Virus record (IMG/VR): IMGVR_UViG_3300028030_000009
Span: 1-64,000 of that record
DNA length: 64,000 nucleotides
Reading direction: 5' to 3' (one strand)
Origin: a virus
Shown here: positions 1-64,000 of the stretch, piece after piece
How the letters are laid out: every line of letters begins with the position of its first letter
Numbering within the stretch: the first letter of the stretch is position 1
Translations under genes and position numbers: made by a program
The notes under the pieces: model-generated
Databases searched by the model: none
Told to the model about the DNA's origin: nothing
Seen by the model: only the letters and a program-made list of their open reading frames with translations

Positions 1-86
1 GTATACGACACAGCATCATAGGACAGCACAGAACATATATCTTCTGTTGGCCTAACAAATACATAATCCAAATCTACATACGCCAT
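1..86 (-). CDS. Partial tail-region protein, N-terminus only
   Basis: An open frame begins with ATG at 86 and runs off the left edge of the window. It reads MAYVDLDYVFVRPTEDIC and then continues to the edge. An AAGGA ribosome site lies about 8 nt upstream, and the start is 13 nt after the stop of the preceding LamG-domain gene. It is therefore probably the next member of the same minus-strand virion operon. Only 28 residues are visible, so no function can be assigned. Confidence 0.75.
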   Translation of the reverse strand, partial: MAYVDLDYVFVRPTEDICSVLSYDAVSY

Positions 87-99
87 CTTGAAATCCTTG

Positions 100-1290
100 T
101 CAATATGTCACTACTATCGATTTTATCCAAACTATCCCATCTTCTGCAAACTTGATTTTTCTTTGGCCCGTATAGTCGATAACAACTTTATCTGCACCAC
201 TGTATGGACCAAGCTCTTTCACGAGTACATCATCTATATACAGATACGCTCTCCCGGAATACCAGTTTCCCCACTCTATCTCTATTGTTTTTGCGAATCC
301 CTCTTCCGGTATGTCAAACTCAATCCATCCAATCGGATAAGAGCTATAAAACAAAGACATATACCCTTCTATTCTGGGGTAGAATCTGTTGTTTATGTCT
401 GTTGCATAGTATCTGATTCCAGAAGAATCAAGGTCACTTTTTGATGAGAAAAAATTCTCTACAATTATATCCTCATCTTTCTGTATTTCTAATGCTTTAG
501 TTTTGTCATGAAGCGTTGCGTTGTACAGCTCTTTTATTTCTCTTTCTGACAGAGGAGCGTCGTGGATAACCATATCACTAAGAAGCGCGATAGTTCTTTG
601 GTTATAGTCAAAGCATCCTCCCCTGCAATCCTGCTCTTGCCCAACAATTATGTTTGTAACATCAAGATTTCCAGATGGAAGATGAACGACACCAAGAGGC
701 TCTCCATCAACATACACATAGTTAAGTTCCCAGTTTCTGACATATGCTATGTGGTGCCAGTCTCCGTTCTTGAAGTCTGAAGGCAGAGGAAGGTCTGCCC
801 ATGGACCCTTTACATGAGGCGTGGCTTTGTCATATTTTATCCAAGCCAAAAACTCATTATCACTACTATATCCAGCAGATGATATTAGGCCTTGTGAAGC
901 CGCTTTCGTTGTGACTACCCATGTGGAGAACGTAAAGTATCCTCTTCCATTCAGCACTTCTCTTGGAACAACTGCATACTGGCTTGTATTTGTTGTTCTA
1001 AAATCTCCGACAAATCCTCTCTTGCTGTCGAATACGGTGTTTACATTCACAGCCTTAGCATGCCTTGCGTTTGGGCTTGAGTCAATGATTGAGTACTGAT
1101 TATTCTCCCATGACTCTTCATTCATTTTATAATGAGCTATCTCTGCAGGAATCATTCCATCTGATAACTTGTAGATTACTTTTCTACCAGCGATTATCTT
1201 CTCAAAAAACTCTTTAGCAAATAGATGCTTTCCGTAAAATTCGTTGTCATTGACTATTGACCCAGCTATTCTCCTTATGTAATCAAGCAT
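100..1290 (-). CDS. LamG/concanavalin-like tail or receptor-binding protein
   Basis: 396 aa. Residues about 50-260 have the layout of a LamG (concanavalin A-like jelly-roll) domain: a GYFTFSTWV strand near 117, DWHHIAYVRN followed by YVDGEPLG near 173-200, and the closing SDMVIHDAPLSEREIKELYN near 237. A second beta-rich region (about 280-396) contains YLYIDDVLVKEL. LamG domains in phages usually sit in tail fibres or baseplate appendages and bind glycans. The N-terminus (residues 17-25, EFYGKHLFA) resembles those of the genes at 2608-3567 and 3572-4555, which suggests a common docking segment. RBS AAAGGA precedes ATG. Role as a receptor-binding or decoration protein is inferred from fold and position. 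Confidence 0.85.
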   Translation of the reverse strand: MLDYIRRIAGSIVNDNEFYGKHLFAKEFFEKIIAGRKVIYKLSDGMIPAEIAHYKMNEESWENNQYSIIDSSPNARHAKAVNVNTVFDSKRGFVGDFRTTNTSQYAVVPREVLNGRGYFTFSTWVVTTKAASQGLISSAGYSSDNEFLAWIKYDKATPHVKGPWADLPLPSDFKNGDWHHIAYVRNWELNYVYVDGEPLGVVHLPSGNLDVTNIIVGQEQDCRGGCFDYNQRTIALLSDMVIHDAPLSEREIKELYNATLHDKTKALEIQKDEDIIVENFFSSKSDLDSSGIRYYATDINNRFYPRIEGYMSLFYSSYPIGWIEFDIPEEGFAKTIEIEWGNWYSGRAYLYIDDVLVKELGPYSGADKVVIDYTGQRKIKFAEDGIVWIKSIVVTY

Positions 1291-1296
1291 CTATTT

Positions 1297-1725
1297 TTAT
1301 TCCTTTTCTGCAATCTCTTTTTCAAGCTCGTCTAAGTACTCCTTAACGTCATTTATCGACCTGGCTACAATGTACCTAGCTCCTGCTTTGTCCATCTTTT
1401 TGTGCATGAGCTTCTGGTCTTTTGTTAGTCGCCCGGTTGGAGTCTTTACCTCTATCCCAACATATACACCCTTGTATACAACTGTTATGTCAGGGAGTCC
1501 GCTTTCGCTCGTACACTTATAATGCCCTACCGCGCGCTTCACTGCTGCAGTTATCGCATGCTTTTTTCTGCCGAGACCAAATTTGTCTAGAACTGCGGCT
1601 ATGGCTCTTATTGCGGGGGCTGTGAATGAGCCTGAGTTTTGCCTCCAGAACACTATATTTCTTCTTGTTGCCAAATAAGCCAAGATAGCTCGTTGTATAT
1701 CAGCCTCTGACGCTTTTTTAATCAT
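1297..1725 (-). CDS. VRR-NUC domain nuclease
   Basis: 142 aa, PD-(D/E)xK superfamily, VRR-NUC type. The catalytic pattern is visible: E7 in an N-terminal helix, P78-D79 (GLPDIT), E92-x-K94 (IEVKTPTG) and Q104 in the following helix, then GARYIVARSINDV as in family members. VRR-NUC proteins are structure-specific DNA nucleases found in phages and in FAN1. The ATG overlaps the TGA of the upstream gene (ATGA), so the two are translationally coupled. It is odd to find it embedded among tail genes rather than replication genes. It may process branched DNA before packaging (inference). Confidence 0.85.
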   Translation of the reverse strand: MIKKASEADIQRAILAYLATRRNIVFWRQNSGSFTAPAIRAIAAVLDKFGLGRKKHAITAAVKRAVGHYKCTSESGLPDITVVYKGVYVGIEVKTPTGRLTKDQKLMHKKMDKAGARYIVARSINDVKEYLDELEKEIAEKE

Positions 1726-2606
1726 GATTCCCCGCCAATAGATGCTGGGTATTCACGAATAAGGTCAATATACTCTTCTGCTAGCTCGGCAATCGTATTC
1801 ACAGCCGCATCTCCAAAACCTACAGATACCGCGCCAAAAAATCCGCCATGAAATGCGAACACGATTGGTTTTTCTACATGAAAGCTGCCATCCGCACTTG
1901 AAAAATCAAACCCAATTTTTACATCCTGCAAGGCAAGGTTCTCATCTCTTACCGCAACAGATGCAATATTGCATGCTTGGCCATTTAAGACTCCTCTGCC
2001 AACAAAGCATTCGCAATATAGCCCATCTGTGTATTGCCTAATATTGCTCTTACTTCCAGCATAACCACTGTCTACATCGCCTTCTACTGCAGTGTTGACA
2101 TAATAAAAGTCACTATCCCTGTACATAATCGCAAGTGAGTATATCTCGTTACTTTCGTAAGGGTCGTAGAATCCAAGCACTGCCTCGCTTGCCTGCGACG
2201 ATTTGTACAGACTCATGAAGCCTCTAATCATTGCGCCTTCTGAAATCTCAAGTGTGCCATCATCCATTTCAATAGTTTTTGCTTCGCTTGCTGATGCATT
2301 GTGCTTTTCGTAAAAATTTTCATCATAAAACAAGGGGTAGTCCGCTGCAGTAATCTTTATAACTGTATCGTTTTCGAGGCCACTGTTTCTTATCATATCA
2401 GTAAGTCCACCATCGTCGCCGCTTGTAGCTTCTTCAACCGAGAAGTCGCCCTCGGTCCATGCCACATTTGGGAAAATTTCCATAAAGGCTGCTTTGGAGT
2501 CTACCTCAAGAAAAGGTGGTGTTTTTATTGTTATATCATGCTTCCCGTAGCACAATACGCCTGATTTGAGTGCCTTAGGCAGAGCCTTTGGTGTGCATAG
2601 TTCCAT
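1722..2606 (-). CDS. Putative tail/virion structural protein
   Basis: 294 aa, acidic, beta-rich, no recognised domain. The N-terminus contains LCYGKHDI at residues 18-25, a weak version of the KH motif seen at the N-termini of the neighbouring tail-like proteins. The C-terminal third (IVFAFHGGFFGAVSVGFGD) is Gly/Phe rich. RBS AAAGGA precedes the ATG by about 8 nt. The gene lies 1 nt downstream of the 2608-3567 gene and overlaps the VRR-NUC gene by 4 nt. A structural role is inferred only from position. Confidence 0.75.
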   Translation of the reverse strand: MELCTPKALPKALKSGVLCYGKHDITIKTPPFLEVDSKAAFMEIFPNVAWTEGDFSVEEATSGDDGGLTDMIRNSGLENDTVIKITAADYPLFYDENFYEKHNASASEAKTIEMDDGTLEISEGAMIRGFMSLYKSSQASEAVLGFYDPYESNEIYSLAIMYRDSDFYYVNTAVEGDVDSGYAGSKSNIRQYTDGLYCECFVGRGVLNGQACNIASVAVRDENLALQDVKIGFDFSSADGSFHVEKPIVFAFHGGFFGAVSVGFGDAAVNTIAELAEEYIDLIREYPASIGGES

Positions 2607-2607
2607 G

Positions 2608-3567
2608 TCAATTCCTTTTCACCAGAAGATAGTCAGTATATCCGTAGTTGCAGTTGTAATCATTCCACCAGACAACATTGCCATCGTCGTCATAATCAAT
2701 CCTGAGATAGCATCCTCCGGTGTAGTCTCCGTTCGGCTCGCTTACATTCGTGAGGTCGCTTGCCCACCAAGTATCACTGCCGTCCTGAACCTTCCATCCG
2801 CAATCAGCGCCTAGGCTATCGCTTCTTAGAGCCTTATACCTGCACGAGTAGCTTCCTCCGCTGGTTGGCTTATAGATTCCAAGAGGCCCCATTTTTTTAG
2901 GGTGTCCTATCGAAACCAGCCAATCTCGTGCTTCTTCATATTCTTCTTTTGAATGAGGAGAGAATAACGTATAGCCTGCAAGGATATATTCAATAGGTAT
3001 TTCATCACGAATAGATGATATCTTAGGGCCTCCGATAATCAACGCATAGTCTTTTTCATTTATCTTCTTATGATATACCTCATCATATCTTTGCGCAAAG
3101 ATGCCGCCTACGCGGAATAGTCCGCACTCGCAGAAGCAATTGAGTGGTGTTAGCAAACGAGAGTCTGCTTTGATGTTGTAAACAACAAACCTATCTTCTC
3201 CAGTACTTACGCTGTAATCTTTGTGGTACACTATTTCTACAGTATGCTCAGCATATGGCAGCTCTATAGACAATGATGAAGACCGATACCCACCAACGAC
3301 AACATATCTTCTCCCGTCAATATATATTGAGCCTTTATCGCAGCATTCTTCTGAACTGACACGGTAATCAATCTCAAGTTTAGAGAATTTCATTTTGAAT
3401 TTAAGTCTGGCAGTAGAATTGTGACCATGATTCACTGACGAGAACCCGCCCTCGTCTACCTTGAACATTGAGCATTCGACATCGTCTACAGACACAAGCT
3501 TGGCTAACATGTGTTTTGGCAAGAACCTAAGTCCAGATAGAAGTATTCCAATAAACTCTGTGTTCAT
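2608..3567 (-). CDS. Putative tail fibre-like protein
   Basis: 319 aa. The N-terminal segment (RFLPKHMLAK, residues 14-23) matches the KH motif of neighbouring fibre-like proteins. The middle is beta-rich (for example IYIDGRRYVVVGGY). The C-terminal 100 residues are rich in Tyr, Gly, Cys and Trp (TSGGSYSCRYKAL, GCYLRIDYDDDGNVVWWNDY), in the style of small receptor-binding or collagen/fibrinogen-like heads. AAAAGGA RBS. No specific family recognised. The role as an appendage protein is inferred from operon position and shared N-terminus. Confidence 0.75.
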   Translation of the reverse strand: MNTEFIGILLSGLRFLPKHMLAKLVSVDDVECSMFKVDEGGFSSVNHGHNSTARLKFKMKFSKLEIDYRVSSEECCDKGSIYIDGRRYVVVGGYRSSSLSIELPYAEHTVEIVYHKDYSVSTGEDRFVVYNIKADSRLLTPLNCFCECGLFRVGGIFAQRYDEVYHKKINEKDYALIIGGPKISSIRDEIPIEYILAGYTLFSPHSKEEYEEARDWLVSIGHPKKMGPLGIYKPTSGGSYSCRYKALRSDSLGADCGWKVQDGSDTWWASDLTNVSEPNGDYTGGCYLRIDYDDDGNVVWWNDYNCNYGYTDYLLVKRN

Positions 3568-3571
3568 TTTT

Positions 3572-4555
3572 TCATTCCTTTTCTTTTTTGAAGCAGTCTG
3601 GTATATCAGAGTATGGACAGTAATAGATATACGCAGACTCAGAGCCGCAACACCCGTTCGATACTGAATCTATGATTCCACGGATGCCATTCTCAAATTC
3701 TATCACTCCTCCAATAGCCGAATATGCATCTACTCCATTATTGATAAACCAATTGTGACCACCCATATAGTTGTATCCGGTCTCCTTCCTGAAACCGCTA
3801 TGATAGAAACAATAGTGTCCATTGCTTGTCCTGAGGATAGGCTTTCCTTCAAGCATATTCTCAGTAGAGCCCCTCTCGTATATTCCTGTTACTGCAACGC
3901 CATAGCCTGCACCATACGACCTGCTTGACGCAAACTCGTCTGCAACACACTCTGAGCGGCTATACAGCTCTTCTTCTCTGGCGTTATCCTTATACACAAG
4001 CTCTATGCTTCGCAGCCATCTTCTCGTGTATGGGTAGCTTTGGTATGATGCCATGGCAAACTCAAGTGTCTTTGACCCAAACACTTTTACATAGTCTTCC
4101 CTATCGACAATGTCTACCATGCTTCTGTTGAACACAGATTTTCTATTTACAACAAGAGATTGGCCAGATGAATAGCTGTCCCATGCATCTGTCGAGGCAA
4201 AGTTGTTTCGACCGTCGTCAGCTCTTATGTAAAACTGCCCAAGTCCTCCAGATGGATTGTTATATGAGCCACTCCATACAATTCTCACACCAAGAAGCTT
4301 TTCGTCAACCGGTAGAACAATCTTTTGCGAGGCGTTATTCCAGTCGTTTGTACCCCAGCTTATCCCATGCTCCCCAACAACAACATGGTCATTCATTGAT
4401 GATATGTCTGCACCAAGTTCTACAAGAGCCTCCAGGCCGCCATCTAGCATATCGAACTTATATACGGCAACGTCTGGCATCAGATGTTTTGAGTAAAACT
4501 CAACATCGCTTTCTTTTGTGCTCTTATACAGGCGCTTTCTATCAAACAATGACAC
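3572..4555 (-). CDS. Putative tail fibre/appendage protein, GTG start
   Basis: 327 aa starting at GTG (4553-4555). AAAGGTG stands upstream and no better ATG is available in frame. Residues 17-26 read DVEFYSKHLM, the clearest copy of the KH motif after that of the LamG protein. The body is beta-rich and aromatic, and the C-terminal part (GFRKETGYNYMGGHNW, CCGSESAYIYYCPY) is Tyr/Gly/Cys rich. No catalytic motif is seen. It ends 4 nt before the next gene, so it is co-transcribed with the other tail proteins. Function is inferred. Confidence 0.78.
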   Translation of the reverse strand: MSLFDRKRLYKSTKESDVEFYSKHLMPDVAVYKFDMLDGGLEALVELGADISSMNDHVVVGEHGISWGTNDWNNASQKIVLPVDEKLLGVRIVWSGSYNNPSGGLGQFYIRADDGRNNFASTDAWDSYSSGQSLVVNRKSVFNRSMVDIVDREDYVKVFGSKTLEFAMASYQSYPYTRRWLRSIELVYKDNAREEELYSRSECVADEFASSRSYGAGYGVAVTGIYERGSTENMLEGKPILRTSNGHYCFYHSGFRKETGYNYMGGHNWFINNGVDAYSAIGGVIEFENGIRGIIDSVSNGCCGSESAYIYYCPYSDIPDCFKKEKE

Positions 4556-4561
4556 TTTGAA

Positions 4562-4723
4562 TCACCTTTGTTTTGCTACTGTTTTCTTTTTGATGCTTTT
4601 CTTCCACTTGCCGCCAGCAGCTCTAACGTATCCTGTACTTGTTGTGCATATCGCATACGCAGAGCTCTTGTCTTTGCCTTTTGCCATGACGTCTTTAACG
4701 CATCTGTCGAGAATAGCTGGCAT
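4562..4723 (-). CDS. Small basic phage protein (53 aa)
   Basis: Reading from ATG at 4723 gives a 53-aa basic protein beginning MPAILDRCVKDVMAKGKDKS, followed by a SAYAIC segment and a Lys-rich tail. The pattern C-x3-V-x-AKG-x3-SAYAIC recurs in many small phage proteins and in tails of phage head proteins, but I know no assigned role. An AAGAAG ribosome site precedes the ATG. It starts 1 nt after the stop of the HExxH gene and ends 6 nt before the GTG of the fibre gene. It is too short for usual ORF cut-offs. Confidence 0.7.
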   Translation of the reverse strand: MPAILDRCVKDVMAKGKDKSSAYAICTTSTGYVRAAGGKWKKSIKKKTVAKQR

Positions 4724-4724
4724 A

Positions 4725-5405
4725 CTACTTCTTCTTTAGTGCTTTCTTGACAATCTTGTCGCCACCGACTGCTGCAGCGGCGTTCGCAAGATAGCTGAGC
4801 TGAGACCCAATTAGTGCAGGTGCTCCTGACTTGAGGGCTTCTTTCCCGCCAACACGGTGAAGGGCTTTTGCAGCTTGGACATTTGCTCGTGTCTCTTCTG
4901 CTAGCTGTGGAAGAGCTAGTGCAGCCGCAAGGAAGCGTTGTTTCTTCGAGAGCTCCTTTCCTTTCAGTCCTTTACTGAGCGCCACGCTGGACATGATAGA
5001 ACTTCCGGTATTTGATACTCCATACAGTGCTGAGCCCTTCCAGTCGCCTCCAATTGGCCCTTTTGCATGTGCAATCTCATGGGCGTTCATAGCAGGGTTT
5101 CCTTTTGCTGTATGGACAACATTTTCTGGTCCAAGTGCACCCTTTGAGATTTTGTGCAGAATTTCACCAGGAACCATCCTTGGCGAAGTTTTTCTGAGAA
5201 GAAGGTTTTTGAATGTGCCCTCGGCACCTTCCTCGTATGAGATTTTTCTTCCTTTTGCTCCACTTACAGCCTTCTCAAGTTCTTCGAGTGGAATGTCTAG
5301 TCCCTTCTTTTTGAAGCTCTTTGAAGATGCATGCATTAGAGCTTTTGGAATGACCTCAAGTCCACCTGCTAACGCAACCATTTTTGCTATATCTTTTTTG
5401 TTCAT
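4725..5405 (-). CDS. HExxH-motif putative metalloprotease in virion module
   Basis: 226 aa, basic, with a zinc-protease type HExxH motif (NAHEIAHAKG: H109, E110, H113) and a downstream Glu pair (E170-E171 in LAEETRANVQAAK), in the spacing and context of gluzincin peptidases whose third ligand lies in an E-x2-AN-x2-A helix. Between them is a Gly/Ser/Ala-rich segment (residues 125-165). N- and C-termini are Lys rich. It may be a virion-carried peptidase used in morphogenesis or host entry, or a degenerate one. No signal peptide is seen. AAAAGGA RBS. Catalytic activity is inferred from motif only. Confidence 0.72.
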   Translation of the reverse strand: MNKKDIAKMVALAGGLEVIPKALMHASSKSFKKKGLDIPLEELEKAVSGAKGRKISYEEGAEGTFKNLLLRKTSPRMVPGEILHKISKGALGPENVVHTAKGNPAMNAHEIAHAKGPIGGDWKGSALYGVSNTGSSIMSSVALSKGLKGKELSKKQRFLAAALALPQLAEETRANVQAAKALHRVGGKEALKSGAPALIGSQLSYLANAAAAVGGDKIVKKALKKK

Positions 5406-5408
5406 GAT

Positions 5409-6122
5409 TTAATCCTTTTCAAAATGTGATTTTTCTGGGAATAGCGACTTTACGTACTCAAAAATACCGCTTCCCTTGCCTTTTTCATCGAAGTTGATGA
5501 ACTTTTTACCTTTGGCCTCTTCTGGGTTGAATGGCCTTTCGTCATATCTTGCTGCACGAACATTCTTGCAAGAGCCGTTAGCCTCTCCTACTCCCATGTA
5601 GTTGTACAGGAAGTTCTCCTCGCCACCAAGTGGATTGTTCTGTATGTCAGCCATACGGTAAATCTCCATCCAAGCTTTTGAGTTCACCCAGTGAGGAATG
5701 TGTGACACGTAGTTATATGCGCTTAGGCCAAGTGATTCGAGAATCTCTTTTCCTTTTCGCAAGTCTTGCTGGAACTTCCTAGGTCCGAAATTCTTTATCT
5801 TTGACAGGTCTTCAAGATAGTAAATCTTTCTCAGCTCGTCGTCATACAGGTCTGTTATCGCAAACATATCATCATGCCAAACAACAAACTCATCAAACAT
5901 GAATGCACCAATATTGAATGCATTGATTATGTTTCTCGCTTTGATATCAGAGCATTGCTGTAGCGGCAAAAAGCTCACATTGGTCAACCACTCAGGCTTT
6001 TCTCCGACAACGAGTATCTCTTCTTTATTTACTACATGCTTTTCTATTGAGCGCAAAGCATATCTAAGCTCGTCTGTTCCCTGGTGCTTCGGTGGAATCT
6101 TGTACGGAATTACTATATTCAT
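5409..6122 (-). CDS. Stealth-like (phospho)glycosyltransferase
   Basis: 237 aa. Residues 17-29 (DELRYALRSIEKH), the following ILVVGEKPEWLTNV, HDDMF at 83-87 and HIPHW at 141-145 follow the order of conserved regions CR2 and CR3 of the Stealth sugar-phosphate transferase family and its phage relatives annotated as glycosyltransferases. This is a GT-A-like nucleotide-sugar fold in which the Asp pair binds metal. The CR1 region is reduced to MNIVIPYKI. The gene is directly downstream of the Ser/Gly-repeat protein gene (56 nt, with a strong hairpin between them), so that protein is a plausible acceptor. Alternatives are modification of other capsid/tail proteins or of host glycans. RBS TTAGGAG. 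Confidence 0.78.
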   Translation of the reverse strand: MNIVIPYKIPPKHQGTDELRYALRSIEKHVVNKEEILVVGEKPEWLTNVSFLPLQQCSDIKARNIINAFNIGAFMFDEFVVWHDDMFAITDLYDDELRKIYYLEDLSKIKNFGPRKFQQDLRKGKEILESLGLSAYNYVSHIPHWVNSKAWMEIYRMADIQNNPLGGEENFLYNYMGVGEANGSCKNVRAARYDERPFNPEEAKGKKFINFDEKGKGSGIFEYVKSLFPEKSHFEKD

Positions 6123-6138
6123 TGGCTCTCCTAATAAT

Positions 6139-6174
6139 GCTTATCGAGAGGGCGAGAAGGCCCTCTCTGTAAGC
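6139..6174. terminator. Strong intergenic hairpin
   Basis: Inverted repeat between the Ser-rich protein gene and the transferase gene: outer arms GCTTA/TAAGC (6139-6143, 6170-6174) and inner arms GAGAGGGC/GCCCTCTC (6146-6153, 6160-6167), with a 6-nt loop. No uridine run follows on either strand, so it may be a weak terminator, an RNA-processing site or a transcript-stabilising 3' end rather than a full intrinsic terminator. Confidence 0.7.
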
Positions 6175-6178
6175 ACTA

Positions 6179-7249
6179 TTATGACAATTCGCCCTCTCCA
6201 GAGCCGCTTCCAGAACCAGAACCAGAAGCAGATGCGGAACCAGAAGCAGATGCACTTCCGCTCCCACTTGCAGAGCCTGATGCAGAACCACTGGCTGATG
6301 CAGAGCCGCTGGCTGAAGCTGAACCTGATGCTGAACCACTACCAGACGCAGAGGCGCTTCCACTTGCGGAACCGCTACCACTAGCAGAAGCAGAGCCACT
6401 ACCTGACGAGCTTCCATCGCTAGAACCGCTACCAGAGGCAGACGCAGAACCAGATGCGGACGCAGAACCTGATGCAGAACCAGAGCCTGACGTAGATGCT
6501 TCTCCATCAGCAGAGCCGCTACCAGAAGCGGATGCCGAGCCAGATGCGGAAGCAGAGCCGCTGCCACTAGCGCTACCTTCTCCTGAACCAGAAGCCGAAG
6601 CGCTTCCACTTGATGAGCCGCTACCAGAAGCAGAGCCTTCTGAGCTGCCATCACCAGAAGCTGAGCCGCTACCGCTTGCGCTGCCTGAACCGGATGTGCT
6701 TCCATCAGAAGAGCCTTCTCCGCTTCCAGACGATGATGTCTCTGCATCAACAACCGTTTCATCAACAACAACATACACAGGGTTTCCAAGTGCATCGTAC
6801 CATGTTGAGTCATAGTAGCACAGTGTTTTGTTTGTGGCGATATCGAACACCGCAAGGATTGTGTCACCTGGAAGGTCGCCACTTCCTACATAGAAATTTT
6901 CACCTTTGATGTCTTTTGCCAGAAGCTGTCCTTTAACATCGGAAGCTGCTCCGACAGCAGCAGAATACGACAGCGATTCTTCGTTAGAAAGTAGCTGCGA
7001 AACAAGCTCGTCGAGCCTAAACTCTGTCTCCTCAATAGCGTCGTAAAGAGTAACTGCACCCTCACCAGCAGGAGGAAGTTTGAAAAGCTTTGACTCTGTG
7101 TCGCTTTTTGCGAGAAGCAAATTTGCCAGCAACTTCAGAATGGCCATATTCTGGTCCATTTCATTGATTGTTAATGGTTCTTCTTTGTCTGTCCTAAATG
7201 TTACATTGCTGATTGCAAGATAATCTGATTGTGGTCCTGATGCTGCCAT
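6179..7249 (-). CDS. Virion-module protein with 180-residue Ser/Gly/Ala tract
   Basis: 356 aa in two parts. Residues 1-170 form an ordinary globular domain with a helical N-terminal half and a beta part near 120-165 (DTILAVFDIATNKTLCYYD). Residues 172-352 are almost pure dipeptide repeats in which the first position is Ser (sometimes Glu/Asp) and the second is Gly, Ala, Ser or Thr. Such tracts are extended and flexible. In bacterial serine-rich adhesins and Dictyostelium proteinases, similar tracts carry sugars on Ser. A predicted transferase gene lies immediately downstream. The protein sits after the portal gene, so it is likely a virion component, perhaps a spike or decoration. AAAAGGA RBS. 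Exact role unknown. Confidence 0.85.
   Translation of the reverse strand: MAASGPQSDYLAISNVTFRTDKEEPLTINEMDQNMAILKLLANLLLAKSDTESKLFKLPPAGEGAVTLYDAIEETEFRLDELVSQLLSNEESLSYSAAVGAASDVKGQLLAKDIKGENFYVGSGDLPGDTILAVFDIATNKTLCYYDSTWYDALGNPVYVVVDETVVDAETSSSGSGEGSSDGSTSGSGSASGSGSASGDGSSEGSASGSGSSSGSASASGSGEGSASGSGSASASGSASASGSGSADGEASTSGSGSASGSASASGSASASGSGSSDGSSSGSGSASASGSGSASGSASASGSGSASGSASASGSASASGSASGSASGSGSASASGSASASGSGSGSGSGEGELS
6194..6736 (-). repeat. Degenerate 6-bp Ser-Gly/Ala coding repeat
   Basis: About 540 bp of degenerate hexamer repeats encoding the Ser-(Gly/Ala) tract of the 6179-7249 gene. Several synonymous Ser, Gly and Ala codons are mixed, so the tract is conserved at protein level more than as exact DNA repeats. 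The opposite strand also stays open for long stretches and produces spurious frames. Confidence 0.85.
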
Positions 7250-7318
7250 ATTGTTTTCCTTTTAGATTTATTGCGTATATTGAAATTTTACCAGAAAAGG
7301 CATAAAAGCGAATGGCTT

Positions 7319-9130
7319 TTACTGACCGCCTCTTGCCTCATATTTGAGCTCCGTGACTTGCTTTTGCTCAAGGAACTCCATCCTATCCTTAACAGCAGCG
7401 TACAGTAACCAGTCTTCCTTCTGCAGCCTATCAAGCTCGGAGCGTCGTTGCCCTTGCTGGAGCTGCAGCAATTGCTGGGCGATAGAGTCTGCCTCTTGCA
7501 TGATTGCCTGCTGGTTGACCTGCTTTGTAGAGCTCTGAGATAGCATAGCCTCTGTTTTTGCTTTCTCTTCGAGGTTCTGGGTAATCTCTTGCTGGAACTG
7601 CTGGAGCTCCGACTGCTCTCTGATTCCTCTCTTTTGCTCTTCGAGAATACGCTCTCTCTCCATTTGAGAGTCGAGTTTGAACATAGCAGAGACTGTACTG
7701 TCAGAGATTTTACCTTCGTCAAGAAGTTTAAGAACGATTTGTTTCTCGGCGATGTCGTCAACAAGCCTAAACGGAGTAATTGTAATAGTTACCGGCTCTT
7801 TGTCTTTGTACTCTGCAACTTTTCTTGCGATGAAGTTCAAAGCTTTCTCCATTGCATGAGTAAGTCCCATTAGCTGGTTTTCAAGAACACGAATGGATGC
7901 TCCAGCAGCTGTATAACCAAGGCCTCCCTTTACAAACTCAACCGGAACGCCAATTGCGTTCATTACCATTGTTGATATCTGGTCAATCTCATTCGCAAGA
8001 TTGAGCTGCTTGCCTTCACCAAATGCTGTGATTGCCTGAAGAGGGATAGGGAAGTATTTAATTCCCGTAGGATTGTTTTTGTACGAAGCAAGAATTGACT
8101 CAATTTTCTTTGATACCTCTGAGCCTTGCATATAGTTATAGATTGCTTGGCCATCCTGTCCGACGCTTGAGGGAGAAAGACCCCTTAGTGGGAAAATCAT
8201 ATCGGAAAGGATTCTCTCCTGCGCCTTTCTTGTAAGAAGCAGAGAAATCATATCCGGGATAGCGGAAGTCAGGATTGGCATACCCCATCCAGTGTTTGTG
8301 CCATACATCTTCTTGCGCTTAAGATGGAGGATTTTTGACTCATCGAACTTTACAGGAGTCCCTTTGACTGCTGCAAGTATGATGTCTTGAGGAAGATGGA
8401 AGAGCATATCGAGGTAGCCATTGTTGATTAGCTTCTTCTGGGAGTTTGGGATTCTATGGTAGTACGTAGAGCGACCAGTGATGTAATCAGTGACAAACTC
8501 CATTGTTGTCACGGGCCACGAAACGATGTTGATTGCCTCATCGTTTTTCACGCTAATGTCATGCAGAGTAAAGAGCGACTGCTTTCTACACACAGGACAT
8601 GCACCCTTGAAGACAAGGATTTCCTCCTGGTCCCCTCTTTTGTTCTTGTCATCCTTGTCTTTTCCTAGACGCCTTACATTTCTTACTGTTTCTGAGGATG
8701 GCTTCAAGTCTGACTTGTTAGCGAAGTTGTTTTGTCTGAGTTTTGCCCCACATGCCGCGCACTGAACCTGTCTCTCAACTGGGAAGAATACGGACAAGAA
8801 TACGTTTCCAGAGAGCATATAGTTGTAACCAATCTCCTGAAGCCTGTCTATGACTTCAAGTGAGTTCTCCATAATATTCTTCCACGAGCGTCTCTTCTCT
8901 GTCGCCAACTCACTTAAATCCTCTGTGTGGTAATTCAGGTTTGTGATTGACACGGAGGACATTTTCTCAATTGCGCTCGCAACAAGGGGCACATTCGCAA
9001 CAATGAACTCAGACCACTGAATAACTTCCTTGATGTCGTTAGGCAGAACATCAGCATAAACGCTGCTTAGGTTGTTGTACCTTGTCAAGAATCTTCTATC
9101 GTATAACTTTCCACTAAATGTCGAAGCCAT
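7319..9130 (-). CDS. Portal protein with inserted zinc ribbon
   Basis: 603 aa. The overall plan fits phage portals: an N-terminal helical region, a central stretch with AINIVSWP and ILHLKRKKMYGTNTGWGMP, then GLGYTAAGASIRVLENQLMG and a Gln/Glu-rich coiled C-terminus (about 500-600). Portals form the dodecameric ring through which DNA is packaged and ejected. An unusual insertion near residues 120-185 carries two CxxC pairs (C124/C127 and C178/C181), a probable zinc ribbon. It lies between the 278-aa protein gene and the Ser-rich protein gene, as expected for a head module. GGAG-containing RBS upstream of ATG. Assignment by overall resemblance, not by one diagnostic motif. Confidence 0.8.
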   Translation of the reverse strand: MASTFSGKLYDRRFLTRYNNLSSVYADVLPNDIKEVIQWSEFIVANVPLVASAIEKMSSVSITNLNYHTEDLSELATEKRRSWKNIMENSLEVIDRLQEIGYNYMLSGNVFLSVFFPVERQVQCAACGAKLRQNNFANKSDLKPSSETVRNVRRLGKDKDDKNKRGDQEEILVFKGACPVCRKQSLFTLHDISVKNDEAINIVSWPVTTMEFVTDYITGRSTYYHRIPNSQKKLINNGYLDMLFHLPQDIILAAVKGTPVKFDESKILHLKRKKMYGTNTGWGMPILTSAIPDMISLLLTRKAQERILSDMIFPLRGLSPSSVGQDGQAIYNYMQGSEVSKKIESILASYKNNPTGIKYFPIPLQAITAFGEGKQLNLANEIDQISTMVMNAIGVPVEFVKGGLGYTAAGASIRVLENQLMGLTHAMEKALNFIARKVAEYKDKEPVTITITPFRLVDDIAEKQIVLKLLDEGKISDSTVSAMFKLDSQMERERILEEQKRGIREQSELQQFQQEITQNLEEKAKTEAMLSQSSTKQVNQQAIMQEADSIAQQLLQLQQGQRRSELDRLQKEDWLLYAAVKDRMEFLEQKQVTELKYEARGGQ

Positions 9131-9966
9131 TATTCTTTCTCCTCTTCTTTCTCTTCTGGTTGCTCATCTTCTTCCTCTTTGTGCTCAAGTGCTATATATT
9201 CTCCCAAATCTTCAACGCTGTTTGCTGGAACCTCTATGATTTCCTCATGAGCAGGGTCAAAGACCGGAACATCAACATCATTAGAAATTGCCCCCTGCTT
9301 AGATATCTCCTCAATGACAGACACAAGTCTTTGGATGTCATTTTTGGCGCTATCTGCAGACTTAGGAACAGATTTATCGATTGTTGTAATTATAGCATTG
9401 TTGGCGTTCATTCTATTAGAGAACGTCTCGTAGTCGCCTGTTCGTCTAAGCATCTTATAGTCATACATAGCACGCTTTGCTGCGAACCGTCTGTATGCGT
9501 TGTCATCATATCCGTTTGTGTCTATATTGAAGTTGTCAAGCACAACATCTGGGCCGCCGATATGAGCTTCTTCCAGCATCTTCCCGAATTCATACTCTTC
9601 AGAGCCTATTGGGTTGTTTCGCTGCAACTCAATATAGAATGCGGTCTTCCCAAGTTCTCCCATAAGCCTACTGGTATCGAAAAACAGCTCTTTGTAAACA
9701 GAAATAAGCTCTTTATCGAGACCAGTTGCCATATGTATGTATTCTATTGCGTCAACGCCAGGCTTATCGGTAATCAGCATCAGCTTGAAGAATCTTGAGA
9801 ACACAGGGTTCTGCTCTATCTCAAGCAACTTCTTTGCATCATCCGATACCGATTCTATTTTCCCCTGGAGGTATGAGCTTATCTCAAGAGCCAGGTCGAA
9901 CGCCTTGTCCGACTCTGGTTCCCATGACAAAGAAAATTCCTCATTGAAAATCGTCAGCCTGTGCAT
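9130..9966 (-). CDS. Putative head-module protein with acidic tail
   Basis: 278 aa, mostly helical, ending in a strongly acidic Glu-rich tail (last 25 residues, EEEDEQPEEKEEEKE). The stop overlaps the portal ATG by 1 nt and the start lies 10 nt after the 808-aa structural gene. RBS AGGACATAA before ATG. I recognise no family. Position next to the portal and the acidic tail fit a head completion, scaffold-like or ejected protein (inference). Confidence 0.78.
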   Translation of the reverse strand: MHRLTIFNEEFSLSWEPESDKAFDLALEISSYLQGKIESVSDDAKKLLEIEQNPVFSRFFKLMLITDKPGVDAIEYIHMATGLDKELISVYKELFFDTSRLMGELGKTAFYIELQRNNPIGSEEYEFGKMLEEAHIGGPDVVLDNFNIDTNGYDDNAYRRFAAKRAMYDYKMLRRTGDYETFSNRMNANNAIITTIDKSVPKSADSAKNDIQRLVSVIEEISKQGAISNDVDVPVFDPAHEEIIEVPANSVEDLGEYIALEHKEEEDEQPEEKEEEKE

Positions 9967-9976
9967 TTATGTCCTA

Positions 9977-12403
9977 TCAGTCGATAACTGCTACGTCAAC
10001 AGCAAAGTCTGTCAGTCTATTAAGAAGAGTCTTTCCTTTCGCAAGGAACTGTGCAATCTTCTTGTCCCCGACTTGCTCCGAGAACTTGTTTCTTTGAATC
10101 TCAATCATAAGCAGTGTTCTCGCAAGTCCATTGACGCCGGTAAGAATGTCGTCAATATACTTCATCGCAATGCTCCTCGTATCGTCAGTGTCTACGAGAT
10201 ACGAGATAATTGCGGCTGTCAAGACATCCTTATCGGCAATCTGAGACAGCTGCGCAAGAACATTAGGGTCAACATTCAGATTGTACCCCTCGCCTGCAAG
10301 ATTGGCTGCCTCTTCTTGTTGGGCCACAATATCACCATTCTGGGCACCGATTCCAGTGTCCGTTCCATCATTCTGCGGCGAAGCTGCAGTAGCATCACCA
10401 GCAGGAACTCCCGCATCTTGCTCTGCTGGCGCTTGTTGTTGAGCAGCAGCCTGGCCCTGTGCCTGTTGTAGTTGCGCTATCTCCGCTTGTAGTTGCTGAA
10501 GGATTTGGGCAGGAGCCATTCCTTGTGCTTGCCCGGCTGCGAGTACATCTGCTCCGTTGATGCCCACTGAAGCAGCCAGTTGGTTAATCTGGTCAATGAT
10601 TGCTTGGTCATCTCCCTGAGCTCCTTGAGTAGTGGCTTCAGGCTGACCTCCTTCTCCCACCACTCCTTGTCCTCCTGCAGCCGATACCATCCCAGCTCGT
10701 CCGCTCTCAGTTTCTCCTTCTTCAGGTGCAGTCCCCGCATCTTGTCCTCCTTGTATCCGTAACATAGCAGCACGCAGGTCAGCAAGTGCAATCTTGTTCT
10801 CTGCAAGCTGCGCAAGTATTGCACGAAGTGTATCACTCAGAACTTTAAAATCCACTGGGAAGCCAGCTGAGTCTTCTGCTGTCTTGATGATTTTAGACAC
10901 ATCCTCTCCATTGAACCCGTCTTCTGCAAGCTTCTTAAGAATCTGTTCTCTTGTGAATCTTGCTCCATCGTACTCAAACATACCAGCTGAATACCTAACG
11001 TCAAATGAAGCAGTCTTGATGAAAGTCTCATCAAAACCGTCAAGAGTCATCAGCTCAGAGAATGGGTCAATATCATTTGTATGTTCTTTTTTGGCTGACG
11101 ACAATGCAAATGCGTTTCCTTTACCGAGGAATAGAACATGGTTTGGGTTGACGTAAATCTCTTTACCTCTTCTCGTATACCCATAATCCTCTCCAACAAT
11201 AATCTGACGATTGTCATCGTCGCCGTACACTTCTACGACAAGTTTATTCCCGACTTTCGTAACTGCAACAATCTCATAAAACTCAATGTCGTTTTTGGAT
11301 GCGGTAACAAACAGGTATCTTGCCTTTTTCGGGTCAACCTCGCCACCAAAGATTGCAGCGATGTGTGCACGTGGGTCATCGTTAACAGCAGCGGCTTCAA
11401 GTCCAACATATGGAGGTCTTTCTGGATTCGGGTTATACCACGCTTCTTTTCTGCCTGCGTGTTGAGCGATGTCATGCACAATCTTGCTTCTTCCTTTGTA
11501 GAACATCACATTCTGGGTAGAGCCACCTTTTGTAGCAACGACAACAGGTCTAAGGTCAAGGTCACGAGTAAGCGCGTTGTAAATTCCGGGCTCCGTGAGA
11601 ATCTCAAGGTTTGACTTGGCCTTCATTAGCATTTCGCCAAGAAGAGGAACCTGCATAACGACACGCTTTGTCTTTATTTTTTCCGCATCCTTAGCTGCGT
11701 GCTTGTAGAACCCATTGGTTGCAATTTGCTTTGCCGCATCAGTCCTGACACTCTCAGGAAGCTCTTTCAGCTCGGCAATCTTCGTATACACTTTGCCGTC
11801 ATGCTTCTCTCTTGTCGCTGTCGCAATCTTATGCATGGTGACAGTCTGCTTTGCCTTCTTGAACAACTCATCTGGATAGTTGCTGTGCAGCACCTCTCCC
11901 ATCTCACTGTCATTTGCAAGCTTGACAAACTGCTCAGCGAAAGCAGGGTTTTCAACAAGAGCGCTGATTACAGTATAGTTGTCCTCTGCCACCTTTGGCG
12001 AAAGAGTTTGTGGCGTTGCAAACAGTCTACCGATGATTCCCTGGTCAACCGTGATTCTGTCTGCCTCTGCCTTATCGACTACTTCTCCAAAGCTTGCAAC
12101 CTTCGATGCATTGATTAGCTTCTTGTACATCTTTTTTGTCATACCGTATAGACGCTCTGTATCTGTGTCTCCAATATAGGAGATTGCGTCTACCGCACCA
12201 TTTCTGTAGATGATTGGACAGAACAGAACTCTTCCATTGATGACGAAGTAGATGGCGCCGACAGCATATGACAGGTCATCTTCTACATGGTCAACGTCAA
12301 CCTTTACGATTTTAGGCAGCAGTTCGTGATAGTTGCTTGCAATTTGCTTTGTTGCCTCATCAACAATAAGGTCTGTGAGCTTTTTTAGTACTTGTGATTT
12401 CAT
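9977..12403 (-). CDS. Large virion structural protein (808 aa)
   Basis: 808 aa. Residues 1-540 are mixed alpha/beta with no recognised domain (for example YAVGAIYFVINGRVLFCPIIY near 46 and VVVATKGGSTQNVMFYKG near 308). Residues about 580-700 are Gln/Ala/Gly-rich low complexity, and the last 110 residues are helical. KTA-type peptides (FIKTASFD, IIKTAED) occur in the middle. It overlaps the upstream gene by 1 nt and leads into the portal operon. The size, composition and location support a structural or ejected role, but the family is unknown. Confidence 0.85.
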   Translation of the reverse strand: MKSQVLKKLTDLIVDEATKQIASNYHELLPKIVKVDVDHVEDDLSYAVGAIYFVINGRVLFCPIIYRNGAVDAISYIGDTDTERLYGMTKKMYKKLINASKVASFGEVVDKAEADRITVDQGIIGRLFATPQTLSPKVAEDNYTVISALVENPAFAEQFVKLANDSEMGEVLHSNYPDELFKKAKQTVTMHKIATATREKHDGKVYTKIAELKELPESVRTDAAKQIATNGFYKHAAKDAEKIKTKRVVMQVPLLGEMLMKAKSNLEILTEPGIYNALTRDLDLRPVVVATKGGSTQNVMFYKGRSKIVHDIAQHAGRKEAWYNPNPERPPYVGLEAAAVNDDPRAHIAAIFGGEVDPKKARYLFVTASKNDIEFYEIVAVTKVGNKLVVEVYGDDDNRQIIVGEDYGYTRRGKEIYVNPNHVLFLGKGNAFALSSAKKEHTNDIDPFSELMTLDGFDETFIKTASFDVRYSAGMFEYDGARFTREQILKKLAEDGFNGEDVSKIIKTAEDSAGFPVDFKVLSDTLRAILAQLAENKIALADLRAAMLRIQGGQDAGTAPEEGETESGRAGMVSAAGGQGVVGEGGQPEATTQGAQGDDQAIIDQINQLAASVGINGADVLAAGQAQGMAPAQILQQLQAEIAQLQQAQGQAAAQQQAPAEQDAGVPAGDATAASPQNDGTDTGIGAQNGDIVAQQEEAANLAGEGYNLNVDPNVLAQLSQIADKDVLTAAIISYLVDTDDTRSIAMKYIDDILTGVNGLARTLLMIEIQRNKFSEQVGDKKIAQFLAKGKTLLNRLTDFAVDVAVID

Positions 12404-12648
12404 TACGCACCTCGTAGTTTGTCTTTAATGAAAAGCAGATTTCTATCTGCACCATACGACAGGCCAGTTGATTTACGCACCGACTTGTTTACCTTCTTGA
12501 TGTTCTTTGCAGCAAGCACACGAGATGGTGTGATTTTCCCACCATCTTTAGCGATTTCACTATTGATTCGTCTAGTGATTCTTGCTGAGTCGCTATATTT
12601 CCCAGACATCAGTCTCTTTACGACTTCTTTTTCCCATCTTGCAGACAT
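12403..12648 (-). CDS. Small basic virion-module protein
   Basis: 81 aa, very basic, helical. Residues 55-64 read KSVRKSTGLS, which closely matches KSIRKSTGTT in the C-terminal half of the upstream 347-aa protein. The two may share a binding element or be relatives. It overlaps both neighbours by 1 nt. RBS AAAGGG before ATG. Function unknown. DNA or scaffold binding in the head is possible given the charge. Confidence 0.75.
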   Translation of the reverse strand: MSARWEKEVVKRLMSGKYSDSARITRRINSEIAKDGGKITPSRVLAAKNIKKVNKSVRKSTGLSYGADRNLLFIKDKLRGA

Positions 12649-13691
12649 CAGAATACCCTTTTTGTCAGGAAATGCTTTGGACCAAGTCCTGCAGCTAGGA
12701 TTCGAAGGGGCTTGAGCATGCTGTTGCCGCCCTCAATGAATTGCTTCTTCCAAATATCATTCGCTTTTCTCTTTGCGATTGTCTTCCGCATATTTTGTGT
12801 TGCTTTGTCAACAGAAGTTATTCTCCCACTTGACGACTTGAATGTTGTGCCGGTACTCTTTCTTATGCTCTTTTTTGGCTCAGTCATTGTCCTGGCATCG
12901 ATTGGGCCATTAAGATAGGCTGCTCCGCTTACTGCAATCTTTTCTTCGGCAGTCCTCTCGCTCAGGTCTCCGTAACCAAGTCTTCTTTTTAAGTATGCTT
13001 TCTGCAGTCTCTCCGGTGTAGGTCTAAGGATAGCTCTCTCGATTGCTCCTCCTGCATAGCCTGCTCCTCCTCCATACACCAATCCAGAGCCTGCGTTCCA
13101 TAGAGCTTTAATGGCTTTTTTCTTCGGAGTTCCTTTTGCGTTTGCATACCCATAAGCAAGGGCAGCGATTGCGCCAGCCTTGGCTCCGTCTTTCGCTCTC
13201 TTCTTTGCATTCCCTGCGATTGTCATCTCTTCCTGAGCCTTTCTTAGTGACTCTTCCGAAGACTCTCCTCCTGCGTCCTTCTCAAGGTCGGCTTTCAACC
13301 TCGCAGAAAACAGCGATGCATAACTCTCGTCCTCAGCCGTCTTCAGTAATGTTCTTCGGTGCTCACCGAAGCGCAACCCAGCTGAAATGTTTGCTGCTGT
13401 TCCAAGTATGTCCTTTTTCTTGATGCTACGACCTGCTTTTCTTCCAAAATCTTTTTTTCTGACAGAGTCTCTGAGATATTGGTACTTCTTGATAGCCTCT
13501 GGGCTCCTCTCTCCACTTTTTATCAGCCTTTCAAGCGCTGCTCTCATCTTGTCCGGTGACACTCCGGCTGTTTTGTCCGCGTCCTGTGTTTGTTCTCTCT
13601 GAATACCGTTGTCGTCAGCTAAGGCTTGTGCCATTTTTGAAATGAGCTCTTCGCTGCCAGTAATCTTCGAGAAGTCAAATGTTTTATTCAT
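12648..13691 (-). CDS. Basic Gly/Ala-rich virion-module protein
   Basis: 347 aa, basic. N-terminal half is charged and helical. Residues about 165-225 are Gly/Ala/Tyr-rich and membrane-like (GAIAALAYGYANAKG, YGGGAGYAGGAIERAI). The C-terminal third contains KSIRKSTGTTF and ends GLGPKHFLTKRVF. First gene of the leftward virion operon: a TGTTATAAT promoter lies about 60 nt upstream with a 12-bp palindrome beside the probable transcription start. The style resembles ejected or internal virion proteins of large phages, but no family is recognised. RBS AAGGATTAGAGA. Confidence 0.78.
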   Translation of the reverse strand: MNKTFDFSKITGSEELISKMAQALADDNGIQREQTQDADKTAGVSPDKMRAALERLIKSGERSPEAIKKYQYLRDSVRKKDFGRKAGRSIKKKDILGTAANISAGLRFGEHRRTLLKTAEDESYASLFSARLKADLEKDAGGESSEESLRKAQEEMTIAGNAKKRAKDGAKAGAIAALAYGYANAKGTPKKKAIKALWNAGSGLVYGGGAGYAGGAIERAILRPTPERLQKAYLKRRLGYGDLSERTAEEKIAVSGAAYLNGPIDARTMTEPKKSIRKSTGTTFKSSSGRITSVDKATQNMRKTIAKRKANDIWKKQFIEGGNSMLKPLRILAAGLGPKHFLTKRVF

Positions 13692-13728
13692 TCTCTAATC
13701 CTTGCGCAAGTTTTATGAAAGTGTAGTA

Positions 13729-13740
13729 TATTGGCCAATA
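13729..13740. promoter_or_regulatory. 12-bp palindrome, candidate operator
   Basis: Perfect palindrome TATTGGCCAATA, flanked by GTGTA and CAC, located between the -10 box at 13752 and the first gene of the virion operon. The location just after the expected transcription start suits a regulator-binding site. No regulator is identified. Confidence 0.5.
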
Positions 13741-13751
13741 CACTTGATGGT

Positions 13752-13760
13752 ATTATAACA
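13752..13760 (-). promoter_or_regulatory. Extended -10 promoter of virion operon
   Basis: Reads TGTTATAAT on the minus strand, a perfect extended -10 element, about 60 nt upstream of the first gene of the leftward operon (13691). No convincing -35 box is seen. Upstream sequence AAAAATAACCCTTC resembles that upstream of the 14190 promoter. Confidence 0.7.
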
Positions 13761-13777
13761 AAGAAGGGTTATTTTTC

Positions 13778-14059
13778 TTACGGAAGATTGAAGTGTGCTG
13801 GAGACATGTATTCTGTTCCCGGCTCTTCAAATAGGACAAGTTCGCCGCCAGGGAGGACAATTCCTGTTATATCCAAGTGTGTGACCCCGGTTGTCTCTAT
13901 CCTATTAAGTTCACTTATTGCAAGCCTTATGAACTCTGGTGAGTTCTGGTACATTCTGTCAACATGGATTGGTGGTGTCACAGCATATGGAGCATTTTTA
14001 TCGTTGACTATTGTCAGGAAGATGAGCGGAGTTGGATATTGTGATGTTGTACCAGTCAT
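13778..14059 (-). CDS. Unknown 93-aa protein coupled to small membrane protein
   Basis: 93 aa from ATG at 14059 (MTGTTSQYPTPLIFLTIV). This start is chosen over an upstream in-frame ATG at 14083 because it overlaps the TGA of the preceding small gene as ATGA, a classic coupling arrangement, whereas the upstream ATG has no ribosome site. The protein is mixed alpha/beta with GGELVLFEEPGTEYMSP near its end. It resembles no family I know. It ends about 18 nt before the virion-operon promoter. Confidence 0.65.
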   Translation of the reverse strand: MTGTTSQYPTPLIFLTIVNDKNAPYAVTPPIHVDRMYQNSPEFIRLAISELNRIETTGVTHLDITGIVLPGGELVLFEEPGTEYMSPAHFNLP

Positions 14060-14160
14060 AGTCCAGCACCACACGACATGCAAACAACTGTAGTGGCAAA
14101 TGCCATCACAGCCACACCTATGAGTATGTACGCTACTAGCATTGGGTCATCAGTAAACAA
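14056..14160 (-). CDS. 34-aa membrane peptide, TTG start
   Basis: Starts with TTG at 14158-14160, 7 nt after a perfect GGAGG, and runs 34 codons to a TGA that overlaps the next ATG. After FTDDPMLV it is a single hydrophobic segment (AYILIGVAVMAFATTVV) ending MSCGAGL. A one-span membrane peptide; lysis or membrane accessory roles are possible but unproven. The TTG is preferred to the internal ATG because of the ribosome-site spacing. Confidence 0.6.
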   Translation of the reverse strand: MFTDDPMLVAYILIGVAVMAFATTVVCMSCGAGL

Positions 14161-14189
14161 GATTGCACCTCCGGCAAAGCGTTTTTGGT

Positions 14190-14195
14190 ATTATA
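14190..14195 (-). promoter_or_regulatory. -10 box for leftward two-gene unit
   Basis: TATAAT on the minus strand about 30 nt upstream of the TTG start, preceded by TTG rather than the TGn of most promoters here. It lies back to back with the plus-strand box at 14237, making 14170-14270 a divergent promoter region between the leftward virion genes and the rightward island. Confidence 0.55.
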
Positions 14196-14236
14196 CAACA
14201 CAAAGGTGAAGGCTTATTTTTTTACACTCTTTTGGA

Positions 14237-14242
14237 TATAAT
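14237..14242 (+). promoter_or_regulatory. -10 box for rightward gene 14272
   Basis: TATAAT preceded by TTTGGA, about 30 nt before the ATG at 14272. No clear -35. Diverges from the leftward box at 14190. Confidence 0.55.
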
Positions 14243-14271
14243 TCGAATGAATATGCACACAAGGCGCAAAG

Positions 14272-14523
14272 ATGTCAAAAAAAACCATCAAAAAGAAAAA
14301 AAGCATTAAAAAGTGTGGGCTCGTTGTCACTGATTTAGATAGAGACATTGCCTCTGTTTCACCAGATAGCGCCCAGGTTATTGACAAGGTCAGCGCTACT
14401 TGGAACGACATTCAGAAGAAGAAAATGAGCAGGACACAAAGGTATTTAACCTATGTCAAGAGACCGAAGAGGCCAACATCCAGGATTGGACTACCAAAGA
14501 CACCAAGAGTAAAAAAGATTTAA
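14272..14523 (+). CDS. Small Lys-rich protein
   Basis: 83 aa, strongly basic at both ends (MSKKTIKKKKSIKKCG and KRPKRPTSRIGLPKTPRVKK) with a helical acidic middle. An AAGG ribosome site lies 7 nt before the ATG and a TATAAT box about 30 nt upstream. Such proteins are often nucleic-acid-binding or packaged in virions; no family is recognised. It is followed after 3 nt by a membrane-peptide gene. Confidence 0.7.
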   Translation: MSKKTIKKKKSIKKCGLVVTDLDRDIASVSPDSAQVIDKVSATWNDIQKKKMSRTQRYLTYVKRPKRPTSRIGLPKTPRVKKI

Positions 14524-14526
14524 CAC

Positions 14527-14694
14527 ATGACACTATCAGAAAGCGCATACATCCCGATACTGATTTTTTTTGTGCTGATTTCGGCAGGGGTATCAATAGT
14601 AACTGCAGTAATCGGTGTCACAATATACGTAGCCTACTACCTAAAAAAAAGAGTCGCAGCCAGAAGCGACAGCAGCGACGCAGCTGGACAATAA
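14527..14694 (+). CDS. 55-aa single-span membrane protein
   Basis: ATG at 14527, 55 codons. Residues 8-38 form one long hydrophobic helix (PILIFFVLISAGVSIVTAV then IGVTIYVAYY), followed by a basic KKRVAARSD tail: the topology is N-out/C-in by the positive-inside rule. The ribosome site is weak (AAAGA). Size and topology are compatible with a small holin or spanin-like component, but nothing specific identifies it and no clear endolysin is adjacent. Confidence 0.6.
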   Translation: MTLSESAYIPILIFFVLISAGVSIVTAVIGVTIYVAYYLKKRVAARSDSSDAAGQ

Positions 14695-14751
14695 CTACCA
14701 CTCCACTACACCATCAATATAGACAACAAAACATCGTGAATCCATGATTGC

Positions 14752-14781
14752 TTGACAATCAAATGGATATCGGTGTACAAT
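14752..14781 (+). promoter_or_regulatory. Sigma70-type promoter TTGACA-N18-TACAAT
   Basis: A consensus -35 (TTGACA, 14752-14757), 18-bp spacer and a near-consensus -10 (TACAAT, 14776-14781). It is one of the few promoters in the window with a real -35. The expected start is near 14788, only about 15 nt before an intrinsic terminator, so it would make a transcript of about 45 nt unless read through. Confidence 0.65.
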
Positions 14782-14801
14782 GACATTGCTACTTTTTATG
14801 T

Positions 14802-14832
14802 CAGGGCCTCACTGCCCTGTCTCTTCTTTTTT
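14802..14832 (+). terminator. Rho-independent terminator
   Basis: Stem CAGGGC/GCCCTG (14802-14807, 14814-14819) with a 6-nt loop, followed by TCTCTTCTTTTTT. It ends transcripts from the 14272-14694 genes and from the promoter at 14752. Confidence 0.75.
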
Positions 14833-14998
14833 ACTCCAAAAGAAAGAACTCGCTCCAACATAATTGCAGTCGCAATAATAACTTGTTGGGGCTTTCTGTC
14901 TCACCCCAATCAAACTTGCTTTTTAATGCTGTACATCTTTATGCTAATCAAAGCAAAATACTGTACAATACGGTATTCTTAGCAAAAAGGAGTGGCTT
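14833..14998 (+). other. Gene-free leader upstream of 14999
   Basis: 166 bp between the terminator and the next gene (part of the gene-free 14695-14998). It contains a second hairpin, TTGGGG/CCCCAA (14886-14891, 14904-14909), followed by CTTGCTTTTT, and a TACAAT-like box near 14974. I see no open frame with a ribosome site. It probably holds the promoter and 5' leader of the 14999 gene. Confidence 0.5.
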
Positions 14999-15880
14999 AT
15001 GAGGATACCTGTGTTTTCAACTGGGGATATAACAATCGGCTCAATTGACAAAGAGTGGCTGAAGAATAACAACCCACTCATAAAATCATCTACAGGGGAA
15101 AGTGGAGCTCGAATTCCAGCTGTCGCTGTTGCGTATAAGCCTGATATCTTATATGATGACGGGGAAATAATTGTTCCAGGTGATTCGTTCTTCTTGATGT
15201 ACAGGTTTGACTTGTCGCATTTTAGGGGCGAGAAGGTGCCAATCGAAATTATCCCATATGAGCGTGATTCTGATATGGCATGGGTTCTTGTCGAGTATAC
15301 AAGATGCTTCAAGCATAGGGACAAGGTGCTCTCTGAAATTTTTGACGAAATCGTAGGCTCAAGACCGTTGTTTCTTAGTGAGTACAGGCGTGTTCGCATA
15401 GAAGAGCTTGTAAACACTATGTGGTCAGACACAGAGTCACCATTGTTTAGGAAAATCAGCCTCACTCCCGGAGACGACGGAGAAATAACATGGTCTGGAG
15501 CACACAACTCACTAAGAAAACATCTGTTCTTTGATGCGGCATCCCCGTTCGTGGAAAGATTCACATTTGAGCAGCAGGCCAAAATCCTTATCTCATCTCT
15601 TACTGTCGCCAAAAGCATTAGTGGCTTCAAGGATGTACTCTGTGCACAGCTTGGGTTTGATGCAGTCATGATTGCAATTGAAGCTGCTCTGCAAAAGGTT
15701 CGTGATGTTATGTACTTTGACGAAATATACAACTACACCAAAGAGAGTATTCTTGTTCTTGGGGAAATCGACTGGAAAGAGAAGGACAGGTATAGAGGAG
15801 TATCTGGAAGGTCTACTCTATTTGAAGACATTCGGGAACATAGCGATAGATTTCACGACAAGCACTCTTCACATTCTTGA
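14999..15880 (+). CDS. Unknown 293-aa protein
   Basis: 293 aa from ATG at 14999 with AAGGAG upstream. Beta-rich N-terminal third (IPVFSTGDITIGSIDKEW, SFFLMYRFDLSHF), helical C-terminal half. No recognised motif or transmembrane segment. The stop codon lies within the upstream part of the next promoter (TGCTATAAT at 15889). Position on the rightward island next to other unknown genes gives no clear hint. It could be a structural protein expressed separately from the leftward operon. Confidence 0.8.
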   Translation: MRIPVFSTGDITIGSIDKEWLKNNNPLIKSSTGESGARIPAVAVAYKPDILYDDGEIIVPGDSFFLMYRFDLSHFRGEKVPIEIIPYERDSDMAWVLVEYTRCFKHRDKVLSEIFDEIVGSRPLFLSEYRRVRIEELVNTMWSDTESPLFRKISLTPGDDGEITWSGAHNSLRKHLFFDAASPFVERFTFEQQAKILISSLTVAKSISGFKDVLCAQLGFDAVMIAIEAALQKVRDVMYFDEIYNYTKESILVLGEIDWKEKDRYRGVSGRSTLFEDIREHSDRFHDKHSSHS

Positions 15881-15888
15881 AATAATAG

Positions 15889-15897
15889 TGCTATAAT
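15889..15897 (+). promoter_or_regulatory. Extended -10 promoter upstream of structured RNA
   Basis: TGCTATAAT with a possible TTCACA -35 18 bp upstream. The expected start (about 15903) is at the beginning of a strongly base-paired 200-nt non-coding stretch. Confidence 0.65.
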
Positions 15898-15902
15898 ACT
15901 CC

Positions 15903-16100
15903 CAAGGATGGTGGACGCCCACTAGTGTTCCTATCCCAGCCACTACTCCAATGGCGGTTGAGCTGAAACCTTGACTTATAGCCTATCGGCTAGGTTAAGG
16001 TTCGGTTCAGCCGCTACGGAAAAGCGCCGCCCACCGCTTAGAAAGTGGCTATCGTAGGGGGTTTGCGTGTTGTACGACCACACCCAAAAACCCCCAAAAC
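15903..16100 (+). ncRNA. Candidate structured non-coding RNA
   Basis: About 200 nt without a credible open frame that folds extensively by eye. Hairpin 1 is GTGG/CCAC (15911-15922). A junction stem AGCCAC/GTGGCT (15938-15943 with 16045-16050) encloses a long hairpin (GCGG/CCGC 15954 and 16011; CTGAA/TTCAG; ACCTT/AAGGT; TAGCC/GGCTA with loop TATC) and hairpin AAGCG/CGCTT (16022-16026, 16035-16039). The loop of the latter contains CCAC, which could pair with GGTGG at 15910 as a pseudoknot. A last stem GGGGGTTT/AAACCCCC (16057-16064, 16088-16095) closes the 3' side. It starts at a TGCTATAAT promoter. It matches none of the known RNA families I can recall. Role unknown. Confidence 0.55.
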
Positions 16101-16290
16101 CCCAAAACAAAACAACAACACTTCTTCTCAATACTACTATTCCTTTCCTATCTATACTCACTATATGATTCTTTGGCTGTTAGTACTCCTTTAATGGGGT
16201 TTGGTTTGCTTTGTATGTATATGGGTTGGGGTGGCTCCATATGTCCAGAACACTTAGGCCAGAGCACCTATGTTATACGGAACACCAAAA
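16101..16290. other. Gene-free region with short repeats
   Basis: No credible gene. A long plus-strand frame exists here (from 16173) but lacks a ribosome site and runs through the palindrome array. Beginning just upstream (16083-16104) is a run of C-blocks separated by A-blocks. Two short motifs occur twice: CTATGTTATAC at 16268-16278 and 16389-16399, and GAGCACCT at 16262-16269 and 16421-16428. With the downstream palindrome array this may be a replication origin or control region. Confidence 0.4.
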
Positions 16291-16295
16291 ATCGT

Positions 16296-16770
16296 ACTAC
16301 AACCCGTAGTAAGCGTTTTTTTAGCAAAAATGAGTTTTCTACACCTTGGTGTCAAAAATATGTGTGGGCTTTTGTTGGTTATGCTCTGCTATGTTATACC
16401 TCTATACCTATTTTGGTCCGGAGCACCTGTCTTTTTCCCTATGATAGGGCACATTGGGCTTTTCTACCAATCAATTCTCGCTTAGTGTTTGCAAGAAACA
16501 ATACAGTACTACGGGTTGTAGAAAGTACTTGCGTATTGTTTTTTCTACGGGTTGTAGAACGCTTCTCTTGACAACCTTTTCTACGGGTTGTAGAAAATAC
16601 ATACAATCCTATCTGCTCTCTTGCAGCAAAGGTGATATCTCAACTTTTTACTACGGGTTGTAGAAAACAAAAATCATACTATTGTCTACGGGGTGTAGTA
16701 ATGGTATAATTGCAATACTGACTACGGGGTGTAGAAAGCTAGCTTTTAAATACTTTACTACGGGTCGTAG
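16296..16770 (+). repeat. Array of 17-bp palindromic sites, 36-bp period
   Basis: Core CTACGGGTTGTAG, usually extended to TTCTAC-GGGTT-GTAGAA, a dyad with a 5-bp centre. Plus-orientation cores begin at 16509, 16545, 16581, 16651, 16686, 16722 and 16758, that is at steps of 36, 36, 70, 35, 36 and 36 bp. One inverted copy (ACTACAACCCGTAGT) is at 16296-16310. The last copies vary at the centre (GGGGT, GGGTC). One copy lies inside the spacer of a promoter (16682-16710) and another overlaps TTGACA-N17-TAGAAA (16568-16596), so binding would block transcription. It is best read as a multi-operator or iteron array upstream of the 16791 gene. Confidence 0.9.
16682..16710 (+). promoter_or_regulatory. 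Promoter overlapped by palindromic operator
   Basis: TTGTCT (16682-16687), 17-bp spacer, then TGG TATAAT (box 16705-16710). The palindrome core 16686-16698 fills the spacer. It probably drives the 16791-17668 gene pair and would be repressed by a protein bound to the array. Confidence 0.65.
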
Positions 16771-16790
16771 AAAAAAATAAGGATTGAAAA

Positions 16791-17027
16791 ATGGAAGCTC
16801 TTGTTGATGTAGATGGTAGAGAGATAAACGTTGGAGACATTGTAGAGGAAGATGGGCATCTCTTTGAGATAGTGTGGCACAATGGAGAGTACATGGCTAA
16901 GTACTTCTATCCTGATGAGAGTAGAATCGGGAGCCTTGCTGATGTAACTTCAGAAGGTATCTGGCATAATTATGGATTGAAGGTTGTATCTTCCTGCAAC
17001 GAAAACATCGATAGGATTCTCAAATGA
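16791..17027 (+). CDS. Small YopX-like protein
   Basis: 78 aa. DVDGREINVGDIVEEDG followed by FEIVWHNGEYMAKYFYP follows the pattern of YopX-type small phage proteins (DxxGxxIxxGDIV...V.w..g.y), which are of unknown function. AAGGA ribosome site 7 nt before ATG. Placed immediately after the palindrome array, and its stop overlaps the next ATG (ATGA), so it forms a regulated two-gene unit. It could be the array-binding protein, but it has no visible helix-turn-helix. Confidence 0.75.
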   Translation: MEALVDVDGREINVGDIVEEDGHLFEIVWHNGEYMAKYFYPDESRIGSLADVTSEGIWHNYGLKVVSSCNENIDRILK

Positions 17028-17668
17028 CATTCTCAGAGTTGAAGAGGAAAGCATATAATGAGGGCATGACTCTTGTTCCGTTGTATATACTTGTTGAAGA
17101 TTGGGGCGGGAGGCTATTCGGGAAAGAGCGGCTGTACAGAAAGAAGGATTTGATTGAAGGACCAATCCGTGTTCTGTCTTCCGATGAGATACGGTACAAC
17201 TTTGCTTTCCCGAACCCATTGATTGAGCCAGCTACAGTTAAGTACTCACCTACTATTCTCAAAAGACAGATTCTTACATCACGCTGCATCATCTTTCCAG
17301 GAAGAAAGACGTTCAATGGTGTTGCTTGGTATGCGCAGACTGACAGGAAGATTACAGTTCCACCATTCCACTCTTTTGTTGTTGACCCGAAAGGAGTTGA
17401 GCGCTCTGTGAGACTAATGCTTTGGTTTAACAGGAGAGATGTCATTGATGCAATCAATACAGAAATGCCGAAGAATGGAATGACAATATCTTTTATGAGA
17501 GAGCTGCCTGTGCCAGTAAATGAAACACCGAACGATGTGGTCGAAGAGTTTGTGGATTTAAACAACAAGAGGATGCAGCTTCTCTCTGGTGTTGAGATGA
17601 CATCGTCTAACATAAGAAAGCTTATTGAAAGATACGACAGGGCTGGGGAGGGGAATGCCCCAGCCTGA
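17024..17668 (+). CDS. Unknown 214-aa protein under array control
   Basis: 214 aa, mixed alpha/beta, basic N-terminus (ELKRKAYNEG), with GPIRVLSSDEIRYNFAFPNP and FNGVAWYAQTDRKITVPP in the middle and a helical C-terminus. No family recognised. Translationally coupled to the 16791 gene through an ATGA overlap. Its last codons form an 8-bp GC-rich hairpin (GGCTGGGG/CCCCAGCC, 17641-17665) that spans almost to the stop codon and may pause ribosomes or stabilise the transcript end. Confidence 0.8.
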   Translation: MTFSELKRKAYNEGMTLVPLYILVEDWGGRLFGKERLYRKKDLIEGPIRVLSSDEIRYNFAFPNPLIEPATVKYSPTILKRQILTSRCIIFPGRKTFNGVAWYAQTDRKITVPPFHSFVVDPKGVERSVRLMLWFNRRDVIDAINTEMPKNGMTISFMRELPVPVNETPNDVVEEFVDLNNKRMQLLSGVEMTSSNIRKLIERYDRAGEGNAPA

Positions 17669-17680
17669 AAGGAGGTATGA

Positions 17681-17788
17681 GTGGCAAAAAAATCGTGCGA
17701 CTCCGTACGGACTGCCCGGCACTTACACGCCCTTTTTAGGACGGCGGTTTTTTACCGCAAACGAATAGTAACAAAAAAATTTACATAG
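17681..17788 (+). CDS. Possible 35-aa basic peptide, GTG start
   Basis: GTG at 17681 stands 5 nt after a perfect GGAGG and opens 35 codons rich in Lys/Arg (MAKKSCDSVRTARHL at the start). The same DNA holds a TCCGTACGGA palindrome and hairpins near 17728-17758 (GCGGT/ACCGC with a T-rich loop, and a short CGCC/GGCG stem followed by GTTTTTT), so this may instead be a terminator or small RNA and the peptide spurious. Confidence 0.4.
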   Translation: MAKKSCDSVRTARHLHALFRTAVFYRKRIVTKKFT

Positions 17789-17824
17789 GTCAACATAGGA
17801 ACACTATAGAACAAAGAGTTGATG

Positions 17825-17833
17825 TGGTATAAT
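17825..17833 (+). promoter_or_regulatory. Extended -10 promoter for 17865
   Basis: TGGTATAAT about 32 nt before the ATG at 17865. No -35 consensus. Confidence 0.65.
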
Positions 17834-17864
17834 TTTCCAAATAAAAGTTCCACGGAGGATAACG

Positions 17865-18056
17865 ATGAGTCTCATCCTTGTAGTATGGGCAATCATTACA
17901 GTAGCGTTACTGGTTGCAATAAAATCAAGAGACGAAGAGCTTGGAGTGTATGGGGTTATCGCGGTTTGTTTTTGGCCAATGGCGCTAATAGCATATATCA
18001 TTCATATTGCAACACATACACTGTTTTTTAAGCAGCAGCACACACCGGCACTATAG
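17865..18056 (+). CDS. 63-aa two-span membrane protein
   Basis: Two hydrophobic segments: residues 2-19 (SLILVVWAIITVALLVAI) and about 29-50 (GVIAVCFWPMALIAYIIHI), separated by the charged turn KSRDEELG. GGAGG lies 6 nt before the ATG and an extended -10 promoter just upstream, so it is expressed from its own promoter. Short two-span proteins in phages are often holins or superinfection/membrane accessory proteins. The role here is open. Confidence 0.72.
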   Translation: MSLILVVWAIITVALLVAIKSRDEELGVYGVIAVCFWPMALIAYIIHIATHTLFFKQQHTPAL

Positions 18057-18158
18057 AAGCACTCGAAGCATTATCCCCAGAAAATGGGAATCTTGTTATG
18101 TTTTTAACTTTTTTAGTGTAGAATACTGTCTATAAAATACAACATTAGGACGGGGCAG
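18057..18158 (+). other. Intergenic leader
   Basis: About 100 bp holding a T-rich stretch and TAGAAT/TATAAA-like boxes (about 18118-18138) upstream of the next gene. A weak CCC/GGG hairpin is near 18075-18092. Probably the promoter and leader of the 18159 gene. Confidence 0.4.
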
Positions 18159-18773
18159 TTGTTTAGCATACAAAATGCGTATTCATCAGCGATATCAGCT
18201 CTCTATGGGTTAAAGAGAAAAGACCCGTGCCCTTATACTTTCAGACTGTTTGGCCCTGCGCACAACAAAAGAGTTGTATTTGGCCCAGCTCAGTGGGGAA
18301 TATCTGTTTCTGAAATAGAAAATAGAATGTGGCTAAAGTCGCATGGGTTTGATATGAACGATATAGACAGGATTGAGAAAATATTGATGCTTGGGTCAAT
18401 AAGGAGCGATGACAAATTATTTTTGTCTTCTATGAACAGGCGACTAAAAGAAAAACAGCTTCCAATAGACCTTGAGACAAAAAAATGGTGTGGACTTGAA
18501 CTTAAAAGAATCTCCTCAATACAAGGGCTTGATTTCGCAAAAAGCTCGAACCTCATTGGCGCTCTTACTCTATGGCACAACATAAAATACCGTATCGAAG
18601 AAGGCTCACAGTTTCACGATAGATGGGCTTATGTTTCTGGCAAAAAAACAGACGGTGGCGCCAGGTTTGTTGCAGAGTTTTTGCATTGGAAACTGCAGAG
18701 AGAAGTGGCCGACGAGGACATGCAAGATATTGTCAAACGCTATGGTATAATCTTAGACAGAGTAAAATTCTAA
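18159..18773 (+). CDS. Unknown 204-aa protein, TTG start
   Basis: 204 aa if started at TTG (18159), which has AGGA 8 nt upstream; the next in-frame ATG would remove the conserved-looking N-terminal block DPCPYTFRLFGPAHNKRVVF. Soluble, basic, largely helical after residue 60. The block FGPAQWGISVSEIENRMW looks like a defined domain, but I cannot place it in a family. A lysozyme-like or structural role is only speculation. A TGGTATAAT promoter for the next gene lies within its 3' end. Confidence 0.72.
   Translation: MFSIQNAYSSAISALYGLKRKDPCPYTFRLFGPAHNKRVVFGPAQWGISVSEIENRMWLKSHGFDMNDIDRIEKILMLGSIRSDDKLFLSSMNRRLKEKQLPIDLETKKWCGLELKRISSIQGLDFAKSSNLIGALTLWHNIKYRIEEGSQFHDRWAYVSGKKTDGGARFVAEFLHWKLQREVADEDMQDIVKRYGIILDRVKF
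18743..18751 (+). promoter_or_regulatory. Extended -10 promoter for 18788
   Basis: TGGTATAAT located inside the last codons of the 18159 gene, about 37 nt before the ATG of the next gene. Confidence 0.65.
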
Positions 18774-18787
18774 GCAGTAGGTAAACC

Positions 18788-19678
18788 ATGGCAACACAAC
18801 CAGATGAACTATTATCAAAAGGACCTAGGGTCGTCCCCCATGATGCATCAGTAAGAGTTGCGACACAAGACAGTTCAGACCCAAAAACACTATATGGATT
18901 TAACGCCCTTGGGAACATGGCGTTTGGCGCAGGGTCTCTAGTTTCTCCAGTATCAAAAAAGCTTGTTGCTGGCAGAAGGCATCCGTCGCTGTATTCCGCT
19001 GGACTGAGAACACGGAACCTTGTTCTTGGAGGACTTGCTGGAGCAGCACTATCTACTCCGTTCGACTACCTTCAGTCAAAGGCTGAAGAAAGATATAGAA
19101 ATGATAAGGATTTCAACGCAAAGCACTTTGGGGCAATCCTCCTCCCAGCACTTGCAAGCGGTACGCTTGGAACCGGCGTGATGATGAATACTATCGACAC
19201 CATGAAGCTTGGCAATCGTGTTGGGACAAAGAAGATGGTTGCTGGAATCCTTTCTCCGAAAAGAAACATTAAGAGAACACGTCGTGAAATGGGAAGCATC
19301 GCAAGAGCATTTAGGGGTAAAAATATAGGTGGAGCCCTGCTGGGCGCATTGATGTTGGGCTCAAGCCTTATAGGTCCAGCACAGTACGCATATAGGACGC
19401 TCAGAGGGAAAAAAGACGAAGAGCTTAAAAAAGAGGCGTCTGCTCGAAACACAAATGACATTCTTCGCTCGCTTAGGGCAATTAAAAACAAGCTTGGAAA
19501 ATCAGCGGCAGGCATTGACAAGAAAAAGTTTGACACTGGACTTGGGTACTTTATTCTTGCCAGTGGAGGACTTGCAGCAGGTGAAAGCTTGCGAAGAAAA
19601 CTAAGAAAGCAAGAGACGGTTTATCCAGACCAAGCTGTGTCGAAAAGCATGTTTGAGGGCGTAAGAGTATATACATAA
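18788..19678 (+). CDS. Basic Gly-rich putative virion protein
   Basis: 296 aa, basic, with several Gly/Ala/Leu-rich membrane-like stretches: NALGNMAFGAGSLVSPV near 38, NLVLGGLAGAALSTP near 80, GAILLPALASGTLGTGVM near 118 and GGALLGALMLGSSLIGPA near 182, alternating with Arg/Lys-rich helices. A KKEAS peptide follows at about 213. This alternation resembles the 12648 and 29898 proteins and internal/ejected virion proteins. No enzymatic motif. Own extended -10 promoter; followed after 9 nt by the 19688 gene. Confidence 0.78.
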   Translation: MATQPDELLSKGPRVVPHDASVRVATQDSSDPKTLYGFNALGNMAFGAGSLVSPVSKKLVAGRRHPSLYSAGLRTRNLVLGGLAGAALSTPFDYLQSKAEERYRNDKDFNAKHFGAILLPALASGTLGTGVMMNTIDTMKLGNRVGTKKMVAGILSPKRNIKRTRREMGSIARAFRGKNIGGALLGALMLGSSLIGPAQYAYRTLRGKKDEELKKEASARNTNDILRSLRAIKNKLGKSAAGIDKKKFDTGLGYFILASGGLAAGESLRRKLRKQETVYPDQAVSKSMFEGVRVYT

Positions 19679-19687
19679 AGGACGAAT

Positions 19688-20665
19688 ATGGCTGAAAATA
19701 TAACTTTTGAGGATTTGAATACTTTTGCAGACGCACTAAAATATGCAGACACATTGCTTCGGACTGCTGAGAGTGGGGTAGAGCTTTCATATGATTTCAT
19801 CAGGTCTTATGACTACTATGGAACAGTTAGAATGGCTATCCCAAATGGCACTCCTCTTGAGGCTCCTACAGTCGTATTGAAGAATTACGATGTGTCAAAA
19901 TTTTATCAATATACTCCACAGAGCATGTCAAACTTCTTCTATCCGAAGTCTTCTGGAGCAATCCCAGGTGTTGTTGTTGAGGATGCTTCAGCAGAAACTG
20001 ATATGTCACTTCTAACAAAGCAGTACATCGAATCAAACTCAATCCTTGTTGACGGACAGTTCTACGCAGACTACTGTTCGTATTCAAGCAATGTTGCTGT
20101 TGATGAAAACAGCGACGATGCAACAGCTGCAAAACTATCCATCCTTGATACAATGTGCTACAAAGTTAATGAGACGATTCCTGTTGATTCTGACGACTGG
20201 AACGTTTCAATTAAAACATCAATGGCTATGATTTCAAAAGCCAAGGGTTCAAATGTTTTTGTGTTTAGGCTCGCATCAATCCCAAGCATAAGGGCCAGAA
20301 ATATTAATGTGGCGTCATCTACGTACACAATTGACTGGCTCACAAACGGCTACATCCAGACAGATGGAATTATTGCGCAGGACGCAGAGATAACAGAAGA
20401 AGCGTATGAGAGCTCAAACGTGGCAACAATAAAAGCACTATATGACAGCAGTCTGAAGACAGCTGGCTCAACACTTGAGCTTCACCTTGAAGCCCCAATA
20501 GGCATTGCTGCTGCAAAACAAAAAGTTAATGATTTTATGGAGATTTCTGGAGCAAACTGTGTATACGAAGGAGAGGACGCATTCCTCACAAGAGAAGAAG
20601 GGGTTGAGCTCGCTAAGTATTTGATTAGAAAGTTAGCTGGAATCAAGCTCGGAATCCAGGTGTAA
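19688..20665 (+). CDS. Putative virion structural protein (325 aa)
   Basis: 325 aa, acidic, beta-rich, Ser/Thr/Asn-rich in the centre (VDENSDDATAAKLSILDTM), with LLRTAESGVELSYDFIRSYD near the N-terminus. No recognised family or catalytic motif. GGACGAAT ribosome site, 9 nt after the Gly-rich gene. A structural role is inferred from composition and neighbour. It ends just before a bidirectional hairpin that separates it from the opposing early genes. Confidence 0.75.
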   Translation: MAENITFEDLNTFADALKYADTLLRTAESGVELSYDFIRSYDYYGTVRMAIPNGTPLEAPTVVLKNYDVSKFYQYTPQSMSNFFYPKSSGAIPGVVVEDASAETDMSLLTKQYIESNSILVDGQFYADYCSYSSNVAVDENSDDATAAKLSILDTMCYKVNETIPVDSDDWNVSIKTSMAMISKAKGSNVFVFRLASIPSIRARNINVASSTYTIDWLTNGYIQTDGIIAQDAEITEEAYESSNVATIKALYDSSLKTAGSTLELHLEAPIGIAAAKQKVNDFMEISGANCVYEGEDAFLTREEGVELAKYLIRKLAGIKLGIQV

Positions 20666-20691
20666 TCTAAAAAAAAATACAGCCACAAACA

Positions 20692-20708
20692 GCGGGCGAA
20701 TAGCCCGC
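20692..20708. terminator. Bidirectional hairpin between convergent genes
   Basis: GCGGGC/GCCCGC stem with 5-nt loop GAATA, between the stop of the rightward 19688 gene and the stop of the leftward 20718 gene. An A-run lies at 20670-20678 on the plus strand, i.e. a T-run downstream of the hairpin for leftward transcripts, so termination is likely leftward and possible rightward. Confidence 0.7.
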
Positions 20709-20717
20709 GTCAAGACG

Positions 20718-21299
20718 TTACTTTCCGAAAATCTCTTCCAGCAGTTCGTCGATGTCTTTTTTGTCTTTTTTGGCTTGTACACCCTTGATGATGTCCACAA
20801 TAATCTGCATTACAGCACCGGGAATATCATCGCTGTCGTCGTTTTCGACAACCTTTCGCTCTGAGTGCTTTTTGATTTCTTCGACCTCTTTTACTTTTTC
20901 GATGCCCTTTTGAGAAAGCTCCCCAACTCCATAGTACAGAAGAGTCGCATTCTTTGACTTATCAATGAGCTCAATAAACTGTTTGGCCTCTTCTTCTGTT
21001 TCAAAGACGAAAGATTCGGTGTCCTCTTCAAAAAAGTTTACGACTTTGACGATATGATACTGCCGCTCATATTCTTCGTCTCTGCCGATAGGTTCTCCGT
21101 TTGCCTCAACCACTGTGTATTCCTCGGCGTCCTCTTTGTTGCATGCCTTCAGTTCAGATTTGCAAATCTTGATTCCATAGGGCTTTCCGTCTTCGTTTTC
21201 GCCTACACATACATAGTGACTGTCATCAACTTTTGTCACGACAAGCTCTTCCCCGTTTTTTACTTTGAAAATTGTGCCTTTTTTGAATTCGTTTTTCAT
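20718..21299 (-). CDS. Unknown acidic 193-aa protein
   Basis: Beta-type start (KGTIFKVKNGEELVVTKVDD), a middle with FEEDTESFVFETEEEAKQFI and a helical C-terminus (MQIIVDIIKGVQAKKDKKD). Lys/Glu-rich. AGGGG ribosome site before ATG. Last gene of the long leftward early region. No family recognised. Confidence 0.75.
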   Translation of the reverse strand: MKNEFKKGTIFKVKNGEELVVTKVDDSHYVCVGENEDGKPYGIKICKSELKACNKEDAEEYTVVEANGEPIGRDEEYERQYHIVKVVNFFEEDTESFVFETEEEAKQFIELIDKSKNATLLYYGVGELSQKGIEKVKEVEEIKKHSERKVVENDDSDDIPGAVMQIIVDIIKGVQAKKDKKDIDELLEEIFGK

Positions 21300-21337
21300 C
21301 TTAATCCCCTTATATTTTGTTTTCGTTTTTTATATAA

Positions 21338-21351
21338 GCGCATTTATGCGC
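21338..21351. promoter_or_regulatory. Short perfect hairpin GCGCA-TTTA-TGCGC
   Basis: Located in the 91-bp gap between the 21391 and 20718 genes, with AT-rich flanks. May be a weak terminator, operator or processing site for the leftward transcript. Confidence 0.4.
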
Positions 21352-21390
21352 ACCTTTTCCTGTACCTCGAACAATAATTGTTAAGTCAGC

Positions 21391-21534
21391 TCATTTTCTC
21401 ACCTCCTTGTGTTCTTTGTATTCAATTATCTTAGTGGTCATGAAGCCACGTCCATTCTTAACCCAGTTGTGGGCCTGTTTTCCGCTCCACGCCCAGAAGT
21501 CAGCCCACTCTTCATCACGAACGCCAAGAGACAT
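21391..21534 (-). CDS. Unknown 47-aa protein (possible C-terminal extension)
   Basis: From ATG at 21534 the frame encodes MSLGVRDEEWADFWAWSGKQ and on to HKEVRK. AAGAGG lies 6 nt upstream. The same frame remains open and protein-like further upstream (PEGEISGGVKRLY) into the end of the 21576 gene but has no start codon there. The segment could therefore be reached by frameshifting from that gene, or the true start could have been lost. No family recognised. Confidence 0.55.
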   Translation of the reverse strand: MSLGVRDEEWADFWAWSGKQAHNWVKNGRGFMTTKIIEYKEHKEVRK

Positions 21535-21575
21535 ATATAGCCTCTTGACGCCACCGGATATCTCTCCTTCTGGGC

Positions 21576-22436
21576 TTACTCCTTTGGGAATTGAGTGTAA
21601 TACCCCTCGATGTCCTCCTTGATTACACTTTCTTCATCCTCTAGGTATGAATCTGGTTCAACATCAAAGCTGATTTTCATGTGCTCAATGAACTCTTCAA
21701 AATCTTCTTCGTTCAAGCCAAGCGAGACAAGCCTATTTTTTACCTGTGTCATCTTGTCACCAACATCGTCCTTTTGCAAGGCAGTATTCTCGCTGCTCTT
21801 GCTCTGAGACAAATCTTCGGTTACGTCGAAAGGGGGCTCTTCGCCGACCTCCTCATCAGTAGAAACATCTTCTTTTTCGCTCATTCCAACAGCATTCGCA
21901 ACGCACGAACCAGCGTCGATGACATCTTCTTGTTCATTATGCTCCTCCTGATTTGCCATTGGCTTCTCTGGCTTAGTCAAGTGTTCCTCCTCACAAGAAC
22001 TACTTTCCGACTGAGTGTCAACCTCTTTGTCTTCTTTTTTTTCGTTGGCGGCTTCGCTCTTGTTCTTTCGCTTTCTTCGAACAGGCTTTTTGCCTTCGGC
22101 AACAATAATCTCTTTTGCATCGTCAAGTGTCATTGGAACATACTCGCTAATAGTTCCGTTCTTGATTGCTTCCTCGGCTTCAGCCTTATCGACAACGACT
22201 GGGTCTCCAAAAGCTTTGGCCAGCACAAACTTGACTTCCCCTGAAATAAGCTTGTCGTACCATTTTGGAAGGCTTTTGCATACCCATCCTTCTTCCATCA
22301 GGTCTTTCATTTCCATAGGCTTTTTTGACTTCTTGTTTACGACGGCACCGTTAAGTAGTACGAACTCTGATTTTCCGTGAATAAGAATATCGCATTCTCC
22401 AGCAATAAGTTTTTCTACAGCGCTAAGCTTTGTCAT
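21576..22436 (-). CDS. Unknown acidic protein with duplicated N-terminal module
   Basis: 286 aa from ATG at 22436 (AGGGG upstream; overlaps the upstream stop by 4 nt). Two similar short modules occupy residues about 6-55 (KLIAGECDILIHGK...) and 57-105 (KLISGEVKFVLAKA...). A basic patch VRRKRKNK follows near 120, then a long acidic, Ser/Glu-rich disordered stretch to about 240 and a helical C-terminus. No catalytic motif. It may be a protein-protein adaptor. Unknown role. Confidence 0.78.
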   Translation of the reverse strand: MTKLSAVEKLIAGECDILIHGKSEFVLLNGAVVNKKSKKPMEMKDLMEEGWVCKSLPKWYDKLISGEVKFVLAKAFGDPVVVDKAEAEEAIKNGTISEYVPMTLDDAKEIIVAEGKKPVRRKRKNKSEAANEKKEDKEVDTQSESSSCEEEHLTKPEKPMANQEEHNEQEDVIDAGSCVANAVGMSEKEDVSTDEEVGEEPPFDVTEDLSQSKSSENTALQKDDVGDKMTQVKNRLVSLGLNEEDFEEFIEHMKISFDVEPDSYLEDEESVIKEDIEGYYTQFPKE

Positions 22437-22903
22437 CTTTTCCCCTTTTCTGTTATTTTTTTGTTTTTGTTGCAAATGCAATCGCTAGGCTTTGCGTCTG
22501 CGCATATTTGCGCACTGCATATATATCTTACAAGCCTATTTGCAAACCTAAGAGAGCCGAAATTGTCTGACGTGTTCCACATCATATTTTTCAGCTCGAC
22601 CATATGCCTCTTGCTTGCGTTTGTCTCTTCAAACTCACACCCGTAAACTGTAAGCATTGTAAGAAGAACCACACCTACGTTTATGTTGTCAATTGCAATA
22701 CCTGCTTCGGCAGATGCAAACTTGATTGCTTCTTTGGCAAAAGCAACACACTGCGTTGGCTCACCCACAGACGAATTCACCTCTTCAAGAACATCTTTTT
22801 TAAGAGCCTTGAACAGCGCCTTCTTCACTCTTTTGGCACTTCCATCTGGAGCGTTTATCGCATCAACAAGCATAAACGCAGCCGCAGACATCATGAACTT
22901 CAT
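22433..22903 (-). CDS. Unknown 156-aa protein downstream of ssb
   Basis: 156 aa, helical, with a hydrophobic N-terminus (MSAAAFMLVDAI) and a second hydrophobic helix (NVGVVLLTMLTVYG). The C-terminal part has four Cys (ICSAQICADAKPSDCICN). No strong ribosome site: it starts 2 nt after the SSB stop and may depend on translational coupling. No family recognised. Confidence 0.7.
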   Translation of the reverse strand: MKFMMSAAAFMLVDAINAPDGSAKRVKKALFKALKKDVLEEVNSSVGEPTQCVAFAKEAIKFASAEAGIAIDNINVGVVLLTMLTVYGCEFEETNASKRHMVELKNMMWNTSDNFGSLRFANRLVRYICSAQICADAKPSDCICNKNKKITEKGKR

Positions 22904-22905
22904 GG

Positions 22906-23364
22906 TTAAAACGGAATTTCTTCTTCGTCTATATCGATTTCTGGATACTCAGGCTCGGCTGGCTGCTGGCTCTGTTGTTGCTGCTGTGGTTGGCTGCGTC
23001 CTCCATAGCCAGAGCTGCCACCTGTGCCACCGGAAGAATCTTTGCATGAAAGCATCTTGAACTCAGACACAACAATTGTGTGCTTTGAGCGCTTTGTGCC
23101 ATCGTTTGCAGTCCATTGGTCCTGATTTAGTCTACCAGAAATAAGAATCCGTGACCCCTTGCTGAGGTATTGGTTTGCTACCTCTGCGTTTCTTCCAAAA
23201 AACGTAATGTCAATGAATGTAGTTTCCTCCTTCTGTGTACCAGTGTTGTCTTTCCACTTTCTAGTCATGGCAATTGCTGAGTTTCCGATTGCGGTTCCGC
23301 TTGGTGTGTACTTGATTTCTACATCTCTTGTTAGATTTCCCATACCTATGAATTGGTTGAACAT
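22906..23364 (-). CDS. ssb: Single-stranded DNA-binding protein
   Basis: 152 aa, bacterial-type SSB. OB fold residues 1-105: MFNQFIGMGNLTRDVEIKYT, the FIDITFFGRNAEVANQYLSKG block, GRLNQDQW and a HTIVVSEFKML strand. A Gly/Gln-rich linker (Q5SQQ) follows and an acidic tip ending DEEEIPF, the signal by which SSBs recruit partner proteins. It coats single-stranded DNA during replication. An EEIPF end is of the Gram-negative style. Strong GGAGG site, with promoter TGGTATACT 29 nt upstream of the ATG. Confidence 0.96.
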   Translation of the reverse strand: MFNQFIGMGNLTRDVEIKYTPSGTAIGNSAIAMTRKWKDNTGTQKEETTFIDITFFGRNAEVANQYLSKGSRILISGRLNQDQWTANDGTKRSKHTIVVSEFKMLSCKDSSGGTGGSSGYGGRSQPQQQQQSQQPAEPEYPEIDIDEEEIPF

Positions 23365-23392
23365 ATTATTTTACCTCCTTAGTTGGATTGAG

Positions 23393-23401
23393 AGTATACC
23401 A
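23393..23401 (-). promoter_or_regulatory. Extended -10 promoter of ssb
   Basis: TGGTATACT on the minus strand, 29 nt upstream of the ssb start. Same TGn extension as the rightward promoters. Confidence 0.6.
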
Positions 23402-23425
23402 TATTTTACCTACGATAGGCAAACT

Positions 23426-23680
23426 TTACGGCAATTTCTCAATTTTTTTCACGTCATCTTTTTCGAATTGGTTGTCCGACGTTGCAATGATTGCATCATC
23501 ACCTATTTCCCCATTTGCCCATTTGGTTGCCGTATCAAAGTCCTTAAATAAGTAAAAACTAACCCCCTTATAATTGTATTCCGCTGGGCCTCCAGGCCAA
23601 ATCTCTTCAACCGTAATATTTGGCCGAATATACAAAACCTTCAGCTCATCAGTCTTCGTAGAAGTCGAACAGTGTTGCAT
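23426..23680 (-). CDS. Unknown 84-aa protein
   Basis: Start taken at ATG 23680 (GGAG 6 nt upstream; a GTG just before it is also possible). Overlaps the previous gene by about 30 nt. Contains YNYKGVSFYLFKDFDTATKW and ends in charged residues. Small alpha/beta protein; no family recognised. Confidence 0.68.
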   Translation of the reverse strand: MQHCSTSTKTDELKVLYIRPNITVEEIWPGGPAEYNYKGVSFYLFKDFDTATKWANGEIGDDAIIATSDNQFEKDDVKKIEKLP

Positions 23681-24047
23681 CACCTTCTCCTTTTTTGCAT
23701 TTTGATATTACAAGCTTTGCCTCTTTACTTTTCGCCCCATGCTGCAGAACAGCAGCGTAGAACTCTCGCTGGCATTTGTCGGAAAACTTTACCGCAACTT
23801 CTCGTATTGTCTTTATGCCAACAAGCTTCTTCTCAAGGCACAATTCCTTAACGACAGGAGTCTCATTTATTGCGATATCCTCAAGGTCCTCAAGGATATC
23901 CTTTACGCTCCTGATTCCCCTTGTTACGACCATCTTAAACAAGATAGCCTTCCATTCTGGCGGGACAAGTAGTCCATTTATGTCTGCAGCAATCCTTTGC
24001 AGTCGAAGCTGTTCGTGGTGCAGCTCCCTATTAAGATTATCTTCCAT
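23649..24047 (-). CDS. Unknown helical 132-aa protein
   Basis: All-helical, charged protein (NRELHHEQLRLQRIAADING; VKDILEDLEDIAINETPVV). Perfect GGAGG ribosome site. No family recognised; overlaps the next gene's start. Confidence 0.72.
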   Translation of the reverse strand: MEDNLNRELHHEQLRLQRIAADINGLLVPPEWKAILFKMVVTRGIRSVKDILEDLEDIAINETPVVKELCLEKKLVGIKTIREVAVKFSDKCQREFYAAVLQHGAKSKEAKLVISKCKKGEGDATLFDFYED

Positions 24048-24061
24048 TGTTGTTCCTCCTT

Positions 24062-25660
24062 TTACAATAATTGGTGTTTTGCCGATTGTCTCTTTATTGC
24101 ATGGATTACTGCACGCTTTACAAAGCTGGAGTTTTCCATTGCAAGTAGCACGTCTCCACGAACTCCACCGATTCTGCTTCTATCAATCCCGTGCTTGCGG
24201 GTAAACTCAAGCGTCCCTGGCATACAGTTTCCACTCTCTACGCTATCGTCTATTCCAACGAATACGTGTGAAGCTCTTCGCATAAGCGCAGACTCTTCCT
24301 TTTTTTGCTTAGCCCGATTCTCAAGCTTCTTCTTGATTGTGTCGTAAAAGTCCTTAGGGCTTGACGAAAGTAGTTCTGCAAGCTCGAAGTGATATTCTTC
24401 ATCTTCGCATTTTACCGCAAACCTCTCTGCCGACAACGTTCCAAGGACAGGCGTTCTAACTAGCGAGCATCCGTCCTCCTCTGCCAGCTTTTTGATTATC
24501 TGCAGGTGCTTATATCTTCCAAAGATAACCAAGCTTTCGTCAGTATTGTCATAAATCAGTTTTTCAACAGCGTCCCTAACGGCATCCTCTGCGTCAATTG
24601 TGTACGACTCTATATTGTCCGCTATTGCCCGTTCAAGCTCATAAGAATCTTCGAACATTTTCCGCAAGGCCAACGGAGCTCCATTTTCTGCATCAAAGGC
24701 ATACCTTTCTGTCTCTCCAGCCACATCAAGAGAGTTTTTCGTGTCAATCAGAATCTCAACAGCTTTTTCTTGGGCCTTCTTGTCCTCAATGATATAGTAG
24801 ATATAGATAGGGTCTTCCTCTATTTCCCTCTCCCCGTCATCGTCGTATACCCACGAGATATATACCTCTTCCATTATGACGCTAAAGCCGACATACCAGT
24901 CCTTGCCTTTTCTTGCATAAATAGCGAGTCTCTCTTCGGTGTCGATGCTTTTGATTTCATCAATCATACAGTCAACGCCGCCAAGCTGCCAGAAATCATC
25001 AAGCACGCTCTCTGTTGCATTATAGACTCTGCCATCAACATATTCGGTGAACTCGCACGATTCATTAGTAACAAGTGAGTCGCCATAGAACAGATGATAG
25101 TCTCCGTCCCACTCGTTCTTGAAATACCCTGTACATTCCGGGTCGTCATAATCAGAATCCAATACATCCAACAGGCGCATCTGATTTCCTGCGGCTGTCT
25201 CCGCAAAGTGCATTGCATCAACAATCATCTCCTGCTGGCCGTCGAAATCTGTATCATACTCTCCGAAATCAAACTCTCCGAGATACTGAGGGACGCCACG
25301 AAAAGAAATATCATACAACTTATCAATGATTTCGTAAATCTTTTCTTCTGAGTCAAACTTGCCCAAAGAAGTTTCAAAGCTGTCGTATCCAAAATCATAG
25401 CTCTTGATTTTTTCGTCTTCCTCTACTGTCATAGAAGATACATACACATCTTTTCCGAGCCTATATGATGCCAGGAATTTCTTTATTCTATCTACAGCCT
25501 CTTCAGAATAGTCGTCCTCCTTGTGGTACTCGCTTTTTACTCTGAAATATGCCGGATAGATATCCTTGGTAGCGTATAGGTCAACAGCCTTATCGTTTCC
25601 ATTGTCACGAACAACAAACACCTCACCAAGATTTGAAATCTTTACCTCTCTATCAGTCAT
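24062..25660 (-). CDS. Large acidic unknown protein with DSxxxGNC motif
   Basis: 532 aa from ATG at 25660 (GGAGG upstream; an upstream in-frame ATG lacks a ribosome site). The N-terminal 420 residues are acidic and Tyr-rich with no known domain (for example DPIYIYYIIEDKKAQEKAVE). The C-terminal 70 residues contain DDSVESGNCMPGTLEFTRKH, a pattern (DSxxxGNCxxGTxxFxxKH) that I have seen at the C-termini of other phage and bacterial proteins, followed by VLLAM and KRAVIHAIKRQ. Function unknown. Overlaps the upstream gene by 8 nt. Confidence 0.8.
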   Translation of the reverse strand: MTDREVKISNLGEVFVVRDNGNDKAVDLYATKDIYPAYFRVKSEYHKEDDYSEEAVDRIKKFLASYRLGKDVYVSSMTVEEDEKIKSYDFGYDSFETSLGKFDSEEKIYEIIDKLYDISFRGVPQYLGEFDFGEYDTDFDGQQEMIVDAMHFAETAAGNQMRLLDVLDSDYDDPECTGYFKNEWDGDYHLFYGDSLVTNESCEFTEYVDGRVYNATESVLDDFWQLGGVDCMIDEIKSIDTEERLAIYARKGKDWYVGFSVIMEEVYISWVYDDDGEREIEEDPIYIYYIIEDKKAQEKAVEILIDTKNSLDVAGETERYAFDAENGAPLALRKMFEDSYELERAIADNIESYTIDAEDAVRDAVEKLIYDNTDESLVIFGRYKHLQIIKKLAEEDGCSLVRTPVLGTLSAERFAVKCEDEEYHFELAELLSSSPKDFYDTIKKKLENRAKQKKEESALMRRASHVFVGIDDSVESGNCMPGTLEFTRKHGIDRSRIGGVRGDVLLAMENSSFVKRAVIHAIKRQSAKHQLL

Positions 25661-26105
25661 TTTCTCCTCCGCAATCAATATCGTCAGGCAGAAGCTCTTT
25701 GGCTTCTTCACAGCTAATGCCAAATGTTTTTACTACTTTGTGTTCGACATCGATAAACCCATTTTCCTTCAGCCTCTTAACAACCTTATCAATATGGTGT
25801 TTTGCTGCCTCTGGAAATACCAAAGAAATCTTTTGGTCGGTAAGCTTGTTGACTCCGTCCTGCTTTACAAGCTTTGCCTCTTCCATGATATAGACAAGAT
25901 TGCTCTCGTCATCAACCCAATAGATATCTTCATCAAACGCATCTCTTGTAGAAAAGCTGTTTGCCAGATTTGCGATATGCTTAATACCGCTATCTCCATA
26001 TCCGAATCGCCTAATGTTTACGAGTATCCCATCTTCTCCGATGTGCATCATTCCATTCAGCCATCTCCCGTAGTAGTCATACGAATCCTCAACCAAAATA
26101 TACAT
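25653..26105 (-). CDS. Unknown 150-aa protein
   Basis: Start at ATG 26105, which overlaps the upstream TAA and has GGAGG 7 nt before it. Begins MYILVEDSYDYYGRWLNGMM; the C-terminal half (KHHIDKVVKRLKENGFIDVE) is helical and may be a small DNA- or protein-binding fold. No family recognised. Confidence 0.72.
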   Translation of the reverse strand: MYILVEDSYDYYGRWLNGMMHIGEDGILVNIRRFGYGDSGIKHIANLANSFSTRDAFDEDIYWVDDESNLVYIMEEAKLVKQDGVNKLTDQKISLVFPEAAKHHIDKVVKRLKENGFIDVEHKVVKTFGISCEEAKELLPDDIDCGGEND

Positions 26106-26599
26106 TACAAATCCTCCATGCATGCTTCTTCGTCAGTTATGTTCTTAAACTTTGCAGCACAATCAGTGCATAGCACCTCGCCCTTCAGTCCAGAATCTTC
26201 GATTATTTTCTCACGACCCGCTGAAATATCCGATGTTTTTACAAACGCTGATGTAATCTTTCTGCATAGGCTACATTGTGCCTCATTTGTGTTGTCATCA
26301 GCTGGATTGACAACCGGATATGTGAGGCTTGGAACATCACTCCAGTCAACAAGAGCAAGGTCTGTATACCCAACAACATTTTCAAGATGTTTCAAAAGCG
26401 AGCCATGGCAATCAATTGCCGATTTTGTTGGGATTGTCTTGTCTCTGACAAACTCCCATGACGCAGCACTATGTTGCCCGACAAACTCATATGCCGTGAT
26501 AAAGCTAGAGCTTTCGTCATATTTGTCGTCAACAAAAATCGCCATAACATCACCCTTCAGCGGCTCCTCAATGTTTCTCACAAATAGCACACGTGTCAT
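26105..26599 (-). CDS. Zinc-ribbon protein (164 aa)
   Basis: Start at ATG 26599 with AAGGAG upstream. Residues 1-100 form an alpha/beta domain. The C-terminal part has two CxxC pairs (C109/C112 in CSLC and C144/C147 in CTDC), a zinc ribbon. Overlaps both neighbours by 1-4 nt. Unknown role; nucleic-acid or protein binding is likely. Confidence 0.75.
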   Translation of the reverse strand: MTRVLFVRNIEEPLKGDVMAIFVDDKYDESSSFITAYEFVGQHSAASWEFVRDKTIPTKSAIDCHGSLLKHLENVVGYTDLALVDWSDVPSLTYPVVNPADDNTNEAQCSLCRKITSAFVKTSDISAGREKIIEDSGLKGEVLCTDCAAKFKNITDEEACMEDL

Positions 26600-27447
26600 T
26601 CTTTCTCCTTGTTTTTCAGTTTGTATGTTTTTCTGATTACCTCTTTGCCTTTTCCCTTCCAGTAAGGGTCTATCCATTTCGGCTTATGTATGCCTTCTTT
26701 GGAATACCACTGGTTTCTCCAGTGTCCTCGCACAATCCACGCCTTCGAATAATTTTTGGATTGCCCTTCTATAATTTCCGTATTTTCCGTATGTGCTTCC
26801 ATAGAGAGGGTAATGATTCTCTCTACATGCTTTGGTATTGCACGCTTTTTAGACGCCTTAACTCTTCGTGTCTTCTCGACGATTCGGCTCCTGTCGTTTT
26901 TGAACAGTGAGATGTACATGATTGCCGATAGGACTTTGTAGTACAATGCGTTCATTTCAGGATTTTTTACATTGGCTGTTGCATCGCCAAATGTCTTTGC
27001 TTCATAACTCGTATAGATAGTGTGGAGGCCGTCTTGCTCTTTCACGCACACAACGATGCCGTCATTAGGAATAACACCTTCTCTCTTCGCCTCTTCTGCC
27101 CAGTCTCCACGAAAGTCTCTAAGACGACCAACGAGCACTGTCTTGTTGTCTATGCTCATACTGAACGCTCTAAACGGCAGCTTAATGTCAGATGGCTTTA
27201 GCTTCTCGATTGTTTTTGCTGAGATGTCGCTACCCCAGTCTTCCTCATTTGCAATAACAAGTACATTCCCGCTCTTCTCAATAAGCGTTATTAGCTTTGC
27301 TGCTACAATGAGTGAGAAAATGTAGGCGGCTGAATCACCAAGCATGCTTTCGGCTACCGCGCTCATATCAGACACCGCCATTTCCTCGTCCATGCGGAAC
27401 ACGTTAAGCAAGGGAGCCGGTACGATTTTGTACATCGGATTAGCCAT
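26596..27447 (-). CDS. Unknown protein with RGHWR...WIxPYxKG C-terminus
   Basis: 283 aa. N-terminal 200 residues are alpha/beta with no known motif (IFSLIVAAKLITLIEKSGN near 43). The C-terminal block (AWIVRGHWRNQWYSKEG, then KPKWIDPYWKG) matches a pattern I know from uncharacterised phage and plasmid proteins, in which RGHWR and WIxPYxKG are invariant. The function of that domain is not established as far as I know. Overlaps neighbours on both sides by a few nt. Confidence 0.78.
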   Translation of the reverse strand: MANPMYKIVPAPLLNVFRMDEEMAVSDMSAVAESMLGDSAAYIFSLIVAAKLITLIEKSGNVLVIANEEDWGSDISAKTIEKLKPSDIKLPFRAFSMSIDNKTVLVGRLRDFRGDWAEEAKREGVIPNDGIVVCVKEQDGLHTIYTSYEAKTFGDATANVKNPEMNALYYKVLSAIMYISLFKNDRSRIVEKTRRVKASKKRAIPKHVERIITLSMEAHTENTEIIEGQSKNYSKAWIVRGHWRNQWYSKEGIHKPKWIDPYWKGKGKEVIRKTYKLKNKEKE

Positions 27448-27703
27448 CGCCGCCTACCTTTACGCGCTCAAGCATGCCATCCGTTTCTTTGTTGACAAAC
27501 TCAATCAGCTCCTCGCGAGATGCGAACAGAAGGCTCTCTTTTCTTTCGTAACCCATATCGTCGTCATCCACGACATAGTAACTTATGCTTGGGCGACCAT
27601 CCTTGATGTTTATGTTCACGGATTCCACTCTTACCACATCATACCCATAGGCGGTAATTGTGATAACAACATCGCCTGTGTTGTATTTTGTTTCTATTTT
27701 CAT
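27440..27703 (-). CDS. Unknown 87-aa beta-rich protein
   Basis: MKIETKYNTGDVVITITAYG followed by alternating strands and a final helix (FASREELIEFVNKETDG). The start GDVV-type motif resembles small SH3-like beta barrels, but this is only a resemblance. GGGGG-type ribosome site. Overlaps next gene by 8 nt. Confidence 0.7.
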   Translation of the reverse strand: MKIETKYNTGDVVITITAYGYDVVRVESVNINIKDGRPSISYYVVDDDDMGYERKESLLFASREELIEFVNKETDGMLERVKVGGDG

Positions 27704-28176
27704 TACTTTCCCCCTATTCTTGAAAGTCGAATGTCCTCGGCTACACGCCTCGTGACACCTAACACATAATTAAGGTCTGCCGGGTTGATTTGAATGTCTT
27801 CTATCATCCCTCGAAACTCATTAAAGTACCGATGCCGCCGACCGGAATCACTGCCAAGCCAATTCGCGAACATAATAGCAGAGTCCATAAGAAGATTTTC
27901 AAGCCCATGCTTATCTATGAATGCGTTGACAGAGCCTCCTCCATGATGAACCCAGTAATGTTCCTTGGAGCTAATGCAGCACACGAAATAGTCATTATGC
28001 CTAATTCTGCTCTTTGGTAGCCAGTGATGAACCTCCTCTCCTCCGTTAAACGGCATCCACTCATTATGAAGCCAAGCAATGTAGTCTTTTATTATCAAGG
28101 TGCCCTTCTTCATCTCCTTGTTTTTTATTCTTTTTTCTTTTGCTCTTTCGAGCCTTAGCCTAATATCATTGTCCAT
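27703..28176 (-). CDS. HNH-like putative nuclease
   Basis: 157 aa. Basic helical N-terminus, then H50-H51 (VHHWLPKSRI), N61-D62 (RHNDYFVCC) and H73/H77 (KEHYWVHHG), which match the spacing of a beta-beta-alpha-metal (HNH) fold as found in DUF968/Rap-type phage nucleases. No CxxC zinc pairs. It may be a recombination or structure-specific nuclease. AGGA ribosome site; ends at the next start. Confidence 0.68.
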   Translation of the reverse strand: MDNDIRLRLERAKEKRIKNKEMKKGTLIIKDYIAWLHNEWMPFNGGEEVHHWLPKSRIRHNDYFVCCISSKEHYWVHHGGGSVNAFIDKHGLENLLMDSAIMFANWLGSDSGRRHRYFNEFRGMIEDIQINPADLNYVLGVTRRVAEDIRLSRIGGK

Positions 28177-28564
28177 CTGCCGTCCTAATCCATATAAGTG
28201 TGTTGACTCTCTCTATAACTGAGCGCACAAAATCTGCATGTTGGTTCTTTATCGGTCTTCCGTCAACCTTTCTTCCAACATCTGTCGATGCTTCAGTTTC
28301 ATAGTACATAGAGAGGGCAGCACGGATAACTCTCAGCTCTTCAACTCCGACATCGAGAGTATTCTTCCCAAAAACATCAGAGTGCACAGTTGCCTCAATC
28401 TCTCTTGCAAGGCTGTCTCCAACAACTTTTGCAATATCTATTGACGATGCAGTCGCCTCCTGTTGACTGATAGCCCTTTCTGCCTTAACACAATAAGAGG
28501 CGGATACTATATCGAACACGCCGTCTTTTTTGTGATGCAGAACTACTTTATCACGCACAGACAT
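28166..28564 (-). CDS. Unknown 132-aa protein
   Basis: Start placed at ATG 28564 (MSVRDKVVLHHKKDG), with GAGG 9 nt upstream. Helical protein, Ala/Val rich, ending ERVNTLIWIRTADGQ. No family recognised; overlaps both neighbours by 11-14 nt. Confidence 0.7.
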   Translation of the reverse strand: MSVRDKVVLHHKKDGVFDIVSASYCVKAERAISQQEATASSIDIAKVVGDSLAREIEATVHSDVFGKNTLDVGVEELRVIRAALSMYYETEASTDVGRKVDGRPIKNQHADFVRSVIERVNTLIWIRTADGQ

Positions 28565-28775
28565 CTTTCGCATCCTCAAACTTTTTCTTTAGCCACGCGT
28601 ATTGGCTAGAATCATAGTCTTCGCAGCTAATCTCTCCGCTATCGACAAGGTCTACTGGCTCCTCTTCTTCGTACAGGACTGGCCCTGAGCATTCGTCATC
28701 TGCACCTTCTTCAACCTCAACAATTCTATATACCCTATAAACTCTTTCTTCCCACGAAACAACAACCTTTTTCAT
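28551..28775 (-). CDS. Small DpnD/PcfM-style protein
   Basis: 74 aa beginning MKKVVVSWEERVYRVYRIVE, strongly acidic afterwards. Beta-beta-alpha layout similar to several other small proteins in this region. GGAGG site before ATG. Function unknown. Confidence 0.68.
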   Translation of the reverse strand: MKKVVVSWEERVYRVYRIVEVEEGADDECSGPVLYEEEEPVDLVDSGEISCEDYDSSQYAWLKKKFEDAKDVCA

Positions 28776-29071
28776 TGAAAACCTCCAGAATAACGCTCTT
28801 CAATTTCCTCAAGCAACCTGTCGTCGCTATACCCAATAGTCACCCTATCTGCCCCCCAGTACCCTCTCACAAAATCTTTATCAACAAAGATGTTTGGCCC
28901 TCCAAATGAGCACAGGACCTCAAAGTCAACAACATCTCCATAAGAGGGCGAGAAACATACCTTTTCCACAGAAAGTTGCTGGTCTAACCATTCCTGGATA
29001 TCGGTCTCTTCGTTTTCTAGCTCATCAGCGATTGACTCACACATTCGCTTTAATTCCTCTTTTGTGTCCAT
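28772..29071 (-). CDS. Unknown 99-aa acidic protein
   Basis: Start at ATG 29071 (MDTKEELKRM; GGAGG 8 nt upstream). Helical acidic N-terminus, then a mixed part with DFEVLCSFGGPNIFVDKDFV. No family recognised. Confidence 0.68.
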   Translation of the reverse strand: MDTKEELKRMCESIADELENEETDIQEWLDQQLSVEKVCFSPSYGDVVDFEVLCSFGGPNIFVDKDFVRGYWGADRVTIGYSDDRLLEEIEERYSGGFQ

Positions 29072-29084
29072 TATGTCGTCCTCC

Positions 29085-29279
29085 TTAGGCATCAAAATAT
29101 TCTTGGCAAGACTGGACGAGCTCCTCGTCACCGCTTTCTGTATTGTATATGTCTACTGACACACCAATGTCGTTGTGTTTTACGACAATCCGAATATTCC
29201 CAGAAGAGATAAGAATTGAATCGTCCTCTTCTGTGGAAACGTCAAGCACGCAAAGTTCCTTGTCTTCTTTTACAACCAT
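29085..29279 (-). CDS. Unknown 64-aa protein
   Basis: Small acidic beta-rich protein (SGNIRIVVKHNDIGVSVDIY). Good AAAGGAG ribosome site. No family recognised. Confidence 0.65.
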   Translation of the reverse strand: MVVKEDKELCVLDVSTEEDDSILISSGNIRIVVKHNDIGVSVDIYNTESGDEELVQSCQEYFDA

Positions 29280-29290
29280 TTCATTCTCCT

Positions 29291-29557
29291 TTATTCAATT
29301 ACATGATTAAAAGTAAACACACAGCCGTCCTCATCTGTTGTCAACAAGCACATGTGCAAACTATCAAATCCTAGCCTTCCAACATCAATTTCTGTTTTGA
29401 TGTATTTCAGGCACTCTTCACATATGTCCTCAATGACTGTCCAGGAGCCAATCTCATCGCGTATATACTGTGATGCTTTCTCGGATACACTAAAGATTGC
29501 TCCGTCAGTCTCATCTCTTCCACACTCATCCATATCGCATACCCTAATACAACTCAT
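29291..29557 (-). CDS. Small Cys-rich zinc-binding type protein
   Basis: 88 aa with C7-x4-C12 (CDMDEC) and C46-x2-C49 (CEEC), a spacing suited to one structural zinc. Acidic, ending in a beta hairpin (CVFTFNHVIE). Function unknown. Confidence 0.65.
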   Translation of the reverse strand: MSCIRVCDMDECGRDETDGAIFSVSEKASQYIRDEIGSWTVIEDICEECLKYIKTEIDVGRLGFDSLHMCLLTTDEDGCVFTFNHVIE

Positions 29558-29577
29558 GCTTTATCCTTTCCGCATTA

Positions 29578-29845
29578 TCAATCTTCGCAATACATGATTA
29601 CGTAGTCAAGAGGTGTTGGGTCTCCTTTTAGGTTCAGGCTATTCCAAACCTCAACCATATTCTCAACATCCTCCACCGCAAAAATAAGTTCCTCTCCATA
29701 ATCCTCGCCGTCATCACCAATCTTAATGTATGATGAGTATGGGCCCTTTTTTTGACGACAAGAACTCCTTCAATTCGTTCCACTCAAGTCCTGTAAGGCT
29801 ATAATCAACAAACTCCACAAGACTTCCTATTTTTTTATCACTCAT
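29578..29845 (-). pseudogene. Small gene split by +1 shift at an A7 run
   Basis: From ATG at 29845 the frame reads MSDKKIGSLVEFVDYSL to FLSSKKGPILIIH and stops at 29723. The next frame, entered by a +1 shift at the AAAAAAAGGG run (about 29746-29755), continues without a break as GPYSSYIKIGDDGEDYGEEL and ends YVIMYCED at 29578. The joined product would be about 89 acidic residues. It may be a sequencing/assembly indel, a true inactivation, or a programmed +1 shift. The ribosome site is weak. Confidence 0.6.
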
Positions 29846-29869
29846 GACTTCTGCCGTTGTGTTTTTGTT

Positions 29870-29878
29870 TGTTATAAT
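29870..29878 (+). promoter_or_regulatory. Extended -10 promoter for 29898
   Basis: TGTTATAAT, 19 nt before the ATG at 29898, inside a 50-bp divergent gap. Directs the isolated plus-strand gene. Confidence 0.7.
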
Positions 29879-29897
29879 TCTAAAAAAAAGGATATTT

Positions 29898-30899
29898 ATG
29901 CGACATATCGAAAAAAGGGCCTCAGGGTTGCTGATGTCTGGTCTCGCCGCAGGGCTTGTCCATGGTACACAAAATGCCGCCCTCCTAAGAAAGCTGCATA
30001 ACAACACGCTTCACGAAACGGTGCTAAAGACGCTAAGGAATAGAGCCTCTGGCGCAAATGCAAATGTCCTTGATGGAGTAAAAAACTCGCTGATTCCAGA
30101 AATCGGTGTACTTGCCGACCACACATATTCAGAGGGTAATCGCATTAGAAATATGAGAAACAGGGACAGAGTTATTGCAGTCAACATGCTAAAAGGGAAC
30201 CTCTCAAGAGTTCTTGGTAGTAAAAATATTAGAAAAAGGGCTATCGGGCTGCTAAAACAAAACCCAAAAACAAAAGACTATGCAGATATGGTTTCAAGCC
30301 TTGAGCGGCTCGGGCTGCTTGACGATAAGAAATCACTGCATGCGCTTGAAAAACTATACAAAAGCGACCCACTCACAAGAAACATTGCAAAGCTTACTGA
30401 TGCAGTAAGTGGAAAACACATTCAAACACTAGCAAAAGGGTCTCCGACAACAAAAAAAGAGGGAGCTGGCGAGATAGCTGGAAACCTATTGTTTGCAGCC
30501 GCCGAACCTGTTGCTGCTGGCATGAATGTTACCAAAAGACTAATTGCCGACCATGAATCTGGAAAAAGTTTCGGCCCTGCAATATACAACCTTCTGAACA
30601 AAGCGCGCGAAGGAAGCAATTCTATCTTCATTAAGAAGCCAGTTAAAAAATCGTTTCTCGCAGGCTTAGGTGGCAAATACCAAAAGGGAGCAGTTGCAAA
30701 GAACAACGCATTAAAAATTAGCGGCAACGCCATCCTTGCCTCTGGCGCTGATTTTGCAGGTAAAGTCGGGCGGCTCGCAAGAGAAGAGGCCGCAAGAATA
30801 GGTGGAGCCAGCGGCCTAAAAGCAGTTGATGTTGCCGCAGCAGCTGCAGAGGCTGCTGAAAAGAAAAAGAAACGTTCGCTTTTCAAAAGAAAGTCGTAA
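29898..30899 (+). CDS. Isolated plus-strand Ala-rich basic protein
   Basis: 333 aa from ATG 29898 (AAAGGA site, promoter just upstream; an in-frame ATG at 29844 lies before the promoter and is rejected). Helical and basic, with Gly/Ala stretches (GLLMSGLAAGLVHG; GNAILASGADFAGKVG) and a final run of Ala followed by Lys/Arg (VDVAAAAAEAAEKKKKRSL). Composition matches the 12648 and 18788 virion-type proteins. Its orientation and promoter differ from the surrounding early operon, suggesting late expression. It ends directly against the convergent gene. Confidence 0.8.
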   Translation: MRHIEKRASGLLMSGLAAGLVHGTQNAALLRKLHNNTLHETVLKTLRNRASGANANVLDGVKNSLIPEIGVLADHTYSEGNRIRNMRNRDRVIAVNMLKGNLSRVLGSKNIRKRAIGLLKQNPKTKDYADMVSSLERLGLLDDKKSLHALEKLYKSDPLTRNIAKLTDAVSGKHIQTLAKGSPTTKKEGAGEIAGNLLFAAAEPVAAGMNVTKRLIADHESGKSFGPAIYNLLNKAREGSNSIFIKKPVKKSFLAGLGGKYQKGAVAKNNALKISGNAILASGADFAGKVGRLAREEAARIGGASGLKAVDVAAAAAEAAEKKKKRSLFKRKS

Positions 30900-31265
30900 T
30901 TAAACATTCTCAACAACAAAAGATGCGCCTTTAAAAAGGTCCCTGAATTTTGAGTCAAGCTTTAGCTTCTCAATCACTTTGTCAACGAGTGCCTTCATCC
31001 ACGGCCTCGTGGCATCAACACTTTCTGCACTAAGTGTTAGGACGCCATTGTTGTCATTAACCTTCACCCCTTTTATGACGACTTCGTCACTTTTTGTTTC
31101 TCCGTTAAGAGTTAAATCAATAGTCATATCTGACACTACGCCATTCTTCTTTCCAAGTTTCACACTGTTAATCGTAACAATGTCTCCGTATGCGCCGTTG
31201 ACATACTCTCGAATAAAGCCTTCCACAAATCTGTCTTTAACTCCACCAAGAATTTTATTTAGCAT
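30900..31265 (-). CDS. Unknown 121-aa protein
   Basis: Start at ATG 31265 (MLNKILGGVKDRFVEGFIRE; AGGAGG upstream). N-terminal amphipathic helix, a beta-rich middle (MTIDLTLNGETKSDEVVIKG) and a C-terminal helix. Lipid- or surface-binding style, but no family recognised. Overlaps upstream gene by 11 nt; its stop abuts the convergent plus-strand gene. Confidence 0.72.
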   Translation of the reverse strand: MLNKILGGVKDRFVEGFIREYVNGAYGDIVTINSVKLGKKNGVVSDMTIDLTLNGETKSDEVVIKGVKVNDNNGVLTLSAESVDATRPWMKALVDKVIEKLKLDSKFRDLFKGASFVVENV

Positions 31266-31875
31266 TTTTGGCCTCCTTAAGTTTGTTTTCAATTGCAATT
31301 GCAGCCTCCGCCGCTAAGTTTACTTGTTCTACATCAAAGTCTGCCAACCAAATCCATGTACCGTCGCGCTGCTTTCTGTACAAGCCAATCATGTCTGCCT
31401 CTGCAATTCCTGCTTCTTCAAACTCCTCCTCTCCATCGCCTGAATATACTTTTTTTACAGGTCTAAACTGAACATGTTCAAGTGAATTGAGCTTATCGGC
31501 ATGATTGTCGTAGTCATGAATTCTGATAAGTTTTTTTACCTCATCGGCAGACGGAAATGCAATTGATATAGACAGCACATCGTTTTTGTACACACCGAAA
31601 CTATCGCAATTTGAGCCAACCCGCTCTTCTGTTTTTACAAGCGACACCTCATCAGCATATGGAATCATTTTTTCAGCATAAATGCATTCTTCTCCTTCCT
31701 TGCTTTTGATTGAGTCAATGTTGGCAATATATTCTCCGTCTTCGATATCCCCAATAACCGTTACATTTGCTTCGGCGCCATCGTATGTTGCGATTGCATT
31801 TCCGTTATCAACGCTGATGATTGCTACGACGCCAGTGTCGTAAAGGTTTTTTGTTGAAATTGTCTTTGTTTCCAT
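31255..31875 (-). CDS. Unknown acidic 206-aa protein
   Basis: N-terminal 60 residues look like a small beta barrel (GVVAIISVDNGNAIATYDG), the centre is alpha/beta, and the C-terminus is helical (NLAAEAAIAIENKLKEAK). AAGGA ribosome site. No family recognised. Confidence 0.73.
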   Translation of the reverse strand: METKTISTKNLYDTGVVAIISVDNGNAIATYDGAEANVTVIGDIEDGEYIANIDSIKSKEGEECIYAEKMIPYADEVSLVKTEERVGSNCDSFGVYKNDVLSISIAFPSADEVKKLIRIHDYDNHADKLNSLEHVQFRPVKKVYSGDGEEEFEEAGIAEADMIGLYRKQRDGTWIWLADFDVEQVNLAAEAAIAIENKLKEAKNAK

Positions 31876-31903
31876 AGTGTTCCTTATATTTGTTTGTTTT
31901 TTA

Positions 31904-32467
31904 TTACGACTTGCATGTTCCGAGTGTAAGTTCTGTTAATGTGTCAAAGTCTATTTTGCCTGACAAGAATGTCTCAAAAACTTTACACGGAATGTCGGGA
32001 GAGTACAGCCCACCACCCATGGCTTTTCTGAGCTCGTCTTTTACTATAGCTATAGCAAATTTATCAAGCTTTTCATCGGAAAGCTTGACGAGCTTGGAGT
32101 AGTGATGAATCAGGGATACTGACTCTGGATAACAATATCCGTCCTCACAATAACCGGAAACATCAAACGAGAATCCGATGGTATTTTTTGGATTTGACCT
32201 CATATAGTCAACTGCCTCAAAAAGTTCATCGATTTCGTACTTATCAAGCATAACGCCTTGCGCAGACGGAAATGATGCAACCTCACTCTCGGCACGGTCT
32301 ATGAGCATCGTTTTGATTCTTTTTTTTCTGTCATCTTCCTCTTTTCTGATATTGCTTAGGACATTGTTCAAAACTCCATCTTTTTCAGCTTGAGCAAGCG
32401 ATGCATGCACCTCTGCGATTTCTTTTTTTGCTTCTTCAATCTTTTTAAGCACCTCTTTGTTAGTCAT
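31904..32467 (-). CDS. Coiled-coil protein of unknown function
   Basis: 187 aa. Residues 1-55 form a charged helix likely to be a coiled coil (KKIEEAKKEIAEVHASLAQA). The remainder is alpha/beta with several Cys (YCEDGYCYPES, ends LGTCKS). GGAGG site. No family recognised. Confidence 0.73.
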   Translation of the reverse strand: MTNKEVLKKIEEAKKEIAEVHASLAQAEKDGVLNNVLSNIRKEEDDRKKRIKTMLIDRAESEVASFPSAQGVMLDKYEIDELFEAVDYMRSNPKNTIGFSFDVSGYCEDGYCYPESVSLIHHYSKLVKLSDEKLDKFAIAIVKDELRKAMGGGLYSPDIPCKVFETFLSGKIDFDTLTELTLGTCKS

Positions 32468-32481
32468 GTCAATCCTCCTTT

Positions 32482-33207
32482 TTATACATATTGTTCTAGT
32501 GTGTACCTCAGGTCTTCACTCATGTCGCTGATATTCTCAAGCATCCATTGCAAATACCCTGGGTTTTCAGAAGCAACATCGCTTATGCGTTGCCCTTTGT
32601 ATTTTCCAAACGGAAACTCTTTTACCTTAACTGGCTGTTTTGTCAACCTTAGAAGTGTAGCCACATGCCCGTCAACCTTGTCAAGCAAGTGCATCGCTAA
32701 CAAATATAGCATCATTGTGTCATACATTGCATTATGGGCGCCAAGACAAGAAGTGTCTATTTTTAGCTTGCTTGCTAGGTCATCCATTTTTCTGTTGAGC
32801 CCATATTGGTAATATAGCACGCCAAGAGAATAGCCCTCTGCATCTTCAAGCAAGTGCTTTGAGCACCTTAGGGTGTCTACTACTGGGTATTCTGGAGACG
32901 CTCCATTTCTGCTGAGCATCTTGATATCAAAATCTGCGTTATGCGCAAAGCCGACACACCTTGTCATGCCTCTCTTTTTGAATCGACTCACCATCTCAAT
33001 AGAGTCTGAGAGCATAGGCTTGTCGGCAAGATATTCGTTTGTTAATCCATGAATTGCCATTGCCTTAAACCCAACTGGCTTCGACGGCTTGAATTCTTTC
33101 ACGAACGGAGTTAGCTTTTCTCCAGCCATATCAATATACGCAAGCTGGACCACCTCATCGTCTTCATCAAAACCTGTAGTCTCTGTGTCAAAAAAAGTGA
33201 ACCTCAT
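32482..33207 (-). CDS. DnaQ-like 3'-5' exonuclease
   Basis: 241 aa, DEDDh exonuclease. ExoI motif FDTETTG (D7, E9), ExoII HNADFD (D92) and ExoIII HNAMYD (H158, D163) are intact. Residues about 190-241 (FPFGKYKGQRISDV, then YLQWMLENI) form the small C-terminal domain seen in other DnaQ-family phage exonucleases. It would remove nucleotides from 3' ends in proofreading, repair or host DNA breakdown. The second of two near ATGs (33207) is used because AAGGA is 5 nt upstream; it overlaps the upstream gene by about 20 nt. Confidence 0.92.
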   Translation of the reverse strand: MRFTFFDTETTGFDEDDEVVQLAYIDMAGEKLTPFVKEFKPSKPVGFKAMAIHGLTNEYLADKPMLSDSIEMVSRFKKRGMTRCVGFAHNADFDIKMLSRNGASPEYPVVDTLRCSKHLLEDAEGYSLGVLYYQYGLNRKMDDLASKLKIDTSCLGAHNAMYDTMMLYLLAMHLLDKVDGHVATLLRLTKQPVKVKEFPFGKYKGQRISDVASENPGYLQWMLENISDMSEDLRYTLEQYV

Positions 33208-33634
33208 CCTCATCCTTCATTGAAAATTTCGCTATCCACTCTGGCCCCCAAGACTCAAAATCGTCATCTAGGCTTACCTTGTCATACATTTCACAGTACC
33301 ATTTATCACACTCACCACCTATCTCGAACTTTAGAGCAATTTCTCTTGTTCTTTTCATTAGAAAAACGTACAGCTCAGCAGTCCCATCTGGAGCAATATT
33401 TGTTTTTGTCCTAGTGATGGAACATGCCATGCGCTCATGAGCAATTCTATGCTTTGCCACTTGCTTGCCTTTGGCTGATAGAGCACATGTAAAGTGCTTA
33501 CAGTTGTCAATTTCGACCGAAAGAGAATATTGCTCGCCGCCAATTTTTACCTCAAATGTAGCACTTTTATCTGAAGCATTTGCGATGACTGCATGTGTCG
33601 CCATGCAATCTCTCATTGGAATCTCGTATCGCAT
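33188..33634 (-). CDS. Tandem paralogue A, unknown beta-rich protein
   Basis: 148 aa. Shares its whole length with the adjacent 33678 product: SDKSATFEVKIGGEQYSLSV versus SDKHAVFNFELSGNKYSLTI, an H-E-x2-AC-x-IT block, and a DDDFESW block near the end. A tandem duplication. Probably beta-sandwich. No family recognised. AAAGGA site. Confidence 0.75.
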   Translation of the reverse strand: MRYEIPMRDCMATHAVIANASDKSATFEVKIGGEQYSLSVEIDNCKHFTCALSAKGKQVAKHRIAHERMACSITRTKTNIAPDGTAELYVFLMKRTREIALKFEIGGECDKWYCEMYDKVSLDDDFESWGPEWIAKFSMKDEDEVHFF

Positions 33635-33677
33635 TTTAAAAATCCTTTCTTTGCAAGAAAATACCGTTTCTTTGCAT

Positions 33678-34076
33678 TTAGGCTAGTCTGAACTGATGCT
33701 CGCTGGAAAGTTTCCACGCCTCGAAATCGTCATTTTCTTCAGCATGGTAAACGCTGCAGTATCCAATCACACCGTGACCTCCGACCTCAAACCTTACAAC
33801 AATCTTGTTTTTCTTCTTCAGGAGATGAATATACATAAACACTTCTCCATCATCCTCGTGTACGACCGCATCGGTTATCTTGCATGCTACAGACTCGTGG
33901 AGCACCCTATTTTCAAGTACTTTTTTTTCGCAGCACCTGAATTCATACACAAACGAGTTACAGTTTTCAACATCGATAGTTAGTGAATACTTGTTGCCAG
34001 AAAGCTCAAAATTGAATACAGCATGCTTATCTGAACACAGTACAACCTCCGCATTAGATGCGCTATAATTGTCCAT
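33678..34076 (-). CDS. Tandem paralogue B, unknown beta-rich protein
   Basis: 132 aa, a diverged copy of the 33188 product (KYSLTIDVENCNSFVYEF; VLHESVACKITDAVV; ENDDFEAWKLS). Similarity is at the level of conserved hydrophobic pattern and short blocks, so the duplication is old. GAGGAG site. Function unknown. Confidence 0.75.
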   Translation of the reverse strand: MDNYSASNAEVVLCSDKHAVFNFELSGNKYSLTIDVENCNSFVYEFRCCEKKVLENRVLHESVACKITDAVVHEDDGEVFMYIHLLKKKNKIVVRFEVGGHGVIGYCSVYHAEENDDFEAWKLSSEHQFRLA

Positions 34077-34078
34077 GT

Positions 34079-34675
34079 CTACTCCTCATCATCATACGGT
34101 TCGTACCAAGGCGACTCTGAATACTCGCCTTCGTATTCGCTGATAATTTCTCCATTTTCAGCCTCAACCTTTCTGTAATAGAACATCCCTGAGTCTCCAT
34201 CTTCAAATACACCAGAGAGCCCATACTCCTTCACTATCGTCACAAACCACTCATAAGGCCCATTCCATGGCGACATAAACGAGAAGAACGCCCAGCATTC
34301 GTCTTTGTTGTGGCTGCACGAAATATCGTGCGCCAAGTCGTCTTTGTCGATGTTCCATTTTGTTCCCCAGTTTTTTAGAGCCCAATCATACCAGTCGTTA
34401 GCCCCGCACCTGTTTACGACAGAGTCTTTTATCTTTGAAAGACCGAATCTGCACGGGCTGTTTTCATTGTCTTTTTTGTACTTTCTGCACTCTTTGGCAT
34501 ACTCTCTCCACTCTTCTTTCGACACAACATCACAAGGAGCAGTGTACACTTTTAGTGGGGCTGGCATTTTTGTTTTTCCCCAGTCATAGCCATGCTCTAC
34601 TGTGTTTTCATACACCTCCTTGACCGCATCTTTTTTCCCACGAATTTCAATGTTTACGTCTGCCCAATTTGGCAT
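34079..34675 (-). CDS. Api92-like ferredoxin-fold protein
   Basis: 198 aa. MPNWADVNIEIRGKKDAV at the start, WYDWALKNWGTKWNI near 100 and FFSFMSPWNGPYEWF near 130 match the Api92/YubB (DUF1281) family of phage and plasmid proteins with a ferredoxin-like fold and unknown role. The acidic C-terminus (SPWYEPYDDEE) is typical. GGGGG-type ribosome site. Confidence 0.85.
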   Translation of the reverse strand: MPNWADVNIEIRGKKDAVKEVYENTVEHGYDWGKTKMPAPLKVYTAPCDVVSKEEWREYAKECRKYKKDNENSPCRFGLSKIKDSVVNRCGANDWYDWALKNWGTKWNIDKDDLAHDISCSHNKDECWAFFSFMSPWNGPYEWFVTIVKEYGLSGVFEDGDSGMFYYRKVEAENGEIISEYEGEYSESPWYEPYDDEE

Positions 34676-34688
34676 GTCTCACCCCCTA

Positions 34689-34892
34689 TTATTTAGAAAA
34701 AATTTTCTCATCATCACTGTTGTAGATGTCAATTACATCGGCCTCGAAATTTACCCACACAATGTCGTCTTCTTTGCTTACAGACACCACTGGGCCAGAA
34801 ATAAAGTGCCTATCGCCAACAGATTTGCACAGAACATCGTCGTCTAGCTCAAAGTTGTCTAGCATAAAAAGCACAAGCTCTTTTACTGTCAC
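34689..34892 (-). CDS. Unknown 67-aa protein, GTG start
   Basis: Starts at GTG 34892, which follows AAGGAGG at 5 nt. Sequence MTVKELVLFMLDNFELDDDV, then a beta-rich second half (GPVVSVSKEDDIVWVNFEAD). No family recognised. Confidence 0.65.
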   Translation of the reverse strand: MTVKELVLFMLDNFELDDDVLCKSVGDRHFISGPVVSVSKEDDIVWVNFEADVIDIYNSDDEKIFSK

Positions 34893-34934
34893 GTTTTCCT
34901 CCTTTTTGCCATAACTGCAAAATAGCAGCAAGAA

Positions 34935-35156
34935 CTATTCTGCGCTATCTGTATTGCAGAGCTGCTCTTCGTCAAAGAAGAAATCGATATCTTCATCGTT
35001 TTCTCCACCAGCGCACCCAGCAGGGATATAGGAGTCCCCGTCTATTTTTCCGTTGTTCCTGATTGCTTCAAGAACCTTTTTGCCATCATCAATCATGTCT
35101 TTATCAATCTCGAAACTTACTCCAAGACGAATCCATGCTTTTACCTTTTTACTCAT
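34935..35156 (-). CDS. Unknown 73-aa protein
   Basis: Start at ATG 35156 (MSKKVKAWIRLGVSFEIDKD). Ribosome site GGAG at about 11 nt. Acidic C-terminus (EDIDFFFDEEQL). Resembles no family I can name. Confidence 0.65.
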   Translation of the reverse strand: MSKKVKAWIRLGVSFEIDKDMIDDGKKVLEAIRNNGKIDGDSYIPAGCAGGENDEDIDFFFDEEQLCNTDSAE

Positions 35157-35331
35157 CCTCGCACGCTCCTTCTTCTTCAATGTCATCAAACTCAAACTCA
35201 AGCTCGCCAACTTCTTTCATATCTGAGGCTGTACACTCGTCAGCAATTTTGATTGCCTCATCTTCGCTATTTGCGCATACCTCGACAACAAAAGTCTCTG
35301 TTTGCTTGTAATACACTCGGTATTTTTTCAT
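35149..35331 (-). CDS. Nested DpnD/PcfM-like protein (60 aa)
   Basis: In-frame internal start within the 35149-35727 gene, ATG at 35331 preceded by AAGGAGGGGAAA. The product starts MKKYRVYYKQTETFVVEV, followed by ANSEDEAIKIADE, the beta-beta-alpha pattern of DpnD/PcfM-like proteins, and an acidic tail. Same length class as the independent copies elsewhere in the window. Confidence 0.6.
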   Translation of the reverse strand: MKKYRVYYKQTETFVVEVCANSEDEAIKIADECTASDMKEVGELEFEFDDIEEEGACEDE

Positions 35332-35727
35332 TTTCCCCTCCTTGTTTTCTGTTTTTAGTTCTACCTTCTTTTCGAAAATTGCATAGTCTTTCTCTGCGTC
35401 AACGTTGTATACAACAACACTGAATGTTTTAGAGTTTTTATCAAAAACACCTGTGACTGTATGTATATCGCCGCCACTCTCAAAGACACCTTTGTTTATG
35501 ATTTTTGTTCCACTGTCATCATCGTCTGCTACGGCACGCAGTACTTTCTTAAACCCTTTTGGCACTTCGATGTTTTCATCAAACAAGACGCTGTTGTTCT
35601 TAACCAACGACAAATACACGAAAGCATCGTTTTGCCATCCAAAATAGAATTTATACTCATCTGCGCCATCCGTAAAAACAAACTTGGCATACCTGTCTTT
35701 TATCTCAGACCCAAAAAAACTAATCAC
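35149..35727 (-). CDS. Unknown 192-aa protein with internal start
   Basis: Long form from ATG 35727. N-terminal 130 residues form a beta-rich domain (SVLFDENIEVPKGFKKVL). The last 60 residues are a complete DpnD/PcfM-like protein that has its own ATG (35331) and a perfect AAGGAGGGG ribosome site inside the frame. Two products from one frame are likely, or two genes have fused through loss of a stop codon. Confidence 0.7.
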   Translation of the reverse strand: MISFFGSEIKDRYAKFVFTDGADEYKFYFGWQNDAFVYLSLVKNNSVLFDENIEVPKGFKKVLRAVADDDDSGTKIINKGVFESGGDIHTVTGVFDKNSKTFSVVVYNVDAEKDYAIFEKKVELKTENKEGKMKKYRVYYKQTETFVVEVCANSEDEAIKIADECTASDMKEVGELEFEFDDIEEEGACEDE

Positions 35728-35752
35728 ACCGCTAACCTCCTATTTGTCTATG

Positions 35753-35761
35753 TGTTATAAT
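35753..35761 (+). promoter_or_regulatory. Extended -10 promoter for 35780
   Basis: TGTTATAAT ending 18 nt before the ATG at 35780, in a 52-bp divergent gap. Confidence 0.7.
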
Positions 35762-35779
35762 TATGAAAAAAGGACATAT

Positions 35780-36079
35780 ATGACACTGCTATCAAAAATG
35801 GCCTCAGGTCAGAATCCGTATTCGCCTAAATCTTTGAAGTTTGGAGTAACGCTGAAGAAAAAAATCCACAAGCAGAGCACGCGCTCAAAACTTGCAGAGA
35901 AGTTTGGCAACAAGGCTTTCTTGATGCCTCAAGAGAAAAAATTTCCGATAATCAACCCAAACACTGGAAAAGTTAGCTGCAAGCTCCTAAAAGCAGCCAA
36001 AATTCGTGCATCACAGCATGGGTATTCCGATGTTATTAGCAAGGCAGATAAGCTTCTACAAGAGCACGGCTGCATGTAG
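35780..36079 (+). CDS. Isolated plus-strand head-type small protein
   Basis: 99 aa from ATG 35780 (AAAAGGA site). Basic N-terminal half; then FLMPQEKKFPIINPNTGKVS and a helix IRASQHGYSDV. The pattern F-x-P-x-E-x-K/R-x-PI...A-x-RASQHG resembles the short motif (FAxPxxRxYPIxDxxHARxALxRxxxHG) found in phage head-associated proteins (DUF6582-like). Orientation and promoter differ from the surrounding early genes, so late expression is likely. Function unknown. Confidence 0.75.
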   Translation: MTLLSKMASGQNPYSPKSLKFGVTLKKKIHKQSTRSKLAEKFGNKAFLMPQEKKFPIINPNTGKVSCKLLKAAKIRASQHGYSDVISKADKLLQEHGCM

Positions 36080-36081
36080 GA

Positions 36082-36453
36082 TTACCCGAACTCCTCCCAT
36101 GCAACAATCTTTGCTCCCAGAGAATTGAGTGGCTCTGGAAGAGAGAAGTTTTGGATTGTAAAAAAACCATCCTCAACAATCTCTCCTATATCAGGGTCAT
36201 CTTGCTCTGTGTATGAATAAGAGATTCCTAGGTCGTACCCGGTCTTGTTTAGGAAGCACTCTGCAAGCTCAATCCATGCATCACGAATCGGCTTTGACTC
36301 AGGCATATCTTCATAGTCTACAACATATTCTCGTAGCGAAACTCCCTTGTCTTCTAAGGCCGTGATAAACCTATCATACTGCTCTTTACACATTTTCTCT
36401 ACACTATCAGATGGAATGTAAACATCCCATGCACCATAAGACATCATCCCCAT
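36082..36453 (-). CDS. Unknown 123-aa protein
   Basis: Start at ATG 36453 (AAGGA 6-7 nt upstream; a TTG two codons earlier is possible). Contains GYDLGISYSYTEQDDPDIGE. Acidic, alpha/beta. No family recognised. Confidence 0.7.
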   Translation of the reverse strand: MGMMSYGAWDVYIPSDSVEKMCKEQYDRFITALEDKGVSLREYVVDYEDMPESKPIRDAWIELAECFLNKTGYDLGISYSYTEQDDPDIGEIVEDGFFTIQNFSLPEPLNSLGAKIVAWEEFG

Positions 36454-36455
36454 TT

Positions 36456-36671
36456 TCAATCCTTACAAAATTTATCCAACAGAGCAATCAACGTAATACC
36501 AAATAAAAAAGACACTGATGACATCGTTGCCCCTCGCAGCACTACCCAATCAGTACCATCAACAACAATTCTTACGATACAAAAAATTGAAAGCAGGCCG
36601 GACAGGACAAAGAAGCCAAGCATAAACCCAAAGACTATCTGACACAGAACTTCTCTTGCATTTTTGCTCAT
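36456..36671 (-). CDS. 71-aa two-span membrane protein
   Basis: Hydrophobic segments at about 9-35 (LCQIVFGFMLGFFVLSGLLS) and 47-65 (GATMSSVSFLFGITLIALL). AAGGA site. Membrane accessory protein of unknown role in the early region. Confidence 0.7.
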   Translation of the reverse strand: MSKNAREVLCQIVFGFMLGFFVLSGLLSIFCIVRIVVDGTDWVVLRGATMSSVSFLFGITLIALLDKFCKD

Positions 36672-36901
36672 TTTTTGTCCTTACACTCGTAAACCCCAGT
36701 AAGCGTTTCCTCTGTTGTCTCTGACGTATCAATAATAGATTCGTCAACAACCACGAATTCAGCAAATACTTCCCCGATGCCGTCGTTCATTGCACTCTCT
36801 ACTTTTTTGATAGCCTCCTCTTTGTTGTCTGCTTCAATTTCGATTGTGTATTCATTGACAGCCGTTTCAACACACTCTATTGTCGCGCAATATTTCGCCA
36901 T
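36668..36901 (-). CDS. DpnD/PcfM-like small protein
   Basis: 77 aa: MAKYCATIECVETAVNEYTI, then EADNKEEAIKKVESAM, the beta-beta-alpha pattern with the EA[IK]xxxE helix, and an acidic/Thr-rich end. Overlaps next gene by 4 nt. Function unknown. Confidence 0.7.
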   Translation of the reverse strand: MAKYCATIECVETAVNEYTIEIEADNKEEAIKKVESAMNDGIGEVFAEFVVVDESIIDTSETTEETLTGVYECKDKK

Positions 36902-36904
36902 AGT

Positions 36905-37147
36905 TTACCCCTTGTAGTTTGTTTGATTGATTTTTTCAATGATTCTGTCAAATAAAAACTTCTCATCACGAGCAACGATGAACATCAACGGATTCTTTTT
37001 GAAGTGCTCAAACTTCTCCATCAGATACCCCTCGTCCTCATAGACATCCTGCATCAACTCTTTGAATATGTCAAAATTAACACGATTCCATGTGTATTTT
37101 GCAAACAGTCTTGCACACTCATATAACTCATCTTTGTTCTCAAGCAT
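36905..37147 (-). CDS. Unknown 80-aa protein
   Basis: Start at ATG 37147 with GGAGG upstream (MLENKDELYECARLF). Helical, with FKKNPLMFIVARDEKFLFDR. No family recognised. Confidence 0.68.
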   Translation of the reverse strand: MLENKDELYECARLFAKYTWNRVNFDIFKELMQDVYEDEGYLMEKFEHFKKNPLMFIVARDEKFLFDRIIEKINQTNYKG

Positions 37148-37148
37148 G

Positions 37149-37331
37149 TTACCTCCTTTTGCTATCACCTACAATACCGCTTCCGTCAACATAGTCAACA
37201 ATTTGCATGTCGCTTCTTCTTACAATAGCTGATTCGCCATATTTGTTGACAACCTCATCAAAATGTTCTCTTGAGAAGAACGAGCCGCTAGTGCCTCTTA
37301 TCATCCTACGCCTTGAGAACCTTTTGTGCAT
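37149..37331 (-). CDS. Unknown 60-aa basic protein
   Basis: Start at ATG 37331, 1 nt after the stop of the upstream zinc-ribbon gene. Begins MHKRFSRRRMIRGTSGSFFS, basic N-terminus and acidic C-terminus. Ribosome site is poor (GGGGG at 8 nt), so coupling is likely. Confidence 0.6.
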   Translation of the reverse strand: MHKRFSRRRMIRGTSGSFFSREHFDEVVNKYGESAIVRRSDMQIVDYVDGSGIVGDSKRR

Positions 37332-37332
37332 C

Positions 37333-37662
37333 TCAGCAACCCCCAATGTGCGGGATGACGTTGACTCTTTCCCCGCACCCATCACATTCAATGACTGTGC
37401 AACCTTCTCCATAAACGTAGTCACTAATTTCACAAGCTCCCTCATTTGCTACCTCCTGCCTCTCTATATCAAATCCTAGCGCCTCACCAGCTTTTTTTCT
37501 GATGTTTTCGTCGTAAATGTAGACACAGTCATCAACACCAAGTTCTTTTGCAATATCGTCATCGCAGATTTCGAATCCGTTATGGTGACATTTCGAGCAA
37601 TCCCAACTACGACTAACAATCATTGCTTCAGAACCGCACTTTCCACACACTATTTTTTCCAT
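37333..37662 (-). CDS. Double zinc-ribbon protein
   Basis: 109 aa with CxxC pairs at C6/C9, C22/C25 and C93/C96 (CGKCG, CSKC, CDGCG). The first two pairs make a zinc ribbon; the third may pair with the terminal Cys. Unknown role. Confidence 0.72.
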   Translation of the reverse strand: MEKIVCGKCGSEAMIVSRSWDCSKCHHNGFEICDDDIAKELGVDDCVYIYDENIRKKAGEALGFDIERQEVANEGACEISDYVYGEGCTVIECDGCGERVNVIPHIGGC

Positions 37663-37665
37663 TTC

Positions 37666-38547
37666 TTACCCCCAAACAAGCTTTATAGCTGAGCCGTCGC
37701 TAACAAATTGAAACTTATCTGGCGCCTTGGCAGTTCCATTCATAATGTCGTCTGTTGTAATGATAATTGCAGGGTCTCTCATTTTTTCACCAAATATTGT
37801 CAAAATTGGCAAGCTGTCCCCCTTCTTAAGGGCTCTCGCAATGGTTCTTCTTGGTGTGAGCGAGCAATAGCACATTCTGTTGAATGCGTCTGCGTCTTGA
37901 AATTTTTTTTCAATCACAGCATAGTATTCCTCCACTACTCCTGGCAGCTTGTCGGTACTTCTCTTTACTGGCTTTTTACACCGTCCGTCAATGAGAAGCT
38001 CTTCCATATCCTCAACAGATGAACTCTCCAGCAGTTTTACAACCTCTTCATACTCCTCTTTCGTTGCCTTGTCTAGAAAAACAGGAGACATTTCTCTTAG
38101 GACGTTTTCGGATATGACATTTTTTTTGCGAGAAAAAATCTCATCGTCAGATACATCTGTGCTACGCTTATTGTTCAATTTTTTATCAATAGAAAGACTC
38201 ATATATCCGTCTCTCGAATAGAACATCGACGCAGCATGTACATCTTCAGTGACAACGATAACAGCCCCGCCACCCACAGAGCCAAACACACTTGATATTT
38301 TTAATCTGACAGCGCTTATCTTCGCCGTCCCCTTTCCAACAGTGTAGTTCTTTCCTATAAAAAAGAACTCAGTTGCATCCTCCTCTAGTAGCAGCTCCGT
38401 GGCAACCTGTCCCCTTACAGCCGCTGCCTGCTCCCAGCTTTTCCCGTGTAGCATTTTATTTATTTTGTTACCGCATTTTGAACAGAACTTGATAATCTCA
38501 TCATCAGAGAATTCAACATAGTTTCCGCAGTTGCACTTTACTTTCAT
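37666..38547 (-). CDS. Unknown protein with N-terminal zinc ribbon
   Basis: 293 aa. C5-x-C7 and C22-x2-C25 (MKVKCNCGNYVEF, FCSKCGNK) make an N-terminal zinc ribbon. The remaining 260 residues are alpha/beta with GGGAVIVVTEDVH and SLTPRRTIARALKKGD, without known motifs. GGAGG site. It might bind nucleic acid through the ribbon. Confidence 0.75.
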   Translation of the reverse strand: MKVKCNCGNYVEFSDDEIIKFCSKCGNKINKMLHGKSWEQAAAVRGQVATELLLEEDATEFFFIGKNYTVGKGTAKISAVRLKISSVFGSVGGGAVIVVTEDVHAASMFYSRDGYMSLSIDKKLNNKRSTDVSDDEIFSRKKNVISENVLREMSPVFLDKATKEEYEEVVKLLESSSVEDMEELLIDGRCKKPVKRSTDKLPGVVEEYYAVIEKKFQDADAFNRMCYCSLTPRRTIARALKKGDSLPILTIFGEKMRDPAIIITTDDIMNGTAKAPDKFQFVSDGSAIKLVWG

Positions 38548-38549
38548 TG

Positions 38550-39065
38550 TTACCTCCCAAAAGTCATTGTCCTTCCAACCACACCAATCAGCTCATACTC
38601 AGCGAAAACGTTTTCATAGAATTCGATAAGTGAGTCGTCATGATATGACGCCGTCAGGAATACAGAAAACCCATCCGTTTGGGTCTCCAGCCATCTCAAC
38701 ATCATTGTCCCATATCCCTTTCCGCGAAACTGCGGCTCAATTTCTATTGACTGAAGATATATATCGCCTGGGCAAAACACATCAACAAGCGAGTTTTCTG
38801 CAGCCTCTAGAGCCTCAATGTCGCATGAAAACATGTCTATCAGTTCAGAGCGGCTCCTTTCCTCGTCTTCAATCCTGTAAGACATTGTTCCTATTTTTAT
38901 ATTTTCACATCCAGATGATAAAAACAATGTTGATTCTTTGATATCTAGCTGACCGTCATCAACGCATGTTGTTGACATAATATGGTCTTCATCTATTTTT
39001 TCAACACGAAACACTTTGGCAATCCTTATTTGGTTTTTTGGGCCAATTCTACCAAAGCATTTCAA
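38550..39065 (-). CDS. GNAT-family acetyltransferase
   Basis: 171 aa. YLQSIEIEPQFRGKGYGTMM (residues 103-122) is GNAT motif A with the acetyl-CoA loop R114-GKGYG, followed by a helix and FLTASYHDDSLIEFYENVF as motif B. It transfers an acetyl group from acetyl-CoA to an unknown amine, possibly a host protein or toxin. The apparent start is TTG at 39065 with a weak site; an ATG at codon 30 is an alternative that would keep the GNAT core. Confidence 0.8.
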   Translation of the reverse strand: MKCFGRIGPKNQIRIAKVFRVEKIDEDHIMSTTCVDDGQLDIKESTLFLSSGCENIKIGTMSYRIEDEERSRSELIDMFSCDIEALEAAENSLVDVFCPGDIYLQSIEIEPQFRGKGYGTMMLRWLETQTDGFSVFLTASYHDDSLIEFYENVFAEYELIGVVGRTMTFGR

Positions 39066-39074
39066 TTACTCAAA

Positions 39075-39527
39075 CTATTTGCTTTCGTCCTCCTGTCCAG
39101 AGCCAACGATTTCATTCATAACAAAATCAATTGTCTCCTTAATCTCTTCGGTTGTCAAATCATCATTGTCAACGATACTCTTCTTTCCTGCAAGCCTGAT
39201 TTCATCGTCGATTTCGGGCATTGTAACAAGCGCCATCATTAGAAAGTTATCATAATCTTCTTCTGGCAGCACATTGGCATGCCCCTCGCCAGTATATACC
39301 TTTCCGTACTTTATCTTTGCAATAGGGTATTTTCCAAGGACAATGGTGCCAGTATCGTCAAACTCCTTGTTCTCTTCATCAAGACCTACATCAAATTTGT
39401 ACTTGCTGTATTTTTCAACTGCATCCTTGAATCCGTCAGCCGACATAAGCATTGGCATCAATTCTGCTCCATCTCTTGGTCTAACCTCAATAACAACACC
39501 GAAATCAAGATTGATATTTTTATTCAT
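39075..39527 (-). CDS. Unknown 150-aa protein
   Basis: Start at ATG 39527 (AAAAGGAG upstream). Begins MNKNINLDFGVVIEVRPRDG; acidic, with TEEIKETIDFVMNEIVGSG helix at the end. No family recognised. Confidence 0.72.
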   Translation of the reverse strand: MNKNINLDFGVVIEVRPRDGAELMPMLMSADGFKDAVEKYSKYKFDVGLDEENKEFDDTGTIVLGKYPIAKIKYGKVYTGEGHANVLPEEDYDNFLMMALVTMPEIDDEIRLAGKKSIVDNDDLTTEEIKETIDFVMNEIVGSGQEDESK

Positions 39528-39540
39528 AGTTTTCTCCTTT

Positions 39541-39771
39541 TTATGCGTCAAATGTCATTGCATCAACTTCTTCTTCAGAATAGCCTTCTGTATCAACATA
39601 GAAACCATACTCTGCGCCTATTGCTTTCTCTACCGTCTCAAGTCGTCCGTCAAAATCAAACCCGCCACAAGAAATACATGACTCATTCTCGTACCAATTG
39701 ATTCTTCCGCACTTTTCACACACCTTGAAATCTGTCGGCTTCATTAGAACCTGGTCAAATCTGAATTCCAT
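39541..39771 (-). CDS. Zinc-ribbon protein (76 aa)
   Basis: Start at ATG 39771 (GGAGG 9 nt upstream). C18/C21 and C32/C35 (CEKC, CISC) form a classic small zinc ribbon; acidic C-terminus. Unknown role. Confidence 0.7.
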   Translation of the reverse strand: MEFRFDQVLMKPTDFKVCEKCGRINWYENESCISCGGFDFDGRLETVEKAIGAEYGFYVDTEGYSEEEVDAMTFDA

Positions 39772-39772
39772 C

Positions 39773-40321
39773 TTACTCATCCTCCTCAAAGAAAAATTTT
39801 TTATAGTTTGAATATCCGCCTGTCTCTTGCTGTACCCGCATCCTAATCAGCGCATTTTCTTCATATTCGCTGAGGTTTTCAATCCTCTGCGCTCGCACTG
39901 GCGATTTGCCATCGATGATATAGTACGCCAATTCAATAGCATCGTCTAGGTATGCTCCGTTTTTTGCTTCCGCTATCACAGAACAATTAAGTTCTGCGAT
40001 GTAAATTATAGATATGCCTCTTGCATGCCTAAGAACCGCGGCAACCTCGTCTTTCCCAACATCTTTTTTTTGCAGAATATGCACAAGATTGCTTTTTGGC
40101 CTAAATCTATTGAATAGATTCTCCGAAGCTGTTGTGTCGGTATACTCTTCGATTGCGTCAAGAACATGCTCATAGTTGTATCTATTCTTCTCATACCACT
40201 CAACAAAGTCCTCGGAGGACTCTACAATTTCAGCGGCAGAGCAGAACACCTCAAGCGACCTATTAACATAGTGGCACCCATGTTGCTTCGCAAAGAATGG
40301 GTATGTAATGGTATACGCCAT
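39773..40321 (-). CDS. Unknown 182-aa protein
   Basis: Helical, with EDFVEWYEKNRYNYEHVLDA and AVLRHARGISIIYIAELNCS. Acidic C-terminus (KKFFFEEDE). AAGGAGG site. No family recognised. Confidence 0.72.
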   Translation of the reverse strand: MAYTITYPFFAKQHGCHYVNRSLEVFCSAAEIVESSEDFVEWYEKNRYNYEHVLDAIEEYTDTTASENLFNRFRPKSNLVHILQKKDVGKDEVAAVLRHARGISIIYIAELNCSVIAEAKNGAYLDDAIELAYYIIDGKSPVRAQRIENLSEYEENALIRMRVQQETGGYSNYKKFFFEEDE

Positions 40322-40333
40322 TGCTTCTCCTCC

Positions 40334-41473
40334 TTATTTTTTTGGTATGCTGATTTTCATATATTTTGTCATGTCAGACAGAACATCAATGCTAAGTTCC
40401 ACATCGTCTCCGTCATCTTTTGCATAAATATAAATGTCCTCAGAGTCAGTCATAAAGTTTGCTTTTTTCTGGGCTGAGTCAGAGTCATACAGGTCGGCTG
40501 TACCGTCAGTTGGCACGAACACAATATCTGTTTCTTCATCAACATCAACTCTAGTCACACGGATGCCTGAGTCTTCACACATTGGTACAGAATACGCCCT
40601 GATTCTGAACGGCTCAACCATATTCGCTTTTACTTTTGTTGCCCATATCTCTATTGCATTATCAGCGACATGAGATGTCAATGGGCCTTTTTTCTTTATT
40701 TCGTATGGCGTAGGTGCTGACCACTCATCCTGCTTCACATAGATTTTGATTCCGTTTATGCAGTCCGGGTCGTCATATTTGTTCTCACACTCAACAAGAA
40801 GATATTCCGTAACCTGCCATGTCTTTGTTATGACATCTATGATGTTTTGGACATCTTTATATTTGAAATCAAGCTCTTCTGTGAACGGCCTTCCAAATGG
40901 AACCCATCCGAAACTCTCTGGGTCGCCGACAAGCATTGCAACCTTTTCGGTGTTTGAAGCATTCTCATAGTAATCATGCTCGTTTCCTTTGATTGGAATG
41001 ATTTCTCCATCCAAGTAAAACCATGACGGCCTCCACCACACTGAACTTGCCTGTGTTCTGTATGCCTTGCCGTCACTCGCAATAATCCACTCGTCATGCC
41101 ATTCAGGGTTGTATCCCATATTCTCAAGTAGTTCAAAAAAGCAATTTCCTGTCATGTTCCAATTTCCGAGTAGCACAAGCCCTTCTTCATGGTATCCAGG
41201 CTCTCCGTACTCTTCTGCATAGTCATATACAAATTGATTATCTGTGCTTCCTTGAACACTGTCCATGATTAGCTTATATACTGAGTCTTCGAGAGACCAA
41301 TTTTTTCCAACAGCTTCGATAGCCTTGTCAACAGACAGTTCCTCATCCTCAACAAGCATGTCAATCTTGACTCCGAACATGCTTTCGATGACGTGTTTTG
41401 CCTCATCAATTTCCCCGCGTCCATTCACGCAGTCGAAAAACTCTGATACCCTCTCTTTGTCTGCTTTATTCAT
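40334..41473 (-). CDS. Unknown 379-aa acidic protein
   Basis: Start taken at the second of two adjacent ATGs (GGAG at 6 nt). Acidic, Trp/Tyr rich (ASSVWWRPSWFYLDGEIIP; ESFGWVPFGRPFTEELDF). C-terminal beta-rich region. No recognised domain. One of the larger unknown early proteins. Confidence 0.75.
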   Translation of the reverse strand: MNKADKERVSEFFDCVNGRGEIDEAKHVIESMFGVKIDMLVEDEELSVDKAIEAVGKNWSLEDSVYKLIMDSVQGSTDNQFVYDYAEEYGEPGYHEEGLVLLGNWNMTGNCFFELLENMGYNPEWHDEWIIASDGKAYRTQASSVWWRPSWFYLDGEIIPIKGNEHDYYENASNTEKVAMLVGDPESFGWVPFGRPFTEELDFKYKDVQNIIDVITKTWQVTEYLLVECENKYDDPDCINGIKIYVKQDEWSAPTPYEIKKKGPLTSHVADNAIEIWATKVKANMVEPFRIRAYSVPMCEDSGIRVTRVDVDEETDIVFVPTDGTADLYDSDSAQKKANFMTDSEDIYIYAKDDGDDVELSIDVLSDMTKYMKISIPKK

Positions 41474-42020
41474 CATACGCTCCGTTTCTTGCTTCTATTG
41501 CTTCTTCAAGCGCAACTTCACCGATTACCATTTCTGCTATTTCTTTGTCTTTTTCTGAGATACAATCTGCTTCTGCAAGATATGTCTCTACAATATACGG
41601 GTCCCAGTATTCGACATTGTCATATCTTTCGAGAATATCATTGGTTAGAACTTCTGACAGTCCTCCTTCGCTATTTTCGCAAACTCCAACAAGGTCGCAC
41701 ATGTCAACCTCACCATCTTCGACGGCAACATCAAGTAGCTTGTCAGAATATTCAGTAAGTAGCATTCCTATGTTTTCGATGCACTGCTCCTCCTCTATTT
41801 CTTGCGCACTAGCACCTTTCAGGTACAAGAACTCTACATCATAATCAATGTCTGTGTACGGAACAGCTCCAGCAAAGTCATCATCATAATGTGCAATCGA
41901 GCCAGTAATAATAGCGCGCGTCGCACAGGACGGCATGATATGTTTATTTAGTTCATAAGAAACTGATTCTGCACATTCTCCTGTTACCGTGATAGTAAAT
42001 GTCCCACTTTTTACACTCAT
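41466..42020 (-). CDS. Unknown 184-aa acidic protein
   Basis: Begins MSVKSGTFTITVTGECAESV; acidic, alpha/beta. GGAGG site. Ends overlapping the next start. No family recognised. Confidence 0.72.
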   Translation of the reverse strand: MSVKSGTFTITVTGECAESVSYELNKHIMPSCATRAIITGSIAHYDDDFAGAVPYTDIDYDVEFLYLKGASAQEIEEEQCIENIGMLLTEYSDKLLDVAVEDGEVDMCDLVGVCENSEGGLSEVLTNDILERYDNVEYWDPYIVETYLAEADCISEKDKEIAEMVIGEVALEEAIEARNGAYDE

Positions 42021-42031
42021 GCTATCCTCCT

Positions 42032-42331
42032 CTACCAGTTAAATTTTTCTAAAAACGACACCTCGTCTGCACAGCCCCTAATCACGAGCCATCTAACCCC
42101 CATATCAAAGAACGCATACCGGCACAGCTTGATAAAGGCATCACTCATTCCTATCTTAGGAGCATTTTCCAGTATAAGCTCCATGTCGTTATATAGGATG
42201 AAACCTGTATCAATCATGCTGAGCACAGGAAGCCTAAAATCCATTCCAGTAGCATCAAGCTCTAGTTTATTTGCGTCCTGCTCTGTTATATGGGCAGTGC
42301 TTACATCTAGAAATGTATTTATTGCGCTCAC
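42032..42331 (-). CDS. Unknown 99-aa protein, GTG start
   Basis: GTG at 42331 stands 7 nt after a GGAGG that overlaps the end of the upstream gene; the upstream ATG in the same frame lacks a site. Begins MSAINTFLDVSTAHITEQDA. Alpha/beta. No family recognised. Confidence 0.68.
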   Translation of the reverse strand: MSAINTFLDVSTAHITEQDANKLELDATGMDFRLPVLSMIDTGFILYNDMELILENAPKIGMSDAFIKLCRYAFFDMGVRWLVIRGCADEVSFLEKFNW

Positions 42332-42333
42332 GG

Positions 42334-42663
42334 CTAATCCTCCTCGTACATCAAGCATATACTTCCATCTCCCTCAAGAACAGACACATAAAACCTATTG
42401 TCATCGAGTTCTTCGCTGGCAATGTCGGAAAGTTTGTCCATAAGCTCATTGACCATTATGTCCTTGCCTTCAAAATCCAGGCTCCTGAACTCTTCAAGCT
42501 TTTCATGGAAGTATTCCTCAACAAAAATTTCATCCATATACACGCCATGATGCGAATCAACGAGCGTATCAACCACAATCGGCATTCCATCGACATACCA
42601 CTTCTCGTTTTTAACGTCGTTTATTGTCTTGAAATACCTATCTTTATTTTGAATGAAAAACAT
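42334..42663 (-). CDS. Unknown 109-aa protein
   Basis: AAAGGA site. Contains VDTLVDSHHGVYMDEIFVEE and an acidic end that carries the ribosome site for the next gene. No family recognised. Confidence 0.7.
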   Translation of the reverse strand: MFFIQNKDRYFKTINDVKNEKWYVDGMPIVVDTLVDSHHGVYMDEIFVEEYFHEKLEEFRSLDFEGKDIMVNELMDKLSDIASEELDDNRFYVSVLEGDGSICLMYEED

Positions 42664-42682
42664 TCTTTGCCATCCTTTCTTT

Positions 42683-42874
42683 TTAGTCTATTGCCAGGAA
42701 GTTGTTGTGACCATTTCTTGTGCATGCCGTTGATTTTACATAATCAACGTTTTTTGACGCAGCTTTTTTGTCACCAACCTCAGCAAGTCTCTCTTTGTGC
42801 TTTTTGTACCGCAGGCATGTGTCTTTGATAGAGCATCTATAGCCAGTACAGTACACAAACTTAACAATCTCCAT
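42683..42874 (-). CDS. Small Cys-rich protein (63 aa)
   Basis: Start at ATG 42874 (GGAGG upstream). Pattern YCTGYRCSIKDTCLRYKKH, then ACTRNGHNNF: Cys-rich knot seen in small phage proteins of unknown role, probably zinc binding. Overlaps the upstream gene by 14 nt. Confidence 0.68.
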   Translation of the reverse strand: MEIVKFVYCTGYRCSIKDTCLRYKKHKERLAEVGDKKAASKNVDYVKSTACTRNGHNNFLAID

Positions 42875-43220
42875 CGGCTCCTCCTGTTGCAGCAAAATAT
42901 TCGTCAAGCCCATGCTTTTCTAGCACAGAGCTGCATGCGTCCATTAAGTCCTTTATGACATCTTCTGTCTTAATTCCCTTCTTCTTCGCATCAGCATCCA
43001 TTTCTGAAAGCAGCTCCTCGTTGAAATCCCTTGCATTCACAAGTGTACTCAACTTATAGCTGTCAACATCAACCATCTGCTTCTCAAGCATCTTTGCGAT
43101 TTCTGATTTCGCTTTCTCCTTTTTTGCTGATGTGGCAACATAATATGGAAGAAACATCCAATACACAGGTGAATCTCCATATAGGCTATAACTGTCCTTT
43201 AATCTCTTCTTCGGATTCAT
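42861..43220 (-). CDS. Unknown 119-aa helical protein
   Basis: Begins MNPKKRLKDSYSLYGDSPVY; helical with FLPYYVATSAKKEKAKSEIA. Coupled to the dUTPase gene by a 1-nt overlap. No family recognised. Confidence 0.7.
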   Translation of the reverse strand: MNPKKRLKDSYSLYGDSPVYWMFLPYYVATSAKKEKAKSEIAKMLEKQMVDVDSYKLSTLVNARDFNEELLSEMDADAKKKGIKTEDVIKDLMDACSSVLEKHGLDEYFAATGGADGDC

Positions 43221-43900
43221 TATCGCGCCTTTTCTTCCTCTACGTACTTGTTGTACTCTCTATACTTTTCTTCTAGTGCCTTGTACAGGTCGTCTTCGAA
43301 TGTCTGAGAAATTTCAAGATTCGCTGCCGCCTCCTGTGCATATACATTGTCCTCTTTGCCAAACCACAACTTGGAATAGAATCCCTCCTTGTAGCCATTC
43401 TTCTGGCGAAACTCATTGAGTACATTTTTTGCAAAATATGCTTTATACACATCCTCGTATGACATGCCAAGCATTTTTGCGAGCGCCATAACTTTCAAAT
43501 AGATATCAACTGTTTGTGCGTCAGATGTTTTTCCTGCCGTAAATGTCATCAGGATGATTTCGTCAATAGTATCCTCAATCTTCTCAACGAGGATATCATC
43601 AGAGTATGGATACTCCTGGCGCATAGCATCACGAACTCTTTCGTCAATCCAATCCCACATGAAATACTCTTCCTGGAGCAGAATCGACATTGCAAAGTGG
43701 ACCATGTCAACAGCCTCAACTCGAAGGTTTTCTTTGTCAAGCTCTCCACTCTTCCACCACTTCCATGGAGTTGAATCCATTGCTTCTGATGCTTCTTGGC
43801 GAAGCGCTCGTCTAAAATTTAGCCCCTTGTTTTTCCATCCTTTAACTGTGAGCTCGTTCAGATTGTCCTGCTTTTCTGCAATTTTCTTTGTGAGGTTCAT
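43220..43900 (-). CDS. All-alpha dUTPase
   Basis: 226 aa, dimeric all-alpha NTP pyrophosphatase of the dUTPase type. Metal-binding pattern E36-x2-E39 (EASEAMDSTPWKWWK) with E62-x2-D65 (EAVDMVHF), and the C-terminal block YLKVMALAKMLGMSYEDVY then NVLNEFRQKNGYKEGFYSKL are characteristic. It hydrolyses dUTP to dUMP, keeping uracil out of DNA and feeding ThyX. AAAGGA site. Fits the NrdA/B and ThyX genes in the same window. Confidence 0.9.
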   Translation of the reverse strand: MNLTKKIAEKQDNLNELTVKGWKNKGLNFRRALRQEASEAMDSTPWKWWKSGELDKENLRVEAVDMVHFAMSILLQEEYFMWDWIDERVRDAMRQEYPYSDDILVEKIEDTIDEIILMTFTAGKTSDAQTVDIYLKVMALAKMLGMSYEDVYKAYFAKNVLNEFRQKNGYKEGFYSKLWFGKEDNVYAQEAAANLEISQTFEDDLYKALEEKYREYNKYVEEEKAR

Positions 43901-43948
43901 AGTTGTTCCTTTTTTGTGTTTTTGTATTTAATAGTGTAAAGATTGTCT

Positions 43949-44146
43949 CTATCGATTTCGACAAATCTCGTCACTTGCCATTGCATCGATTACTTTTCTC
44001 TCAAACCATACTATCGCATCAGAGTAAGAAGAGAACTCTCTTGACTCATTAGCGACAACAGCTATCCACCCGTGTCCGTCATCATGTATTACAAGCTTCA
44101 ACTCCGCAACAACACCGTTTATGATGATGTGCTTAACTGTTTCCAT
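43949..44146 (-). CDS. Unknown 65-aa protein
   Basis: Start at ATG 44146 (GGAGGAG upstream). METVKHIIINGVVAELKLVI, then GWIAVVANESREFSSY. Beta-rich followed by a helix. No family recognised. Confidence 0.66.
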   Translation of the reverse strand: METVKHIIINGVVAELKLVIHDDGHGWIAVVANESREFSSYSDAIVWFERKVIDAMASDEICRNR

Positions 44147-44390
44147 CTTCTCCTCCAAGGTATTTGCCAAGCATAGGGTACTTTTCATCAGTTGCTACAA
44201 CCCACCCATATGCTACTGCGTTTTCAAATCCGACTACACTTTTTTCTCCGCAACATGAGCATTGATAATTTACAGCATCGGGCTCACACGGACCTTCCTC
44301 TATATGCCCACACTCAATACAGTACCCCATTGAGTGCTCAAGATACTTGTCAACAAGTTTCCTGTTTACCATTACACCATCTACTACCAT
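44133..44390 (-). CDS. Zinc-ribbon protein (85 aa)
   Basis: C24/C27 and C44/C47 with extra Cys (YCIECGHIEEGPCEP, YQCSCCGEKS) make a zinc ribbon. Overlaps the next gene by 14 nt. Unknown role. Confidence 0.7.
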   Translation of the reverse strand: MVVDGVMVNRKLVDKYLEHSMGYCIECGHIEEGPCEPDAVNYQCSCCGEKSVVGFENAVAYGWVVATDEKYPMLGKYLGGEDGNS

Positions 44391-44713
44391 CAGAGCTCCT
44401 CAATTCCCAAAATTTCCATCGCCTGCTTCATATGCTCATCTGTAAGCTCGATATCCTCAGGGATGCCATATAGCCACTCTTCAAGCTGTTTCATTTCTTT
44501 GTCACCAAACCACTCTGCCGTATCAATTTCAATTTCATCGTCAGTATAGTCGTCAATACCATATATCGTGCTAGGGATATCGCCGGACATGGTGATTGTG
44601 TTCCACAGCAGCTCGAAGACCTCTTCGTCGTCAGCGATAAGCTCGCATTCGTTTACATATCCAAGGTGGGGCTCACCTGGAATAGTCATATACTTTTCGC
44701 ACTTAAGATACAT
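44390..44713 (-). CDS. Unknown 107-aa acidic protein
   Basis: Acidic helical protein (DDEEVFELLWNTITMSGDIP; GDKEMKQLEEWLYGIPEDIE). GGAAAGAG site. No family recognised. Confidence 0.7.
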   Translation of the reverse strand: MYLKCEKYMTIPGEPHLGYVNECELIADDEEVFELLWNTITMSGDIPSTIYGIDDYTDDEIEIDTAEWFGDKEMKQLEEWLYGIPEDIELTDEHMKQAMEILGIEEL

Positions 44714-44999
44714 TCTCTTTCCTTTTTTTATTTTCAGAAATTGCAGCAGCGTATAGCTTCAATTGGCGTTGCAGCTCTTTGTGCTTGTCCATTATTCGCT
44801 GAAGCATTCGCTCTGTGTCGTATACAAATTCCACAGACTTCATTACTTCTTTTGCGTCATTACTCTGAACCCATCCGGCAACACCATCAACATACAGGTC
44901 TCCATTTATGTCAAACCAGAAGCAATCTCCTTCTTGTATTGTCCCACAGTCGCTGCCTTTAAGCGCTATTTTTGGCGCCGACATTAGGCTTACTGCGTT
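44703..44999 (-). CDS. Unknown 98-99-aa protein
   Basis: MNAVSLMSAPKIALKGSDCG, then a DCFWFDINGDLYVDGVAGWV strand region and a charged C-terminal helix (RMLQRIMDKHKELQRQLKLY). The first ATG codon spans 45000-45002 and overlaps the upstream stop; GGGGG site. Its end overlaps the 44390 gene start by 11 nt. No family recognised. Confidence 0.65.
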   Translation of the reverse strand, partial: NAVSLMSAPKIALKGSDCGTIQEGDCFWFDINGDLYVDGVAGWVQSNDAKEVMKSVEFVYDTERMLQRIMDKHKELQRQLKLYAAAISENKKRKENVS

Positions 45000-45280
45000 C
45001 ATTTTGACCCCCTAAGGAAATAGTCTGAGATTTCCGGCCTAGGAATATGTGGAGTTGATGTTACAAGATGTGACATTGGCATTGCAACAACCACCGAGCA
45101 AAGTTCGACATCATCAAGGCTTCTGCCGGAAAATACCTCAGAGTCATATACATACTCTCCGGTATCCTCGTCCTCATAAATCGCATGAACTTCGCTGTCA
45201 ACATAAGGAGTGTCCTTTATAAGAACAACATAGCCCATGTCAAAATACAGCTCAAGGGCCTTTGCTTCTTTTCTTGTCAT
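44999..45280 (-). CDS. Unknown 93-aa protein
   Basis: MTRKEAKALELYFDMGYVVL followed by acidic stretches and PHIPRPEISDYFLRG. AAGGAG site. No family recognised. Confidence 0.68.
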   Translation of the reverse strand: MTRKEAKALELYFDMGYVVLIKDTPYVDSEVHAIYEDEDTGEYVYDSEVFSGRSLDDVELCSVVVAMPMSHLVTSTPHIPRPEISDYFLRGSK

Positions 45281-45289
45281 ACTCTCTCC

Positions 45290-45760
45290 TTACCAACTTG
45301 AATGATATTCCCACTCTGCGTAGAACCCGTCTGGTACACTATCAGCCCATTCGAACTCCTCCTCAAGTTTTTTCTTAGTGTATTCAAGGTCATCCCAATA
45401 GTATTCATCGTACTCAGTGTCTCCAAAAAAGAATCCGGCTTGGGTTGGAAGCAACTCTTCAGCAGTTTCTTCCGAGCGACTCTCAAGAACCTTTTTAACT
45501 GTTTTGTATAGCTCCTCAAGCGCCTCCCTAGGCACATAATATGTTCCACAATTGTCCTCTCCGTCCTGAATGTTATCGACGAACCACTTGTGGATTTGAT
45601 TCGATTTTCTCCAGTAGATTCCCTCGATTACAACATATGACACATTGTTGCACTCAAATTCGTTGCCGTCAATTTTAAACTTGCACCCGCCTTCTACACC
45701 TCTATGGTCGTACTGCTGTCCTACAAACACCTTCCTATTCAAAAACATATCAAGTCCCAT
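45290..45760 (-). CDS. Conserved phage protein of MGLDMFL type
   Basis: 156 aa from ATG 45760 (AAGGAG site). MGLDMFLNRKVFVG, IYWRKSNQIHKWFVDNIQDG with EDNCGTYYVP, and LPTQAGFFFGDTEYDEYY match a well-populated family of hypothetical phage proteins. No function is established. The conserved Trp, His and Cys suggest an enzyme or binding fold. Confidence 0.8.
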   Translation of the reverse strand: MGLDMFLNRKVFVGQQYDHRGVEGGCKFKIDGNEFECNNVSYVVIEGIYWRKSNQIHKWFVDNIQDGEDNCGTYYVPREALEELYKTVKKVLESRSEETAEELLPTQAGFFFGDTEYDEYYWDDLEYTKKKLEEEFEWADSVPDGFYAEWEYHSSW

Positions 45761-45772
45761 TTTCATCTCCTT

Positions 45773-45979
45773 CTATTTTGTTGTATTTTCTGCCAGAAAT
45801 ACTTTGTATAGGCCTTCTGCATCTGCAAAGGCAACTCCACCATGTTCACATTCAAGCTGGGCACAAATGCGATTTCCATCACACTCATACACAGCTGTTA
45901 CTGTCATTTTTTCTCCAGAAAGCAAGTCATAGAAGCTTTCACACGTTATTGTGTCAGCAATCTCTATCAGCTTGTTCAT
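45773..45979 (-). CDS. Unknown 68-aa protein
   Basis: MNKLIEIADTITCESFYDLL followed by beta strands (RICAQLECEHGGVAF). Weak ribosome site (GAAAG); overlaps the upstream stop. No family recognised. Confidence 0.62.
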   Translation of the reverse strand: MNKLIEIADTITCESFYDLLSGEKMTVTAVYECDGNRICAQLECEHGGVAFADAEGLYKVFLAENTTK

Positions 45980-46227
45980 CTTTCTTTCTCTCGCAAGCGC
46001 TCTCCATGCGTAGCAATTTTAACCACATCAATCATTTCTCGCTCAATAAGCTCTTTTGTTGCCTCCATGGTGTCAGCAAGCTCATCGTATCCTACGTCTT
46101 CTAATGGCTCCCAGACGATTGTTTTTTCAGGCTCATTCATGAAGTCATCGTATGTTCCATCGCTCAGGTAGCAGCCTGCTGCAAGTCTTTTTGCTTTTTC
46201 TTTGATTATGTATTTCAAGTCGTTCAT
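45976..46227 (-). CDS. Unknown 83-aa helical protein
   Basis: MNDLKYIIKEKAKRLAAGCY; helical, charged at the C-terminus. GGAGG site; start overlaps the methyltransferase stop by 4 nt, so it may be a partner expressed with it. No family recognised. Confidence 0.68.
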   Translation of the reverse strand: MNDLKYIIKEKAKRLAAGCYLSDGTYDDFMNEPEKTIVWEPLEDVGYDELADTMEATKELIEREMIDVVKIATHGERLREKER

Positions 46228-47603
46228 TGCTTACCTCCTTCATATTTTACATTCGCAGAAACAAGTGCCTTGGCAACCTGAGGAACAACACTGTTTCCAC
46301 ACATCCGAACTTGTGCGCTTCTCGTGAGCTTTCTCCCGCGAGGGTTTCCAGTCTTTGAATCATACACATTATCTATCGCATACGAATCAGGGAAACCTTG
46401 CGCCCTAAATAGTTCCCTAGGTGTGAACATCCTCATGCACACATCTGTAATAACGTAATCGTCACCATTTACATTTACCACTCCGAACCGCTCTTTTGTT
46501 GTAACTGTGTGCAATGGAGAATCAACTGGATGGGACGTTCCGTTCCCATAATATTTCATCAGGAATGTTCTAACCTCTCCATGATGAGAGCCGCTGCTTG
46601 TAATTGTGTGCATTGGCTCATCCATCTTTGAGCCATAGTTGTTGTTTCTCATTTTCACAACATGGCTTAGTACAAGTTGTTGCTGGCTTCCAGTCCTGGT
46701 TACTGTTGACATTGGCGTGTCAACCGCCCTGCCGACATTTCCAAGGTTGTGCTGCGCAACAAACAATGCAGCCTTGTCAACATGCATAGAATTGCATTCA
46801 ACCGGTGCTACAAATGGCTTATCATTATCAATTACAAATTTTCTTATCCCTGTTGCTATTCTGTGCATTGTCTTCTCTGCGAGCGGTCGCTTGACACCGT
46901 ACTGCTTTCCCTCTTCCTTGCTCAGAAAAATTGAGTATGCTGGTGTGTCCCAATCAATGCAGTCAGCAGCAGTTTTCCATGGAAGTCTATCTGGATATTT
47001 TCTTGGGTCTCCATGCGTCGGCTCTGGCCAAACGATTGGCTTTCCATCACATCTGGCCACCATGAATAATCGCTTTCTTGTAGTTGGCGCGCCATAGTCC
47101 GACGCTACGAGCTCTTTCCATTCGACCTTGTACCCTATATGCTCAAGCTCTTTTACAAAAATATTGAACGTCATGCCAGCCTTGTCTTTGATTGGCATTC
47201 CGTTATCGTCAAGAGGCCCCCATGTCTGGAACTCTTCGACGTTTTCAAGGATAATCACATCTGGCCTAACATCGTTAGCCCACCTTACTGCAACCCATGC
47301 AAGGCTTCTTATATTGCAGTCTAGAGGCTTCCCGCCTTTTGCTTTTGAGAAATGCTTACAATCCGGCGAGAGCCATAGCAATGCTACACCATGTCTAACA
47401 GCACCGCATACCTTCTTTGGGTCAACGTCAAATACATCCTCTTTGTAGTGAATCGTGTTCCTGTGGTTAGCAGCATGCATAGCAATTGCTTCATCGTCAT
47501 GGTTGACCGCAATATCTGGAGACACTCCAAGAGCCCACTCTATCCCAAGGCTTGCGCCACCTCCTCCAGCAAATAGGTCAACTATTAATTTACCGTTAAA
47601 CAC
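46224..47603 (-). CDS. DNA cytosine-5 methyltransferase
   Basis: 459 aa, starting at GTG 47603 (AAGGAGG upstream). Motif I DLFAGGGGASLG (9-20), motif IV SPDCKHFSKAKGG with the catalytic C82, motif VI ENV (120-122), motif VIII TTRKRLFMVAR and motif X MCGNSVVPQVAKAL near the end. The usual PC of motif IV is DC here, as in a phage subgroup reading SPDCxHFSKAKGG. The target recognition region holds three D-x-P-[LM]-x-T-[VI]-T repeats (VDTPMSTVT, MDEPMHTIT, VDSPLHTVT). It methylates cytosine in a specific site, probably shielding phage DNA from host restriction. No cognate nuclease gene is adjacent. Confidence 0.94.
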   Translation of the reverse strand: MFNGKLIVDLFAGGGGASLGIEWALGVSPDIAVNHDDEAIAMHAANHRNTIHYKEDVFDVDPKKVCGAVRHGVALLWLSPDCKHFSKAKGGKPLDCNIRSLAWVAVRWANDVRPDVIILENVEEFQTWGPLDDNGMPIKDKAGMTFNIFVKELEHIGYKVEWKELVASDYGAPTTRKRLFMVARCDGKPIVWPEPTHGDPRKYPDRLPWKTAADCIDWDTPAYSIFLSKEEGKQYGVKRPLAEKTMHRIATGIRKFVIDNDKPFVAPVECNSMHVDKAALFVAQHNLGNVGRAVDTPMSTVTRTGSQQQLVLSHVVKMRNNNYGSKMDEPMHTITSSGSHHGEVRTFLMKYYGNGTSHPVDSPLHTVTTKERFGVVNVNGDDYVITDVCMRMFTPRELFRAQGFPDSYAIDNVYDSKTGNPRGRKLTRSAQVRMCGNSVVPQVAKALVSANVKYEGGKQ

Positions 47604-47612
47604 GCTTCCTCC

Positions 47613-48728
47613 TTACCATCCGACACCAAAAGGCCCTGACTTTGCAAGTTCTGCCAATCCTTTGATGTCGTCATCTATTGATTTTTCGAGGTCACTAATA
47701 GACCCTGCATCTCCTGCTTCCGAGCTTTTAGGCTCACCTGTTTTGTAGAATGGGTCAAACTTGATAACCTTTAAGCCCAAATCTTTTGCAGCATCCATCA
47801 CAGCTTTTCTTACATCGTCAAGCGGCAACGAATGGCATCCGATTTTCAGCTTTCTGCTGCTAAAGCCTCCGTATACATACCCTCCAATATTGGCGCCTGG
47901 CTTAATCTTTCCGAGGCCTATTGCGTTGTATGCCATTACAGCTGTATCTGCCTTGACATAAAGTCCGCTCGTTGCCTCTATCTTCCCATTCCTGTATCTT
48001 ACACGCTTCTCTTCCATGACATCGGTATAGAGTTTTACGTCTTCTCCATTGAGCCATTTCTGAAGATATTTCTTGTTGTGCTCACGCTTCTTTTTGCTTG
48101 ATGTGCTTGCTGCAAGATATCTATCTTCTGGAAATTGAGACTTTATTTTTTCTATGAATTCTTTTGATGCCTCTGTTATGCTTGTTCCCATCTCTTTCTT
48201 GAAGAAAGACTTGAACCGCCTGCATTCTTTATGCCTTCCAAGCTTGAAATATTTAAAATAGTATGCGCTCTCAAGCAGCGTGTCTTCTGCTAGTCTTTTC
48301 CAGCGTGTAAAAGAACTGTTTTTCCTTGCACGCAACGCCTTCAGAGCATATTTGTTGTATTTTTTCTTGAACCACTCAATATTCTTGCAATGCGTACTTA
48401 GCGGCCAGTCATCATCGTGGAAGTCTAGCTCAATGACATGCATTACTGGCAGGTGTGACGCAGCAGACTCAACAGCCCATTTGTGTTTCTTTGTAGTGTT
48501 TGAGTAGTCAATATCGGTTATGAAAACGGCTGGTCCGTGTTTCTTCTTCATGGGCTCCATCATTACCGCAATCGGTGTGTTGTATGAGCTCACATAATTT
48601 CCAGTTACGCTCATTCTGCCTCCAGCAGTTGACCTGAACCCATAATTGTAAATCCACCAGTGCGCTAGCCCACTGTAGTCATACGAGCCGACTCCTATGT
48701 TTTTGTTTTCTCTTTCTTTTATGCTCAT
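47613..48728 (-). CDS. Unknown 371-aa basic phage protein
   Basis: Start at ATG 48728 (GGAG 6 nt upstream). Basic. LAHWWIYNYGFRSTAGGRMS near 20, FITDIDYSNTTKKHKWAVES near 70, a Lys/Arg-rich helical middle and KADTAVMAYNAIGLGKIKPG near 265. The order suggests a nuclease-like or nucleotide-binding fold, but I cannot assign it. Directly downstream of a 74-aa gene and 9 nt upstream of the methyltransferase gene. Confidence 0.75.
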   Translation of the reverse strand: MSIKERENKNIGVGSYDYSGLAHWWIYNYGFRSTAGGRMSVTGNYVSSYNTPIAVMMEPMKKKHGPAVFITDIDYSNTTKKHKWAVESAASHLPVMHVIELDFHDDDWPLSTHCKNIEWFKKKYNKYALKALRARKNSSFTRWKRLAEDTLLESAYYFKYFKLGRHKECRRFKSFFKKEMGTSITEASKEFIEKIKSQFPEDRYLAASTSSKKKREHNKKYLQKWLNGEDVKLYTDVMEEKRVRYRNGKIEATSGLYVKADTAVMAYNAIGLGKIKPGANIGGYVYGGFSSRKLKIGCHSLPLDDVRKAVMDAAKDLGLKVIKFDPFYKTGEPKSSEAGDAGSISDLEKSIDDDIKGLAELAKSGPFGVGW

Positions 48729-48740
48729 GCATTGCTCCAT

Positions 48741-48965
48741 TTAGTTGATTTCAACATAGTCAATATCTGCAGACTTTAACTGCTCCATAGTCTTGACATC
48801 TTCTTCGTCCCCGTATACCTTAACCATGGCTTCTAGCCCATTGTCAACAACGAACTGCGCTCCATAATCAGACGGGTTTACCATTGATGGCTCAAGCTCT
48901 TCGGCAATCTTTTCTTTTAGTCGCTGTGAAAATGGCGGTTCATATGCAACTTTGAAAATTGTCAT
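48741..48965 (-). CDS. Unknown 74-aa protein
   Basis: MTIFKVAYEPPFSQRLKEKI; alpha/beta, ending SADIDYVEIN. GGAGGG site. No family recognised. Confidence 0.68.
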   Translation of the reverse strand: MTIFKVAYEPPFSQRLKEKIAEELEPSMVNPSDYGAQFVVDNGLEAMVKVYGDEEDVKTMEQLKSADIDYVEIN

Positions 48966-48966
48966 G

Positions 48967-49605
48967 TCACCCTCCTATTTTTTTTAGTTCGCTGATAATG
49001 TCTTTCCCCGTTCTTCTTCTGCAAACAAGTCGTGCATAGTTTGCGAGGTCGAGCCATGTATCAGTGTTTGCTGTGCTGGTGTCCGTGACACTTCTTGTAA
49101 CCTTAAGCATAAGTATTGTGTATTCAGTAACCTGCTTGCTGGTGAGACCAACACCGTGAGTCTTCGTCTTAAGCTCATCCAGCACGTCAACAATTGCAGA
49201 AATTGCATCAACCTGGTCCTCAAATTTTCCATAGATTTTCTCTTTATTTTCAATCAAATCATCAATTTTGTTCTCGTCATCATCCTCAGCCTCGTAGCAT
49301 TCTGTTGCAACAATGTCCAGCTTTTTTCGCTCGCGCTCCTCCACCATTTCAAGGCTAAGCCCATCTCTGTCAACTACATATTTTCCAAATACTCCTGGTT
49401 CATCTGCCAGGTATACAACAATCAAAGCCGAATCATTTCCGGCTCCGCTTTCGTTAAACTCCCCGGCCTCAACAGCAACCATTTCTTTGAACTCGTTTTT
49501 TGCCCTTGCTGCAGCCATGTCACACGAGCAGGCAGATACAAATGTCTCGTAATACAAAGGTGTGCCGTTGATTCCCATTGCGACAAAAAATGTCTTTTCA
49601 CTCAT
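48967..49605 (-). CDS. Unknown protein with DUF6378-like C-terminus
   Basis: 212 aa from ATG 49605 (GGAGG 6 nt upstream). N-terminal half resembles small beta proteins (KTFFVAMGINGTPLYYETFV). The C-terminal half (TEYTILMLKVTRSVTDTS, then DTWLDLANYARL) matches the pattern of a common phage C-terminal domain in which M-x-KxxR and DxWxDLAxYA are conserved (DUF6378 type; assignment from memory). Function unknown. Confidence 0.7.
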   Translation of the reverse strand: MSEKTFFVAMGINGTPLYYETFVSACSCDMAAARAKNEFKEMVAVEAGEFNESGAGNDSALIVVYLADEPGVFGKYVVDRDGLSLEMVEERERKKLDIVATECYEAEDDDENKIDDLIENKEKIYGKFEDQVDAISAIVDVLDELKTKTHGVGLTSKQVTEYTILMLKVTRSVTDTSTANTDTWLDLANYARLVCRRRTGKDIISELKKIGG

Positions 49606-49768
49606 CATCTTCCTCCTCAACGCTTAGTGCGCATGTGCTTATGTTCATAGAAACAATATCTTCTGCCTCAACCTCTGCTTCATCTTTGTTCTCTGCTATA
49701 ACCTCTACAGGAACAACGAACGACGCATCTCTAAATCTGATTTCAACATCAACGTTAAACGTTTTCAC
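49598..49768 (-). CDS. DpnD/PcfM-like small protein, GTG start
   Basis: 56 aa from GTG 49768, 7 nt after GGGAG inside the upstream gene. KTFNVDVEIRFRDASFVVPV then ENKDEAEVEAEDIV: beta-beta-alpha with acidic C-terminus. Overlaps upstream gene by 14 nt. Confidence 0.63.
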   Translation of the reverse strand: MKTFNVDVEIRFRDASFVVPVEVIAENKDEAEVEAEDIVSMNISTCALSVEEEDDE

Positions 49769-49946
49769 TCTTATACTCCCATCTTCCAACTTTTTTTGCA
49801 CTACTAGGCCTAACCCTGATATTCTTCTTTACAAGCTTCTTTGCAAGCTTCTTTGCTTCTTCCTCACTCTCAGCAGCAATATCAACAATTACAACCATCA
49901 AGTTAGTCTCAGTAGAGACAACCACATCAACCTTGTACTGATTCAT
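49755..49946 (-). CDS. DpnD/PcfM-like small protein
   Basis: 63 aa: MNQYKVDVVVSTETNLMVVI then ESEEEAKKLAKKLVKK. Same layout as the following gene; probably a tandem relative. GGAGG site. Confidence 0.66.
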   Translation of the reverse strand: MNQYKVDVVVSTETNLMVVIVDIAAESEEEAKKLAKKLVKKNIRVRPSSAKKVGRWEYKSENV

Positions 49947-50173
49947 TGATTTTCCTCCTTGAACTCTTCATTGTAATGTTCCATATAGAGATTTTGTGCA
50001 GCGGAAAGTATTTCGTCCTTTCCGTCTTCGTCAATATTTCCAAATATGTCAAGCACAATGTCTGCTGCAGTTGTTTCATCATGTATTTTTCTTACTTCAT
50101 CTGCAGCCGCCTCAAGCAAATCTGTCCACGGTAACGAGACCATTATTGTTAGCAGTTTTTCTGACTTACTCAT
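49943..50173 (-). CDS. Unknown 76-aa helical acidic protein
   Basis: Start at ATG 50173 (AAAGGAG upstream), overlapping the upstream stop. MSKSEKLLTIMVSLPWTDLL; helical with many acidic residues. No family recognised. Confidence 0.67.
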   Translation of the reverse strand: MSKSEKLLTIMVSLPWTDLLEAAADEVRKIHDETTAADIVLDIFGNIDEDGKDEILSAAQNLYMEHYNEEFKEENQ

Positions 50174-50661
50174 CACTTCTCCTTTAAGATATTTGACATA
50201 CACCACGCGCACACAAATGATTCCGACAGTGGGTCCATTTTTTCTTTGGCTTTTCCGCTGCCTATAAGCTCAAGCTCGTCAATCCTATCTTGTGTGAGCT
50301 TTCTGTCTGAAATGGCACCACAGTTTGAGCATACAACACCAACGATGCCACCATCTCTATAAGCAATTCTTGCCGTATAGCTTGTTGCATTTGCGGCTCC
50401 ATAGTCCCTTGAAGAGAACAAGTCGCTCTTCATACCTCTTTTTATCGCCATCTTTTTTATAAACATTAAGTGGCGAAGGAAGTCTTTCGGCTCAATATCT
50501 CTTATGCTAACTGGTTCACCACTCACATCAGTTGGGAAGTCTGGGTCTATTTTTTTCACATAAGAGCTGAACTCTTTTTGCTTTACCCACGGGTATTGCT
50601 CGGTTCTTATCTCTTCTAGAAGCTTCCTGTAGAATTTGTTTTGCTTTTCAGTTATCTTCAC
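50173..50661 (-). CDS. Zinc-ribbon protein (162 aa), GTG start
   Basis: GTG at 50661 overlaps the upstream stop (GTGA) with GGAGG about 10 nt before it. Helical basic N-terminus, then C111/C114 and C151/C154 (VCSNCG, VCAWC). The zinc pairs bracket a helical 36-residue insert. Unknown role. Confidence 0.68.
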   Translation of the reverse strand: MKITEKQNKFYRKLLEEIRTEQYPWVKQKEFSSYVKKIDPDFPTDVSGEPVSIRDIEPKDFLRHLMFIKKMAIKRGMKSDLFSSRDYGAANATSYTARIAYRDGGIVGVVCSNCGAISDRKLTQDRIDELELIGSGKAKEKMDPLSESFVCAWCMSNILKEK

Positions 50662-51362
50662 TGCACATCTACCTCCTCTTCAACAACAATTTTCACAGAG
50701 TAGTTGTTTGCGAGCTTCAGTACCCCGATTCTTTTTAGTTCACTAACAATAGCTTCACCAACCTCCATATCGCTTGCTTCTATCACGAATCTCTTTTTTT
50801 CTGTTGTGTTTTCATCAATAATCTTCTTGATGACAACCTCAATTGGTTCTTCAACCAACTCTTTTACGATAAGGTTGCCGTTGTGCGCAATAATCACACC
50901 GACGTCATCGGGGTCTTCCCCGTGCCAGACGATGTTGCCATCAACAAGCTTCCCGCCATATTTTTCAATGATTTTTTTAATGTAAAACATCCATTCTACA
51001 TAGTTGTAGAACTTTTCACCTCCTGTCCATGAAATGTATGCAACCTTGTCGTCATAGTCGTCTGGCTGCAATTGCCAATCAAGCCACAAGCTTGGCTGTG
51101 TGCTTGGCGGGCTGTTGTAGTCCACGACACTTTCGTCTGTTGTTTGGCCGAAGTTGTCCAAATCGTCTTCGTTGAAGTAGAATTCGCCTTCAACTCCATA
51201 TTCATCAATTGGCTTGTCAAGCCTATCTTTGATTCTTGCAAGATTCCTTTTCACTCTACGCGTCTGCGATAGTCCGTTTATAATCCTTACGGCCTCGTCT
51301 CTTCCACTTTTGTCTTTAAATACGACTTCGATTTCGCCGCTAAAATCAGTAGTGTAGCCCAT
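50658..51362 (-). CDS. Conserved phage protein MGYTTDFxG family
   Basis: 234 aa from ATG 51362 (AAAGGAG site; the frame is open further upstream but inside the previous gene). MGYTTDFSGEIEVVF, GVEGEFYFNEDDL, WLDWQLQP, GGEKFYNYVEWMFYIKKIIE and GNIVWHGEDPDDVGVIIAHN match a widespread family of phage and bacterial hypothetical proteins. No function established. An extra C-terminal 60 residues after the family core are specific here. Confidence 0.82.
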   Translation of the reverse strand: MGYTTDFSGEIEVVFKDKSGRDEAVRIINGLSQTRRVKRNLARIKDRLDKPIDEYGVEGEFYFNEDDLDNFGQTTDESVVDYNSPPSTQPSLWLDWQLQPDDYDDKVAYISWTGGEKFYNYVEWMFYIKKIIEKYGGKLVDGNIVWHGEDPDDVGVIIAHNGNLIVKELVEEPIEVVIKKIIDENTTEKKRFVIEASDMEVGEAIVSELKRIGVLKLANNYSVKIVVEEEVDVQ

Positions 51363-51363
51363 G

Positions 51364-51585
51364 TCATTCTCCTTTTTTTGGTTCATAAACAAGTTTTGCA
51401 GAATTATCCAAAAGAAGCCCGTCTTTATCTTGGCTTTCTGGCCATTCGTACAAAACATAGTCTCCGTCTTCATCTGGAATAGCCCAGGTTGAGTTTGGTG
51501 CGTCCATAATGAAAATTGCACCATCTTCATCCATAATATCTTGGCTGTCAGGCCATTGAAGAACAGTGTATCTTTCTCCTGTCAT
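51364..51585 (-). CDS. Repeat protein with duplicated WPxSQ unit
   Basis: 73 aa with two copies of the same unit: VLQWPDSQDIMDEDG near residue 8 and VLYEWPESQDKDGLL near 44. Such WPESQ units recur in small phage proteins of unknown role. First gene after the thyX terminator; AAGGA site. Confidence 0.7.
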   Translation of the reverse strand: MTGERYTVLQWPDSQDIMDEDGAIFIMDAPNSTWAIPDEDGDYVLYEWPESQDKDGLLLDNSAKLVYEPKKGE

Positions 51586-51723
51586 CGCTTAACTTCCTTT
51601 CTATTGTTATGTGCGGCGCCTTTTTTAGGCGCCTTTCATGTTATTTGAAATTATTTGTAGCTGAGGTGTGCTGTTGAGGTATTTGCTATAGAAGGTACTA
51701 CTGTGCCCATCACGGGCACAGCG
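51586..51723. promoter_or_regulatory. Intergenic control region after thyX
   Basis: 138 bp with a hairpin GGCGCC/GGCGCC with a TTTTTTA loop (51615-51633) just upstream of the 51364 ribosome site, plus the thyX terminator stem. No plain -10 box of the TGnTATAAT type is visible on the minus strand. Confidence 0.5.
51701..51721 (-). terminator. thyX downstream hairpin
   Basis: Perfect 8-bp stem CTGTGCCC/GGGCACAG with 5-nt loop, 6 nt after the thyX stop on the minus strand. No strong U-run, so termination may be partial. Confidence 0.65.
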
Positions 51724-52599
51724 TCACAAGTGCTTATCTGTTAGTGTTTTCATAGCTTTCGCAATCTCACGTATTTCATCCTGAGCTTTCGACTCAGTCC
51801 TTAATGAATAGAAATTGCTTAGCGACTCAAGGTTCCTTGCCGACCAGACTTCTGTCTTTAACCCAATCGGAAGCACCCTTCTTGCGTCCTGAGCCTTTAC
51901 TCCATTCTTAAGCAGCTCGTTGTACATTTCGATTGAAATATCAACTACATCTTGAGCGCTTAGCTCTCTGTCTCCTACCACAATCTTTGCGCCTGAGTGC
52001 TCAATGCTGGAGTCCAGATATACTTCTACCGGGACTTTTTTCCCTGTGGTATATCTGCGCGACAATTCCTGCCACGAGTCGCGGTGCCTCATATACTGAC
52101 GAGCAGTTGCTATATCAAGCTTATGTTTCGTCACAACGAAATTCTTCCTGATGATGCTTTGCTCTGTGCTTGTTTTATTGAATGCACCGTTTATCCACTT
52201 TTCTTTATCTGCGCCTGACATTTCAATGTCATACAGAAGCGCACGATAGTTTGTCAGGATATATTCATCCTGTCCATCCTTGATTAGCGTCCCGTACTTC
52301 ATGAAATGAGGAATTGCACCCTCACTGACAAGTTCGTCAAAGGGGCACAGCTCTGAGTTGAGTTTCAATAAAACCGGTACGAACTCAAAAGAGCTAGAAG
52401 GGAGCCCTATTGATTCAGCAGCAAGTTTGTTGTACAGCTTGTCGCTGCCTATTGCCTTGTTGCTACCGAAGCATATCGATGCAACTGCTGTGACGGCCTC
52501 AACTCTTGCTTCATGTGACTCATTTGCCCTTGAGAAGTCCCATAGCTCAACATAGCCTCCTGGCGTGTCTGCTCTTTCGATAAGCTTAATCACATTCAT
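51724..52599 (-). CDS. thyX: Flavin-dependent thymidylate synthase
   Basis: 291 aa from ATG 52599 (AAGGA site). The signature is RHR at 171-173, in QYMRHRDSWQELSRRYT, with S180 at its end. ThyX makes dTMP from dUMP using FAD, NADPH and methylene-tetrahydrofolate. The usual spacing is RHR-x7-S; here only six residues lie between, as if one residue were deleted, while flanking residues are conserved. Other family features: PHFMKYGTL and NYRALLYD in the middle. Works with the dUTPase (43220) and RNR (55997-59481) to make dTTP. Confidence 0.9.
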   Translation of the reverse strand: MNVIKLIERADTPGGYVELWDFSRANESHEARVEAVTAVASICFGSNKAIGSDKLYNKLAAESIGLPSSSFEFVPVLLKLNSELCPFDELVSEGAIPHFMKYGTLIKDGQDEYILTNYRALLYDIEMSGADKEKWINGAFNKTSTEQSIIRKNFVVTKHKLDIATARQYMRHRDSWQELSRRYTTGKKVPVEVYLDSSIEHSGAKIVVGDRELSAQDVVDISIEMYNELLKNGVKAQDARRVLPIGLKTEVWSARNLESLSNFYSLRTESKAQDEIREIAKAMKTLTDKHL

Positions 52600-53017
52600 C
52601 TTGTTTGTCCTTGTCGTCATAGCCAAGCTCTTCGCGGAAGAATCGCAATGCACTCTCTTCGCTTACTCCGCAATTCATGAACTCATTGAACCATTTGTCA
52701 TCAAAAAAGCTATCTAGATAGTTTGTATAGATGTCTGGCGAATAGCTAAAAATCTCGCCTTCTATATCAATGCCTTTGACGTCCGCAATGGCAGCAAGCT
52801 TCTCTTTGATGTCGGCCTCGATAATACTAAAAGCAGAATGCACGTATGAATTGAAGTCGAGATATACTTCTGGGCTATCTTCTTTACTTCCGCACGAGCT
52901 CTCAATCTCGTCAATGACATCATCTGGTAAAATGTCATTATCCTTCATGAGATTAGCCAGGAACTCGTAGTCCATAGAACCACATCCTGTAATTAGCTGA
53001 AAAAACTCACTTCCCAT
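52586..53017 (-). CDS. Unknown 143-aa acidic protein
   Basis: Acidic (DDVIDEIESSCGSKEDSPEV), with WFNEFMNCGVSEESALRFF near the end. GGAGG site; overlaps thyX start by 14 nt. No family recognised. Confidence 0.7.
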   Translation of the reverse strand: MGSEFFQLITGCGSMDYEFLANLMKDNDILPDDVIDEIESSCGSKEDSPEVYLDFNSYVHSAFSIIEADIKEKLAAIADVKGIDIEGEIFSYSPDIYTNYLDSFFDDKWFNEFMNCGVSEESALRFFREELGYDDKDKQDECD

Positions 53018-53159
53018 ATTTCCTCCTTGATTGCAGCACCTGCGCTGCCTTTTTTACATCTACAGAATTTTTTTCAGCACACTTGAAATACCTCTTTGCA
53101 ATCTCAACAGCAAGTGTGGTTGCAAAGACAATTGCTACCTCAGCTACTTCCTTCTTCAT
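53007..53159 (-). CDS. Unknown 50-aa protein
   Basis: Start at ATG 53159 (GGGAGG about 9 nt upstream). Helical; residues 5-22 (VAEVAIVFATTLAVEIAK) are hydrophobic/amphipathic and the C-terminus is basic. May associate with membrane or protein. No family recognised. Confidence 0.6.
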   Translation of the reverse strand: MKKEVAEVAIVFATTLAVEIAKRYFKCAEKNSVDVKKAAQVLQSRRKYGK

Positions 53160-53361
53160 CTTTAAGCACCTCCCTAACAACAGTACATGCCCTTCCGACA
53201 TATACTGTTCCATATTTTTCTTCGTCGCTTCTTAGCGCGACAGTTTTTCCATCTTTTTCAACCTTTACGGTTATTCCGTCGTTGTCTGCAGCCATAATCA
53301 CAACAGCGTACCCTTTGTGTACAAGCGCAACAATTGAATCCATGCAACTGTTTGGTGTCAT
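53140..53361 (-). CDS. Unknown 73-aa protein
   Basis: Small alpha/beta protein: MDSIVALVHKGYAVVIMAAD, then a KVEKDGKTVALRSDEE hairpin. AAAGGAG site; overlaps the primase stop by 4 nt, so likely co-expressed with it. No family recognised. Confidence 0.68.
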   Translation of the reverse strand: MTPNSCMDSIVALVHKGYAVVIMAADNDGITVKVEKDGKTVALRSDEEKYGTVYVGRACTVVREVLKDEEGSS

Positions 53362-54965
53362 GCATCTCCTTTCATTTTCTGCTTCATCTCGTCTATTTTG
53401 ACCTGAGCCTCTCTTGTTTTCCTGACCTTTTCCTCAAAGCTCATTGTCTTGCTGCTTCTTACAGCTGCTATGTACCTAGTAAGGCAGGCTATTTTGATTG
53501 ACATCAGGTCATGCACAAAATCCTTCGACCTACCGATTGTCTCATCTAGATAAATTTCTGTCAAAGATTCGTCATCTAGTTCCTCCTTTGCAAGTTTTTC
53601 GATTTCTTCTTTTAGCCTAAAGCACTTTCGTGCTTCATACAGAAGCGCTCTTTTCTCCTCAGAGTCCATTGCTGCCTTGATTAGCTCTTTCTCTCTGAGC
53701 AGAATGCTGCCTGAGTGACGTCCTCTGTCTTTGCTTTTTGACTCAACCTTTCTTACAACACCAAGAATTTTTGTTGCATATTCAAGCATTGATTGCCTGA
53801 CTACAGCATGCATCCTTGATGCTTCTTTCAGGATTGCGTCGTAAGCTTTTTGTTTTTGGAATGGGTCAGATGTGTCGTACTCAGAAGCAATTGAATTTAC
53901 ACAAAACTCAACAGCTGGCACGCCCATCCCTAGCTTGGTCCTTAGTTCGTCTATTCTGCCTTCTGCAATTATGTCCGCTGGGTCTTCTCCATAATCAAAC
54001 GTGACAATCTTTGTGCTGATTGCCCGCTCGCTGAACATGCATGCTGCCTTTAGTGCAGCTCTAACGCCTGCACTGTCTCCATCGTATGCTATTGTCCCGG
54101 AGATTGCATGCCGTCCTATTAGCTTCACATGCTCTTCAGTAAGCGATGTGCCCATGCTGGCGAAAGCGTTCTCAAAACCAGCCTGATGCATCAATACAAC
54201 ATCCATCTGTCCTTCACACAGCAAAAAAGACTTTGTTTTTGCAACGTTGGTTTTTGCTATGTTGAAGCCGTAAAGAAGTTTGGATTTTTTGAAAATCGGC
54301 GTGTCTGGAGTATTTACATACTTAGCAGGATGGTTTGAAAATGTTCTTCCGCTAAAGCCGCAGAGCTTGCCTGTATGGTCACGGACAGGGAACATTATCC
54401 TGTCAATAAACCTGGCGTAAAGCCCTCTACTTCCCTCGTCAATAATTCCTAGGACTTTGGCTTCCTCCGCATTAAGGTTTTCTAATACAAATCTGACAGT
54501 CTCTCTGCTTGCTGGAGCAAAACCTATTTCAAATTTCTCTATTGAGCTGCGACTTACTCCCCTATCCGTCAGATACGCTATAACGTCTTTTCTTTTTTTT
54601 AGGTTTAGGATGCACCACTCATTGTACTCTTCAAGTGCCGATGAAGAATATTTCTTTTGCGATTGGTAGTTTTTTTCATATTCTACCTCTATGCCGAACA
54701 TCTCACAGAGCTTCTCAACTGCCTCAGCAAAAGACAGGCGCTCCATGTCCATCACAAGCTTTATCGCATCTCCACCAACACCAGCGCTGAAATCGTGCCA
54801 GATATTTTTTTGTTCAGAGACAACAAAACTAGGAGTCTTCTCTTCGTTGAACGGAGAGAAACCCTTGTATACGGACCCTGCTTTTTTCAGGTCTCTTACA
54901 TACAGCTCTGCGACATCTAGTACCGGCAGCGACCTTACGGATTCGAGTGTTCGTTCTGAGAACAT
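53358..54965 (-). CDS. DnaG-type DNA primase, zinc ligands replaced
   Basis: 535 aa. Order: CHC2-like N-terminal domain (1-90), RNA-polymerase core and TOPRIM (about 110-330) and a helical C-terminus. TOPRIM residues are present: E251 (CEGQMD), D255, D295 and D297 (AYDGDSAG). The zinc-binding Cys/His positions are not: the YKGFSPFNEEKTPSF stretch has S37 and N40 where Cys and His are expected, and WHDFSAGVGGD has D58 and A61 for the Cys pair. Similar zinc-free primases occur in some bacteria and phages. It synthesises RNA primers for lagging strands, and probably pairs with the DnaB-like helicase at 60932. Confidence 0.93.
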   Translation of the reverse strand: MFSERTLESVRSLPVLDVAELYVRDLKKAGSVYKGFSPFNEEKTPSFVVSEQKNIWHDFSAGVGGDAIKLVMDMERLSFAEAVEKLCEMFGIEVEYEKNYQSQKKYSSSALEEYNEWCILNLKKRKDVIAYLTDRGVSRSSIEKFEIGFAPASRETVRFVLENLNAEEAKVLGIIDEGSRGLYARFIDRIMFPVRDHTGKLCGFSGRTFSNHPAKYVNTPDTPIFKKSKLLYGFNIAKTNVAKTKSFLLCEGQMDVVLMHQAGFENAFASMGTSLTEEHVKLIGRHAISGTIAYDGDSAGVRAALKAACMFSERAISTKIVTFDYGEDPADIIAEGRIDELRTKLGMGVPAVEFCVNSIASEYDTSDPFQKQKAYDAILKEASRMHAVVRQSMLEYATKILGVVRKVESKSKDRGRHSGSILLREKELIKAAMDSEEKRALLYEARKCFRLKEEIEKLAKEELDDESLTEIYLDETIGRSKDFVHDLMSIKIACLTRYIAAVRSSKTMSFEEKVRKTREAQVKIDEMKQKMKGDA

Positions 54966-55162
54966 GCGTCTTCTCCTTCCGGCAGAACACTCTCTATCTC
55001 TTCACCAAGCTCGGCTACATCAGTAACCTCAACTATATTGGATTCGAGAACGTCACCAGAAAGCGCCTTGGCCACAGCTTCTTCTGAGTTTGACGCCAAA
55101 ACTATGACCTCCTCGATTGATAGAGTCAGCATGTTTCTGGCGACAACAACTTTGTATCTCAT
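54935..55162 (-). CDS. DpnD/PcfM-like small protein
   Basis: 75 aa: MRYKVVVARNMLTLSIEEVI, then SNSEEAVAKALSG, with an acidic extension. Same layout as the other copies. GGAGGG site; its stop lies inside the primase start region. Confidence 0.67.
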   Translation of the reverse strand: MRYKVVVARNMLTLSIEEVIVLASNSEEAVAKALSGDVLESNIVEVTDVAELGEEIESVLPEGEDACSQNEHSNP

Positions 55163-55190
55163 GTTGCCCTCCTACAACTGGAGGCTATGG

Positions 55191-55556
55191 TTAGAACTTT
55201 CTTCTAAATCCGTCGGCTACGACTGTCTTGCCTCCACTTTTAATCTGGTTTGCGACAGCCACGACGTCTTTCCTCGTGTTATTTAGTGCGTTTAGCACCT
55301 GAGCTGATACGACATATAGTGTGTTTTTCTCTGGAGCAGGAAGCCCAAAAACATCACCGTATGTGTCACGGAATATGTTGAATTCACCAAAAGACTCTAC
55401 ATCTTTTCCTGTCTTCTCAACCCTCGCAACAATCCCACTTTGTGGAATCCTGACTGTCTTTGGGATATCGCCGGATGTTAACACATATATGTCATGGTTA
55501 CATAGGTTTACAACCTTCTTACCGTTCGATTCGTACGCTTTGACATCAACGTCCAT
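55191..55556 (-). CDS. Conserved phage protein, NLCNHDIYVL type
   Basis: 121 aa from ATG 55556 (GGAGG 7 nt upstream). The order NLCNHDIYVL, then VRIPQSGIVARVEKTG, FGLPAPEKNTLYVVSAQVL and VVAVANQIKSGGKTV matches a widespread family of hypothetical phage and plasmid proteins (NLxPHxI...IPxSGxxARV...GLPxP...IVS). No function established. Confidence 0.78.
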   Translation of the reverse strand: MDVDVKAYESNGKKVVNLCNHDIYVLTSGDIPKTVRIPQSGIVARVEKTGKDVESFGEFNIFRDTYGDVFGLPAPEKNTLYVVSAQVLNALNNTRKDVVAVANQIKSGGKTVVADGFRRKF

Positions 55557-55558
55557 AA

Positions 55559-55930
55559 TCATACCTCCGTAACAACTCGCTCGATATCGTCCCGCTCCTC
55601 AACAATCTTTATATTCTCTGGTGTTGGTTTCATTGAAATAATGACACCGTCACCATTTTTTTTGATTGCAAAAATCTTGCCTTCTTTCCTTGTGGCTTCG
55701 AAGTTATCTTTTAGCCACTTTGAGTACACCTCCTTATATGCCTCTTCGTTGATTATATCCCGAAGTGCATCCATCCCAATTTCCTCTGCAGCTTTTCTTG
55801 ATGTTTCGGTAACAAGCTCAACAACAAGCTCGTCGCCGTCAACTCTAAAGCTACCACATTTCCTGTTTTTATATCTGATGTCTCCGCTGTAATTTTCGAC
55901 ATCAACATTTGCAACTGTAAAATCACTCAT
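55559..55930 (-). CDS. Unknown 123-aa acidic protein
   Basis: Start at ATG 55930 (AAAGGGGG upstream). MSDFTVANVDVENYSGDIRY; alpha/beta with a basic-acidic mix. Ends at the next start. No family recognised. Confidence 0.7.
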   Translation of the reverse strand: MSDFTVANVDVENYSGDIRYKNRKCGSFRVDGDELVVELVTETSRKAAEEIGMDALRDIINEEAYKEVYSKWLKDNFEATRKEGKIFAIKKNGDGVIISMKPTPENIKIVEERDDIERVVTEV

Positions 55931-55996
55931 GTATACCCCCTTTGTTTTTGTGTGTGTTTTGCGGCACAAAACGGTATGTGCCGCCAAGTAAATATC

Positions 55997-57046
55997 CTAC
56001 AGATACCCCTCTGTTGACAGTGTTGTGTGAGAGTAAGCCTTCGGCCTATCTTCAAAAAAGTTTGTCCGCGTGTCGTTTGGCTTGTCGTACTTCTTCTCAT
56101 ACGCAAGCAGTGGACTAACTGGCTTGTTATACATTGGCTCAAACCCAAGCCCTACAAGCATCTCATCACCCTTCCCGCAAATATACCGACCAACTGTTTC
56201 TCGATTGATTTCAGGGAACTCTTCTCCAGTGACAGCGAGAGCCCATTCAATCTCAAGGTTTACAGCACCATCAATCAGCTCTCTTGCCATCTGTTCGACA
56301 ACCTTGATGTCGATGCCAGGATAAGCTTTTAGCGTGCTGGTGAGCATTTGGCGAAACAGTAGTACGTGAGTGCGCTCGTCACGTGCAATGTATGAAATCA
56401 TGCTTGCGGAGCCCTTCATCTTGTGGCCAAGCCACCAGAAGAAGATGAATCCTCCATAGAACATAATGTTCTCAAGAACATTGTTTGCAAGCATAGCCTT
56501 TACGATTGCTCTCATTGGAACGCCTTCATCGTTATATCTCAACTCTGAATACATTTTGTCAAGAAACGCGTCTCGCTCTCTAAGCATGGCATCTGTTTTG
56601 TATAGGTCATAAATCTTGTCTCTATTCGGAGAAACATCTTTGACCATTACGTCATAGCTCTTGCTGTGCAGAGCCTCCTCGTATGTTTGCCTTGCAAGAC
56701 ACGCCTTGATTGCACCGTCTGTAATCCACGGCATCATATTTGACGCTAGGTTCGACGTTTGCGCTGAATCATTGAAGATAAGGCCAGCCAGAACTCGGTC
56801 ATATGCAGAACGCTCGATATCTGATAGCTCCATATACACTTTTCTGTCGCCAGTCATATCAACATCTTCTGGGAACCATGTGTTCCCAAGCATCACGTTA
56901 AACAGCCTGTCTGCCCACTGGTATGGACTACCAGTAAAGTCGATGATTCCATCTACATCGCTTCCGACTGGCGCCGCATTTGTCCTGTGCACCTCTGGCT
57001 CAGGATTGAACAACTTTGCTGGTTTTACAATCGAATCCAAATTCAT
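55997..57046 (-). CDS. nrdB: Class I ribonucleotide reductase small subunit
   Basis: 349 aa from ATG 57046 (AAGGAGG site). R2 metal ligands and radical Tyr are visible: FNDSAQTSN (first Asp), RQTYEEALHSKSY (Glu, His and Tyr), LEIEWAL and YIARDERTHVLLF (Glu and His). Forms a dimetal-tyrosyl radical for NrdA. Lies just downstream of nrdA in the same operon. The cofactor class (Fe, Mn or mixed) cannot be told from this reading. Confidence 0.93.
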   Translation of the reverse strand: MNLDSIVKPAKLFNPEPEVHRTNAAPVGSDVDGIIDFTGSPYQWADRLFNVMLGNTWFPEDVDMTGDRKVYMELSDIERSAYDRVLAGLIFNDSAQTSNLASNMMPWITDGAIKACLARQTYEEALHSKSYDVMVKDVSPNRDKIYDLYKTDAMLRERDAFLDKMYSELRYNDEGVPMRAIVKAMLANNVLENIMFYGGFIFFWWLGHKMKGSASMISYIARDERTHVLLFRQMLTSTLKAYPGIDIKVVEQMARELIDGAVNLEIEWALAVTGEEFPEINRETVGRYICGKGDEMLVGLGFEPMYNKPVSPLLAYEKKYDKPNDTRTNFFEDRPKAYSHTTLSTEGYL

Positions 57047-57063
57047 ACGCCATCCTCCTTTTC

Positions 57064-59481
57064 TTATTGGCATCCGCTACATTCGAACGAGCGGTCAATT
57101 GTTGTCTCGTCCGGTGCTTGAGACCGTACATAATAGACAGACTTAAGCCCATTCATCCAAGCAGACCTATACAGGTTTGCGAGTTGTGATACATGCGTAA
57201 CCTTGGTTGGGTCTATAAACAGGTTGAAAGAAATTCCTTGGTCTATGTATTTAGACCTAAGGCCATTCATCCTTACGGAATCCTCTTGGTCAACGCCATA
57301 AGCAGTAACATAGTATTTGTAGTTTTCCACATCAATCTTTGGAGCCGTTACTGGGATTGAGCCTCCAGCGTTCTCCTCATTCCACTTGCGCTTATACACA
57401 GGCTCTATCGTCGATGTTGTCCCTGTAATCAAAGCAATGGATGATGTAGGAGCAATCGCATTGATATACGCATTGCGCATTGGCTTTTCCCATTCCGACC
57501 CATTGTACTCTGGATATGCGCCTTTTTCCTCTGCAAGAAGTTGAGACGCCTTTACAGATGCGTCTCTAAATTTTGAGTACACCTCATTAATGTAGTCCTC
57601 ATGCTCCTTTGAGCCAAACATGATATGCCTTGTTGCAATGTCCTCTGCTTCTCCCATTACTCCAAGGCCTATTGCCCTTGTAAGCTTTGCCGTCCTTTCG
57701 ACCTTTTTGAGAGGATACAAATTGCAATCAATTACGTTATCAAGCATTCTGATTGCAGTATATACAACATCGTAAAACTCGTCATCTGTAAGCCGCGTAA
57801 CTTTAGGTAGGTTAATGGACGCAAGGTTGCATATAGCAGTCCTACCTTCTTTTCTGTACGATTCTATTCTCGTAACCTTCTTGCCGTCTACGACATCGCC
57901 AAGCTCGACGTATTTAGACATCTTTTTGCCAGAATCGGTTTCAATGTATTCGAACTCGCTTAACTGAATCTGCGGGTCTTCTTTGTCATCTAGATAGATG
58001 TCCACCATATTTCTATCTGGCTCAGTTGTTTGGAAAATCTCTGTGCACAAATTGCTTGAGCGGATTACGCCTGTATGCTTGTTCTTGTTCTCCCTGTTTG
58101 CTGTATCCTTAAATCCAACAAACGGCACTCCATGTCGTGCTGCATATATCATCATCTGAGAGAAGATTTCTCTTGCTCTCACTCTAGACTTTCTTATGGA
58201 TGGGTCTTTTTCTGCCTTAATATACGCTTCTGTAAATTCGTCGCCATAAAGCTCATTGAGATGAGGGACATCATATGGGTCAAATAGCGTCCACATCTCG
58301 TCATTAGCTTCTCGGCGCATGAACTCGTCTGAAACCCAGATTGCAGGGAAGATATCGAATGCCTTGTTTCTCTCTTCTCCTCCAGCGTCTCTGGTTTGCA
58401 GAAATTTTGAGATATCAAGGTGCCAATCCTGAATATAATCAGCGAACGCGCCTTTCCGTGTGCCTAGCTGGTCCACGGCTAGCGCTGTATCGTTATCAAT
58501 CTTTATGAATGGCACAACACCTCTAGCCACATCCTTGTATCTGTCAATTGATGAGCCAGTAGCTCGGACCTGTGACCAGTCCCACCCTACGCCGCCTCCA
58601 AATTTTGACAAGAAGGCTTTCTCTTTGTATCCATCGAAAATTCCTTCAAGCGAGTCATCATTTGAGCCAACAAAACAGCTTGACAGTTGATGCCTCTTGG
58701 TTCTTGCATTCGACAATGTTGGTGTGGCTGCCATTACGTAGAATTTTGACAGCATTTCATAGAACTTCAGCGCCCACTTCATTTTGTCATGCTCTTTGTG
58801 CGCAAGGAACATTGCAACAGCCATGAACATATGCTGTGGAAGCTCTACGATTTTATTGTCGCTTGAGCGAAGAAGGTATCTGTCCTCAAGCATTTTTATT
58901 CCAAGATACGTAAATTGATTGTCTCTCTCTGGTGCAATATGCTTATCGATTTCGTCGATGTCATAGTCTTTCCAGAAATCGTGAAACTTCCCTGTAGATT
59001 CAGCCATTTCTACGTATTGACGGAACGAAGGGTATTTCTGGCCCTTCTTGTTCATATACAGCTTTCCAACATTGTGATACAGTTCCATTAACTCCAATCG
59101 CGCAGCCACAAATGTCCAGTTGGGTGCCACCACATCGATTTTGTCCTCTGCCGCCTTCTTCATTGTGGCATGGACAGCAGTGGTTGGCATCCCGTTTGTC
59201 CATGAGATTTTAGAATCGAGAATCAGCTCATACGGATTTACATTGTCTATGCCATCGCATGCATCCTTTGCTTTTTCGAGTGCCTTCTCAACGAGCATAG
59301 GCTCTTTGTTACCATCCCTTTTTGTAACAGACAGTTCACCACCGCTATACTCTTTCCTTCCAGCCGCGACAGCAATGTAGTCCATAATGAACTCATTTGC
59401 TGCCTTGTAGTCACCTAACTCTCTTCGAATATACTCTCCAACCTTTATTGCTTTTTCAACCAAATCAACATTTTTGCTCAT
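57064..59481 (-). CDS. nrdA: Class I ribonucleotide reductase large subunit
   Basis: 805 aa. Residues about 50-135 look like an ATP cone, so allosteric activity control is likely. Catalytic set: C269 (QLSSCFVG), N477-C479-E481 (NLCTE), C551 (CNLASINL) and the C-terminal redox pair C801/C804 (ECSGCQ). Between NLCTE and CNLAS lie about 70 residues, clearly more than in common NrdA. Converts NDPs to dNDPs with NrdB. AAAGGAG site. The stop overlaps the neighbouring frames by a few nt, and a thioredoxin/glutaredoxin gene was not seen in the window. Confidence 0.95.
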   Translation of the reverse strand: MSKNVDLVEKAIKVGEYIRRELGDYKAANEFIMDYIAVAAGRKEYSGGELSVTKRDGNKEPMLVEKALEKAKDACDGIDNVNPYELILDSKISWTNGMPTTAVHATMKKAAEDKIDVVAPNWTFVAARLELMELYHNVGKLYMNKKGQKYPSFRQYVEMAESTGKFHDFWKDYDIDEIDKHIAPERDNQFTYLGIKMLEDRYLLRSSDNKIVELPQHMFMAVAMFLAHKEHDKMKWALKFYEMLSKFYVMAATPTLSNARTKRHQLSSCFVGSNDDSLEGIFDGYKEKAFLSKFGGGVGWDWSQVRATGSSIDRYKDVARGVVPFIKIDNDTALAVDQLGTRKGAFADYIQDWHLDISKFLQTRDAGGEERNKAFDIFPAIWVSDEFMRREANDEMWTLFDPYDVPHLNELYGDEFTEAYIKAEKDPSIRKSRVRAREIFSQMMIYAARHGVPFVGFKDTANRENKNKHTGVIRSSNLCTEIFQTTEPDRNMVDIYLDDKEDPQIQLSEFEYIETDSGKKMSKYVELGDVVDGKKVTRIESYRKEGRTAICNLASINLPKVTRLTDDEFYDVVYTAIRMLDNVIDCNLYPLKKVERTAKLTRAIGLGVMGEAEDIATRHIMFGSKEHEDYINEVYSKFRDASVKASQLLAEEKGAYPEYNGSEWEKPMRNAYINAIAPTSSIALITGTTSTIEPVYKRKWNEENAGGSIPVTAPKIDVENYKYYVTAYGVDQEDSVRMNGLRSKYIDQGISFNLFIDPTKVTHVSQLANLYRSAWMNGLKSVYYVRSQAPDETTIDRSFECSGCQ

Positions 59482-59921
59482 CGATGTTTCTCCTTTTTGC
59501 CTTTTCTAGGCATTTTAAGCTTGACGAACGGAATTATATCATCATTGGAATAATTCCCCTCTGTAATCTCGCCCATAATTGATGATGCAAACTGGTCATT
59601 AACAACGCTTCCGTAATGCTCCTTGAATAGGTCATTTACCATTGCTGTAGCCTCAGTCATCGTGTCTTTGGAGTACTCCATAGCATCCATATAATCACGT
59701 GCTGAGGTAACGCTGTCAGGGTACATGTTTTTGCCAACTGCCGCCTTCTGGTACAACATTGACATCATGCAGTAGAGTTCGAGCATCTTCTCCAGGTCCT
59801 CTCTGGCTGTTGTTGAATACAACTCCTTCATATAGTCAGACATTCTTTTTACAATGTCGTCAGGAGATATGGCTTGGAACTCTACTCCTGATACGGCTAC
59901 TCTTGAATAGTAATTTTTCAT
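59478..59921 (-). CDS. Unknown 147-aa helical protein upstream of nrdA
   Basis: Helical with Met/Tyr-rich stretches (KELYSTTAREDLEKMLELYC; SARDYMDAMEYSKDTM). AAAAGG site. Overlaps nrdA start by 4 nt. It may be an accessory protein of the RNR operon; no family recognised. Confidence 0.72.
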   Translation of the reverse strand: MKNYYSRVAVSGVEFQAISPDDIVKRMSDYMKELYSTTAREDLEKMLELYCMMSMLYQKAAVGKNMYPDSVTSARDYMDAMEYSKDTMTEATAMVNDLFKEHYGSVVNDQFASSIMGEITEGNYSNDDIIPFVKLKMPRKGKKEKHR

Positions 59922-59948
59922 CTTCTTTTCCTTTTGTAGGGTTTTTTT

Positions 59949-59957
59949 TGATATAAT
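59949..59957 (+). promoter_or_regulatory. Extended -10 promoter of HU-like gene
   Basis: TGATATAAT, ending 38 nt before the ATG at 59996, preceded by a T8 run. In a 74-bp divergent gap. Confidence 0.68.
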
Positions 59958-59995
59958 GACGCTGCTTGACGCAAAATCTAAACAAGGAGTTAAAT

Positions 59996-60256
59996 ATGAG
60001 TCAGCAGCTTATCACAGAGGTTCAGAGCAAACTTGGATGCTCAAAGACTGAAGCGGCAAAGGCCGTAAAAGCAGTCACAGATTCCATCAAAGAGATTGCA
60101 TCAAAGAAAGGCTCCGTGACAATCGTCAATTTTGGAAGCTTTACAGTGAAGCCATTCAACAGAACAAGCAAACTGCATGGCAAAGAGTACAAAGTCTCAA
60201 AAAACATTGTCCGCTTCAAGCCTGGTAAAGGTTTTGACGAGCTTATCAACAGCTAA
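59996..60256 (+). CDS. HU/IHF-family DNA-binding protein
   Basis: 86 aa from ATG 59996 (AAGGAG site). KTEAAKAVKAVTDSIKEIAS (helices), then GSVTIVNFGSFTVKPFNR and the arm, then NIVRFKPGKGFDELIN are the HU/IHF pattern. The beta-arm segment (NRTSKLHGKEYKVSKN) lacks the usual Pro at its tip, so DNA bending may be weaker. Isolated plus-strand gene with own promoter; it may act in replication, head packing or gene control. Confidence 0.9.
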   Translation: MSQQLITEVQSKLGCSKTEAAKAVKAVTDSIKEIASKKGSVTIVNFGSFTVKPFNRTSKLHGKEYKVSKNIVRFKPGKGFDELINS

Positions 60257-60497
60257 ACGCATTGGGCGTCACAATGACGCTCATGCCATCAACCTTCTTC
60301 AACTCGCCACCTTTCTTTTTAATTCTACTGCTGTCAAATGTCGATATTGTTTCTGCCTGCTCCTCTGTTACAACAAGATAATCAGGCTTCTTGCCTGTTT
60401 TTTCCGTTACAAGTTTCATGTTTCTGCCAATCACGGAATGCAGCTCCGCAAGAGACTCAATTTCGCAGTTTTCGATAGAAACTCCATTTATTTTCAT
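60246..60497 (-). CDS. Unknown 83-aa protein
   Basis: MKINGVSIENCEIESLAELH; helix then beta strand (DYLVVTEEQAETISTF). Tail-to-tail overlap of 11 nt with the HU-like gene. AAAGGAAG site. No family recognised. Confidence 0.7.
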   Translation of the reverse strand: MKINGVSIENCEIESLAELHSVIGRNMKLVTEKTGKKPDYLVVTEEQAETISTFDSSRIKKKGGELKKVDGMSVIVTPNAFSC

Positions 60498-60922
60498 TCT
60501 CTTCCTTTCATGTGCTTTCTGTTTAGAAACGACAGGAACTCTAATGCAATATCTCCGTTTTTAAATACGGCCTTCTTGCATCCAACGCACCCAATCGCTT
60601 CGACTACATACACTGTCTCTCCGTTTTTGTTTCTCGCAATATACCAGGCGAGTTCGGTTGATTCGTAAAAAGACTGTAAATCGAATTTTTTAGAGAACAC
60701 ATTCTTAAACGCTTCTCTCTTTTTTTCCTCCCTATCTACTTCATTTGTTTCCTCCTTTCTTGGTTCTGCTTCGTCTTTGTTTTTGTTGTGGTCTTCATTC
60801 TCTCCGTACATAAATACGGAGGCCGCTTTTTCTATGTCGTCAGCAAACTCCTTATGATTGCTGAGCCACTCTTTGAATTCGTTAACCTTGTATAGCGGCA
60901 CATACAATTCATACTGAACCAT
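60494..60922 (-). CDS. Unknown 142-aa protein
   Basis: Start at ATG 60922 with AGG at about 8 nt. Charged middle (EAEPRKEETNEVDREEKKRE), helical. The Cys pair CVGCKK near the C-terminus could bind metal. No family recognised. Confidence 0.7.
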   Translation of the reverse strand: MVQYELYVPLYKVNEFKEWLSNHKEFADDIEKAASVFMYGENEDHNKNKDEAEPRKEETNEVDREEKKREAFKNVFSKKFDLQSFYESTELAWYIARNKNGETVYVVEAIGCVGCKKAVFKNGDIALEFLSFLNRKHMKGRE

Positions 60923-60931
60923 CAGAAGCAC

Positions 60932-62266
60932 CTATACAACAGGCATGTCAATCATGACATCATCAAGAGTATCCTCTGTGTACGTCACAACATCAACTGG
61001 GTATGACGATGCTGGCCTATCTGTGAACTTGACGCTAGGCGACACAAAATGTGTATGAGCTGTCCCGGTCATACCGTCCCTGTTTTTCAACACGATAAGC
61101 TCTGCGTCATTCACTGGCGGCTCTTTTTCGCCGGTTTCCCTTGATTTGTAATACGATGGCCTGTAGAGGCCAATTACAACATCGGCATCCTCTTCTATCG
61201 CCCCAGACTCCCTGAGGTCAGATAGCTGAGGTCTTTTATTCGGCCTACTCTCTATTGAGCGGCTCAGCTGAGACAGTAGCCATACTTTGACGTCAAGTTC
61301 CTTTGCCAGTCGCTTGAGAGTCTTTGTGACGCCGCTAACCCACAAATGCATATTCTTGTCTGCAGTTGAACTCTTCTTGATGTATGTCAAGTGGTCAACA
61401 AAAATGTTTTTAACACTTGGGTGCTCACGCTTTATCGCCATGGATAGGTTGAAGATGTCAGTCTCAGTAACACTGCTGTCAACGATAAAATAGTTGCTGG
61501 CATTCGCTATCTTATCCCTTGCCCGCTTATAGGCATCAAAGTCGCTTATTTCGCCTCTTTTTATTTCTGATACTGGGATTTCTGCCTCGTTAGCTATCAA
61601 TCTTGTCATGATTGCTTCAGATGGCATTTCAAGCGAGAAGAACAATGAGCCCTCTCTTTTTTTAAGAAGGTGCCATTGGACTGTGGCAATGAATCCCGTC
61701 TTCCCCATAGATGGCCTTGCAGCAACCACAATTAGTGAGCCTGGCGCTATGTTAACCATATTGTCAAGTTCGGCTATTCCTGTGCCGTGGTCAATGATTG
61801 GATTTTGTATCATCTTCTCCATTCTCTCCACAATCTCCATGTTGGATTCTATTGGAGTTTTTGTGGATATATCTGGAACCTTCAGTTCGTCTGCTGTTAC
61901 GTCTTCGCCGTTCATGAGCTTTTGCTTGACTTCATCCAGACGCTTTATTGCTTCGCGCCTTCCGAACGACTCTATCACGACCTCTGCAGCAGACACCATC
62001 GCATCCCTTGATAGCGGCGGGTTGTTTGCGGTTATGTCAAGAACAACTGCCTCTGGCAGCCCGCTTTTTGCTACTGCTACAAGCTCGTTGAACGGTTGTT
62101 TTGAGGCATACGCTGTGATTGCCTCCTCATATATTTTTCTACAGTTATCATCGAAAAAGTGATTTGGCATCAACTTTCCCATGACATCTGCCACTCGTCT
62201 GACATCGAACATTACGGTAGACGCAATTGAATGTTCAATTGCTGTCGGTGCCAGCTTGCCACTCAT
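60932..62266 (-). CDS. DnaB-type replicative helicase
   Basis: 444 aa. N-terminal helical domain (1-110), linker and RecA-like C-domain: Walker A ARPSMGKTG (183-191), Walker B FVDHL (D291), LLSQLSRSIESRPNKRPQLS with DLRESGAIEEDADVVIGLYR and a KNRDGMTG arginine-finger region. Hexameric 5'-3' unwinding of DNA at the fork. Operon neighbours are the initiator (62966) and small genes. Works with the DnaG-type primase at 53358. Confidence 0.95.
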   Translation of the reverse strand: MSGKLAPTAIEHSIASTVMFDVRRVADVMGKLMPNHFFDDNCRKIYEEAITAYASKQPFNELVAVAKSGLPEAVVLDITANNPPLSRDAMVSAAEVVIESFGRREAIKRLDEVKQKLMNGEDVTADELKVPDISTKTPIESNMEIVERMEKMIQNPIIDHGTGIAELDNMVNIAPGSLIVVAARPSMGKTGFIATVQWHLLKKREGSLFFSLEMPSEAIMTRLIANEAEIPVSEIKRGEISDFDAYKRARDKIANASNYFIVDSSVTETDIFNLSMAIKREHPSVKNIFVDHLTYIKKSSTADKNMHLWVSGVTKTLKRLAKELDVKVWLLSQLSRSIESRPNKRPQLSDLRESGAIEEDADVVIGLYRPSYYKSRETGEKEPPVNDAELIVLKNRDGMTGTAHTHFVSPSVKFTDRPASSYPVDVVTYTEDTLDDVMIDMPVV

Positions 62267-62640
62267 ATCTTATTCACCATTGCGCACTTTGTAAGAGTAG
62301 CAGTAACAAGTGCATCGACGAGCCGCTGGATGTTTCTAGTAGCATCCTTGCCTATTTTGACAACCATACTTTTTGAGTCGTCTGACAAGATTACGTTTGC
62401 TCCCTCGACGATTGATACGTTTGCCTTTGCTTTCTCAAGCTCCACATCTCCACCCCTGGACGATGCAATTAGTGTTGATATTGTCATGATGTCATTCTGG
62501 CTCAAATAGAACTTTACGCCATCATACTCAAGCAGGTACGCATCAAGAGCCTGTGCCGCCTTTACAGATATGATTCCTGTAATAACAAGATGCTTTCCAT
62601 TTGATGCAGGAATCCTTATTGAGGGACCTTTTATTGCCAT
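62263..62640 (-). CDS. Unknown 125-aa protein
   Basis: MAIKGPSIRIPASNGKHLVI; alpha/beta, with VNALVTATLTK-type helical end. Overlaps the helicase start by 4 nt and the next stop by 1. GGAGG site. Between initiator and helicase, so a loader or accessory role is possible; no family recognised. Confidence 0.73.
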   Translation of the reverse strand: MAIKGPSIRIPASNGKHLVITGIISVKAAQALDAYLLEYDGVKFYLSQNDIMTISTLIASSRGGDVELEKAKANVSIVEGANVILSDDSKSMVVKIGKDATRNIQRLVDALVTATLTKCAMVNKI

Positions 62641-62969
62641 TATGCTTCCTCCTTTCCGCAGTTAACAAAAACTTTCTCGATTGAAGCCCACGTTCCACTG
62701 TCAAACTCAACGAATGTGGTGCAGTCAACACTGCTTGGTCTTAGGATTATATCAGCAATCTCTTTCTCTGCTGTACTCCTAACAACCTCGTCTTCATCAG
62801 AGAAAAATTTACACCTTTCTCCATCAATGTATACATGCCCTATAGTGACGCTTTCCTCGTTCTCAATGGCGTGCTCGATGATTTCGCTAGCAGCATCGCG
62901 TGCCGAGTCTTTTACAATGTGGCTATGTATCCCGTTTCTATAGGAAAAGAACATTGACACCTTTTTCAT
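62640..62969 (-). CDS. Unknown 109-aa protein of replication operon
   Basis: Start at ATG 62969, because it overlaps the initiator stop as ATGA and has AAAGG 5 nt upstream; an earlier in-frame ATG at 63008 is possible. MKKVSMFFSYRNGIHSHIVK, then ESVTIGHVYIDGERCKFFSD. Alpha/beta. No family recognised. Confidence 0.7.
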   Translation of the reverse strand: MKKVSMFFSYRNGIHSHIVKDSARDAASEIIEHAIENEESVTIGHVYIDGERCKFFSDEDEVVRSTAEKEIADIILRPSSVDCTTFVEFDSGTWASIEKVFVNCGKEEA

Positions 62970-63991
62970 ATAAGCCTTTCTGTTCTTGCCTTGATTAGCA
63001 TTTGCCATACTATCTTTGCCTCCTTTCCGTCTATCTTGTTTCCTCTCTCGTAATCATACAGTAGCGGTGGCTCTCCATGTAGACATAGAGACACGACCTC
63101 GCCAGTGTTTTTTCTTTTGTACCTAAAGAATGGTTGGTCTTTTCCATACTTGTGCAACAGAAAGTCAACCATTTCGCTTCTTGTAGGCTCCTCAGAACGC
63201 TTCATCTCCTCCCATAGCCTTGGGAAATGTTGCCGCAGCTTTTTGCCGCTTTGTATGTTTGGCCTCCAGAACATCCCTGCTGGGTTTGTAAAAATCCACT
63301 CAAGGATTCTGTTTACGTCATCTGGAGATACGCCGTCAATTCTGATTAGTCGCTCTATTTCTACAACCCATTTTAAAAATGATGCCTCTGATGGTTTTCT
63401 GTGTCTTTCTAGACTTGTCTCTATATACTCTCTCAGCTTTTCAGCTAATGCAAGAGCATCTTTATATTTTTCATCAGAGTACACCTTTTCTTTTAGACTT
63501 CCTCTTTCCTCCTCTCCTGCTTGCGTTGGCCCAGAAGGGTCAACACTATTTGTACTTTTATTATATATATTACTTTTATGTGTGCCGTTAGGCGATATCG
63601 CCTTTTGGCACATCGGGTCTGAACCCGTTTGCTCGTTTTGGCACATCGGGTCTTCGCAAGTGTCATCAGGAAACTGCAGGCTCAAGCTATCCCGTAGATG
63701 ATACTCATACCAAAGATTCTGCTGTTCTGCGGTTCTTTGGAGTTTCACCTTTTTAACATACCCTGCCTCAATCAACTCATCAAGTGCAGAGTTTACAGAT
63801 TTTTTACCTCCTTTTGTTCCTTTAACGAGACCTTCGATTGTTATGTATCCGTTATCTATATTAGATAGCATCCAGATACGCAAAAACAATCCGCGAGCCT
63901 TGTCAGTGATTGAGTTGTCCCTGATGATGTCGTTGTGAACCATTGTGAAGTTTGCCGTATAAGGCGACTTCACAAACCTAACCTGTGCCAT
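62966..63991 (-). CDS. Winged-helix replication initiator/helicase-loader type protein
   Basis: 341 aa. N-terminal winged helix typical of phage initiator proteins: MVHNDIIRDNSITDKARGLF, then NGYITIEGLVKG and a helix ALDELIEAGYVKKVKLQ. After a Cys/Ser-rich linker, residues about 200-300 (FLKWVVEIERLIRIDGVSPD, then FWRPNIQSGKKLRQHF) match the replication-protein C-terminal domain of Firmicutes phages. It would bind the origin and bring the DnaB-like helicase. First gene of the operon visible here; GGGGAAATA site at the right edge. Confidence 0.85.
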   Translation of the reverse strand: MAQVRFVKSPYTANFTMVHNDIIRDNSITDKARGLFLRIWMLSNIDNGYITIEGLVKGTKGGKKSVNSALDELIEAGYVKKVKLQRTAEQQNLWYEYHLRDSLSLQFPDDTCEDPMCQNEQTGSDPMCQKAISPNGTHKSNIYNKSTNSVDPSGPTQAGEEERGSLKEKVYSDEKYKDALALAEKLREYIETSLERHRKPSEASFLKWVVEIERLIRIDGVSPDDVNRILEWIFTNPAGMFWRPNIQSGKKLRQHFPRLWEEMKRSEEPTRSEMVDFLLHKYGKDQPFFRYKRKNTGEVVSLCLHGEPPLLYDYERGNKIDGKEAKIVWQMLIKARTERLI

Positions 63992-64000
63992 TATTTCCCC

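Follow-up and report, generated by a model that had tools for sequence, protein, structure and literature searches.

The locus raises the question of what a phage promoter transcribes when it is followed by about 200 nt of tightly folding sequence, and what a product of this kind would do. The stretch of DNA that was analysed (the window) has 64 kb and is taken from a 77-kb virus record. It belongs to a large tailed phage with genes for the portal, DnaB, primase and both ribonucleotide reductase subunits, and among the records of related phages the longest has 187 kb. Named phages are distant: the portals of Vibrio phage D69 and Salmonella phage Arash share about 25% identity with the one encoded here. 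Few descriptions exist of structured RNAs from large uncultivated phages.

Promoter and predicted fold

A first-pass annotation of the window had proposed a promoter followed by about 200 nt without a credible gene, and both parts of this proposal were borne out. The promoter matches the sigma-70-type consensus in 11 of 12 positions and has an extended −10 element (TG); between 14.6 and 16.85 kb only one other site, at 14752, has an equal score. Coding genes on the + strand of the RNA stretch were examined and none was credible. A search for tRNA and tmRNA genes in the window and in two related phage records (L003 and L004, see below) found none. The start of the RNA at about 15904 was deduced from the −10 box, which ends at 15897, and the 3′ end given here is likewise a prediction. 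The features of the locus are:

15868..15897, + strand: sigma-70-type promoter TTCACA-N18-tgcTATAAT with TG extension, with counterparts in relatives
15904..16110, + strand: predicted RNA body, supported by its fold and by syntenic homologues
15906..15936, + strand: P1, 5′ hairpin with the first GCCCAC (15917-15922), supported by the fold and by a block common to three phages
15938..15944, + strand: P2, 5′ strand of the closing stem, pairing with 16044-16050
15947..16020, + strand: P3, long hairpin of variable length, supported by the fold, with short equivalents in L003 and L004
16022..16039, + strand: P4, hairpin with the 8-nt loop CCGCCCAC and the second GCCCAC (16029-16034)
16044..16050, + strand: P2, 3′ strand of the closing stem, supported by pairing across three phages
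16057..16095, + strand: P5, 3′ hairpin GGGGGTTT...AAACCCCC without U-run, supported by the fold, with a strong counterpart in L003
16078..16157, + strand: C-rich, G-poor tract, a possible Rho-utilisation region, supported by its C−G excess
L003, about 2461-2285, minus strand: RNA homologue, supported by synteny and a sequence model
L004, about 2355-2220, minus strand: RNA homologue, supported by synteny and a sequence model

For positions 15900-16110 (+ strand) a minimum free energy of −92.5 kcal/mol was calculated, compared to −59.3 ± 4.4 kcal/mol for dinucleotide shuffles (z = −7.5; 0 of 200 shuffles were as low). The fold is strongly strand-asymmetric, with z = −2.0 for the opposite strand. 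Among 4,255 stretches of 210 nt sampled from both strands of the window, this one had the lowest energy, and it remained one of the two most extreme places in a ranking corrected for G+C content; the other lies near 6.1 kb on the minus strand and is coding. The second most stable fold of the window was seen there (6041-6340, minus strand), within a G+C-richer coding stretch.

All stems named in the first-pass annotation exist where it had placed them: AGCCAC (15938-15943) with GTGGCT (16045-16050), the long hairpin (15947-16020), the hairpin AAGCG/CGCTT (16022-16039) and P5, in which GGGGGTTT (16057-16064) pairs with AAACCCCC (16088-16095). We could not uphold the pseudoknot that it had suggested between GGTGG at 15910 and the loop of P4. 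These bases can pair on paper, yet GGTGG sits in the stable stem of P1, and the equivalent bases in the relatives (CGGTGA and AGGTTA) are unable to pair in this way.

P5 has no U-run, and a terminator with a good U-run is also missing downstream of the fold. For this reason, we propose a Rho-type end. Rho-utilisation regions are C-rich and G-poor, and in a measure of composition the tract at 16078..16157 reaches a C−G excess of 31 in 80 nt, a value attained by a fraction of 8e-6 of 80-nt windows. The best C-rich, G-poor 80 nt rank in the top 0.0008% in the window, 0.002% (2e-5) in L004 and 0.6% (6e-3) in L003.

Homologues in related phages and covariation

Protein searches of viral contigs with the two + strand neighbours gave no relatives, and the portal was used to find them instead. 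Two large phages, L003 (187 kb) and L004 (62 kb), have portals that are 63-65% identical and carry a diverged copy of the RNA in a syntenic gap. The gene order around the RNA is kept in both, with a gene of the 9977 type on one side and genes of the 17024 and 18159 types on the other strand; the succession of RNA, 17024-type gene and 18159-type gene is common to all three phages. In L003 and L004 the gap before the 17024-type gene contains GCTAYAATAC-N6-GGANGGT-N4/5-GCCCACAANGGTTT, followed by a second GCCCAC. Within the 46-column 5′ block of the RNA, 26 columns are invariant across the three phages, compared to an identity of 20-25% among relatives for the nearest downstream protein. A −10 box and a −35-like hexamer are kept upstream of the RNA in 3/3 phages; the promoter at the equivalent position is TTGCAG-N17-TATAAT in L003 and TTGCAT-N17-TACAAT in L004.

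Besides the promoter, all three phages have P1 with GCCCAC, P2 around a variable P3, P4, whose 8-nt loop has GCCCAC at its end, and a downstream tract rich in C and poor in G. The P1 block GGANGGT-N4/5-GCCCACNANNGTT is common to the three and forms a hairpin in each, with a different register of the inner pairs. P3 has 74 nt in the window but less than 20 nt in L003 and L004. P5 is strong in the window and in L003, and weak or not clear in L004.

How far this RNA reaches beyond the three phages was followed at several levels. A pattern of the −10 box and P1 had 11 matches in 2.9 million viral contigs, and two of them were exactly the L003 and L004 copies; the remaining nine looked like chance, and never combined the promoter, both motifs and the fold. 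Over all pattern scans of viral contigs (7, 17 and 11 matches) the candidates apart from L003 and L004 were rejected as coding sequence or chance, by eye from sequence and fold. When a sequence model of the RNA was run against five phage records, it matched exactly three places, in the window, L003 and L004. A genome scan with the portal alignment found nothing, and six matches of a genome scan with the RNA pattern were judged to be chance (at most 18 bits compared to 38-42, and without −10 box). Nucleotide searches gave no match in named phages with the window and L003 RNAs, and none in plasmids with the 5′ block. In a further relative, G003, whose portal is about 60% identical, the locus is covered and the RNA is missing: the gap there measures about 560 nt (30% G+C) and contains other hairpins, but neither GCCCAC nor a convincing match to the model. 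G004 breaks off before the locus. Of the four phages whose sequence includes the locus, three thus have the RNA.

In order to compare the pairing, the isolated cores of the three phages were folded, and they share one lowest-energy form in which P2 closes P3 and P4. Shuffles that kept both motifs gave this architecture in 1, 0 and 0 of 600 cases for the three phages, and a five-pair stem on an 8-nt loop in 0.8%, 1.2% and 0.4%. For P4, 15/15 cells are paired and 5/5 pairs have changed on both sides, a covariation score that was reached by 0/500 shuffles. For P2, 21/21 cells are paired and double compensatory changes are seen in 4/7 pairs, counted on a hand alignment in which a small internal loop of L003 was left out; exchange of the 3′ strand of P2 between phages lowered the paired count in every case. 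Pair counts were not taken from a full-length MAFFT alignment, in which P3 was misaligned. The comparison is based on three sequences and holds few independent comparisons. The fold of L004 on its own is no more stable than its shuffles, so that our case is built on architecture and covariation and not on energy. As the test of the proposed fold, a search for compensatory changes in related phages had been set beforehand, and such changes are present in both stems.

None of the Rfam 15 covariance models reached its curated threshold in the whole window. When E values up to 10 were admitted, the RNAs of the window, L003 and L004 gave sub-threshold matches only, to models of microRNAs, snoRNAs, leaders and sRNAs. 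The first-pass view of a structured non-coding RNA with its own promoter and of no known class is thus supported by syntenic homologues, covariation and the lack of an Rfam match, and the RNA has what defines a phage-encoded small RNA in the broad sense (own promoter, no coding frame, conserved fold). We consider it very probable that the RNA gene is real. As judged from sequence, a group of large tailed phages carries here a non-coding RNA gene that stands on its own and belongs to an undescribed, uncatalogued family.

The palindrome array and the following gene

Downstream of the RNA, at 16503-16772 of the window, seven copies of the interrupted palindrome CTACGGGTTGTAG are arranged mostly in steps of 35-36 nt around a TATAAT that precedes the gene at 16791. 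In the equivalent place L003 has ATACC-N6-GGTAT twice and L004 has repeats of the GTACGATA type, so that the sites differ from phage to phage while their position is kept. From the adjoining array a role of the RNA in replication control had been considered. This idea is not supported, since the palindromes differ in the relatives whereas the RNA is kept. The array is a separate, putatively operator-like element before the downstream gene, which has its own TATAAT. In the window this next gene is about 680 nt away from the RNA and has its own promoter-like and operator sequences, and the same applies to the next gene in L003.

The protein encoded behind the palindromes (17024-17668, + strand) is kept in four phages, with 20-25% identity in those aligned. 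The best match of its predicted structure was the specificity domain of type I restriction systems (HsdS-like; Foldseek probability 0.96, E 0.0045); because the model is of low confidence (pLDDT 59), such fold matches serve as leads only. It would be worth a look whether this protein is a one-domain HsdS-like DNA binder acting on its own palindromes.

The duplicated GCCCAC motif and possible modes of action

GCCCAC occurs twice in each of the three RNAs, in P1 and at the end of the 8-nt loop of P4. The hexamer is otherwise scarce: on either strand only four copies were found in 21 kb of L003 and four in 21 kb of L004, and two of each four lie in the RNA. That the stems drift while GCCCAC is kept twice points to recognition of the hexamer. 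The complement GTGGGC is present in none of the three RNAs, and GCCCAC is therefore not a kissing partner within or between RNA copies. There was also no excess of GTGGG or TGGGC at the gene starts of the three phages, which makes phage ribosome-binding sites unlikely targets; antisense action on these sites was accordingly rejected as a candidate. GTGGGC sites are few in the phages, and none was seen to be conserved in position. With no complement in the RNAs themselves and no excess at the starts of phage genes, the partner that is left is either a protein or a host RNA. A protein seems the better candidate to us, as the two copies of GCCCAC are preserved in contexts that differ.

We suggest the following mode of action. 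A host-type RNA polymerase would start near 15904 behind the sigma-70-type promoter and produce an RNA of roughly 200 nt, and transcription would probably end, in a Rho-type manner, in the C-rich, G-poor tract. The RNA would fold into P1 as 5′ hairpin, P5 as 3′ hairpin and, between them, a three-way junction in which P2 closes P3 and P4. This fold would serve as a scaffold in which the stem sequences are free to vary while the two copies of GCCCAC are kept, and these would be docking sites in trans for one partner. A protein of the host or the phage (bound by sequestration or on a scaffold) is a more probable partner than a phage mRNA. The RNA may be a regulator. That both motifs are presented in trans to one partner, a protein rather than phage mRNA, has in our estimate an even chance of being right. 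A bolder version, which we regard as rather unlikely, is that the RNA represents a new class in phages. Its junction fold would offer the two docking sites to a partner conserved from host to host, such as RNA polymerase, a component of the ribosome or a regulator that binds RNA, and would in this way take over a host process or switch the transcription of the phage. The promoter, the covarying fold and an invariant, duplicated loop motif amid drift provide a testable handle (GCCCAC, two sites) for the partner; if this is a host protein or RNA, the RNA would be an element of RNA-based host takeover.

Staphylococcal RNAs use C-rich loops to pair with Shine-Dalgarno sequences, and GCCCAC could likewise be the seed of a trans-acting antisense RNA for G-rich sites (GUGGGC) of host mRNAs. 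An exposed, invariant C-rich motif in two hairpins is built like known seed loops, the surrounding stems are free to vary, and the unpaired C-rich loop that characterises such antisense RNAs is conserved here among relatives (GCCCAC in the P4 loop, 3/3). Considering the lack of complement excess at the gene starts of the three phages and the few GTGGGC sites without conserved position, we rate this explanation as somewhat unlikely. Besides antisense action on host RNA, the main alternative is a role in cis on the following genes. The RNA would then be a leader of the + strand genes from 16791, its fold acting on RNA polymerase or Rho over the C-rich tract in a manner resembling antitermination or attenuation. 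The RNA does lie at the 5′ end of its predicted transcript, upstream of genes on the same strand in 3/3 phages and in a kept order with the 17024-type and 18159-type genes, and the possible Rho tract is directly 3′ of the fold. The put antitermination RNA of phage HK022, which likewise is folded and located at the 5′ end of its transcript, consists of two short hairpins with a cis action on RNA polymerase, whereas the RNA described here has a junction fold in which GCCCAC is duplicated. The distance to the next gene and its own TATAAT and operator array, the similar situation in L003, the lack of a good U-run terminator after the fold and the purely compositional nature of the Rho tract all argue against a leader, which we hold to be unlikely.

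A three-way junction, an own promoter and a position within about 7 kb of the portal gene recall the pRNA of phi29 (Rfam Phage_pRNA), likewise a small phage RNA encoded near structural genes, and could suggest a structural RNA of the virion or packaging motor. However, both loops carry GCCCAC and are mutually non-complementary, so that a loop-loop ring of the pRNA type is not available. Moreover, there is no Rfam match for the three RNAs (Phage_pRNA was unlisted for them even at E up to 10), and the related phage G003 does without the RNA. A packaging role is very unlikely in our view. Least probable of all is that the stretch is an element at the DNA level (an origin or other DNA structure) or chance pairing and not an RNA. 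The adjoining palindromes would fit a DNA element, but they are not conserved while the RNA is, and the promoter kept in 3/3 phages, the strand asymmetry of the fold, the double compensatory changes and the failure of shuffles to reproduce the architecture all speak for an RNA. We favour docking in trans.

Other phage RNAs differ more clearly. The large ornate RNAs GOLLD and ROOL are also phage-encoded and elaborately folded and have no known protein partner, but they comprise about 600-800 nt or more and are often found near tRNA islands (PMC12286853), whereas the RNA described here spans about 200 nt from promoter to G-poor tract and has no Rfam match, and neither the window nor L003 or L004 contains a tRNA. 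OOP, ipeX, VpdS and 24B_1 are phage-encoded regulatory small RNAs, some with their own promoter; the small RNAs reviewed together with them stem largely from temperate phages and prophages and act mainly by pairing (PMC12197685). We found no match to them, and no complementary target at the phage gene starts.

Further RNA candidates were observed near the locus. The stretch 14752-14832 (+ strand) of the window combines the promoter TTGACA-N18-TACAAT (11/12) with a strong hairpin of the terminator type (CAGGGC..GCCCTG), which comes within the next 50 nt and has a T-rich tail; this is a possible second, very short RNA gene. In L003 (about 2655-2530, minus strand) and L004 (about 2591-2450, minus strand), another RNA candidate with a promoter in front lies upstream of the main RNA; it consists of the hairpin GAGUAAAAAGCUC, with a compensatory outer pair (A-U versus C-G), and then a second hairpin. 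Directly 3′ of the stop codon of a small gene, TATTCCACTATGGGG is identical in L003 (about 2775-2735, minus strand) and L004 (about 2755-2720, minus strand), and in both phages it forms part of a hairpin.
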